Shown here: positions 1 to 47,498 of the stretch, in pieces
How the letters are laid out: every line of letters begins with the position of its first letter
Numbering within the stretch: the stretch's first letter is position 1
Origin: an uncultured Burkholderiales bacterium
Lineage (GTDB): Bacteria > Pseudomonadota > Gammaproteobacteria > Burkholderiales > Casimicrobiaceae
Assembly (NCBI GenBank): GCA_937944385.1
Contig: CALDYQ010000070.1
Location: forward strand, 1 to 47,498
DNA length: 47,498 nucleotides
Direction: 5' to 3'
Program-made: the position numbers and the translations under genes
Notes under the pieces: model-generated
What the model was told of the DNA's origin: nothing
What the model saw: the letters and a program-made list of their open reading frames with translations, nothing else
The model's database searches: none

Positions 1-21
1 GCGGGTTCTCATCCCGCTCTC

Positions 22-51
22 GAAAAAGAAACGCCCGCTCGCGCGGGCGTT
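22..51 (-). terminator. Rho-independent terminator of tRNA-Ser
   Basis: A perfect 9-bp stem (30-38 pairing with 43-51) closes a 4-nt loop. On the minus strand it is followed by a T-rich tract, the complement of the A-run at 23-30. It lies just 7 bases beyond the encoded CCA end of tRNA-Ser, in the right orientation to end that transcript. Confidence 0.85.
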
Positions 52-57
52 TTGAAT

Positions 58-148
58 TGGCGGAGAGAGCGGGATTCGAACCCGCGGTAGGGTATTAGCC
101 TACACACGCTTTCCAGGCGTGCGACTTAAACCACTCATCCATCTCTCC
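58..148 (-). tRNA. tRNA-Ser (anticodon GGA)
   Basis: Read on the minus strand, the sequence folds as a class II tRNA. The acceptor GGAGAGA (148-142) pairs with TCTCTCC (68-62). The anticodon stem CACGC/GCGTG carries the loop CTGGAAA, giving anticodon GGA, which reads UCC and UCU. A long variable arm (GTAGG/CCTAC) identifies it as serine-type. The T-arm is GCGGG-TTCGAAT-CCCGC, and the 3' CCA is encoded at 60-58. A terminator follows directly. No convincing promoter is visible immediately upstream, where the sequence is instead part of a repeat. Confidence 0.95.
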
Positions 149-236
149 TGAAAATCTCACATCTCGTCGCACGCGGCAAACGAAACGCTTTGGCTCCGGC
201 CGCTTCGCTTAACGTTCGCTCACGCTCACGTTAGCC
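112..236. repeat. Direct repeat, copy 1 (contains tRNA-Ser 5' half)
   Basis: This 125-bp stretch recurs at 266-390, offset by 154 bp, with about 3 mismatches. It covers the first 37 nt of tRNA-Ser (acceptor 5' strand, D-arm and part of the anticodon arm) plus about 88 bp of upstream flank. This copy is the one inside the intact tRNA gene. Confidence 0.9.
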
Positions 237-265
237 TACGCCGCAACGTCGCTTGCGCGAAGTTG

Positions 266-390
266 TCCAGGCGTGCGACTTAAACCACTCATCCATCTCT
301 CCTGAAAATCTCACATCTCGTCGCACGCAGCAAACGAGACGCTTTGGCTCCGGCCGCTTCGCTCAACGTTCGCTCACGCTCACGTTAGCC
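266..390. repeat. Direct repeat, copy 2 (orphan tRNA-Ser 5' half)
   Basis: This is a near-identical copy of 112-236. It carries only the 5' half of tRNA-Ser, ending at the 5' side of the anticodon, so it cannot make a functional tRNA. The flank AACGTTCGCTCACGCTCACG is repeated as well. Confidence 0.9.
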
Positions 391-549
391 GACACCGTAG
401 CGTCAATAGTGCAGAACACCGCATGCACAACGGCAGCTTGGCGTGCGGCTTGAACCGCTATTCCAGTCCCCCGGAGAACTTTTCGCGACCTGCCTGAGGT
501 ATCCACATCGGCGTCGCATGCCCATGAACCCTCACCCGGATTTTAAGCC
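391..549. other. Non-coding stretch downstream of gene at 550
   Basis: Together with the repeats, 149-549 has no credible gene. Small reading frames here run through the tRNA-derived repeats and lack a ribosome binding site. No clear terminator was found for the minus-strand gene ending at 550. Confidence 0.6.
440..479. repeat. Diverged third tRNA-Ser-like 5' half
   Basis: About two thirds of these 40 bases match 116-155 and 270-309. The conserved part covers the D-arm and the start of the anticodon arm. Differences such as GGTTCAAGCC in place of GGTTTAAGTC suggest it derives from another serine isoacceptor or an older duplication. Confidence 0.45.
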
Positions 550-1239
550 CTACAAACCCAGCTCCTTCCTGATCGCAATCTCGTCCTCTTCCCGGTAGCG
601 GCGGTTCGCGCATTTCGCCTTCCAGTCGTCGATACGCGCCCGCACAGGCTCCACGCGGTCGTTGACCGTCTTGCTGCGCGCGTTGATCGCCGTGATGCGA
701 CCGTTGAGATCATCCACCCGGGCGCGGTAGCTGCCCTGCGCCGTGTCGTAGTCGCGCCGCGCCTGCTCGGTCTTGCGGCGACGCTCGAGCAGCGTCTGCC
801 GCTCGGACTCGAGAGCCGCCTTCTCCTCGTCACTCTTCGCGTTGAGGAAGAGGGTCTGCAGTTCACCGAGGCGCCCGCCGATGGCGTCTTCCTCGGTGCG
901 GATGGCGGCGGCACGAGTGCGCAGTTCCTCACCGAGACGATTGAGGTCGGCTTGCTCGGCTTTGACTGCGTCATAGTCACGGAGGAAGGCCTGCTGATCG
1001 GCCCGAAGTGCTGCCGCCTCACGGTCGCTCTCGTGCTTCTCGACCATGCAGGCCCTTAGTTCTTCCTTGCTCATGATGCCGTCGACGCGGGGCGTTTCAG
1101 CCTCCACCGGCTTGGCAGGCGCACGCGGCGGCGCCTTGGTCGCGGCGGGCTTCGGCGCAGTCTGGGCGAAGGCCGTCGAGAGCATCACGGACACGACGAC
1201 CCCAGCAACGAGACAACGGCGGATTGAACGGTGATTCAT
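550..1239 (-). CDS. Exported coiled-coil protein, function unknown
   Basis: The 229-residue product begins with a positively charged n-region (RSIRRC), a hydrophobic stretch and an AFA-Q cleavage site near residue 25, so it is probably periplasmic. A Pro/Ala-rich linker (about 27-50) precedes a long, strongly charged helical region (about 58-215) rich in Glu, Arg, Leu and Ala with heptad-like spacing, suggesting a coiled coil. There are two cysteines in the mature part, one near residue 64 and one near the C-terminus (KCANRR), which could form a disulfide. Its ATG overlaps the TGA of the upstream dioxygenase gene (1236-1239), so the two are likely translationally coupled. I do not recognise a named family. 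Confidence 0.75.
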   Translation of the reverse strand: MNHRSIRRCLVAGVVVSVMLSTAFAQTAPKPAATKAPPRAPAKPVEAETPRVDGIMSKEELRACMVEKHESDREAAALRADQQAFLRDYDAVKAEQADLNRLGEELRTRAAAIRTEEDAIGGRLGELQTLFLNAKSDEEKAALESERQTLLERRRKTEQARRDYDTAQGSYRARVDDLNGRITAINARSKTVNDRVEPVRARIDDWKAKCANRRYREEDEIAIRKELGL

Positions 1240-2033
1240 GGCGTGTCCTGTGTTCGCGGATCAGGTTCGGGTTCGAGAAAGCCGTGCTGGCGGTAGGTAA
1301 CGACGAGCGTGTCCCGCTCGGGCGACGGGCCGGCGGCCCGGAAGGGCGTGGTGCCGTGCACCACGCGGCGGTCGTCAAGCAGCATCGCTGACCACGGCTC
1401 AGCCAAGGTAAACGAGGTGAGCGCTTCGCCCCGGTCGTCGTAGATCGTGGTTGTCGCGCCTTCGATGTCGCGCCGACCCAGCATGAGCAGGAGCACATGG
1501 TCGACGCCGTCTCGATGCGCGCCCTCGGGTGTGGGGCGGCCTTCGCCCGACCGCGCGTCGATGCGAAACTGATGCGACTCCACATACCAACGTGCAACGC
1601 GCTCACCGCGAAGCCGATCGGCCTTGGCCATGACCGCGCCGAAGCGCAGGACGAGTCGGCGGTAGAGCGGCAGGGCACGTGTTGCGGGGGCGATCTCGGC
1701 GAAATGCCGGAGCAGTCCCCCATGCAGTCGGTTGTACGCCTTGGGCTGCCAGTGTGGACGATACGGGACGTCCCGAAGCACGGCCGACGGTTGGAGGGGT
1801 GTCTCGATCACATGCGATGCATGCCGACGGCAGCGGTACCGCCCACCGTCGGCGAGGTAGGCGTCGCGCGGCAGGTCGTTCCAGGTTGCAGCCAGCGCGG
1901 CACGCGCAGCGGAGGAGGCGACCCCGCCCAGAAACGAGAGCACTTCTGCGGCCGGTAAGATTGCAAACCCGTCGCGGGCGAGCCGCTCGGCCGCCCCGTC
2001 TGACATCGACGGCGACCGTGAAGACGAAGACAT
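1236..2033 (-). CDS. 2OG-Fe(II) dioxygenase family protein
   Basis: The product carries the Fe(II)/2-oxoglutarate signature in the order expected for the IDO-like 2OG-Fe dioxygenase family (PF10014), whose known members hydroxylate free amino acids. The iron ligands appear to be His and Asp in AHRDGVDH, and a distal His in VVHGTTPF. The Arg in RDTLVVTY would bind 2-oxoglutarate. A core beta strand HVLLLMLGRRDIEG follows the HxD motif. The substrate cannot be read from the sequence. The start could be ATG at 2033, which overlaps the pdxJ start, or ATG at 2006 (MSDGAAERL); neither has a strong ribosome binding site. It is coupled to the downstream coiled-coil gene by an ATGA overlap. Confidence 0.8.
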   Translation of the reverse strand: MSSSSRSPSMSDGAAERLARDGFAILPAAEVLSFLGGVASSAARAALAATWNDLPRDAYLADGGRYRCRRHASHVIETPLQPSAVLRDVPYRPHWQPKAYNRLHGGLLRHFAEIAPATRALPLYRRLVLRFGAVMAKADRLRGERVARWYVESHQFRIDARSGEGRPTPEGAHRDGVDHVLLLMLGRRDIEGATTTIYDDRGEALTSFTLAEPWSAMLLDDRRVVHGTTPFRAAGPSPERDTLVVTYRQHGFLEPEPDPRTQDTP

Positions 2034-2769
2034 GACGAAACTTTCGATCAACGTGAACCGCGTAGCGCTCTTGCGCAATAGCCGCGATCACGGATGGACC
2101 CCCGATCTGCTGGCCGTGGCCGCCCGAATTCTAGAGGCGGGAGCCCACGGCATCACGGTGCACCCGCGCCCGGACGAGCGCCACATCCGCGCCTCCGACG
2201 TGGCACCACTCGCGGCACTGGTGGCACGACATCCGGGCCGCGAGTACAACATCGAGGGCAATCCGGAGCACAACCTGCTTGAGCACGTGCACGCCGTGCG
2301 CCCCACGCAGGCGACGTTCGTTCCGGATGCCGTCGGCCAGAAAACATCCGATCACGGCTACAGCCCGGAGCACTCGGCAGCGATTGCACCTCTCGTGGCC
2401 GAGGCCAAGCAAAGCGCCACGCGCGTGAGCCTCTTCGTCGATGCCGACCCGGCGGCGATCGATGCGGCCAAAGGCGCGGGTGCCGATCGCGTCGAGCTCT
2501 ACACCGAGCCCTACGCCGCCGCCTTTCACGCGGGTGACTGGCGCACGATGCTCGAGCGCTTCGCCCGCGCTGCAGAGCATGCGCGTTCACTCGGCTTGGG
2601 CGTGAATGCCGGGCATGATCTCAATCTCGACAACCTTCCGCCGTTGATTGCCGAGGTCGCACCCGATGAAGTCTCGATCGGGCACGCGGTCGTGGGCGAT
2701 GCACTGCTCCTTGGGATCGACGAGGCGGTTCGCCGCTACCTGCGGGCCGTGAGCGCACCCGGGGCGTGA
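2032..2769 (+). CDS. pdxJ: Pyridoxine 5'-phosphate synthase PdxJ
   Basis: PdxJ condenses 1-deoxyxylulose 5-phosphate with 3-amino-2-oxopropyl phosphate to form pyridoxine 5'-phosphate, the last ring-forming step of DXP-dependent vitamin B6 synthesis in the cytoplasm. The 245-residue product has the family N-terminus LSINVNRVALLRNSR, the HPRPDERHI segment, an EGNP motif, the VSLFVDAD strand, ELYTEPYA and the phosphate-binding GVNAGHDLNLDNL. Length is typical. The gene overlaps the start region of pdxA and the divergent dioxygenase start. Adjacency to pdxA places two consecutive pathway enzymes in one transcript. Confidence 0.96.
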   Translation: MTKLSINVNRVALLRNSRDHGWTPDLLAVAARILEAGAHGITVHPRPDERHIRASDVAPLAALVARHPGREYNIEGNPEHNLLEHVHAVRPTQATFVPDAVGQKTSDHGYSPEHSAAIAPLVAEAKQSATRVSLFVDADPAAIDAAKGAGADRVELYTEPYAAAFHAGDWRTMLERFARAAEHARSLGLGVNAGHDLNLDNLPPLIAEVAPDEVSIGHAVVGDALLLGIDEAVRRYLRAVSAPGA

Positions 2770-2783
2770 AACGAGGCGGTCAG

Positions 2784-3746
2784 ATGAGTGCTCGCTCGAA
2801 GCCGATCGCTGTCACGCTTGGCGACCCCGCAGGCGTTGGGCCGGAAATCGTGGCCAGCGTCTGCGCGACTTCAGGCGGCGTGATCGACGGACGGCCACTG
2901 CGCGTCTTCGGCCCGCGAGCGGTTCTCGAGCGAGCCTTCGAGCTGTCGGGTGCGACCGCGCCGCGCATCGACTGCGTCGATACGGGCCTGGTTGGCCCGT
3001 GGACACCGGGAGCGCCGAGCGTGACCAGTGGACGCGCCGCACTCGCAGCCATCGAAGCCGCCACCGCGGCCTGTCTTCGAGGCGAATGCGCCGCACTGGT
3101 GACCGCTCCGATCAGCAAGACGGCGCTCCGGATGGCCGGCACGACCTTCCCCGGGCACACTGAACTGCTCGGCGCGCTCTGCAACACCTCTGAGGTGGCC
3201 ATGATGTTCGCATCGAGGCGTCTCAACGTCGTGCTCACAACGATCCATCTTTCTTTGGTCGACGCCGTTGCCGCGCTCACGACCGAGCGGATTGCCGGCA
3301 CGATCCGCTTTGCCCACGAGGCCGGCCCCTGGGTCGCGCCGGATCGACCGGACCGCCCCCGCATCGCAGTCGCCGGGCTCAACCCGCATGCGGGCGAAGA
3401 CGGACTCTTCGGTCGCGAAGAAATCGAGATCATCGCCCCCGCAGTCGAGCAGGCGCGTCGGGCCGGGATGGATGCGAGCGGCCCCTACCCGCCAGATACG
3501 GTTTTCATGCGAGCCGTGCGCGGCGAGTTCGATGCCGTGATTGCCATGACCCATGATCACGGGCTCATCCCGGTCAAGCTCGACGGCTTCGAGCACGCGG
3601 TCAACGTGACGCTCGGTCTGCCCTTTCTGCGCACGAGCGTGGACCACGGCACCGCCTACGACATCGCCTGGCAGGGGCGGGCCTCGAGCGAGAACCTGCG
3701 CCACGTGCTCGCGTGGACGGCGACTCGGCTTGTGGGCCAGAAATGA
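2784..3746 (+). CDS. pdxA: 4-hydroxythreonine-4-phosphate dehydrogenase PdxA
   Basis: PdxA oxidises 4-phosphohydroxy-L-threonine with NAD+; the product decarboxylates to the amino ketone used by PdxJ. Visible hallmarks are GDPAGVGPEI near the N-terminus, TAPISKTAL, the metal-ligand context FPGHTELL, GLNPHAGEDGLFGREE and the C-terminal MTHDHGLIPVK...DHGTAYDIA block. I chose ATG 2784, 320 residues, because GAGG stands in front of it at a suitable distance. An in-frame GTG at 2766 overlapping the pdxJ stop would add six residues. The stop overlaps the next start in ATGA (3743-3746). Confidence 0.95.
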   Translation: MSARSKPIAVTLGDPAGVGPEIVASVCATSGGVIDGRPLRVFGPRAVLERAFELSGATAPRIDCVDTGLVGPWTPGAPSVTSGRAALAAIEAATAACLRGECAALVTAPISKTALRMAGTTFPGHTELLGALCNTSEVAMMFASRRLNVVLTTIHLSLVDAVAALTTERIAGTIRFAHEAGPWVAPDRPDRPRIAVAGLNPHAGEDGLFGREEIEIIAPAVEQARRAGMDASGPYPPDTVFMRAVRGEFDAVIAMTHDHGLIPVKLDGFEHAVNVTLGLPFLRTSVDHGTAYDIAWQGRASSENLRHVLAWTATRLVGQK

Positions 3747-4054
3747 CGATGAACGAATGCGTCCGCTGCGGCGCCTGTTGCGCGTGGTTTCGGGTAGATT
3801 TTTCGGTCTACGAGCTGGACGGCGCGGGCGGTAGCGTTCCAGAGACACTCGCCATCGCGGTCAACGGCACGACCGTGCGCATGCGCGGCACCGATCACTG
3901 GCCGCCGCGCTGCGCCGCGCTTTGCGGGACCCTGGGCCAGCAGGTGCACTGCGCGATCTACGAGTGGCGGCCCAACCCCTGCCGTGAGTTCGCCGAGGGC
4001 AGCGCGGCCTGCGCCGAGGCGCGCCGTCGGCACGGGCTGCCGCCGCTTGCGTGA
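3743..4054 (+). CDS. YkgJ-family cysteine cluster protein
   Basis: This small protein of about 103 residues begins with the CVRCGACC cluster typical of the YkgJ/zinc- or iron-chelating domain family (PF03692). Further Cys residues follow in RCAALCG, HCAIYEWRPNPC and the AACAEA tail. The family is thought to bind a metal or Fe-S cluster but its biochemical role is not settled. The ATG overlaps the pdxA TGA; a second ATG two codons on (3749) is also possible. The gene appears to be the third member of the pdxJ-pdxA transcript. Confidence 0.85.
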   Translation: MTMNECVRCGACCAWFRVDFSVYELDGAGGSVPETLAIAVNGTTVRMRGTDHWPPRCAALCGTLGQQVHCAIYEWRPNPCREFAEGSAACAEARRRHGLPPLA

Positions 4055-4171
4055 GAACCCGCCCGTCCGCGCCACATCCACTGCCGCGGCGACAATAGCG
4101 CGGGTGATCGCTGTCGTGTGACCGGAGGACGCTGCCGACCAGCCTGCGCCCACGTCAAGGACCCTACGCTC

Positions 4172-5521
4172 GTGAGCCCCACCGAAAGCTTTCTTCTCCT
4201 CGCTGCGCTGATCTTTGTGGGTGCCTTCTTTGCGCTCGCCGAGATCAGCTTTGCCGCTGCGCGCCCGACACGGCTGGAAGCGCTCGCCGCGCAAGGCGAA
4301 CGTCGCGCCCGCCTCGTGCTCGACATGCAAGAGCGGCCTGGCGACTATTTCGCAGTCGCCCAGATCGGCCTCAACGTCGTCGCGCTCGTGGGCGGCATCG
4401 TCGGTGATGAGGTGTTCGGCTCACCGTTCGCCGCGGTCTTCGCTCTCGTATTGCCGGAGAACATGGCCCGGCTGGCAGGGCTTGCAGCCTCGATCGCGGT
4501 CATGACCGCGCTGTTTCTCACCCTCTCGGATCTGCTGCCCAAACGCTGGGGCATGGCCGAGCCCGAACGCATGGCCGTCCGCGTCATCGGCCCGATGCGC
4601 GCCCTGATCGTCGTGCTCAAGCCTTTCGTCTGGCTGTTCGGCAAGCTGACCGACGGCTTGATGCGCCTTCTCGGCCTGCCCACCGAGCGCGCAGATCAGG
4701 TGACCGCCGCCGACGTGCTCGCGATGGCCGAGGCCGGCGCGCGCTCGGGTGCGCTGCATCGGGACGAGCAGCGCATGATCGAAAGCGTGTTCGAGATGGA
4801 CACCCGCACGATCTCGACCGCGATGACGCCTCGCGACCGCATCGCCTGGTTCGACAAGAATGATCCCGAACCCGTCGTCCGCGCCCGAATCGCGCTCGAG
4901 CCCTTCTCCACCTATCCCGTCTGCGACGGCGATCTCGATCACGTCATCGGCTATGTGGACGCGAAAGATCTGTTCCAGCGCGTGCTCAACGGCCAGTCGA
5001 TCGCGCTCACCCAGGATGGACTCCTGCGTAAGCTGCTCGTTCTACCCGACCGGGTGACGCTGGCCGAAGCCCTCGACCAGTTCCGTGAAGCACGCGAAGA
5101 CTTCGCAGTCATCGTCAACGAGTACGCGGTCGTCGTCGGCGTGCTCACACTCAACGACGTCATGAGCACCGTGATGGGCGAGCTCGTGAGTCCGCTGAGC
5201 GAGGACCTGATCGTCAGCCGGGACGACGGCTCCTGGCTTGTCGACGGCATTGCCCCGATGGCCGATGTAGTCCGCGCGCTGGACATCGATGAGGGACTGC
5301 CCGACCCGGAGGAGTACGAGACCCTCGCCGGCTTTCTGATGCATCTGCTCCGCCGCGTGCCGCGCCGCACCGACGTCGTACGCTGGGGCGGCTTTCGCTT
5401 CGAGGTGATGGACGTGGACGCCTTCCGGATCGACCAGGTGCTGGTCACGCGCATCGGTGAGCCGCCGTCATCAGCCGAGCGCGCGCTCAGCCCCGGAACT
5501 GCCGGCGGGAGAGCTGGCTAG
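4172..5521 (+). CDS. paeA: PaeA/YtfL-type transporter (CNNM-CBS-CorC domains)
   Basis: The product matches E. coli YtfL/PaeA, the polyamine (cadaverine/putrescine) export protein, nearly end to end by motif. Examples are FFALAEISFAAARPTRLE, QIGLNVVALVGGIVGDE, LPKRWGMAEPE, MTPRDRIAWFD, HVIGYVDAKDLFQRVLNGQS and LTLNDVMSTVMGEL. The order is an N-terminal membrane domain (CNNM/DUF21, about 1-190), a CBS pair (about 200-330) and a CorC/HlyC C-terminal domain. I placed the start at GTG 4172, 449 residues, because AAGGA stands 10 bases upstream and the product then begins at the first membrane helix. Related CNNM proteins move Mg2+ or Co2+, so the substrate is inferred. The 3' end overlaps cutA by 51 bp. 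Confidence 0.88.
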   Translation: MSPTESFLLLAALIFVGAFFALAEISFAAARPTRLEALAAQGERRARLVLDMQERPGDYFAVAQIGLNVVALVGGIVGDEVFGSPFAAVFALVLPENMARLAGLAASIAVMTALFLTLSDLLPKRWGMAEPERMAVRVIGPMRALIVVLKPFVWLFGKLTDGLMRLLGLPTERADQVTAADVLAMAEAGARSGALHRDEQRMIESVFEMDTRTISTAMTPRDRIAWFDKNDPEPVVRARIALEPFSTYPVCDGDLDHVIGYVDAKDLFQRVLNGQSIALTQDGLLRKLLVLPDRVTLAEALDQFREAREDFAVIVNEYAVVVGVLTLNDVMSTVMGELVSPLSEDLIVSRDDGSWLVDGIAPMADVVRALDIDEGLPDPEEYETLAGFLMHLLRRVPRRTDVVRWGGFRFEVMDVDAFRIDQVLVTRIGEPPSSAERALSPGTAGGRAG

Positions 5522-5876
5522 ACCTTCTGGCGATGGCGCACATTGCCCGCGCACCCAGTCGCCAAACGGTGCCCAGACCTCGCTCATCGGCACCGCGATG
5601 ACCGCGGGGAGCTCGTAGTCATGCAATGCGCGGATCGCGGCTTCGACCTCGGGGTACCGCGCCGCGGTGGTCTTGATCACGAGCCGCCACTCGCAACCTG
5701 ATTCGATCCGGCCCTGCCATTCGTAGACGCTGTCGATCGCATCGATGTGCACGCAGGCTGCGAGCCGTCGCTCGACGAGCTCGGAAGCGATCGCACGGGC
5801 GAGCGACTCGCTGCCCACGGTCGTGAGCACGAGTCGCAACGCGCCCGCAGGCCCAGGCACGCTGGGACGAGTGGGA

Positions 5877-8456
<2,580 letters not shown>

Positions 8457-8498
8457 CGTCGTTGCCGCTTTCCACGGTAAGAGTTGAACTCACCCGAT

Positions 8499-8527
8499 AT
8501 CTGGGGTGGACTGCCAGCAGCCTCAAG
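8499..8527 (-). promoter_or_regulatory. Sigma-32 (heat-shock) promoter candidate for clpB
   Basis: On the minus strand CTTGAG (8527-8522) and CCCCAGAT (8506-8499) are separated by 15 bp, close to the RpoH consensus CTTGAAA-N11-16-CCCCATNT. Transcription would begin near 8492, leaving a leader of about 36 nt before the clpB ATG. Confidence 0.7.
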
Positions 8528-8603
8528 CGGGTTTAGCGTTGGCTGCCCGCGCTCAGGTCGGCGTTGCGCTAACCTAGATCAATCAATCTTCAGGAAAAAG
8601 CTC

Positions 8604-11027
8604 ATGCTCAGGCTGATCAAATGGACGGCCGGCCTGGTTGCCCTTGTCGTGCTGGGGAGCCTCGTCGCTTTGGCCGTGTATGCCTGGCGCAGTCTGCCTG
8701 CGGGGAGCGCGGACTATGTGGTCGAGGGTGCCGCGGGGCCGATCTCGATCGTCTTCGATGCCGACGGGGTGCCGACCGTGCGCGCTGGAAACGAAGCTGA
8801 TCTCGCCTTCGCGCAAGGCTTTCTCCATGCGCGCGACCGGCTTTGGCAACTCGAAATGCACCGCCGGATCGGCCGTGGCGAACTGGCCGAGGTGCTTGGA
8901 CCCAAGGCACTCGACACCGATAAGTTCCTGCGCACCTTGGGCATCCACCGGGCAGCCTCGGCGCAATTCGCCACCTTCCCCGAGGGAGACAAGGCGTTCT
9001 TCCGGGCCTACGCAGCCGGTGTGAATGCCTGGATCGATCGCGGCCTTGTGGCGCGGCCACCTGAATTCCTGGTCCTCAGGGTCCAGCCTGGCCGCTGGAC
9101 ACCCGAGGACTCGGTAGCCTGGGTGCTCATGATGGCCTGGGATCTGGGCGGCAACTGGAACACGGAATTGCTTCGCTTGCAGCTCGCCGCGCGCATGCCG
9201 ACCGAGCGCGTGATGCAGATCGCTTCCGTCCAGGCGACCGATCCGCTTCCGCCGTATCGCGACTTCGCTGCGCTCTATCGGGACATCGGCGCGCTGCCCC
9301 GACAGACGGCAGAGCGCGTACCGCTGGACACGCGGCTGTTCCTTGCGGACGGGATCGAAGGCATCGGCTCGAACAACTGGGTGGTGCATGGCAGCCGCAC
9401 GGTGTCGGGTAAACCGCTTCTCGCCAATGATCCGCACCTGAGTCTGGCCGCGCCCGCCATCTGGTACTTCGGCCGCTTCAAGGCTCCGGATCTCGAAGTC
9501 ACCGGGGCCACCCTGCCCGGGGTCCCTGGCGTGGTGCTCGGCCGCACGAAGGGCGCAGCCTGGGGCTTTACGAACACTGCACCCGACGTGCAGGACCTCT
9601 ACCTCGAGGAATTCAACGCCCAAGGCCGGGTGCGTACGCCCGAGGGCTGGGGCGATGTGAAGACCCGGAAGGAGACGATCCGCGTCAAGGGGCAGCCCGA
9701 CGTGGAGATCACCGTGCGCGAGACGCGGCACGGACCGGTGATCTCTGACCATCATGCCCCGTCGGCCGCGGCGATCAATGGCGTGCGCTATGGGCTTGCG
9801 CTTCGCTGGAGCGCGCTCGACCCGGACAATACGACCGCGCTCGCCGCTCGCCGCATGAACCGCGCGCAGACGGTGGCCGAGGTCAAGGAGGCCCTGAAGC
9901 TCTACGTGGCGCCGATGCAGAACGTGGTGATCGCCGACACGCAGGGCAACACGGCCTTCATCGCTGCGGGCCGCGTACCCATTCGCGCCGCGGACAACGA
10001 ACTGCGCGGACTCGCCCCCGCGCCTGGCTGGGAGCCGCGCTTCGACTGGCAGGGTTGGCTCCCGTTCGAACAACTGCCGCAGGAGAGTGTGACCGCCTAC
10101 CGTGCAACCGCAAACCAGCGCATTCACGGCGACGACTACCCGCACCACGTGGCGAGCGAGTGGTCGCACATCGGCCGGAAGGCTCGGATCGAGGCGCTGC
10201 TCGAAGCCACTGCCAAGCACGACCCGGCGAGCATGCGCACGATCCAGCACGATGTGATCCACACCCACGACACGCCTCTGCTCGACTGGGTGGACCGGAT
10301 CGCAAGCACGCATCCGCTCGCGGCCGAGGGCAAGCGGCTGCTCAAGGTGTTCGCAGCCGAAAAGAAGGTCGATGCCGCAAGCGACTCGGCGCGCGGGGCG
10401 ATGCTCTACTGGCTCTGGAGCCGCCATGCAGCCAAGCGGCTCTTCGCCGACGACCTGGGCGAGAGCCTGTTCACAAGCACGTTCGGCCGCCGCGACCTGC
10501 GGGTCGCCATCAACCGGGCGGCCCAGACGGCGGATGCGTTCTGGTGCGATAACGTGACGACCCCGGCCCCCGAAACCTGCGAGCAGACGTTTGCGGGTGC
10601 CTTCGACGCCGCGCTCGAAGAGGCGAGCCTCACACAAGGCAAGGACCCGGCCCGCTGGCGCTGGGACACGGCGCACGTGGCCCGCTCGGAGCACCGGCCG
10701 TTCTCGAACGTACCGTCCCTGGCCTGGCTGTTCGAGCTTCGCGAGCCGACCGCCGGCGACACCTACACCGTGATGGTGGGCAAACTGCGACTGCGCGATC
10801 CGGAGCCACTGCTCAACGACTTTGCCGCGAGCCTGCGCGCGGTCTATGACTTGTCGATTGAAGATGCGGATGCCGGTACCTTCATCTACTCGACCGGACA
10901 ATCCGGTCACCCGTTCTCGCCAAACTACCGCGCTTTTGCCGAGGCCTGGGCCCGTGGTGGGTCGCTGGCTCATCGCTCGCTGTCGCCAAGCGAGGGGGGC
11001 GGAACGCTCAATCTGCGACCGCAGTGA
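8604..11027 (+). CDS. Penicillin acylase family protein (Ntn hydrolase)
   Basis: The 807-residue product has an N-terminal hydrophobic segment (about 9-26), the family opening FDADGVPTVRAGNEADLAFAQGF and the HARDRLWQLE block. The autocatalytic site is GIGSNNWVV, where Ser256 would become the N-terminal nucleophile of the beta chain. ANDPHLSLAAP, PGVPGVVLGR and GFTNT follow in family order. Members cleave amides such as penicillins or N-acyl-homoserine lactones after self-processing in the periplasm; the substrate here is unknown. AGGAAAAAG in front of ATG 8604 fixes the start. The gene is divergent from clpB. Confidence 0.9.
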   Translation: MLRLIKWTAGLVALVVLGSLVALAVYAWRSLPAGSADYVVEGAAGPISIVFDADGVPTVRAGNEADLAFAQGFLHARDRLWQLEMHRRIGRGELAEVLGPKALDTDKFLRTLGIHRAASAQFATFPEGDKAFFRAYAAGVNAWIDRGLVARPPEFLVLRVQPGRWTPEDSVAWVLMMAWDLGGNWNTELLRLQLAARMPTERVMQIASVQATDPLPPYRDFAALYRDIGALPRQTAERVPLDTRLFLADGIEGIGSNNWVVHGSRTVSGKPLLANDPHLSLAAPAIWYFGRFKAPDLEVTGATLPGVPGVVLGRTKGAAWGFTNTAPDVQDLYLEEFNAQGRVRTPEGWGDVKTRKETIRVKGQPDVEITVRETRHGPVISDHHAPSAAAINGVRYGLALRWSALDPDNTTALAARRMNRAQTVAEVKEALKLYVAPMQNVVIADTQGNTAFIAAGRVPIRAADNELRGLAPAPGWEPRFDWQGWLPFEQLPQESVTAYRATANQRIHGDDYPHHVASEWSHIGRKARIEALLEATAKHDPASMRTIQHDVIHTHDTPLLDWVDRIASTHPLAAEGKRLLKVFAAEKKVDAASDSARGAMLYWLWSRHAAKRLFADDLGESLFTSTFGRRDLRVAINRAAQTADAFWCDNVTTPAPETCEQTFAGAFDAALEEASLTQGKDPARWRWDTAHVARSEHRPFSNVPSLAWLFELREPTAGDTYTVMVGKLRLRDPEPLLNDFAASLRAVYDLSIEDADAGTFIYSTGQSGHPFSPNYRAFAEAWARGGSLAHRSLSPSEGGGTLNLRPQ

Positions 11028-11125
11028 TTCGGATAGAGGCTGTTCAATCCAGAACTTTTGAGCCGATACAGATCCTTCTGAACTAAACTCGCGCGTCAGC
11101 GTGATGTAAGAGATGACTGAGCGCG

Positions 11126-11662
11126 ATGCCCTACCAAAAGACTGCCGCCGGCTTGAGCGAAATCCAGTCACGCCAACTCGGCCTGCGTGCTGAGTTGCGC
11201 CGGCTGTTGATCATGGTGGACGGCAAATCGCCGGTCGCTAAATTTGCCGCAGCGTTTCCAGCGGCCGATGTCGAGGCACTGGCGCGCGAACTCGCCGCGC
11301 TCGGACTGATCGCCGATCCTCAGGTGCAGCCCGCGGTCACGCCGGCTGGGTCCGCGCCGACGTTGGCCATGTCTGCACCGGCTGCCCAAGTCGCGACGCC
11401 GACCACTGATGCACCCGCTGACTTCGCCCAGCCCACGAGGGCGCAATTCAATGCAGCACGACAAGCTGCCGTCCGATTCGTCAACGACAACCTCGGCCCG
11501 GGCGGCGAATCACTCGCTCTGCGCCTCGAGCGCTGCAAGAGCCCGGACGAGCTTCGGGCGGCGGTAAGAGAGGCTCGCGGAATGCTCGAGCGCATCCTGG
11601 GTGCATCGACCGGCCAGCGCTTCATCGATCATGTTCGGAGCGCCGCCGCAAATGTGGTGTGA
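11126..11662 (+). CDS. Hypothetical protein with winged-helix-like N-terminus
   Basis: The 178-residue product has three parts. Residues 1-65 (KTAAGLSEIQSRQ through LAALGLI) look like a small helical, winged-helix-like module. Residues 66-105 form a Pro/Ala/Thr linker. The C-terminal part, 110-178, is helical and contains RFVNDNLGPGGESLALRLE and RAAVREARGMLERILG. There is no signal peptide or membrane segment. I know similar N-terminal modules from uncharacterised betaproteobacterial proteins but cannot name a function. It stands alone, with a 98-bp gap upstream and no obvious strong ribosome binding site. Confidence 0.7.
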   Translation: MPYQKTAAGLSEIQSRQLGLRAELRRLLIMVDGKSPVAKFAAAFPAADVEALARELAALGLIADPQVQPAVTPAGSAPTLAMSAPAAQVATPTTDAPADFAQPTRAQFNAARQAAVRFVNDNLGPGGESLALRLERCKSPDELRAAVREARGMLERILGASTGQRFIDHVRSAAANVV

Positions 11663-11695
11663 TACAGGTCCCGAAGCCTCCTGACCCGCCCTGCC

Positions 11696-11887
11696 GTGTC
11701 CCGACCCACTCCTACTTTTCTGAGTGCCGTCCTCGCAGTGCTCTCGGCCTTCGTCGGCATCCGTCGCAGCGGCGCATCGCTTGCTGAACGCGGCGTACGC
11801 CCGGTGCATATCGTCGTCGCCGGTGTGATCTGTACGGCGCTTCTGGTGACCACGCTGATCACGATCGTCCGGCTGCTGCTGCCCTGA
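11696..11887 (+). CDS. DUF2970 small membrane protein
   Basis: This 63-residue protein starts at GTG 11696. It has the DUF2970 pattern: a first hydrophobic helix leading into FVGIRRSG, a short polar turn, RPVHIVVAGVI and a second membrane helix. The family is small, mostly betaproteobacterial, and of unknown function. The gap to the preceding gene is 33 bp, so it may share that transcript. Confidence 0.75.
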   Translation: MSRPTPTFLSAVLAVLSAFVGIRRSGASLAERGVRPVHIVVAGVICTALLVTTLITIVRLLLP

Positions 11888-11980
11888 ACGACCTGCCGAA
11901 CCGCCGGCTCGTCATCCCGCACGCCCGGCGTTTCGTCGCGTGACCATCAGCGCGGGAGGCGTCGCGGGTACGCTTGAGCC

Positions 11981-13543
11981 ATGCGAACGCCCCCCGCCCC
12001 AGATCACGCCACGGCCCCCCCGCCCGCCAACTTTCGCAGCCGTCTGCGCGATCGTCTGCGCGATCGTCTGCGCGCGCCACTGTCGGCGGTGGTGTTGCTA
12101 CTCGCACTCACGGCCTCACTCACGGCCTGTTCGCCATCGGTACCGCCTGAGCTGGCCGCAGGCTCGGGCGGGCTCGCTTTCCACACCTGCCGTCTGCGCC
12201 ATGTCGAGACACCCGCGCGCTGCGCCTATCTCGACGTTCCCGAAGACCACAGCGCGCCCGACGGCGCGAAGATCTCCATCCACGTTGCCATCCTCCCAGC
12301 ACTGGCGCGGCGCAAGGCGCCAGATCCTGTGTTGCTGTTTGCCGGCGGCCCGGGTCAGGCGGCGAGCGACCTGGGCCGACTCGTCGAGGCGCTCTCGACC
12401 ATCCGTCGCAACCGCGATGTGATCCTGGTCGACCAGCGCGGCACAGGAAAGAGCAAGACGCTGTCCTGTGCCACGCTCGACGCACCGCGCAAGGACGACG
12501 ACTGGGCCGACCCGCGGCACACCGACGAGACCCTCGCACTGGAGGACTGGAAGCGGTGCATGGCCGAGCTCAAAGGCAATCCGCGCACGCACCGGACCGA
12601 CGACTACATCGCCGACCTCGAGCGTGTTCGCCAGGCGCTCGGCGTCGCACAGGTCAACCTCTGGGGCGGAAGCTACGGCAGCCGCGTGGCGCTTCGCTAC
12701 ATGAAGCGCCATCCACAGGTCATCCGGAGCGTCGTGCTCGACGGTGTCGCGCCCACGAGCCTGCGCCTGCCGAACGATGCCCTCGTACATACCGACCAGT
12801 TGCTACGCGAACGCTTTGCTGCCTGCGCGGCCAGTCCGGGCTGTGCCCGAGCGCACCCCGATCTCGAGGCCCGGCTCGAACGGCTGCTGGCCGATCTCGC
12901 CGCACGACCCAGGACGGTCTCGCTGCGCAACCCGGCGACCGGCAAGCTGCTGCAGGTCACCTTCAGCGACCGGATGCTCATCTCGCTGCTGTGGCCGCTC
13001 TTCTACTCGCCGGAAGCCGTTCGACTGGTGCCGCAGATCATCCAGCAGGCGAGCGAAGGCGACTTCGCACCGCTGGCCGTGCTAGCCGCGCAAACCATCC
13101 GCGAAACCGATTTATCGATCCTGCAGCGCTTTGCCGTGCTCTGCGCCGAGGACATGACGGGCCAGTCCCCGCTCAGCAGCCAACGCTGGGGGGGACTCGC
13201 GCGACGGTTCATGGATGCCTGCCGAGGTTTCCCGGCCGGGACGGTGGATGCGGAATTCTTCGAGCCGACCGTAAGTGCGGTTCCCACACTGCTCATCTCC
13301 GGTTCGCTCGATCCGGTCACACCGCCCTCGGAGGCAGAACGCGCGGCACAGACGCTCTCCAACCACCGTCACATCGTGGTCGAAGGCTGGGGACACATCG
13401 CCTCGCCGCATCCCTGCGTTCGCCGCGTGATCGCACGATTCTTCGAGACGTCCGACCCGAACGCGCAACCGCTCGCCTGCGAGGCCGACCTGAAACTGCC
13501 TGCGCCCCACTTCTACGCGAGCCCGCTCGTGGCCACACCATGA
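11981..13543 (+). CDS. Lipoprotein alpha/beta hydrolase (proline iminopeptidase/TAP-like)
   Basis: The 520-residue product has an Arg-rich n-region, a hydrophobic stretch and lipobox LTAC near residue 46-49, so it is probably a lipoprotein. The hydrolase core shows the oxyanion region LLFAGGPGQ, VDQRGTGKS, the nucleophile elbow GGSYGS, the acid in SGSLDPVTPP and the His in GWGHIA. This order fits tripeptidyl aminopeptidase/proline iminopeptidase relatives (S33), so a peptide or ester substrate is likely. Its stop overlaps the start of the ABC ATPase gene in ATGA, linking it to an exporter. The n-region is encoded by a 12-bp tandem repeat. Confidence 0.85.
   Translation: MRTPPAPDHATAPPPANFRSRLRDRLRDRLRAPLSAVVLLLALTASLTACSPSVPPELAAGSGGLAFHTCRLRHVETPARCAYLDVPEDHSAPDGAKISIHVAILPALARRKAPDPVLLFAGGPGQAASDLGRLVEALSTIRRNRDVILVDQRGTGKSKTLSCATLDAPRKDDDWADPRHTDETLALEDWKRCMAELKGNPRTHRTDDYIADLERVRQALGVAQVNLWGGSYGSRVALRYMKRHPQVIRSVVLDGVAPTSLRLPNDALVHTDQLLRERFAACAASPGCARAHPDLEARLERLLADLAARPRTVSLRNPATGKLLQVTFSDRMLISLLWPLFYSPEAVRLVPQIIQQASEGDFAPLAVLAAQTIRETDLSILQRFAVLCAEDMTGQSPLSSQRWGGLARRFMDACRGFPAGTVDAEFFEPTVSAVPTLLISGSLDPVTPPSEAERAAQTLSNHRHIVVEGWGHIASPHPCVRRVIARFFETSDPNAQPLACEADLKLPAPHFYASPLVATP
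12041..12074. repeat. 12-bp tandem repeat inside signal-peptide coding region
   Basis: The unit CGTCTGCGCGAT is repeated 2.8 times in frame and encodes RLRDRLRDRLRA just before the hydrophobic core of the lipoprotein signal peptide. Confidence 0.9.
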
Positions 13544-14319
13544 TCGACGCCAACGGACTCGCCAAGTGCTTCATGGTCCGCGAGAGCACAAAGGCCTTCG
13601 CCCTGCGAGCGAGGAGGCGGACGGTCACCGCTGTCGACGGCGTGAGCTTCCGCGCCGAGGACGGCCAGATCACCGGGCTGCTCGGGCCGAATGGCGCCGG
13701 AAAGACGACGGTGCTGCGCATGATCTCGACCCTGATCACACCAGACAGCGGCGACGCGATCATCGACGGTGCCCGGCTCACGACCGACCGGGAGCGCATC
13801 CGCCGCGCGCTGGGCGTGCTCAGTGATGCCAAAGGCCTCTACTGGCGGCTCACCGCGCGGGAGAACATCGTCTACTTTGGAGAGCTTCACGGCCTCACGC
13901 GGAAGGCTGCAGCGGCCCGCGCGGATCACCTGCTCGACGAGCTGGGCATGGCGCAGCTTGCCGACCGGCCGACCCAGGGCTTCTCGCAAGGCGAACGCAT
14001 GAAGGTGGCCATCGCCCGCGCGCTGGTCCACGACCCGCAGACCGTGCTGCTCGACGAACCCACGAACGGGCTCGACATCATGTCGACCCGCGCCATGCGT
14101 GATTTGATCCGGCGTCTTCGCGACCAGGGCAAGTGCGTGCTGTTCTCGAGCCACATCATGCAGGAGGTCGCCGCCCTGTGCGACCGGATCGTGATCATTG
14201 CCCATGGGCGTGTGGTGTTCGACGGGACACCCGAAGCGGTGCTCGCGCAGGCGGGAAGCGGCTCGCTCGAAGACGCCTTCGTGCGCATCATCGGCTCCGA
14301 GGAAGGACTGTTCGCATGA
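13540..14319 (+). CDS. natA: ABC transporter ATPase, NatA-like
   Basis: The 259-residue ATPase has Walker A GPNGAGKTT (about 49-57), a degenerate signature FSQGERMKVAIARAL (about 148), Walker B VLLDEPTNGLD and the switch His in FSSHIMQEV. The single-ATPase layout and the VLSDAKGLYWRLTARENI stretch resemble NatA, the sodium exporter ATPase, and drug-type exporters. Start ATG overlaps the hydrolase TGA; the TGA at its end overlaps the permease start. The signature has SQGE where most ABC proteins have SGGQ, a variation also tolerated in NatA-type proteins. The transported substrate is not evident. Confidence 0.88.
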   Translation: MIDANGLAKCFMVRESTKAFALRARRRTVTAVDGVSFRAEDGQITGLLGPNGAGKTTVLRMISTLITPDSGDAIIDGARLTTDRERIRRALGVLSDAKGLYWRLTARENIVYFGELHGLTRKAAAARADHLLDELGMAQLADRPTQGFSQGERMKVAIARALVHDPQTVLLDEPTNGLDIMSTRAMRDLIRRLRDQGKCVLFSSHIMQEVAALCDRIVIIAHGRVVFDGTPEAVLAQAGSGSLEDAFVRIIGSEEGLFA

Positions 14320-15500
14320 TGGCCCTCAACCCCGCCCGCCTCGCCGCCGTCACGCGCAAGGAGCTGACCGATCTCCTTCGCGACCGCAAGAGCATCTTCT
14401 GGGCGCTCTTCGCCGTAGCGATCTCCGGGCCGCTCGTGCTCGGGGTCATGTACTTCGCGATCAAGGCAGTCAGCGATCGCATTGAGCGCTTCACGGCGCC
14501 GATCCATAACGCCGCCCAGGCGCCGGACCTCGTGCGACAACTCGAACGGCGGGGCATCCGCATCGAGGAGGTGAGCGCCGGGTACGAGGAGAAGATCGCG
14601 CAGGGCGACCTCGACGTCGTCGTGCGCATCGATGAGCACTACGCCGAGGACCTCGCCGCCGGCCGCGCAGCACGGATCACGCTCGTACTCGATTCGAGTC
14701 GCGACCGTACGGCGCCGAAAGCGCAGCGGCTCTCCCGTGAACTGCGCGCCTATGCAGAGCAGATCGGCACCGAGCGGTTGATCCTGCGCGGCATCGCACC
14801 GACCGTTGCCCGGCCGCTCGCAATCGAAGAGCTCGATCTCGCCACCCCGGCGCAGAAGAGCGCACGCATCTTCCAGCTCATGGCGTTCTACGCCCTGTTT
14901 GCGGGGCTGATGGGCGCGATCGCCGCGGCCCTGGATGTGACCGCCGGCGAGCGCGAGCGGCAGACGCTGGAGCCCTTGCTCGCCACGCCGGTCGCCGCGG
15001 GCGAACTGGCGCTCGGCAAGTGGCTCGCGGTGAGCTTCGTGAACCTCCTTGCGATCACGACCTCGCTCGTGGGCTTTCTGCTTGCGCTCCAGGTCGTGCC
15101 GCTCGCCCGACTCGGCCTGCCCTTCGAGTTCGGCCTCGCGCAGTTCGGGAGCTTCATGGCGGTGCTCGTGCCCTTCGCCTTCATGGTGCCCGCTGTGCTG
15201 CTCTTCTTCGGTGCCAACGGCAAGACGGCCAAGGAGGCCCAGAGCTCGCTTTCGATGGGGGTTTCGCTCGTCGGTCTGCTCCCGCTCGTGAGCTTCTTCC
15301 GACAAACCAAGGCACCCTGGTGGGACGTCTGGGTACCGGTCAACGGCCAGTTCGGCGTCCTGACTCGGGCGCTACGCGGCGAGCCGATCCCCGCGCTCGA
15401 CTGGGCCGCCATGTGGCTCGTGCCGCTTGCGATTTCGGCGCTGGCGCTTTGGGCCTTCGCGAGCCGGCTGACCGACGAGAAGATGCTCGCCGGCCGGTAG
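14316..15500 (+). CDS. natB: ABC-2 type permease, NatB-like
   Basis: The 394-residue membrane protein has one N-terminal helix (SIFWALFAVAISGPLVLG) and then a large extracytoplasmic domain (about 50-180). Five or so helices follow, beginning at FQLMAFYALFAGLMGAIAAA with the conserved GERERQTLEPLLATPV loop. This matches NatB/ABC-2 exporters. ATG 14316 overlaps the natA TGA and is preceded by GGAAGG; a second ATG follows at 14319. With NatA it would form a homodimeric-type export pump, and the coupled secreted hydrolase may act on the same compound. Confidence 0.87.
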   Translation: MMALNPARLAAVTRKELTDLLRDRKSIFWALFAVAISGPLVLGVMYFAIKAVSDRIERFTAPIHNAAQAPDLVRQLERRGIRIEEVSAGYEEKIAQGDLDVVVRIDEHYAEDLAAGRAARITLVLDSSRDRTAPKAQRLSRELRAYAEQIGTERLILRGIAPTVARPLAIEELDLATPAQKSARIFQLMAFYALFAGLMGAIAAALDVTAGERERQTLEPLLATPVAAGELALGKWLAVSFVNLLAITTSLVGFLLALQVVPLARLGLPFEFGLAQFGSFMAVLVPFAFMVPAVLLFFGANGKTAKEAQSSLSMGVSLVGLLPLVSFFRQTKAPWWDVWVPVNGQFGVLTRALRGEPIPALDWAAMWLVPLAISALALWAFASRLTDEKMLAGR

Positions 15501-15572
15501 CGCCGCACGGTGATGTCTGGGCAGTGAGCCGGGCTGCCGTGGCGACCTTGCCCGGTGTCTACACTTCTCGAC

Positions 15573-17009
15573 ATGAACTATCCGAACACCTCCCTTCTGA
15601 TCGACGGCCAGTGGTGCGATGCTGCCGATGGCCGCACCCTGCCCGTGTTCAACCCTGCGACTGGCGACGAAATCGGGCGGGTTGCCCATGCCGGTCGTGC
15701 CGACCTCGATCGTGCGCTCGCCGCCGTGCACAAGGGCTTCGCCTTGTGGCGCGGGGTACCTGCGCTCGAGCGCAGCAAGATCATGCGTGAGGCGGCCTGC
15801 CTCTTGCGTGAACGGGCCGACGACATCGCTCGGACCATGACGCTCGAGCAAGGCAAGCCGCTCGCCGAAGCAAAAATTGAGACGCTTTCAGCCGCCGAGA
15901 CGATCGAGTGGTTCGCTGAGGAGGGCCGCCGCGTCTACGGTCGTGTGGTGCCGCCGCGAAATCGGGCGCACCAGCTGCTCGTCCTCAAGGAGCCGGTCGG
16001 GCCCGTGGCGGCATTCACACCATGGAATTTCCCGATCAACCAGGTGGTGCGCAAGGTCGCCGCAGCGCTCGCCACCGGCTGCTCGATCATCGTGAAAGCC
16101 CCCGAGGAGACGCCCGCTTCTCCCGCGGCACTCCTGCGCGCATTCTGCGATGCGGGCGTGCCCGCGGGCGTGATCAACCTCGTCTTCGGTATCCCCTCCG
16201 AGATCTCTGCCTACCTCATCCCGCATCCGGTCATCCGGAAGATCACTTTCACGGGCTCTACGGTCGTAGGCAAGCAGCTGGCCGCGCTTGCCGGTCAGCA
16301 CATGAAGCGGGTGACGATGGAGCTCGGTGGCCATGCGCCGGTGATCGTGGCCGAGGACGCCGACGTCGATCTGGCGATCAAGTCGGCCGGGGCCGCCAAG
16401 TTCCGCAACGCTGGACAGGTCTGCATCGCGCCCACACGCTTTCTCGTGCAGGAGTCGATCCGCGCCGAGTTCGTGAAGAAGCTCGCTGCGTACGCCGATG
16501 CCATTGCCGTGGGCGACGGCCTCGCGCCCGACACGCGCATGGGACCGCTTGCCAACACACGACGGCTAGAGGCGATGAATGCGCTCACCGAAGATGCCGC
16601 AAGGGCGGGGGCAACAGTCGTCACCGGCGGTACCCGTATCGGCGAACGGGGCAACTTCTTCCGGCCGACCATCATCGACGAGCCGCCCACGTCGGCGCGC
16701 GTCATGAACGAGGAGCCGTTTGGTCCACTCGCCGTGGTGAAGGGCTTCAACACCATCGAGGACGCCCTCGCCGAGGCCAACCGACTGCCCTACGGGCTCG
16801 CGGGCTATGCCTTCACGCGATCGATCGCCACCGAGCACAAGCTCCGGCTCGGACTCGAAGTGGGCCTGCTCTGGATCAACCAGCCAGCGCTTGCGATCCC
16901 TGAGATGCCGTTCGGCGGCATGAAGGACTCCGGCTACGGCTCGGAGGGCGGCAGCGAAGCGCTCGAGGCGTATCTGAACACCAAAAGCGTGTTCACGAAC
17001 TGCGTGTGA
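15573..17009 (+). CDS. gabD: NAD-type aldehyde (succinate-semialdehyde) dehydrogenase
   Basis: The 478-residue product has the aldehyde dehydrogenase catalytic set: Asn152 in FTPWNFPIN, Glu250 in MELGGH and nucleophile Cys284 in GQVCIAPTR. The cofactor segment is [11 protein letters not shown], where Glu178 favours NAD+ over NADP+. [11 protein letters not shown] near the C-terminus and the overall length match succinate-semialdehyde dehydrogenases, but a related semialdehyde substrate is possible. Start ATG 15573 is preferred over an upstream GTG at 15555; neither shows a clear ribosome binding site. It follows natB by 72 bp with no obvious terminator between. Confidence 0.85.
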
Positions 17010-17087
17010 GCCCCGCGCCATGGGCTGCGGTCCAGTCGCGAAGGTATCGACTGCCCACCGCCCATACCTACCCCAAACGCCTGCCCC

Positions 17088-17124
17088 AAAAAGAAAAACC
17101 CGTGCGCACATTGTGCGTCACGGG
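17088..17124 (-). terminator. Rho-independent terminator of sRNA candidate / aceA
   Basis: On the minus strand CCCGTG-ACGCAC-AAT-GTGCG-CACGGG forms a long hairpin (17124-17099, one bulged base). It is followed by a T-tract interrupted once by C (complement of A-run 17088-17098). There is no T-run on the plus strand, so it works leftward. Confidence 0.9.
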
Positions 17125-17164
17125 CTGGCATCCGCCGAACGTTTCCTCCTCCTTGAGGAATACC
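17088..17164 (-). ncRNA. Candidate small RNA with GGA-loop hairpins (CsrA/RsmA-binding type)
   Basis: A strong promoter (17197-17170) and a strong terminator (17124-17088) bracket about 77 nt with no ORF. The predicted RNA has a hairpin at 17160-17143 with a 6-bp stem UUCCUC/GAGGAA and the hexaloop AAGGAG. That loop fits the A-N-G-G-A-N preferred by CsrA/RsmA. A second small hairpin at 17136-17127 shows GGAU between GGC and GCC, and another GGA lies close to the 5' end. It sits 105 bp downstream of the aceA stop on the same strand. It is independent of aceA if the promoter is real; otherwise the terminator simply ends the aceA mRNA. No known sRNA was recognised. Confidence 0.5.
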
Positions 17165-17169
17165 GTCCG

Positions 17170-17197
17170 ATTATAAGGTCTTATAGAAGAGTTGCAA
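17170..17197 (-). promoter_or_regulatory. Sigma-70 promoter with palindrome, driving sRNA candidate
   Basis: On the minus strand -35 TTGCAA (17197-17192) and a perfect -10 TATAAT (17175-17170) are 16 bp apart. A perfect 14-bp palindrome TATAAGGTCTTATA (17172-17185) overlaps the -10 box and spacer and could be an operator. Confidence 0.6.
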
Positions 17198-17268
17198 CCC
17201 TAGAGTACACCGCTGATGGGCGAACGCACCACGCAGACTGCGAGCGGCCCCCCTCGGGTGCACCCTGA

Positions 17269-18588
<1,320 letters not shown>

Positions 18589-18888
18589 GCTCTTTTCCTT
18601 CCGAGAGTTCGGTTGACGAAATATCCGACATCAACCAAGCTCCCCCGCGTTGCTTCAGGTGGACCGAAACGCACGACGAGAGTCGCTTGTTGTGCTGTGC
18701 AGCATACATCAAAACCCGACAAGACTTATATAAGACTCGTGCGCATTCCTTTGTAAATCAGACACTTAAGCATTGCTCACGTGAATTTCTACGTCACGGC
18801 CACGTTTTCACATTGCGGAAACCATATCCACGTAAGGAAATGCAAGAACCACCGGCGTATTTCTGGCGCCGGCGGGAGGCTAGAAATG
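18589..18888. other. aceA upstream region
   Basis: This 300-bp non-coding stretch holds the aceA leader (about 130 nt), the proposed aceA promoter and, further right, the end of the fccAB terminator region. Sequence around 18690-18780 is clearly more A+T-rich than the flanking genes. A GCTGTGCAGC palindrome lies in the leader near 18695. Confidence 0.6.
18728..18757 (-). promoter_or_regulatory. Candidate aceA promoter
   Basis: On the minus strand TTTACA (18757-18752) and TTATAT (18733-18728) are spaced 18 bp. The -10 lies in the palindrome CTTATATAAG (18725-18734). The same 8-mer, TATAAGAC, occurs in the sRNA promoter at 17170-17197. Confidence 0.4.
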
Positions 18889-18911
18889 AAAAAGGCGCCT
18901 TCAGGCGCCTT
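18889..18911 (-). terminator. Rho-independent terminator after fccB
   Basis: AAGGCGCCT-tc-AGGCGCCTT (18892-18911) forms a perfect 9-bp hairpin; on the minus strand it runs into TTTTT. It lies 26 bp beyond the fccB stop. Confidence 0.9.
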
Positions 18912-18937
18912 GAATCTCAACCGATGCGGATCATCGA

Positions 18938-20224
18938 TCAGGTCAGCATGTCCGCCCAGACGTTCCGTGCCCAGGAGATCGCGTAGACGCCTTCTAGTTC
19001 GTTCTGCGCAGCTGAGAGGCCGCCGCTGCCCGGGATCGTCACCATCGTCTTCTTCTCAGGGTCGTAGCGATGCACACTGGCGACGTGAACGACGTTCTTG
19101 TCGTCGACGAAGCTGTAGCAGGTGTTCGCGTAGACCGGGTTCTCGTTGACCGGCTGCCCCGTGAGGAGGGCGACGATGGCCGAGGCGCAGGTCTTGCCAT
19201 GCTGGTTCGCCATGTGACCCGACTTCGGCATGCCAGGCGCGATCTGGAGCGAGTCGCCCAGGATATGCACATTCGGCACGGCGGTCGATTCGAAGGTCAA
19301 CCAATTGACGAGACACCAGCGCTTGCTCGAGTTGTTCAAGCCGTGTTGCATGGCCAAGTCGCCGCAGCGCATCGGCGGCAGGACGTTCAGCACGTCTGCC
19401 TTGAACTCGCCCCCGAACGACAGGACGACCGAATTGCTGCGCGCGTCGACGTCCGAGATTTCCTGGTTGTTACGGTACTCGACGATGCCCTTGTAGTCCT
19501 CGTTCCAGGCCTTCATGAACAGGCCCTTCTTCGATTGCACGTCCTCGTTCGCATCGAGGATGACCACTTTCGACTTGGGCTTGCGCGTCTTGAAGTACCA
19601 AGCGACCTGGCAAGCACGCTCATAGGGACCCGGGGGACAGCGATAGGGTGCGCGCGGGATGTGGATGGCGTAGACCCCCCCATCGGGCATCGCCTCGAGC
19701 TGGCGGCGAAGCAGCATGGTCTCGGGGCCGGCTTTCCAGGCCGCAGGCACGCGCGACTTCGCTTCGCCTGTTGCGAGCCCGGGCAGGCTCTCGTACATGA
19801 AGTCGATGCCGGGCGAGAGCACGAGACGGTCGTAGGGCAGCTTCGTGCCGTCTGCGAGCGAGACGACCTTGGTTCCCGGGTCGAAACCGGTCACCTCACC
19901 ACGAACGCGGCGAATGCCGTACTTGTCGAGGCCACTGTAGGACGACGTGATGAACGCCATGTCCTTCGAGCCGCCCACCACAAGGTTCGAGATCGGGCAG
20001 GAGATGAAGTTTTCGTTGCGCTCGACGAGCGTCACGTCGATGGCGCCGTTACTCCAAAGGGAGATGTATTTCGCGGCCGTAGCCCCGCCCCATCCGCCAC
20101 CGACGACGACGACCTTGGGTTTGGCGGCGCCGCCGATGGTGGCGCAGCCCGAGAGACCGACCGCACCGACCGCGGACAAAGCGCCGGCAGCCTTGATGAA
20201 TTCACGACGATTGAACTGATTCAT
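18938..20224 (-). CDS. fccB: Flavocytochrome c sulfide dehydrogenase, flavoprotein subunit
   Basis: FccB oxidises sulfide in the periplasm and passes electrons to its cytochrome partner. The 428-residue product opens with a Tat signal (RREFIKAAG) and an LSGC that could also be read as a lipobox. The FAD-binding motif VVVVGGGWGGATAA (about 38-51) follows. FISCPISN with Cys76 corresponds to the cysteine that carries covalent FAD in Allochromatium FccB. Other cysteines (Cys196 in YRCPPGP, Cys287, Cys346) include the likely redox disulfide. The C-terminal MPKSGHMANQHGKTCA block is typical. It follows fccA by 24 bp. Confidence 0.92.
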   Translation of the reverse strand: MNQFNRREFIKAAGALSAVGAVGLSGCATIGGAAKPKVVVVGGGWGGATAAKYISLWSNGAIDVTLVERNENFISCPISNLVVGGSKDMAFITSSYSGLDKYGIRRVRGEVTGFDPGTKVVSLADGTKLPYDRLVLSPGIDFMYESLPGLATGEAKSRVPAAWKAGPETMLLRRQLEAMPDGGVYAIHIPRAPYRCPPGPYERACQVAWYFKTRKPKSKVVILDANEDVQSKKGLFMKAWNEDYKGIVEYRNNQEISDVDARSNSVVLSFGGEFKADVLNVLPPMRCGDLAMQHGLNNSSKRWCLVNWLTFESTAVPNVHILGDSLQIAPGMPKSGHMANQHGKTCASAIVALLTGQPVNENPVYANTCYSFVDDKNVVHVASVHRYDPEKKTMVTIPGSGGLSAAQNELEGVYAISWARNVWADMLT

Positions 20225-20248
20225 GTGTGCATCCTTCTTGACTAGCGA

Positions 20249-20596
20249 TCAGCGGGCAGGCAGCTTTTCGAAATACGCGGCCAGCGCATCGATCTGCTGA
20301 TCGGACAGCCCTTTGGCGAGCTGATGCATGATCGTCGCCTGCAGTTGCCCCGCCTTGTAGGCGCGCATCTTCTGCGCCGTGGATGCCGCCGGTTGCCCGG
20401 CAAGCGACGGCACCTCGGCGACGCTCCGGCCGTTGGTGCCGTGGCAGTTCGCACAGGTCGAGGCGAGATCGCGAACGGCCGTCGGCGAAAGCGGCGCTGC
20501 CGGCGCGGGTGCGGGCGCAGGAGCCTGGGCGAGCACGGTCGACCCTAGCCCCAATCCGACGGCGAGACCCAGCGCTCGCACGGTACCTTTCATCAT
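20249..20596 (-). CDS. fccA: Monohaem cytochrome c subunit FccA-like
   Basis: The 115-residue product has a signal peptide cut near AQA (about 24) and an Ala-Pro linker. It carries a single haem site CANCH (Cys48, Cys51, His52), with Met90 in TIMHQLAKGLS as the likely sixth ligand. This is the small class I cytochrome type that partners FccB in monohaem flavocytochrome c; purple sulfur bacteria use a dihaem form. AGGAGG precedes the ATG-ATG start; the first ATG is used here. It is the first gene of the fccAB unit. Confidence 0.9.
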   Translation of the reverse strand: MMKGTVRALGLAVGLGLGSTVLAQAPAPAPAPAAPLSPTAVRDLASTCANCHGTNGRSVAEVPSLAGQPAASTAQKMRAYKAGQLQATIMHQLAKGLSDQQIDALAAYFEKLPAR

Positions 20597-20665
20597 GCAT
20601 TTCCTCCTTGTCGGTTACGACACATCCGTGCTGAAGGTCTTGACCAACCTCAAACACCTTCTCCG

Positions 20666-20693
20666 ATTGTAGGCATCTCAGCGAATACGCTGA
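20666..20693 (-). promoter_or_regulatory. Candidate fccAB promoter with overlapping inverted repeat
   Basis: TACAAT (20671-20666 on the minus strand) is a good -10 box. The region 17 bp upstream has a poor -35 but is covered by the inverted repeat TCAGCG-aata-CGCTGA (20678-20693). A poor -35 under a palindrome suggests control by a regulator, perhaps a sulfide-responsive one; that is inference. Confidence 0.4.
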
Positions 20694-20751
20694 TATACGC
20701 GCAACCCCTAGCCGAGTGAATATGCATGGACGATCGTGAACGCGGGCCCTC

Positions 20752-20785
20752 AAAAAGGGAAGGCGGGCCTCGGCAGCCCGCCTTC
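20752..20785 (-). terminator. Rho-independent terminator after lipoprotein esterase
   Basis: GAAGGCGGGC and GCCCGCCTTC (20759-20768 and 20776-20785) form a perfect 10-bp stem with a 7-nt loop. On the minus strand it is followed by CCTTTTTG. It lies 26 bp past the stop of the gene at 20812. Confidence 0.92.
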
Positions 20786-20811
20786 ACTCACACCGGATAC
20801 CCAGGCCGCGC

Positions 20812-22278
20812 TTACTGCCCGGACGCCAGCACCTGCTGGAAGAATGTTCGCACGGCGACGTTGCAAAACGGCGGTACGAGCCCGCCGTGGTAGGCCTGCA
20901 GGACTTTCTCGGCCGGCGACGCACCGGGCGCGGACGGATCCATCGCAGTTGCGTTCTTGGCGGCAGCAAACGCACCCGCGAGCGCCGGGCCGACGGTCGT
21001 TGCGTCTTCGAGGTTGAAGACATTGATGAGCGCAGCAGGCGCGCCACGCCCGCGGAACGCAGCGGCTGCCTCAGCGGTGTTGCTTCCAAAGACGACCGGG
21101 TCCTGCGCGCCGAAACACATCGCCATCGGTCGGGTCGGCGTCCAGCCGGTCGTCAGGTCATTGCGCGCCGCCGCGACCCACACTGGGTGCCCAGGGTTCG
21201 CGAGCACCGCCTGGCGGAACGACGTCTTCACGAGGTTGGGGGTGCCGACGCCCGCTGCAAACAGCGCGTCGAGCGAGGGGTCGCCGGTGACGAGCGGATT
21301 GTTTGCCCAGAGGCGGGTCGGGAGGCGACCCGTGGTGACCAGTGTCGTCGTGGTCAGCGTTGGCGAAGGAATCAACGTTTCGATCCCCGTTGCATAGGCC
21401 GCCTCATACACGTCATTGACCGACGCGTAGATGTTGCCGTAGCTCCGCTGATAGCTCGTCATGAGCATCGGAAAGAAGATGGTCGCGCCGGCATTCACGC
21501 CGCCGGCAAACACCGTCTGCGCGAACTTGGTCAACGAGTACGGACCCGACATCGGGCCGGACGCGGTGACGCTGAACTCGGTAGGCAGCGCCTGCATCGC
21601 CTTGTGGGTCGCCATCGCCACGTGCCCGCCTTGCGAATAGCCCGTGATGAACAGCTTGTTCGACGCGTTGGCGCCGATGTTCGGGAAGGCCTTTCTCGCG
21701 GCGCGCAGCGCATCGATCATGTCGTTCGACTGCTGCTCGGCATTGAGATACGGGTGATAGGGTAGGTCCGATGCGTCGTAGCCCGCGTAGTTAGGGGCCA
21801 CCACGATCCAGCCTTGCGCTGCATAGAAGGCCGCCAGCAGCCCCGCTTCGCCGTTGGCGGGACTGGCGATGTTGTAGCCCTTCTCCACCGTCGTACCGTG
21901 GCCATAGAGCAGCACGGGGCGCGGGCCGGTGCAGGCGGGGTCCGTGCCGGTCGGAACCATGATGCCGCCTGTTGCCTTGGTCTGCTCGGCCGCCCCGCCG
22001 ACCGTGTAGTAAGTCATGTAGTGGAAATTGATGCCGCATTTGGGCGTGCCGGCCAGCGCGAGCAGGTTCCTGCCCGTCGCGGTCGCGTTGAGTGCCGCCG
22101 AAAACTCCGCTGCGGTCGAGAACGAGGTCAGCATGGGCGGCGGGTTGGCGACGATGTCGCCGCGCTCGGGCGTCAGACTGATCGCCGGCCCGGTAGCGAC
22201 GTCTCCCCCGCCGCCACACGCGGCAACGAGCACGGAGAACGCCGCCCCCAAGGCGATGTTGGCCAGACGAACCTTCAT
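20812..22278 (-). CDS. Lipoprotein alpha/beta hydrolase (lipase/esterase-like)
   Basis: The 488-residue product starts with a signal ending in the lipobox LVAAC followed by a Gly run, so it should be an envelope lipoprotein. The catalytic elbow is GYSQGGH. A likely acid lies in FGAQDPVVF, and a His is available in LQAYHGG near the C-terminus. VLLYGHGTTVEKG resembles the oxyanion strand of secretory lipases and plant-polyester-type esterases. The start at 22278 is set by GAGGAGGATT; the open frame continues 33 codons upstream without support. The substrate is unknown. Confidence 0.82.
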   Translation of the reverse strand: MKVRLANIALGAAFSVLVAACGGGGDVATGPAISLTPERGDIVANPPPMLTSFSTAAEFSAALNATATGRNLLALAGTPKCGINFHYMTYYTVGGAAEQTKATGGIMVPTGTDPACTGPRPVLLYGHGTTVEKGYNIASPANGEAGLLAAFYAAQGWIVVAPNYAGYDASDLPYHPYLNAEQQSNDMIDALRAARKAFPNIGANASNKLFITGYSQGGHVAMATHKAMQALPTEFSVTASGPMSGPYSLTKFAQTVFAGGVNAGATIFFPMLMTSYQRSYGNIYASVNDVYEAAYATGIETLIPSPTLTTTTLVTTGRLPTRLWANNPLVTGDPSLDALFAAGVGTPNLVKTSFRQAVLANPGHPVWVAAARNDLTTGWTPTRPMAMCFGAQDPVVFGSNTAEAAAAFRGRGAPAALINVFNLEDATTVGPALAGAFAAAKNATAMDPSAPGASPAEKVLQAYHGGLVPPFCNVAVRTFFQQVLASGQ

Positions 22279-22468
22279 GAATCCTCCTCGAACTTGTGAT
22301 GGACTGGGGCGGGCGCTAGGGCCTCGCCGTCGGCGGGGCAACGGGCTCGAAGACTGACTCGACTGTCCGCACCCCATCTGCGCCCTCGGATGCTAATCCT
22401 TCGGCGCAGGCTTGAACATGCCGCGTCGGCTTGCGTCGCGTTTGAAAGGCGGGCGTGTTGCTGGGCGA

Positions 22469-26636
<4,168 letters not shown>

Positions 26637-27069
26637 GACGATTCATCCGACATGGTTGCAACTGCTGCCGTGAGCCACACGACCACTCGACCACGCGATC
26701 CCGCGACCCAAGCACCCAAAGGAATCATATCAGCGGCGTTTGGCCCGGATGACGGCGGCCAGATTCCATGCCGCGACTCGGCCGGAGGGAAGCACGAATC
26801 CCGGGGCGAGCGCCCCGGCGAGCGGCGCGAGATCACGATCGGGCGAATCCGCCGCTTGAACATCCCCCGAGAGAGCGCTCGCGTAAACCCTCCCCCAGCA
26901 TGACGGTAGCGTTACATACACTCATGCCACTTGTCGACCAAGCGACAGCAAGCATGTGCCTCTGACTGGGATCCGGCACTCCGTGCGCCTTCACGCCCAA
27001 GCGTGTCGATCAGGCTGCACGCGCGCGAAAGTGCGGGTCGATGCGGCATTCAATTAGAGAGGAACGACG
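26637..27069. other. Intergenic region between divergent S41 protease and ABC importer genes
   Basis: This 433-bp stretch has no credible gene. It should hold the promoters of both flanking genes, but I could not pick a confident -35/-10 pair. A perfect palindrome, CCGGGGCG-ag-CGCCCCGG, lies at 26801-26818 without a T-run. GAGAGGA at 27055-27061 is the ribosome binding site of the next gene. Confidence 0.5.
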
Positions 27070-28860
27070 ATGAACGAACAGCAAATCCGAGGATGGGTCG
27101 AGGACGTACGTGAGGGCCGGCTCGCCCGACGCGACTTCATCGGTCGCATGGTGGCACTCGGGCTCACCGCGCCGATGGCGTCCATGATGCTCATGCACTA
27201 CGGCGTGGCGCATGCGCAGAGCACGATGACCTACAAGCCGACGCGTCGTGGCGGCGGTGGCGCGCTCAAGCTCATCTACTGGCAGGCCCCGGTGCACCTG
27301 AATCCGCACTACGCCGGCGGCACCAAGGACCAGGATGCGAGCCGCATCTTCTACGAGCCGCTCGCCGGCTGGGATGCCGATGGAAACCTGGTGCCCTATC
27401 TTGCGGCCGAGATTCCGACGCGGGCCAACGGCGGCCTTTCAGCCGACGGCAAGACCGTGACCTGGAAGCTCAAGCGCGGCGTCAAGTGGCATGACGGCCG
27501 AGACTTCTCTGCGGATGATGTGGTCTTCACCGCGCAGTACGCTGGCGACCCGGCAGCGGCCATGACAACCGTCGGCACCTACAAGGACATCAAGGTCGTG
27601 AAGGTCGACTCGCACACGGTGCGTGTGGAGTATCCGCGGCCGACGCCGTTTTGGGCCGAAGCGCTCGTCGGCACCGTCGGCATGATCCTGCCGAAGCACG
27701 TCTTCGAGCCGTTCATGGGCGCCAAGTCGCGCGAGAACCCAGCCAACCTGAAGCCGGTCGGGACGGGCCCTTACAAGATCGTCGACTTCAAGCCGGGCGA
27801 CATGATCCGCGCCGAGGCGAACAAGGATTACCACGTTCCGAACCAGCCGTTCTTCGACACGCTTGAACTGAAGGGCGGAGGGGACGCCACAAGCGCGGCG
27901 CGCGCGGTGCTCCAGACGGCAGAGTTCGATGTGGGCTGGAACCTCGCGGTCGAAGACGAGATCCTGAAGCGCCTGGAGGCGGCAGGCCGGGGCAAGATGA
28001 ACTTCTACGCAGGCAGTGACGTGGAGTTCATCTCGTTGAATGCCACCGATCCCTGGAACGAAGTCGACGGCGAGCGCGCGAGCGCGAAGAGCAAGCACCC
28101 TGCGTTTTCGGACAAGGCGGTGCGCACCGCGATGAATCTGCTCATCGACCGCAAGGGAATCGCAGAATCGATCTATGGTCGTGGTGCGATCGTCACCGCC
28201 AACTTCCTGAACAACCCGGCGCGCTTCCGGAGTCCCAACACCAAGTGGGAGTTCAACATCGAGAAGGCGAACCAGATCCTCGACCAGGCCGGCTGGCGAC
28301 GCGGCCCGGACGGCATCCGCGCCAAGGGCAATGTCAAACTCAAGTTCGTCTACCAGACTTCTGTGAGCGGCCCGCGCCAGAAATGCCAGGCCATCATCAA
28401 GGACGCCTGCAGCAAGGCCGGCATCGACCTCGAGTTGAAGAGCGTCGTGGCCGCCGTCTACTTCGGCAGCGACTTCGCCAACCCGGACACGTACCAGAAG
28501 TTCTGGGCCGACATGCAGATGTACACGACCACCATGACGCAGCCCGATCCGCAGTTCTTCATGGAGCAGTGGACCACGGAGCAGATCGCGCAGAAAGCGA
28601 ACAAGTGGGCCAGCCGGAACCTCGTGCGCTGGAGCAACAAGGAATACGACGACACCTTCAAGGCGGCCCAGGTCGAACTCGACCCAGCCAAGCGCGCCGC
28701 ACTGTTCATCAAACTGAATGACATCCTGATCAACGACGGCTACGTGATTCCGCTCTTCGCGCGGCCTCGTCCGGTCGGCACCGTCAACAAACTGGCAGTG
28801 ACCATTTCGCCTTGGGACAACCTGACCTCGCACATGGCGTGGTGGTGGCGCGACGCCTGA
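27070..28860 (+). CDS. Oligopeptide-type ABC transporter substrate-binding protein
   Basis: The 596-residue product is a family 5 extracellular solute-binding protein. A twin-arginine-like signal (RRDFIGRMVALGL) leads to cleavage near AHA-Q (about 50). The core has RIFYEPLAGWDADGNLVPYLA, WKLKRGVKWHDGRDFSADDVVF, VGTGPYKIVDFKPGD and AVRTAMNLLIDRKGIAESIYG, all in the usual order. These proteins bind peptides, nickel, opines or related compounds in the periplasm; the ligand is not obvious. It is the first gene of a five-gene importer operon and is separated from the permease genes by 205 bp with a strong hairpin. Confidence 0.92.
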   Translation: MNEQQIRGWVEDVREGRLARRDFIGRMVALGLTAPMASMMLMHYGVAHAQSTMTYKPTRRGGGGALKLIYWQAPVHLNPHYAGGTKDQDASRIFYEPLAGWDADGNLVPYLAAEIPTRANGGLSADGKTVTWKLKRGVKWHDGRDFSADDVVFTAQYAGDPAAAMTTVGTYKDIKVVKVDSHTVRVEYPRPTPFWAEALVGTVGMILPKHVFEPFMGAKSRENPANLKPVGTGPYKIVDFKPGDMIRAEANKDYHVPNQPFFDTLELKGGGDATSAARAVLQTAEFDVGWNLAVEDEILKRLEAAGRGKMNFYAGSDVEFISLNATDPWNEVDGERASAKSKHPAFSDKAVRTAMNLLIDRKGIAESIYGRGAIVTANFLNNPARFRSPNTKWEFNIEKANQILDQAGWRRGPDGIRAKGNVKLKFVYQTSVSGPRQKCQAIIKDACSKAGIDLELKSVVAAVYFGSDFANPDTYQKFWADMQMYTTTMTQPDPQFFMEQWTTEQIAQKANKWASRNLVRWSNKEYDDTFKAAQVELDPAKRAALFIKLNDILINDGYVIPLFARPRPVGTVNKLAVTISPWDNLTSHMAWWWRDA

Positions 28861-28901
28861 TCGGCTGGCTTGACCGGTGCACCACCCGGGAACATCCCTG
28901 A

Positions 28902-28927
28902 CCGACGGCTCGCTCGCGGGTCGTCGG
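28902..28927 (+). promoter_or_regulatory. Intercistronic hairpin between binding protein and permease genes
   Basis: An 11-bp stem (28902-28912 with 28917-28927, two G-U pairs) closes the tetraloop CTCG. No T-run follows, so it is not a classical terminator. It may protect the binding-protein mRNA 3' end so that this protein is made in excess over the membrane subunits, as in other importer operons. Confidence 0.5.
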
Positions 28928-29065
28928 CCCACGGAGGCCTGGGTGTCTGACGCTTGATACGGACCTGCCCGCAGGTTCGACAATACGACTCACAACAAAG
29001 CTGGCGAACCGGCGGGACCTGACGGTGCAACCCATGAGACGCACCCGAAGCGGGGGAAACAGAGC

Positions 29066-30025
29066 GTGTTCAATTACATCGTCCGACGATTGCTGATTGC
29101 GATACCGAGCCTGCTCGGCATCAGCATCATCCTGTTCACCGTCCTCGCGCTCGCACCGGGGGACCCTTTCGAGGAACTGGCCACGAATCCAAACGTGCCG
29201 CCCGAGGTGCGTATGGCACTGCGGACGCAGTTCGGGCTCGATGACCCGGTGTGGCAACGCTACATTGCGTGGCTAACGAGCATGTTCAAGGGCGACTGGG
29301 GCTTCAGCTTCGTCAGTCGCATCAACGTGGATCAGTTGATCCTGCAGCGGCTACCGACGACGATCGCGGTGATTGGCCTGTCGCAGGTCCTTGCGATCCT
29401 AGTTGCGCTGCCCGTGGGCATCCTGGCTGCGGTCAAGCCCTACTCGTGGTTCGACCGCATCGCAAGCACGTTGGCCTTCATCGGCTTCTCGCTGCCGACG
29501 TTCTTCACCGGCATCATCTTCATCCTCTTCTTCAGCATCTACCTTGGCTGGCTTCCGTTCGTGTACCGGACCGACCTCTCATCCACAGGCTGGCAATGGT
29601 GGTGGGATCAGTTCAAGCAGTCGATCATGCCGATCACCGTGCTCGGGCTGTTCCAGGCGGCGAGCATGATGCGTTACGTGCGCTCCGCGGTCCTCGACGT
29701 GATCCGGCTCGATTACGTGACCACGGCGCGAAGCAAGGGGCTGGCCGAACGTGTGGTCATCATGAAGCACGTGGTGCGCAATGCGCTCATCCCGGTCGTC
29801 ACGCTGGTCGCGCTGCAGATGCCGGCCGTCTTCGGCGGCGCGATCGTGACCGAGCAGATCTTCCGCGTGCCGGGTATCGGTAGCCTGCTGATCGACGCGA
29901 TCCTGCGCAACGATACGCCCGTGATCATGGCGGTCACCTTCGTCTTCGCCTGCCTGGTCGTCCTCTTCAACCTGATCGCCGACATCCTCTATGGCTGGCT
30001 CGACCCCCGCATCAGCTACCGATAA
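29066..30025 (+). CDS. ABC transporter permease, DppB type
   Basis: The 319-residue inner-membrane protein has the DppB/OppB N-terminus (YIVRRLLIAIPSLLGISIILF) and the LAPGDPF motif. The FGLDDPVWQRYIAWL segment precedes several membrane helices. The cytoplasmic loop YVTTARSKGLAERVVIMKHVVRNALIPVVT is the EAA motif that contacts the ATPase. Start GTG 29066 has GGGGGAAA upstream. It pairs with the DppC-type permease immediately downstream. Confidence 0.93.
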   Translation: MFNYIVRRLLIAIPSLLGISIILFTVLALAPGDPFEELATNPNVPPEVRMALRTQFGLDDPVWQRYIAWLTSMFKGDWGFSFVSRINVDQLILQRLPTTIAVIGLSQVLAILVALPVGILAAVKPYSWFDRIASTLAFIGFSLPTFFTGIIFILFFSIYLGWLPFVYRTDLSSTGWQWWWDQFKQSIMPITVLGLFQAASMMRYVRSAVLDVIRLDYVTTARSKGLAERVVIMKHVVRNALIPVVTLVALQMPAVFGGAIVTEQIFRVPGIGSLLIDAILRNDTPVIMAVTFVFACLVVLFNLIADILYGWLDPRISYR

Positions 30026-30029
30026 GGTC

Positions 30030-30935
30030 ATGCCCGCCGAGTTATCCAAACCAGTCGCATCGGTCTCACCGTGGCGCGAGGCCTGGCGGCGCTTCAAGCG
30101 GCATCGCCTGGCGTACTGGAGCCTGTGGCTGCTCGGCCTGATGATCCTCGCCGTGATCTTCGGGCCGATGGTCTACAAGGTCGGCATCAACGACGTCGAC
30201 CTGCAGGCGCGGCTCGCATCGCCCTCCTGGAAACACCCCTTCGGCACCGATGACCTGGGCCGCGACATCCTCGCGCGCGTGCTCTACGGCGGTCGCATCA
30301 GTCTCGCGGTCGGCTTCGCCGCGATGGCGATGGCGATCATCGTGGGTGTGGTCATCGGCGCCATCGCTGGCATGGCCAAAGGTTGGGTCGACGCGGCGCT
30401 CATGTGGGTGACCGATCTCTTCCTGTCGCTGCCGCAGCTGCCGCTGCTCCTCCTGCTGATCTTTCTCTTCCGCGAGCCACTCAAGCAGGCCTTCGGACTC
30501 GAGGCCGGCATCTTCATCCTGATCGTGCTCGTGATCGGGGGGTTCCGCTGGATGCCGGTCGCTCGCCTCGTCCGCGCGCAGTTCTTCAGCCTGCGCGAGA
30601 AGGAATTCGTCGAGGCGGCGCGCGCTCTCGGTGCGAGCCCGGCTCGGCAGGTGGTACGCCACATCCTGCCCAACGCGCTCGGTCCGGTGATCGTTGCAGC
30701 AACGATAGACATCGCCGCAGCGATCATCGCCGAGAGCACGCTCTCCTTCCTCGGTCTCGGGTTCCCGCCGGACATCCCAACCTGGGGTCGCATCCTCTAC
30801 GACAGTCGCGACTACATGGACCTGGCACTCCACTGGGCCATCTTCCCGGGCATGGCGATCTTCCTGACCGTGCTCACGATCAACTTCATCGGCGACGGCC
30901 TGCGCGATGCGCTCGATCCGCGCAAGGTGATGTAA
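30030..30935 (+). CDS. ABC transporter permease, DppC type
   Basis: The 301-residue permease has the DppC/OppC layout. An N-terminal cytoplasmic segment with WRRFKRHRLAYWSL leads into the first helix; the HPFGTDDLGRDILARVLYGGRISL block and the EAA loop EFVEAARALGASPARQVVRHILPNAL follow. IIAESTLSFLGLGFPPDIPTWG is the conserved late motif. ATG 30030 is four bases after the previous stop, with AAGG very close to the start; an in-frame upstream start lies within the DppB gene. It is the second half of the membrane channel. Confidence 0.93.
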   Translation: MPAELSKPVASVSPWREAWRRFKRHRLAYWSLWLLGLMILAVIFGPMVYKVGINDVDLQARLASPSWKHPFGTDDLGRDILARVLYGGRISLAVGFAAMAMAIIVGVVIGAIAGMAKGWVDAALMWVTDLFLSLPQLPLLLLLIFLFREPLKQAFGLEAGIFILIVLVIGGFRWMPVARLVRAQFFSLREKEFVEAARALGASPARQVVRHILPNALGPVIVAATIDIAAAIIAESTLSFLGLGFPPDIPTWGRILYDSRDYMDLALHWAIFPGMAIFLTVLTINFIGDGLRDALDPRKVM

Positions 30936-31916
30936 ATGCCGCTACTCGACATCCAGGGGCTCAAGACCCACTTCAAGACGGACGACGGCTGGCTGCACGC
31001 CGTCGACGGCGTGGACATCTCGATCGATGCCGGCGAGACGGTCTGCGTGGTGGGCGAATCCGGCTGCGGCAAGAGCGTCACCGCCAAGACCGTGATGAAG
31101 CTCGTCGACATGCCACCGGGCAAGATCGTCGCCGGACGGGTGCTCTGGCAGGGCCGTGATCTGGTGCCGCTCTCCGCCGGCGAGATGCAGAAGATCCGCG
31201 CCAAGGAGATCGCGATCATCTTCCAGGAGCCGATGACGAGCCTCAACCCGGTCTACACCGTCGGAGAGCAGATCGCCGAGAGTCTGCGCCTGCATGAGGG
31301 CCTTGGCAAGCGCGCGGCGATGGACCGCGCGGTCGAGATGCTCGCGAAGGTGCGCATTCCGACCCCGGAGCGGCGCGTACGAGACTATCCTCACCAGTTC
31401 TCCGGCGGGATGCGCCAGCGCGTGATGATCGCGATCGCGTTGGCCTGCAACCCCAAGCTCCTGATCGCGGATGAGCCGACCACCGCGCTCGACGTCACCA
31501 TCCAGGCGCAGATCCTCGACCTGATGCAAGACCTCAAGGCCGAGTTCGGCACCGCGGTGATGCTCATCACGCACGCGATGGGCGTGGTCGCCGAGGTTGC
31601 CCAGCGCGTTGTGGTGATGTACGCCGGTAAGGTGGTTGAAGAGGCGCCCGTGCGCGAGCTCTTCGGCGCGCCGCGCCATCCCTACACGCAAGGGCTCATC
31701 CGCTCGATCCCGCGCATCGACACGGCGGCAACACACAAGGTGCGGCTGGAGGCGATTCCCGGCACCGTGCCGAAGCTGATCGAACCCGCCGAGGGCTGTC
31801 GCTTCGCCGCGCGCTGCAAGCATGCCCGTCCCGCCTGCAGCGAGGCCACGCCGCCGCTCCGCGAAATCGCAGCAAGCCACAAGGTTGCCTGCTTCCGTGC
31901 CGAGGAGATCGCATGA
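30936..31916 (+). CDS. Oligopeptide-type ABC transporter ATPase, DppD type
   Basis: The 326-residue ATPase has Walker A GESGCGKS, signature [12 protein letters not shown] and Walker [13 protein letters not shown]. The C-terminal [14 protein letters not shown] and Cys-rich [12 protein letters not shown] regions are typical of DppD/OppD, where four cysteines hold an Fe-S cluster. The switch region reads [10 protein letters not shown], where most homologues have ITHDMG; the catalytic His is kept. Its ATG directly abuts the preceding TAA. Confidence 0.93.
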
Positions 31917-32896
31917 GTCCGGTGCGCGCCCCGCTCCTCAAGGTCGAAAACCTCGTCAAGCACTTCCCCGTCCGCGGCGGCATCCTTCAGCGCGAGGTCG
32001 GCCGCGTCCACGCGGTCGATGGCGTCTCCTTCGAACTCGCCGCCGGCGAGACGCTCGGTGTGGTCGGCGAATCCGGTTGCGGCAAGAGCACGACCGGCCG
32101 CTGCATCCTGAGGCTCATCGAGCCGACTTCGGGGGAAGTCACCTTCGACGGTAAGTGCGTGACCGGCGCCTCGCGTGAGCAGCTGCGCGCACTCGCGCGC
32201 GAGATGCAGATCATCTTCCAGGACCCGTATGCAAGCTTGAACCCGCGCATGACGGTGGGCGCGATCATCGGTGAGGCACTGACGATCCACAAGCTCGCAC
32301 CGGATCGCGCGGCCTACGAGGCGCGCATCGTGGAACTGCTCGAGACCGTCGGTCTTTCCGCCGATCACATGCGACGCTACCCGCACGAGTTCTCGGGCGG
32401 CCAGCGGCAGCGCATCGGCATCGCCCGAGCGCTCGCGGTCAAGCCCAAGCTCGTGATCTGCGACGAGGCGGTCTCGGCGCTCGACGTCTCGATCCAGGCC
32501 CAAGTCATCAATCTGCTCGAAGACCTGCAGGCGCAGTTCGGGCTCACTTACATCTTCATCGCGCACGATCTGTCGGTCGTCGAGCACATCAGCGACCGGG
32601 TCGCCGTGATGTATCTCGGCCGTATCGTCGAAATCGCTCCGTCGAAGGCGCTCTACACTTCGCCGCGGCACCCCTACACCGAGGCGCTGCTCTCTGCGGT
32701 CCCGATCCCCGACCCGACCATCGAGCGCAAGCGGATTCCCCTCGTGGGCGACGTACCCTCCCCAATCAACCCACCCGCCGGGTGCCACTTCCACACGCGC
32801 TGCCCGATCGCGCAAAAGGGTCTCTGCGATCGCGAGCGCCCGGCGCTCAAGACCGTAGGCGAAGGGCATGCCGTAGCCTGCCACCTGCGATCCTGA
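31913..32896 (+). CDS. Oligopeptide-type ABC transporter ATPase, DppF type
   Basis: The 327-residue ATPase has Walker [10 protein letters not shown], the Q-loop [16 protein letters not shown], signature [15 protein letters not shown] and Walker [14 protein letters not shown]. The switch is [10 protein letters not shown], and the C-terminal [12 protein letters not shown] and [10 protein letters not shown] motifs follow. The Walker B Asp-Glu is followed by AVSALD as in other DppF proteins. The ATG overlaps the DppD TGA. It closes the importer operon; no strong terminator follows. Confidence 0.94.
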
Positions 32897-32980
32897 GCGG
32901 CGGAATCAGGCCGGCACACGATTCCCGTCAAAGCCGTAAGGTTTTTCAGTCGGGCAAAATCATGCCGTCGATTTTCAGTG

Positions 32981-33007
32981 CTTGGCCGTTCTACCCGGGC
33001 GGCCAAG
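32981..33007 (+). promoter_or_regulatory. Inverted repeat in fdxA leader
   Basis: CTTGGCCG (32981-32988) and CGGCCAAG (33000-33007) form a perfect 8-bp stem with an 11-nt loop, ending 13 bp before the fdxA ATG. It could be an mRNA hairpin affecting translation or a protein-binding site. No clear ribosome binding site lies between it and the start. Confidence 0.45.
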
Positions 33008-33020
33008 TGATTCACGCGCC

Positions 33021-33350
33021 ATGACTTACGCCGTCAACGACCAGTGCATCAAGTGCAAGTACACCGACTGTGTGGACGTCTGCCCCGTCGATTGCTTCTA
33101 CGAGGGCGAGAACATGCTGGTCATCCATCCGGATGAGTGCATCGACTGCGGGGTCTGCGAACCCGAGTGCCCTGCCGAGGCGATCAAGCCCGACAGCGAC
33201 ATCGATGAGAAGTGGCTCAAGCTGAACGCCGAGTACGCGGTGGTCTGGCCAAACATCTCGCGCAAAAAGCCTGCACCGCCGGACGCCGACGAGTGGAAGG
33301 GCAAGCCGGACAAGTTCCAGTACTTCTCGCCCAATCCGGCCAAGCGCTAA
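33021..33350 (+). CDS. fdxA: 7Fe ferredoxin FdxA
   Basis: The 109-residue product has the seven-iron ferredoxin pattern. [17 protein letters not shown] includes a cluster site in which one position of the usual CxxCxxC is Lys-Tyr-Thr, giving a 3Fe-4S cluster. [12 protein letters not shown] gives a 4Fe-4S cluster. The long C-terminal tail (WPNISRKK... DKFQYFSP) is the standard extension in this family. It is a soluble low-potential electron carrier. The start [10 protein letters not shown] matches the family. Confidence 0.96.
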
Positions 33351-33690
33351 GCCCGGGCCGGCGTGCGCCAAGGGGCTCCCCGCGCGGGGATGCCGCCTTC
33401 GAGAGAGCACACCGTCCCGCACGGTCGTTCCGCACATCGCGGCGCGCGACCTCCATCCCGTCGCATCCGACTGGCGCCGGCCGCACTCGGCTGGAAACCG
33501 AACAGCAGGCCGCAGCACGTCTGGAGAACGCACCGGGCCGTCTCCGCGCGCTGCAACGCCGGAGCGAAAGTGTCGGAGCGGATGTTCGTCCGGATGAACC
33601 GCGGCGAGGGCAGGGCGAAGCGGATGGATCGTCGACGAAAAGTTTCGAACTGGACACGCAGGAGATCGAACCTGCCAGGGCTCAAGCGTC
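33351..33690. other. Non-coding, apparently decayed region
   Basis: The three plus-strand frames are open only in pieces and none shows a family motif. One frame (about 33484-33718) has plausible codon use and a charged sequence with TKSFELDTQEIEPARAQ, but no start or domain I recognise. The region precedes the proposed gene remnant at 33691. Confidence 0.4.
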
Positions 33691-33801
33691 CGCGCGGGCA
33701 GTCTGTTCCTCGGCCTGAACACCGCCATCGGGCCGCTCTATCTGGGCTACGGTCGAGCCGACCGACGCCGCGACAGGCTCTATCTCTTGCTCGGCAGCCC
33801 C
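33691..33801 (+). pseudogene. Remnant of patatin/BamA-type protein C-terminus
   Basis: The plus-strand frame starting at 33691 reads AGSLFLGLNTAIGPLYLGYG then RADRRRDRLYLLLGSPW. It resembles the last strands of the surface-antigen (Bac_surface_Ag) barrel at the end of patatin-like phospholipases, which typically run as 'TPIGPLYLGxG...YLFLG.PF'. The frame is closed by a stop upstream at 33595 and the rest of the protein is missing. The fragment runs into the 3' end of the convergent MFS gene (33780). The match is by eye. Confidence 0.45.
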
Positions 33802-34952
33802 TGGCGCACGAGATTCGCGACGACGACCGCCCCGATCAGCGCCACGGCGCCACCGAAGGTGAAGGCCCAGGCACCGCCTGCGTGTTCGTAGATCCAACCG
33901 CTGATCGCTGCGCCCGCAAGCCCACCGATGCCGTACGAGATCGCGATGTAGAGCCCCTGTGCATGGGCGTAATGCGCAGGCGCAAAGAGCGCACGAATGC
34001 GCTGCATCGCGCAGACATGGAAGACACCGAAGGTGAACGCGTGCAAAGCCTGGGCAGCAAAAGCCACAACGGGCGTGGCGGCCAGCCATCCAGTGAGGAT
34101 GAACCGAAGCCCGGTGAGCACGAACGCGATGAGCATGAGGCGGTGGACCCGCGCCTCGCCCTCGACACGCCGCAGGCGCAGGAACACGAGGATTTCTGCG
34201 ACCACACCCACGGTCCACAGGGTGCTCACACCGATCTTGCCGTAGCCCGATTCGATCAAGTGCAGGGAGAGAAAGGCGAGGAACGGACCCTGCGCCACCA
34301 CCATCAGAAAGCAGAGCAGGTAGAACACGACGACCTCGCCGCGCCGAAGCAGTACACCCAACGGCTCGTGCGCAACGCGCGTTGCCGACACCGACACCTC
34401 GGGCAAGCGCTTGGCCGCCCAGACGGCTGTCACCATGACCAGTGCGTAGAGCACCGCGAACCAGCCGATGCCGGTCCACTGGAAGATGAGCCCCGAGAGC
34501 ATGACGCCAGCAACGAAGCCGGCTGAGCCAAAGGCCCGCGCGCGTCCGTAGGTCTTCGTGTCATCGCCCACGAGCCGCATGAGCAGCGTCTCGTTGAGCG
34601 AGATTGCCCCCGCAGTGGCCACACCGATCGCGAACAGCAAGGCACCGAGCCACAGTGCGCCTTGGGCGATGATGAGCAATAAAGCGCAAAGCATCGCGGC
34701 CGCCACTCCGGCGCGAATCCACAGGGCCACCCGGCCGCTTCGATTGGCGATCTCGCCCCAAAGGTTGGGTCCGAAGATCCGGGTCGTGCTCACGAGCGCA
34801 ATGACGAGTCCGATCTGCGATGGCGTGAGTCCGCGCTCGGTGAGCCAGACGGCGAGATACGTGCCGTAGACCCCGGCACTCGCGAAGTAGGCAAAGAAGA
34901 AGGTCGCCGAGCGCCACGCGTCACGTTGCCTGTCCTCATGAGACGCGCTCAT
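33780..34952 (-). CDS. MFS transporter (HcaT/MFS_1_like)
   Basis: The 390-residue membrane protein shows 12 hydrophobic segments. It has the MFS_1_like/PPP-family opening FFFAYFASAGVYGTYLAVWL, LTPSQIGLVIALVSTTRIFGPNLWGEIAN and a YGRARAFGSAGFV loop. This subgroup includes the putative 3-phenylpropionate transporter HcaT and nucleoside transporters; the substrate here is unknown. It starts 10 bp after the CoA-transferase stop on the same strand, so the pair probably forms one transcript. It may import an acid that the CoA-transferase activates. Confidence 0.88.
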   Translation of the reverse strand: MSASHEDRQRDAWRSATFFFAYFASAGVYGTYLAVWLTERGLTPSQIGLVIALVSTTRIFGPNLWGEIANRSGRVALWIRAGVAAAMLCALLLIIAQGALWLGALLFAIGVATAGAISLNETLLMRLVGDDTKTYGRARAFGSAGFVAGVMLSGLIFQWTGIGWFAVLYALVMVTAVWAAKRLPEVSVSATRVAHEPLGVLLRRGEVVVFYLLCFLMVVAQGPFLAFLSLHLIESGYGKIGVSTLWTVGVVAEILVFLRLRRVEGEARVHRLMLIAFVLTGLRFILTGWLAATPVVAFAAQALHAFTFGVFHVCAMQRIRALFAPAHYAHAQGLYIAISYGIGGLAGAAISGWIYEHAGGAWAFTFGGAVALIGAVVVANLVRQGLPSKR

Positions 34953-34962
34953 GGGCCCGCGT

Positions 34963-36249
34963 TCACACGATGCCTTGCTGCTTGAGCCGTGCGCAGTCCT
35001 CCGCCGCGTAGCCGAGCCACTCACTCAGCACGCGCTCGGTCGAGGCCCCCAGGGCCGGCGGCGCCATCCGGTAGGTCACGGGTGTCTCCGAGAAGCGCAT
35101 GGGGCTCGCCACCGTGGCCACCCGTCCGCCGCCCTGCTCGGGCGGTCGATCGAGATCGACCCGGAGCCCGCGGTGCTGAACCTGTGGATGACTGAACACC
35201 TGGGCATAGGTGTTGATCGGTGCGTGCGGAACACCCGCCGAAAGGAAGCGTTTGCTCCACTCGTCCATGGTTCGCTCGACGAGTACCGCCTCCATCGCCT
35301 CGACGAGTTGAGGGCGATGGGCATTCCGATCCTTCATCTCGCGAAAGCGCGGGTCGTCGGCGAGCTCGGGTACTTCCATCGCCGCGCAGAGCTTGCGCCA
35401 CTGCCCGTCGTTACCGGCGCCCACGATCATGTATCCATCCGCAACTCGGAAGGACTGATAGGGCGCGAGATTGACGTGCGCGTTGCCCACACGCCCGGGC
35501 TGCACGCCGGTGATGAAGTAGCTCGCGATCTGGTTCGCGCCGAACTGGACTACGCTGTCCAGAAGCGCGATGTCGATGCTCTGGCCGCGCCCGGTCCGAT
35601 GTCGGGCCTCGATGGCCGCGAGGATTGCGATGGTGGCGTTGAGACCGGAAAGCACGTCCGTGACCGCGATTGCGACCTTGGTCGGCCCGCCACCCGGACC
35701 CTCGGGCGGGTCCGCGTGCCCGTTGATGGCCATGAGACCGCCTTCAGCCTGGCAGAGCAGGTCGTAGCCCGGTCGATCGGCATACGGGCCGTCCTGACCA
35801 TACGCAGTGATCGAGCAGTAGACGAGCCGTGGGTTCACCTGCGCAAGGCTCGCGTAGTCGAGCCCGTAGCGGGCGAGGTCGCCACGCTTGTAGTTCTCGA
35901 CCAGGATGTCGGACTGCGCCGCGAGCCGGCGGACGATGTCCTGCCCTTCGGGCGTGGCGAGGTTGACCGTGACCGAATGCTTGTTGCGGTTGCAGCTCGA
36001 GAAGTAGGCCGAATCGGTCGTTTCGCGCCCTTGGGCATCCTTGAGCCACGCGGGCCCCCAGGCCCGGGTATCGTCGCCCGTGCCGGGCCGCTCGATCTTG
36101 ACCACTTCCGCCCCGAGATCGGCGAGCGTCTGCGTGCACCACGGCCCCGCAAGTACACGCGTGAGATCGAGCACCCTGAGATGCGCAAGCGGCCCCCGCT
36201 GCTCCTGCGGCGCCGCGAGCCCGCCTTCGTTTGCGTTCGTAGAATCCAT
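34963..36249 (-). CDS. CaiB/BaiF family CoA-transferase (class III)
   Basis: The 428-residue product is a class III CoA-transferase, which moves CoA between acyl-CoA and a free acid through a glutamyl or aspartyl anhydride. LRVLDLTRVLAGPWCTQTLADLGAEVVKIERP opens the protein. NRNKHSVTVNL, DILVENYKRGDLARYGLDYASL, ITAYGQDGPYADRPGYD and GGPTKVAIAVTDVLSGL follow in the usual order. The catalytic acidic residue is probably the Asp in GYDLL. The start at 36249 is chosen because the protein then begins near the conserved strand; no clear ribosome binding site is present. It is divergent from the ferredoxin gene (41-bp gap). Confidence 0.92.
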   Translation of the reverse strand: MDSTNANEGGLAAPQEQRGPLAHLRVLDLTRVLAGPWCTQTLADLGAEVVKIERPGTGDDTRAWGPAWLKDAQGRETTDSAYFSSCNRNKHSVTVNLATPEGQDIVRRLAAQSDILVENYKRGDLARYGLDYASLAQVNPRLVYCSITAYGQDGPYADRPGYDLLCQAEGGLMAINGHADPPEGPGGGPTKVAIAVTDVLSGLNATIAILAAIEARHRTGRGQSIDIALLDSVVQFGANQIASYFITGVQPGRVGNAHVNLAPYQSFRVADGYMIVGAGNDGQWRKLCAAMEVPELADDPRFREMKDRNAHRPQLVEAMEAVLVERTMDEWSKRFLSAGVPHAPINTYAQVFSHPQVQHRGLRVDLDRPPEQGGGRVATVASPMRFSETPVTYRMAPPALGASTERVLSEWLGYAAEDCARLKQQGIV

Positions 36250-36290
36250 GCGAGGATTTTGCCCGCGCTCGCAGCACCTACGGGGACCGC

Positions 36291-36599
36291 ATGAATTACT
36301 ACCGATACCACGTCTTCTTCTGCACCAACGCGCGTGATGACGGTCGCCCGTCCTGTGGCGAGCGATGCTCGGCTGAGCTACGTGATTACGCCAAGTCACG
36401 CGTGAAAGCGCTCGGGCTTGCGGGTCAAGGGCGAGTGCGCATCAACATGGCGGGCTGCCTCGACCGCTGCGAAGAAGGGCCCACCGTGGTCGTCTACCCG
36501 GAAGGCACCTGGTATCGCATCGCCTCACGTGAGGACGTGGATGAATTGATCCGCGAGCATCTGCAAAACGGTCGCTTCGTCGATCGGCTCATGATCTGA
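36291..36599 (+). CDS. Thioredoxin-fold [2Fe-2S] ferredoxin
   Basis: The 102-residue protein has the 2Fe-2S ligands of the thioredoxin-like ferredoxin family: Cys10 and Cys22 in FFCTN...RPSCGERC, and the pair in GCLDRCEEGP. VVVYPEGTWYRI and the C-terminal VDELIREHLQNG are typical. Its electron partner is not evident. It lies five bases upstream of the unknown membrane-anchored protein gene. Confidence 0.9.
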   Translation: MNYYRYHVFFCTNARDDGRPSCGERCSAELRDYAKSRVKALGLAGQGRVRINMAGCLDRCEEGPTVVVYPEGTWYRIASREDVDELIREHLQNGRFVDRLMI

Positions 36600-36604
36600 C
36601 CACG

Positions 36605-38101
36605 ATGCCCACCGCCCTGCCGGAAGGCTCACTCGCCTATCGTCCGCGTCCGTTGCGGCGCCTGCTCGGTCGCCTGACGCTCGCCTCCGCACTCCTCGTG
36701 CTCGGGCTCCTGGCCACAGTGGTCGCGGTTCGGGTCTACTACCGGCTCACCCCGCCCGCGCTCTCCGAGCACGCCCGAGCCGTCGCGCGCGAACTCGCGG
36801 CCCTGCCGCGCGAGAGCGAGAACGGCTTTCGGTTGGCCGGACTGCTCGCCCCCGAGACGATGGATCCAGTCGCCTACGGCCGCTGCCTCACCGGCGCCGA
36901 AATCGAGATCGCGGCGGCTTGGCGGAAGGAGGTCCCGCGCGGCCTCGATCCCGAATCGGCCGAATGGAAAGCGCTCTACGAGCGCAGGGAAGCCGCGAGC
37001 AAGGCACGCCGGGCTGCGTGCGCCAACGGCCAGGCGGCGCCATTGCAGTCGGATACATCGGACGGTCTGACGCGCCTGCTCAAACCCGGCTTCGACTGGG
37101 TGAAGCTCACCGCCACACCCCCGAGGCTCGCGCCGACCGTGGCCAAGCGCGCCGCACAAGTGCTCGAAAACGCGCCTGCGCCGCTCGCCCTGCCCGTCGA
37201 CGTCCTGCAGTTCGGATATCAGCCGCTGCTCGCGGCGCACACCGAGACGCTGGCCGCATTCGCCCGGGCGTGGGATGCAGCTTCGGCCCGCGAACGAATC
37301 GGACTGCTCGGCTCGATCGGTCAACGCAACCGTCAGTGGGTCGCTTTCGCGAAAGGTGGCCTGACCGATGCAGCGATCGCTCACGCCGCGCTGGAGTACA
37401 GCGTACTCGTGCTCGAAGCGGCGCTGCGTCGTCCTGGCCTCGTCTTCGATCAGGCCCTCGTCGAGGCGTTGGATGCGACACTCAGCCCGCTCGATGACCT
37501 GCCCGCCGCGCTCGCCGCGGCATTTCTCGTCGAGCACCGGGCCCGCGCCCAACTCGTGGCCGACCCGCGCAAGACGCCACCTGAGGCGTTGCGCTTTGGC
37601 TCACCGTGGGCGACGCCGCTCGCCTTGGAACGCTGGCTCTCGCCAGCCCTCCTGGCGACCGTCGATCCGAATGACACCGAAAACCTCTCGGCCGAGCTGA
37701 CACGCGCACTGCAACGCCTGACTGCGAGCCCGAAGGACAGTCTCGCAGCGCGCGAGGTCGCGCTCGTCCGAGCCTCGCCCTGTGTGCAGATGCATCGCCT
37801 CGTGCTCGTGCCCTGTCTCGCCCTGACGCGTAATCCGCTGGAGCGGCTACAGCTCGACATCGTCGCACCAACCTTGAACGAGTATGTGTTGCGTGTGCAC
37901 GACTTACGGAACGCGGCTGCCGGGGTCCGTGCATTGCTCCGATGGCGAAGCGGCGCCTCCGCGCAGGATGTTCCGAAGGACATCTACACCGGCGCTGAAC
38001 TCGCGCTCATGTCCGACGGCCAGCGGCTCCCGGTGAGGCTCGCGAGCAACGGCCGGTCGTTCGGCCGCGACAAACCGCTCGTATTGAAGGCGCTGCCATG
38101 A
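36605..38101 (+). CDS. Unknown membrane-anchored protein
   Basis: The 498-residue product has a cytoplasmic Arg-rich start (RPLRRLLGRL), one membrane helix at about 25-43 and a large, mainly helical, Ala/Leu-rich domain that should face the periplasm. The helical part contains four cysteines (CLTG, ACANG, SPCVQMH and PCLAL). I recognise no enzyme motif or named domain. Start ATG 36605 is five bases after the ferredoxin stop; the stop overlaps the amidase start in ATGA, so translation is probably coupled. It belongs to a plus-strand unit with a ferredoxin and an amidase. Confidence 0.7.
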   Translation: MPTALPEGSLAYRPRPLRRLLGRLTLASALLVLGLLATVVAVRVYYRLTPPALSEHARAVARELAALPRESENGFRLAGLLAPETMDPVAYGRCLTGAEIEIAAAWRKEVPRGLDPESAEWKALYERREAASKARRAACANGQAAPLQSDTSDGLTRLLKPGFDWVKLTATPPRLAPTVAKRAAQVLENAPAPLALPVDVLQFGYQPLLAAHTETLAAFARAWDAASARERIGLLGSIGQRNRQWVAFAKGGLTDAAIAHAALEYSVLVLEAALRRPGLVFDQALVEALDATLSPLDDLPAALAAAFLVEHRARAQLVADPRKTPPEALRFGSPWATPLALERWLSPALLATVDPNDTENLSAELTRALQRLTASPKDSLAAREVALVRASPCVQMHRLVLVPCLALTRNPLERLQLDIVAPTLNEYVLRVHDLRNAAAGVRALLRWRSGASAQDVPKDIYTGAELALMSDGQRLPVRLASNGRSFGRDKPLVLKALP

Positions 38102-39333
38102 GCCGACCGATCACCGAACTCGCACTTCATCTGGCTCGGGCCTTCGTGCCCTACCCCTGGCAGCCGGTCGAGCACGCGCCCGACGGGCCGCTCTCAGGAC
38201 TCACCTTCGCCGTCAAAGACCTCTTCGACGTCGCGGGGTACCCCACGGGCTGCGGCTGCCCGCTGTGGCTCGCCCAATCAGAGGTCAAATCGCGCAGCGC
38301 GCCGGTCGTACAGCAACTGCTCTCGGCCGGCGCGCGCTTCGTCGGCAAGACGCACACCGACGAGCTCGCCTTTTCGATGAACGGCAAGAACGCGCACTTC
38401 GGCATGCCGCTCAACGGTGCAGCGCCGGAGCGCATCCCGGGCGGCTCGTCGAGCGGCTCGGCGAGCGCGGTGTCGAACGGGCTGTGTGACTTCGCGCTTG
38501 GCACCGACACCGGTGGCTCGGTGCGCGCCCCGGCCAATCACTGCGGGCTCTTCGGCATCCGGCCGACGCACGGACGGGTCCCGCTCGAAGGCGTGCATGA
38601 TCTTGCGCCCTCGTTCGACACCTGCGGCTGGTTCGCCCGCGATGCACGCACCTTCGCCCGCGTGGGCCGCGTCCTGCTGGGCGACGATCCACTGTCACTC
38701 GCGACACCACGCCTACTCTGGCCCGAAGACCTCTGGGCGCTCGTTTCTCCCGAGGTGACGGAGGCCCTCGCGCCGTCGGCCACGCGCGTTTCGGCTGCAC
38801 TCGGAGGCGCCTCCGCCCCGCTGCCGCGGATGCGCGTCACGCAGGCGGTCGGCGAATTCACCTTCGAGGCGCTCTACTGGGCCTTCCGACACATCCAGGG
38901 GTTTGAAGCATGGCAGGTCGATGGCCCCTTCATCGAAGGCTTTGGCCCGCCGCTCGGGCCCGGGGTTGCGGAACGCTTCGCCTGGGCCCGAACCGTGACC
39001 GAGGCCCAGAAGGACGCGGGCTGGACGCTTCGCCGGGCCTACAGCGACTGGCTCGACCGGCAGCTTGGCCCGGACGGCGTGCTCGTACTGCCCACGATGC
39101 CCGACATCGCGCCGCTCGCCGCCTCGCCCGAAGACGCGCTGCAAGACTATCGCGAGCGCGCGCTTCGACTGCTCATGATCTCCGGCTTGAGCGGACGGCC
39201 CCAGGTCACGCTGCCGCTCGCGCGGCGCGACGGCGCGCCCCTGGGCCTTTCGCTGCTCGGCCCGCGCCAGAGCGACTGTGCGTTGCTCTCGCTCGTCGAG
39301 CAGATCGCCGAGGCCGCGACCAGAGGACTCTGA
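38098..39333 (+). CDS. Amidase signature family enzyme
   Basis: The 411-residue enzyme has the amidase-signature triad: Lys40 in FAVKDLFD, cis-Ser117 in PGGSSSGSA and nucleophile Ser141 in GTDTGGSVRAPA. Spacing (77 and 24 residues) is as in other family members. At 411 residues it is a short version, with PLGLSLLGPRQSD near the end. It has no signal peptide and should be cytosolic. The family covers amide, carbamate and ureido substrates, so the substrate is open. Its start overlaps the stop of the unknown membrane protein. Confidence 0.92.
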   Translation: MSRPITELALHLARAFVPYPWQPVEHAPDGPLSGLTFAVKDLFDVAGYPTGCGCPLWLAQSEVKSRSAPVVQQLLSAGARFVGKTHTDELAFSMNGKNAHFGMPLNGAAPERIPGGSSSGSASAVSNGLCDFALGTDTGGSVRAPANHCGLFGIRPTHGRVPLEGVHDLAPSFDTCGWFARDARTFARVGRVLLGDDPLSLATPRLLWPEDLWALVSPEVTEALAPSATRVSAALGGASAPLPRMRVTQAVGEFTFEALYWAFRHIQGFEAWQVDGPFIEGFGPPLGPGVAERFAWARTVTEAQKDAGWTLRRAYSDWLDRQLGPDGVLVLPTMPDIAPLAASPEDALQDYRERALRLLMISGLSGRPQVTLPLARRDGAPLGLSLLGPRQSDCALLSLVEQIAEAATRGL

Positions 39334-39417
39334 GCGTCGGCACCGTCAACCCCGCCGCTCGGGCCCGCGTTCCAGCGGCCGACCGGCGTATCCCCGCGTC
39401 CGGCGAATACTGCCCAC

Positions 39418-39954
39418 ATGGAGTCGACGATGTCCAACTCGCCCCTCGCCACCCTATCTCTGTCCCGCCGCGGCTTTCTGAACGCCTCTGCCGCGCTGGC
39501 CGCCACGGCCGCAGCACCGTCGATGAGCCTTGCCGTCCCGGCCTCGATCGATACCGTCGCCATCGATGGCGACCTGCTTGCTGCGCTCGGTGAGCGCCTC
39601 GCGCGGGATGCGGTCCGCGACCTGGGCGCACAGGGACACGATCTCGTCGTGCACTACCGCGACTGCGCAGCTCCGACGCTCAGCATGCTGCGTGAGGGCC
39701 TTCTGCGCGGCTTCGCTTTCGAGGGTGCGACCGTGCGCACCTGGCAGGATGCCTGCGGTGATGCGGCAGCCGTGATCTCCCGTCTGACGGTGGAAGACGC
39801 CTCGACCGGCCGTGCGGTGCTCGCTGAAATCGATGCCACGACGCTGTCGGTCGTCGCAATGATCGAGGATGCGGCCGCAAGCCCGGTGACGCGCAAGCAG
39901 GCGCTTCTCCTCGCGCGCAGCGAGGATCTCTACCGGATCGCCACACTTGGCTGA
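39418..39954 (+). CDS. Tat-exported protein, function unknown
   Basis: The 178-residue product has a twin-arginine signal (LSRRGFLNASAALAATAA) cut near SLA (about 38). The mature part has two Cys (YRDCAAP and QDACGDA) in a compact 140-residue domain, with VVHYRDCAAPTLSML and RLTVEDASTGRAVLAEIDA. No named domain is apparent. Tat export implies folding, possibly with a cofactor, in the cytoplasm. It follows the amidase by 84 bp. Confidence 0.75.
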   Translation: MESTMSNSPLATLSLSRRGFLNASAALAATAAAPSMSLAVPASIDTVAIDGDLLAALGERLARDAVRDLGAQGHDLVVHYRDCAAPTLSMLREGLLRGFAFEGATVRTWQDACGDAAAVISRLTVEDASTGRAVLAEIDATTLSVVAMIEDAAASPVTRKQALLLARSEDLYRIATLG

Positions 39955-39973
39955 GCAGGATCCACCGACCGCG

Positions 39974-41083
39974 CTAGCCAAGAACGCGCTCGAGACGGGC
40001 TATGGCCTCCTCGAGCGCGTCGCGCCCGACCGCGTAGGCAAGCCGGACGTGTTCGCGCGCGCGATGGGTGCCAAAGTCGATGCCGGGCGCGAAGGCGACA
40101 CCCGCGCGCTCGAGCATCTCGAGCGCGAAGGCTTCGCTGTCGTTCGTGAAGCGGCTCACGTCGGCGTAGACGAAAAAGCCGCTGTCGGGCACGAGCGGAA
40201 TGCCAAAGCCCAGTTCGCGCAACGCAGCAACGAAGTAGTCGCGCCGCGCCTCGAACTCGCGCCGTCGCGCTTCGGCAACCGCGTAACCGGCCTCGGTGAG
40301 GCACCCGAGCGCCGCGTGCTGCGCCACGGCCGAAGGCGAGATGTAGAGGTTTTGCGCGAGGATCTCGAGCGGACGTACGGTGTCGGCGGGTGCCACGAGC
40401 CAGCCCAAGCGCCAGCCGGTCATCGTGAAGTACTTCGAGAAGCTGTTGACCGAGAAGACCCGATCCGAATGCGCGAGCGCCGTGACAGGCGGCGCGCCGT
40501 AGTTGAGCCCCGCGTAGGTCTCATCCGAGATGACGGTTCCGCCAAGGGCATGTACGGCATCGACGATACGCGCAACCTCTTCGGGCGCCGCACTGGTTCC
40601 CGTCGGATTCGACGGTGAGGCGAGGATCACGCCGCGCGTCCGCGCATTCCAGGCCTCTTCAATCGCCCGCGCGCTGAACTGATAGCGCGCCTCCGGTCCC
40701 ACGGGCAAAAGGCGCGGCTGCCCCTCCATCACACGGACGAAATGCCGGTTGCAGGGGTAGGAAGGGTCTGTCAGGAGCCATTCGTCCTCGCGGTCGACCA
40801 AAAGCGCACAGGCGAGCAGGAGCGCCGCCGAGCCGCCGGCCGTGACGATGATGCGCTCCGCTGGTACCCCGAGACCATAGAGACGACGGTAATGCGCCGA
40901 AATCGCCTCACGGAGCGGGGCAATGCCGAGCGCACTCGTATAGCGCACGGCGCCCCCAGCAAGAAACTTCTGCGCTCGCTCGAGCACGGGCGGCGGCGAG
41001 GGGAAATCCGGCTCCCCGATCTCGAGATGGATGACCGAGTGGCCGACCGCCTCGAGCGCACGGGCGCGGCTGGCGATCTCCAT
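39974..41083 (-). CDS. Class I/II aminotransferase
   Basis: The product is a PLP-dependent fold-type I aminotransferase. EIGEPDFPSPPPV starts the conserved core. PSNPTGT, VISDETYAGLNY and the PLP-Lys in VNSFSKYFTMTGWRLGW follow. The C-terminal Arg lies in HVRLAYA and would bind the substrate carboxylate. The substrate is uncertain. ATG 41083 gives 369 residues, but family members usually include the APFHVMEI helix that precedes it. The real start may be TTG 41110 (LRDVAPFHVM) or a TTG near 41170; no ATG is available there. It converges with the Tat-protein gene and is divergent from the DUF1631 gene. Confidence 0.88.
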   Translation of the reverse strand: MEIASRARALEAVGHSVIHLEIGEPDFPSPPPVLERAQKFLAGGAVRYTSALGIAPLREAISAHYRRLYGLGVPAERIIVTAGGSAALLLACALLVDREDEWLLTDPSYPCNRHFVRVMEGQPRLLPVGPEARYQFSARAIEEAWNARTRGVILASPSNPTGTSAAPEEVARIVDAVHALGGTVISDETYAGLNYGAPPVTALAHSDRVFSVNSFSKYFTMTGWRLGWLVAPADTVRPLEILAQNLYISPSAVAQHAALGCLTEAGYAVAEARRREFEARRDYFVAALRELGFGIPLVPDSGFFVYADVSRFTNDSEAFALEMLERAGVAFAPGIDFGTHRAREHVRLAYAVGRDALEEAIARLERVLG

Positions 41084-41324
41084 GACGTGGAACGGCGCGA
41101 CATCGCGCAACCGCCGGGCGACAGGCGCATCAAAACCACGACAGCTCCGACTTCCGTGCAGTTGGCCCAAGACAACAACCCAGCAGGTGGACAGACCGGG
41201 AAATGCTAGCCTTTGGCGTGGCGTGTCGCGGCGACCCACCGCAAAACGCCGGCGTCGGCGAACCGCTGCCCGTATCTCGCACATCAGGCGGTCGTCGACA
41301 GGATCTGCTTGGAATCGACCGTTC

Positions 41325-44300
41325 ATGTCCTCCGACCCCTCGACCTTCCCCGAATTGGTGAGTTCGCCCGAACGGCGACGGTCGCCTCGGCGAAGCGCAA
41401 AGCTGCGCGCGCTGCTTGCGCTCGGCCCACAGATTCATCGCGTCGATCTGCTCGACTTCTCCCATCGTGGACTCAAGGCCACCTTCGTCGGTACACCACC
41501 GCCCGCCGAAACCTTGGAGCAATGGCTGGGCAAAAGCGCCCAACTGTCGACGACGAGCGCGCTGAGCGGCTTCGCCCTCCCGGCGTTCTCGATTCGCGTC
41601 GCACGCGTGGGTAAGAATGAAGTCGGCTTGGAAGCCGACAGCGTGCCGCCCTCCTGGCAGACGGCGCTTTCGGCCACGGCGCCAGCCCGTGCAGACGCGG
41701 CTTCGCCGGGTGAAGACCGTGAGCGCATGCTCAAGCGCTGCGCGAGCGTCTATACCGCGTTTGCCCGCCGCCTCGCGACCGACGTGCTCACGAAGGTACT
41801 GGAGCAGATTGCCGCGCGGCAGGGCGCGGATCCCTTTCATGCGCAGCGCGCTGGCTTCACCGACGCCGGACCGGCCCTCAGTGTCCAGCGCTCGGCCATC
41901 GTCGAGCGCTTCGTCGAATCCGCCCAACGCCGGGCGATGTCGCCGCCCAACGTCGCCGAGACCACCAGCCAGAAAGTGGCCAGCAGTGCGCTTCGGCTCA
42001 TGAATTCGGATGAGCTGGAAGACCATCTGACACTCAACGGCGTCATTTCCCGGCTAGAAAAGGCTTTCGTGGTCGAGTCCGACGCGTTCGAACTTCGCTA
42101 CGCGAGACTCGTCGGTACCCCCATCAACGCCCGCAACAATCCCTTCGGTGTCGAAGTCACGCTCCGCGGCCTGCGAGAAGCGCTCCAGACCGATGCACTC
42201 AAGGCACCGGTCTGGCGATTGATTTACGAAATACTGGAGGCAAGTGCACGCAGTCGCTTCCAGGAGCTGTGGCGCGACCTGACGCAGATCGTGGCGCGAG
42301 TCAAACCTGTGGCGCGCACCACGCCCGACACGTCGAGCCGAGACAGTACGACCATCGCCAACGCCTCACGGCCGCTGGCAGAAGTCAGCGTCGATGCGCG
42401 GCTCGCACGCATGGAGGAGGTGGCAGCGCGCTTGCTTGCAGACCGTCTTCAAGGCGGTCAGGGGCAACGGGGAACGGCTGGCCCAGCGTCTGAGTCGCAG
42501 GGATCGCCGGCCGCAGGTGGCGCGCGAGCCGCACAGCCGGTTTCTTCGCGCGCAGGTGACATGTCTGCGCCCGGGCAGACGAACGGATCCACGGCCGCTC
42601 GAGAACGCGGTTCCTCCAAGACCGCAGGCGACAGCGCGCAGCAGCCGGGGATCACCCTCGATCGAAGCGGACGTGCGCCCGCGCAGGCCGCCATTCCTGG
42701 GACGTCGTTGCACGGACCCGGTGGGGCGGCAGTCCACCCCCCGGTCTCTGTCGGGGGGCCTGCCCGCCGCTTGAATGTCATCGCCGATCTCGCCGACCTC
42801 GGGGGCCTCGGCGGTACTGCAGGCGGCGTCGGTGATCTGATCGCGACCGGCCGTCTGCTCCCCGAACTGCAAGGCGCACAGCAAGAAGCCGATCTCGAGG
42901 AATTGCTGGCCGCCATCGATCGCCTACCGCTCTCGAGTGGTCCGGCGTTCAGCGAAGCCGGTCTGCACGAAGTCGCAGCGCAATTCATCGAGCATGGCCC
43001 CAACGGCCCGACCCCGCAGCGCCGAATCAGCGAAACTCACCAGCGCGTGCTCTACACGGCGGTCCAGCTCTTCCGGCAGGCGAGCCGCGAGTTCACTCCG
43101 AACAGCCTGATCGAAACCCTGGTCAAGCGGCTCGAGCGCACCCTGCTCAAGCTCTCGCTCCGGGATGGTGAGTTCCCCTCCTCGCCCGAGCACCCCGCGC
43201 GAAAGGTGATCGATCTGATCGATCAGTACAGCCTCGCCACCGATGACCAAGGACGCTTCACCGATCCGAAGCTCGCGCGCCAGCTGGAGGATCTAGTCGA
43301 TCGGATCTGCACCCAGGCCGATCGCGACGATCGCGTCTTCTCCGTCGTTCAAGCCAGCCTTGAACAGGACCTCTCCGGCCTGCGCGCCGAACGCCAGCAG
43401 AAGGTAGAACGCGTGCGCGAGGCACTCGAGAGTCGCGAGAGCGTGCGCACCGCACGCGAGGCAGCCGATACCGCCCTAGAACATGTGCTGTCCGAGCGCC
43501 GCGTCCCTCGGCTGCTCGTACGTCTGATCGCCGACTACTGGCGCCCGCATCTCGTCTTCATACATCTTCGGCATGGCGCGGACTCCCGCGAGTGGAGTAC
43601 ATCGCAGCGTGCCCTGCACGCAGTGCTCACCCTCACGCAGGAAGATGTCGACGATGCATCGACCTTCGAACTTCGGGAGCAAGTGGCGCGTTACATCGAA
43701 TCGATGCTGCAGGAGCACCCCATCGAAGCTGGCGAGCGACGCGCATGGCTCGATCAGGTAGACGCGCTGCTCATCCGTCGCGAAGCGAAGCTGCTCGGCG
43801 ATCGCATCCAGGCGCCCCGGTTCGACGGCATCACGAACGCAACGAAAACCGACCGCAAGCTGCGGCCACATCTCGGGGAGTGGTGGGAACTCCAAATGGA
43901 GCAACGTTGGGTACCCGTGCAACTCGTCTGGGCAGCCGCGAACAGCGACTACTGCGGGTTGGTCAATCGGTCGGCCAACAATCGACTCGAGCTCACCTAC
44001 ACCGAGCTGCGCAAGCTACTCGAGAACGGACAGGCGCGCACCCGCGCGCCGCTCGACGCGCCCCTACTCGATCGCTCAGAGGACATCCTGCTTGCAGATG
44101 CGCTATCGCAGGCGCTCGATGTGGCCAACCGCGACGAGCGCACGGGTCTCATGGGACGCAAGGCGTTCCACGACCGCCTCGTGGAACTCGAACAGCAGGC
44201 CAGTGCAGGCAGCACACTCACCCTGGCACTGTTCGAATTCGATCAGTTCCGTCTCGTGGCCTCGACGTCCGGCGTCGACGCGCTCGAAGCCTTGGCAGAA

Positions 44301-45410
44301 GCGCTGGCCCGCGCCCTCGTCGCAGCCGCCCCGCGTGACGCGCTCATCGCCACGTTCCGCGAAGACACGTTCTCGATGCTGCTGCAGGACTACAGCGAAG
44401 AGGCGGCACGACGCACGGCAGAAGACATCCTGCGCGCAATCGGCGACTACGCGTTCGAGCACAACCAGCACGCCTACCGCATCGGCGTCTATGCGGGTCT
44501 GGGGACCTTCAAGGCAGGCGAACTCTCTGGCGTGGAGATGCTCCGCCGGGTCGATGCGGCGTGCATGGCCGCGAAGTCGAGTGGCCGCAACACGCTCCGC
44601 GTCTATGAACCGACGGCAGCCGACCTCAGGTACGAAGAGCTTCTTCTCGACTGGGCGGGCCGTATCGATTCGGTCCTGGCGAGCGAGGAACTCCACTTGC
44701 GCTGCCAGCTGGTGGCGCCGATTGCTGCTGCCACCAAGCTGAAGCCCTACTACGAATTGCTGCTCGGCATCGAGGCCATCGGCGGGCAGCGGGTTTCACC
44801 GTTCGAGTTCGTCACGGCGATGGAACGCCTCGGTCGGGCGCACGAAATCGACCTGTGGGTTCTGCGCCAGGCCTTGGACTGGATCCGAGAAAACCGCAGC
44901 GTCTTCAACGAGGTGGCTGGATTGGCCATCAACCTTTCGGCCTCTTCTCTAGGACGGGTCGAGATCACGGATTACATCCGTGACGCATTTGCCCACGGCT
45001 CGGTCTCTGCCCAGAACGTCATCTTCGAAATCACCGAGTCGGCCGCGATCCGCAACTTCGACACGGCCCAGGCCTTCATCCGTGAACTCCGCCGCTTCGG
45101 CGCGCGCGTCTCGCTCGACGATTTCGGCAGCGGTTTCACCTCCTATTCGCACCTCAAGCGTCTGTCGGCGGACACGCTGAAGATCGACGGCAGTTACGTG
45201 AAGGACATCCTCACGAGCGACAGCGATCTCGCGATCGTCAAGTCCATGACTGACATTGCCCACACCCTCGGGATGACGGTGGTCGCGGAGTGGGTGGAGA
45301 CGCCTGACATCCTGGCCCGGCTGCTCGACTTGGGGGTCGACTACGCTCAGGGCTACGCCGTGCATCGCCCGGTTCGTCTGTCGCGTCTGCTCTCCGCGCC
45401 ACCCGTCTGA
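41325..45410 (+). CDS. DUF1631-GGDEF-EAL protein (c-di-GMP signalling)
   Basis: The 1361-residue cytosolic protein has an N-terminal PilZ-like stretch (about 20-120) and a DUF1631 region (about 120-900) with a Pro/Ala/Gly-rich insert (about 340-480). A degenerate GGDEF domain (about 925-1095) and an EAL domain (about 1110-1355) follow. At the GGDEF active site the sequence is RxEDTF (REDTF, 1012-1016), so cyclase activity is unlikely. The EAL domain keeps the catalytic set: Glu1144 (YYELLL), Asn1203, Glu1235 and Glu1238 (FEITE), Asp1265-Asp1266 (LDDFGSG), Lys1286, Glu1322 (AEWVE) and Gln1342. It probably degrades c-di-GMP. Start ATG 41325 is the first one after the divergent gene. Confidence 0.92.
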   Translation: MSSDPSTFPELVSSPERRRSPRRSAKLRALLALGPQIHRVDLLDFSHRGLKATFVGTPPPAETLEQWLGKSAQLSTTSALSGFALPAFSIRVARVGKNEVGLEADSVPPSWQTALSATAPARADAASPGEDRERMLKRCASVYTAFARRLATDVLTKVLEQIAARQGADPFHAQRAGFTDAGPALSVQRSAIVERFVESAQRRAMSPPNVAETTSQKVASSALRLMNSDELEDHLTLNGVISRLEKAFVVESDAFELRYARLVGTPINARNNPFGVEVTLRGLREALQTDALKAPVWRLIYEILEASARSRFQELWRDLTQIVARVKPVARTTPDTSSRDSTTIANASRPLAEVSVDARLARMEEVAARLLADRLQGGQGQRGTAGPASESQGSPAAGGARAAQPVSSRAGDMSAPGQTNGSTAARERGSSKTAGDSAQQPGITLDRSGRAPAQAAIPGTSLHGPGGAAVHPPVSVGGPARRLNVIADLADLGGLGGTAGGVGDLIATGRLLPELQGAQQEADLEELLAAIDRLPLSSGPAFSEAGLHEVAAQFIEHGPNGPTPQRRISETHQRVLYTAVQLFRQASREFTPNSLIETLVKRLERTLLKLSLRDGEFPSSPEHPARKVIDLIDQYSLATDDQGRFTDPKLARQLEDLVDRICTQADRDDRVFSVVQASLEQDLSGLRAERQQKVERVREALESRESVRTAREAADTALEHVLSERRVPRLLVRLIADYWRPHLVFIHLRHGADSREWSTSQRALHAVLTLTQEDVDDASTFELREQVARYIESMLQEHPIEAGERRAWLDQVDALLIRREAKLLGDRIQAPRFDGITNATKTDRKLRPHLGEWWELQMEQRWVPVQLVWAAANSDYCGLVNRSANNRLELTYTELRKLLENGQARTRAPLDAPLLDRSEDILLADALSQALDVANRDERTGLMGRKAFHDRLVELEQQASAGSTLTLALFEFDQFRLVASTSGVDALEALAEALARALVAAAPRDALIATFREDTFSMLLQDYSEEAARRTAEDILRAIGDYAFEHNQHAYRIGVYAGLGTFKAGELSGVEMLRRVDAACMAAKSSGRNTLRVYEPTAADLRYEELLLDWAGRIDSVLASEELHLRCQLVAPIAAATKLKPYYELLLGIEAIGGQRVSPFEFVTAMERLGRAHEIDLWVLRQALDWIRENRSVFNEVAGLAINLSASSLGRVEITDYIRDAFAHGSVSAQNVIFEITESAAIRNFDTAQAFIRELRRFGARVSLDDFGSGFTSYSHLKRLSADTLKIDGSYVKDILTSDSDLAIVKSMTDIAHTLGMTVVAEWVETPDILARLLDLGVDYAQGYAVHRPVRLSRLLSAPPV

Positions 45411-45431
45411 ACGGCGCCCGCGCGCAACGGG

Positions 45432-45971
45432 TCACGCAAGCATGGCCCCGACCGCCGCGCCGGTCGCGAGCACGAGCAGCGGATGGATTCGGGGGAAGAG
45501 CAGAAACGTTGCGAGTGATGCGGCGAAGAGTGCGCCGAGCCGCGGTTCGGCGATGCCGCCCATCAGGAGCGCACAGCCCGACAGCATCAGGCCCACCGTC
45601 ACCGGTGCGAGTCCCCGCAACACGATCTCGCGCCAGGGATTGCCAGAAAGTCGACCGAAAGCCTTTGCCGCGATCGTGACCAGCACGAAGGGGCCGAGGC
45701 TGATCGCGCCCAGCGTCGTGAACGCGCCCGCGATCCCCGCGGCGTGGTAGCCCAAAAGCGCGACGTAGAGGATGTTCGGGCCGGGCGCTGCCTGGGCGAG
45801 CGCGATGTAGCCCGCGAAATGCTGCGTCGTCATGAGCCCGCGGGTCTCGACGAAGAACCGGTGCATGTCGGGGATGAGCGGAATCGTCCCGCCGATGCAG
45901 AGGAATGAGAGCTCGAGGTAGAGCAGCGCCATGTCGGCGAGCAGGCCCGAGCCGGGTGACGATTCGCTCAT
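45432..45971 (-). CDS. Chromate transporter, second half (short CHR)
   Basis: This 179-residue membrane protein is one CHR domain. It opens with LLADMALLYLELSFLCIGGTIPLIPDM and carries QAAPGPNILYVALLGYHAAG, followed by four to five helices. Two short CHR proteins together make a functional transporter in many bacteria. The ATG overlaps the stop of the upstream CHR gene in ATGA. It is the second of the pair and has the C-terminal half role. CHR proteins are annotated as chromate exporters, but the physiological anion may be sulfate-like. Confidence 0.87.
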   Translation of the reverse strand: MSESSPGSGLLADMALLYLELSFLCIGGTIPLIPDMHRFFVETRGLMTTQHFAGYIALAQAAPGPNILYVALLGYHAAGIAGAFTTLGAISLGPFVLVTIAAKAFGRLSGNPWREIVLRGLAPVTVGLMLSGCALLMGGIAEPRLGALFAASLATFLLFPRIHPLLVLATGAAVGAMLA

Positions 45972-46528
45972 AGCCACTTTCGGCAGGCGGCGGTGACGCC
46001 GACCGCGCCCCCGGCAAGCAGCACCCAGCCCATCGACCAGCCGGCGAAGAACGAAAGTGCCATAGCGCACGCACAGAGCAGCGAGGCCAGCCACTTGCGG
46101 TAGAAGGGCTTGGCCATCGCGAGCGCCATCGTGGTGAGGTAGGCGATTGCGGTGACGGCCATACCGTCCACGGCCGCGCGCACCCGCGTGTGGGCCTGCA
46201 GGTGCTCGTAGATCAGCGCCAACGCGAGCACGATCAAAAGCGGGACCGCCATGAGACTCATAAACGCGAGGAGCCCGCCGGACAAGCCGTACCAGCGGGT
46301 GCCGAGAAACACGCTGCAGTTGACGACGTTGGGGCCAGGGATCGCCTGGCAGATGGTCAGCATGTCGGTGAACTCGCGCTCATCGAGCCACTGGCGCTCT
46401 TCGACGACCACGCGACGCAGCCACGGCAGCGCTCCGCCGAACGCGCTGACACCCACCTTGAGAAACCCGAGGGCCATCTCGCGCCGGCTCGGGCGACGAC
46501 CGAAACCGCCGGACGGATCAGCCTGCAC
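45968..46528 (-). CDS. Chromate transporter, first half (short CHR)
   Basis: The 186-residue membrane protein is the N-terminal CHR partner: LGFLKVGVSAFGGALPWLRRVVVEERQWLDEREF, then QAIPGPNVVNCSVFLGTRWYG and several helices. The FGG and PGPN motifs are intact; the usual FGGP is FGGA here. Its stop overlaps the start of the second half in ATGA. The gene is divergent from the thioesterase gene with 23 bp between starts. Confidence 0.88.
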   Translation of the reverse strand: MQADPSGGFGRRPSRREMALGFLKVGVSAFGGALPWLRRVVVEERQWLDEREFTDMLTICQAIPGPNVVNCSVFLGTRWYGLSGGLLAFMSLMAVPLLIVLALALIYEHLQAHTRVRAAVDGMAVTAIAYLTTMALAMAKPFYRKWLASLLCACAMALSFFAGWSMGWVLLAGGAVGVTAACRKWL

Positions 46529-46551
46529 TGTGTTCTTGCCAGAATGGCGTC

Positions 46552-46983
46552 ATGACCTTCCCGATCGAAGCTTCACCGCTTCCGCCGTACAGACTGCGGA
46601 TCTCGGTTGCCCCGTCCGACCTGGATGCGCTCGGGCATGTCAACAACGTGGTGTATCTCGGCTGGATCAATGAGGTTGCCATCGCGCATTGGGAAAGCAT
46701 CACGACGGCGGAAGAGCGGTCTCGCCTCGCGTGGGTCGCCCTTCGGCACGAGATCGATTATCGGTCCGAGGCGCTCCTTGGGGAGACCATCGATGTCATC
46801 ACCTGGACCGGCGAGGCTGCGGGCCTGCGTTACAGCCGCCACACCCGGATCGAGGTGGCAGACACCGGTCCACGCCGAACACTCGTCGAAGCGCGATCGA
46901 TCTGGTGCCCAATTGATCCGGTACGGCGTCGGCCCGCGCGGCCCGAGGCGCGAATCCGCGCCCTATTCGCGCCCCCTGGTTGA
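46552..46983 (+). CDS. Acyl-CoA thioesterase (hotdog, 4HBT type)
   Basis: The 143-residue protein has the 4-hydroxybenzoyl-CoA thioesterase fold pattern: SDLDALGHVNNVVYLGWINE with the catalytic Asp, and the hydrophobic helix after it. WVALRHEIDYRSEALLGETI and TRIEVADT follow. It is similar to YbgC/FadM-type thioesterases that release free acids from acyl-CoAs. The start is ATG 46552. The 3' end overlaps the transglutaminase-like gene by 21 bp. Confidence 0.9.
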   Translation: MTFPIEASPLPPYRLRISVAPSDLDALGHVNNVVYLGWINEVAIAHWESITTAEERSRLAWVALRHEIDYRSEALLGETIDVITWTGEAAGLRYSRHTRIEVADTGPRRTLVEARSIWCPIDPVRRRPARPEARIRALFAPPG

Positions 46984-47498
46984 GACGTCCGCCGCCCCTG
47001 TCAGCGGCGCGACGGTGACGGCCACTGCGAGCTCATGGGCCCCCCCGCCGCGGATGACGCCGCGAAGCGGTGGCACGTCGGTATAGTCCCGACCGCGCGC
47101 GAGCAGCACATGGGTCTCGCCGGCGAAGCAGTCGTTGGTCGGATCCATCTCGAGCCAGCCCGTGCTGGGGCAGTAGACCTCGACCCAGGCATGCGAGGCG
47201 TCCGCCCCGACCAGCCGCGGCTTTCCCGGAGGAGGCTGGGTCAGCAGGTAGCCGCTCACATCACGTGCAGCGAGACCGACGGAGCGCAGGCACGCGATCA
47301 TGATCTGTGAGAAGTCCTGGCAGACGCCTTCGCGCCGCTCGAGCGCCACGAGGGGCGAGGTGTGCGCATCCGTTGCTGCTGGTTTGTAGCGCAACTCCGT
47401 GTGAATCCGATGGGCGAGTCGTGCTCCCAGCGCATGCACACCGACGTTCTCGGACAGGAGCGGCGTGACGAACGCCTTGAACGGGTCGGCAATGGGCG
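46963..47498 (-). CDS. Transglutaminase-like protease family protein (partial)
   Basis: The reading frame runs out of the window at its 5' side, so only the C-terminal part (about 178 residues) is seen. It has the transglutaminase/protease catalytic triad pattern: Cys in GVCQDFSQIMIA, His in DASHAWVEVYCPSTGW and Asp in MDPTND. GLAARDVSGYLL precedes the His motif. Such proteins (PF01841) often lie beside alpha-E/circularly permuted ATP-grasp genes, which would be upstream of this window. The product may be a cytosolic peptidase or cross-linking enzyme. Confidence 0.88.
   Translation of the reverse strand, partial: PIADPFKAFVTPLLSENVGVHALGARLAHRIHTELRYKPAATDAHTSPLVALERREGVCQDFSQIMIACLRSVGLAARDVSGYLLTQPPPGKPRLVGADASHAWVEVYCPSTGWLEMDPTNDCFAGETHVLLARGRDYTDVPPLRGVIRGGGAHELAVAVTVAPLTGAADVSTRGRE

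Follow-up and report, generated by a model that had tools for sequence, protein, structure and literature searches.

A genus-restricted small RNA gene downstream of aceA with a predicted SdhR-type operator in its promoter

Introduction

The window analysed here is a stretch of 47,498 nucleotides from an uncultured Burkholderiales bacterium of the family Casimicrobiaceae (GenBank assembly GCA_937944385.1, contig CALDYQ010000070.1, positions 1 to 47,498). On its minus strand, next to aceA, the glyoxylate-shunt gene for isocitrate lyase, positions 17088–17197 contain a promoter, a 5′ hairpin with the hexaloop AAGGAG and an intrinsic terminator. The locus raises two questions: whether it is a small RNA (sRNA) gene in its own right, and with which partner its RNA would act. 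An earlier reading of the sequence alone (the sequence-only reading) had proposed a stand-alone sRNA, linked to carbon metabolism, that binds CsrA/RsmA proteins through several GGA motifs. The coordinates of the features are collected in Table 1.

Table 1. Features at the locus in window coordinates
Feature	Position	Strand	Basis or remark
-35 box TTGCAA	17192..17197	(-)	TTG kept in most relatives
SdhR-like dyad operator CTCTTCTATAAGAC (about GTCTTNTANANGAC) in promoter spacer	17178..17191	(-)	12/14 matches to the SdhR core GTCTTATATAAGAC
-10 box TATAAT	17170..17175	(-)	Near-invariant among relatives
Small RNA gene	17088..17164	(-)	Start predicted at 17163/17164; end in T tract
5′ hairpin TTCCTC-AAGGAG-GAGGAA	17143..17160	(-)	Folding and alignment of genus copies
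Intrinsic terminator, GC stem-loop and T tract	17088..17125	(-)	Folding; stem kept in relatives, both sides changed
aceA, isocitrate lyase	17269..18588	(-)	Pfam ICL PF00463, E = 3e-106; constant upstream neighbour of the sRNA gene
SdhR-like site GTCTTATATAAGTC upstream of aceA	18723..18736	(-)	Window genome and G016 only

Promoter, hairpin and terminator

The promoter (TTGCAA-16-TATAAT) and the strong terminator described in the sequence-only reading were both confirmed on the minus strand and are conserved. A count of such σ70-like promoters gave 1 site in 1.4 kb, against 0.2 expected from shuffles. Folding from the start site reproduced the hairpin as it had been described, with a 6 bp stem (TTCCTC/GAGGAA) closed by the hexaloop AAGGAG, and the GC stem of the terminator is followed by the tail TTTTTCTTTTT. 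The 79 nt RNA is more stable on folding than its shuffles (z = −3.8). The gene in the window is matched by the covariance model with 48.9 bits (E = 9e-12).

Further upstream on the same strand, beyond aceA, positions 18938–20596 of the window hold two open reading frames that by translation resemble the flavoprotein of flavocytochrome c sulfide dehydrogenase and a small cytochrome c.

Conservation and fold within the genus

The genus was sampled with 17 genomes, including that of the window (G000). aceA was detected in 16 of the 17, and in each of these 16 the sRNA element lies directly downstream of it on the same strand; the conserved copy downstream of aceA for which the sequence-only reading had advised a search is thus present. 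The exception without an sRNA copy, G004, is an 87% complete genome in which aceA was also not detected, and in G009 the sRNA gene is split by a contig break. The covariance model found one strong copy per genome (48.9–89.8 bits; next best ∼27), all 16 copies coming from one genus whose related genomes are non-independent samples. Species differ in the gene that lies 3′ of the sRNA, which is convergent in most cases, so that the constant neighbour is aceA. A leader of the downstream gene was rejected for the same reason.

Identity is 94% in the RNA head and 66–74% in the promoter, compared with ∼20–35% in the flanks. The core AGGAGGAGG, which comprises the loop and 3′ arm of the 5′ hairpin (17153–17145 in the window), is invariant in 16/16 aligned sequences. 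In both main helices ∼95–97% of the alignment cells are paired, and covariation in the alignment exceeds that in shuffles and slid controls; within the same alignment, changes occur on both sides of the terminator stem and on one side only of the 5′ helix. When the sequence of G016, the most divergent member for this helix, was folded by itself, it restored the stem in a longer form. The fold is consistent across the genus copies and an intrinsic terminator follows the hairpin in every one of them. Because an identical arrangement of promoter, hairpin and terminator follows aceA wherever that gene was found in the genus, the element is far beyond chance and is confirmed, at the level of comparative sequence analysis, as a real stand-alone sRNA gene. 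The proposal of such a gene with a link to carbon metabolism is supported.

Two other explanations bear on this assignment. The position directly downstream of aceA and the strong terminator would also suit a mere terminator or the 3′ end of the aceA mRNA, but each copy keeps a promoter of its own at fixed spacing, and conservation peaks in the 5′ hairpin rather than in the terminator; we consider this explanation highly improbable. The inverted repeat just 3′ of the start might instead be a protein-binding DNA operator, with the RNA as a by-product. At the DNA level the hairpin indeed forms a dyad as well, with a longer one of its own in G016; however, a T/G position that can pair only as G–U in RNA is retained by 13 of the 14 distinct sequences, the loop length is altered in G016 and an intrinsic terminator lies 3′ in every case. 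An operator at this place appears very unlikely.

Distribution outside the genus and novelty

No relative of the sRNA was found outside the genus, either in a family search covering 64 genomes or in an order search covering 399 genomes with a structure model and a promoter-plus-head sequence model. The best extra-genus matches were unrelated terminator look-alikes or short purine runs. An exact-pattern search of 84,980 genomes returned genus members together with scattered matches in unrelated phyla, and no Rfam family matched the sRNA at E values up to 5. By these searches the sRNA is a new, previously unlisted and genus-restricted family that is absent from Rfam. Two published candidates were rejected: ncS35 of B. 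cenocepacia, which is known from literature on isocitrate lyase and sRNAs, lies at a different locus and has a length of 166 nt, and the Bordetella S17/toxic sRNA family is not indicated by any Rfam match for the window sRNA.

Absence of CsrA

The display of GGA in a hexaloop favours a sponge for CsrA/RsmA, as the sequence-only reading had proposed. A search with PF02599 (CsrA), for which E. coli, B. subtilis and T. maritima served as positive controls, found the gene in 0/40 genomes (G000–G039, from 23 genera of the order), including the window's own. The exact ANGGAN loop is seen only in the window and in its nearest relative, G016, but the other genus members show GAGGAG instead, so that most relatives have a G at position −2. 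A GGAU loop (GGC-GGAU-GCC) is present in the window but is not found in relatives, and the third GGA, described as lying near the 5′ end of the RNA, is upstream of the predicted start and would not be transcribed. Conservation of the GGA loops thus extends to one GGA-bearing loop and not to the other two motifs.

Because CsrA is absent from these bacteria, the sRNA cannot act via CsrA, and CsrA/RsmA binding is the part of the earlier proposal that found no support; with a single conserved GGA loop in addition, the probability of a CsrA sponge is close to nil, barring an unrelated protein of like specificity. The sRNA resembles the CsrA-titrating RNAs CsrB/CsrC and RsmX/Y/Z in being small, in carrying GGA in a hairpin loop and in its link to carbon metabolism, but differs from them in having one conserved GGA loop, no CsrA in the genome and no Rfam match. 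It was rejected as a member of this class, for which CsrA in the same genome and several conserved A(N)GGA loops are defining features. With CsrA rejected as partner, the invariant AGGAGGAGG needs another one.

A putative SdhR operator in the promoter spacer

The published SdhR motif is TCTTATGTCTTATATAAGACATAAGA (PMC4494728), and its core, GTCTTATATAAGAC, was used for scoring here. The promoter spacers of relatives contain a 14 bp dyad at the place of the window's dyad (GTCTTATAGATGAC, GTCCTCTAGAAGAC, GTCATGTACATGAC and others). Scored against GTCTTATATAAGAC at this fixed position, the operators reach a mean of 10.5/14 (background 3.2), and a score of at least 11 is found in 11/16 copies compared with 9e-5 of background positions, the cases being non-independent because of the relatedness of the 16 genomes. 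Only weak matches are present in G007, G009 and G015, and G013 has lost the match. In G002 the operator is altered in sequence yet perfectly palindromic, suggesting selection on the symmetry itself.

Within the genus the full SdhR motif has mdh on one side and a GntR-UTRA gene on the other, with sdhC coming next where the locus extends so far. This GntR-UTRA (sdhR) gene with the motif was identified in G000, G005, G010 and G015, with sdhC next to it in G015. The SdhR core also precedes acs and an acyl-CoA ligase gene in the genus, and icd in the window genome. Genus members other than the two with a site before aceA (Table 1) have no SdhR-like site there and carry different sequence elements instead.

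The operator core GTCTTATATAAGAC is shared with the known betaproteobacterial regulon of SdhR, a HutC-type GntR regulator, and the regulator gene of the genus stands beside mdh and sdhC. The sRNA site of the genus departs from that regulon in its frequent degeneracy and in its location within the promoter spacer. The best reading of these matches is that the sRNA promoter carries a predicted SdhR operator and that the sRNA belongs to a putative SdhR (TCA/glyoxylate) regulon. A literature search found no sRNA of the SdhR regulon.

Proposed mode of action

The interpretation that we favour, and hold with moderate confidence, is that of a stand-alone genus-specific sRNA with an SdhR-type operator that acts post-transcriptionally, likely by base pairing and probably with Hfq. 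An RNA of ∼67–80 nt would be transcribed from its own σ70 promoter, which an SdhR-type (GntR/HutC) regulator bound to the spacer operator between −35 and −10 would repress. Since the operator fills the promoter spacer, release of the regulator would allow the sRNA to be made along with TCA/glyoxylate genes. The RNA would then act in trans, most likely by pairing of the Shine–Dalgarno-like AGGAGGAGG with CCUCC-bearing RNA, and the putative partners would be mRNA leaders or anti-Shine–Dalgarno sRNAs. Hfq would probably assist; an Hfq gene is present in 16/17 genus genomes, the window's own included, and the sRNA gene has the own promoter and the intrinsic terminator with U tract that are traits of Hfq-dependent sRNAs. 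Sequence-level support is provided by the gene, its conservation, the promoter, the operator match, the fold, the absence of CsrA and the presence of Hfq and sdhR genes.

Duplex scores for 30 leaders (aceA, mdh, sdhR, sdhC, icd, acs and acyl-CoA ligase) gave no consistent mRNA target. The sequence CCCTCC in mdh leaders was rejected as a target site; it occurs in G010, G001 and G015 and is missing in G000, G002, G005 and G012. The favoured interpretation is further weakened by the poor or lost operator matches in four genomes, by the restriction of the sRNA to one genus and by the location of half of the invariant core inside the hairpin stem.

A further explanation of the Shine–Dalgarno-like hairpin is that it binds the anti-Shine–Dalgarno tail of the 16S rRNA as a ribosome decoy, or that a leader peptide uses it as its ribosome site. 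Its AAGGAGG or AGGAGG is a match to the anti-Shine–Dalgarno sequence, and the duplex with the 16S tail amounts to −13 to −15.5 kcal/mol; on the other hand, no start codon is conserved at the right distance and half of the invariant core AGGAGGAGG is sequestered in the hairpin stem. Little credence is given to this explanation, and a leader peptide was rejected because no start codon is conserved beyond the core.

A special case of the base-pairing interpretation is a decoy or sponge for other sRNAs, in which the Shine–Dalgarno-like loop would bait anti-Shine–Dalgarno sRNAs with CUCCUCC loops, for example anti-hemB RNA. The SdhR-switched RNA would soak these up and thereby free TCA/glyoxylate mRNAs as SdhR derepresses transcription. 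The idea is suggested by the Shine–Dalgarno-like core, the sRNAs with complementary loops in the same genomes and the precedent of Neisseria, in which anti-Shine–Dalgarno sRNAs repress TCA genes (PMC5362039). The anti-hemB RNA (RF02837), with the loop UUCCUCCC or CUCCUCCC, occurs in the window's own genome and has matches in 10/17 genus genomes, and further CCUCC-loop hairpins adjoin terminators. However, the duplex of the sRNA with its partner beats 95% of shuffled partners in only 2/9 genomes, anti-hemB RNA was not detected in 7/17 genus genomes, and complementarity between purine and pyrimidine runs is cheap. The decoy seems unlikely. On account of the 2/9 duplex result and the lack of a consistent leader target, the base-pairing sRNA of the putative SdhR regulon was kept as the main interpretation, with the decoy as an option within it.

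The sibling sRNAs NmsR/NgncR of Neisseria share with the window sRNA a betaproteobacterial origin, a tie to TCA-cycle control and a loop related to the Shine–Dalgarno sequence, but their UC-rich loops are anti-Shine–Dalgarno whereas that of the window sRNA is the opposite. Anti-hemB RNA is likewise short and betaproteobacterial, carries a hairpin at its 5′ end together with an intrinsic terminator and occurs in the same genomes; its loop CUCCUCCC is the complement of the window sRNA core.

In the window's own genome the anti-hemB RNA is located at L133:1468-1555 (contig C11:27722-27809), where it scores above the gathering score and has the loop UUUUCCUCCC. Another conserved, unannotated sRNA-like gene was observed at ∼1430–1547 of L128, L131 and L132 (genomes G001, G006 and G015). 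It has a hairpin with the loop CCCCUCCUCC followed by a terminator, lies 3′ of a lysine-rich coding region and has no Rfam match.

Significance

An Rfam family could be built from the 16 sequences. The absence of CsrA from 40 genomes of 23 genera bears on every CsrA-based claim in this lineage, and the sRNA shows that CsrA cannot be deduced from a GGA hexaloop by itself. In a lineage with Hfq and without CsrA, the invariant AGGAGGAGG offers a clear, testable case for an RNA that mimics the Shine–Dalgarno sequence. If the proposed mode of action is true, the control that SdhR exerts over betaproteobacterial central carbon metabolism would gain an RNA arm.
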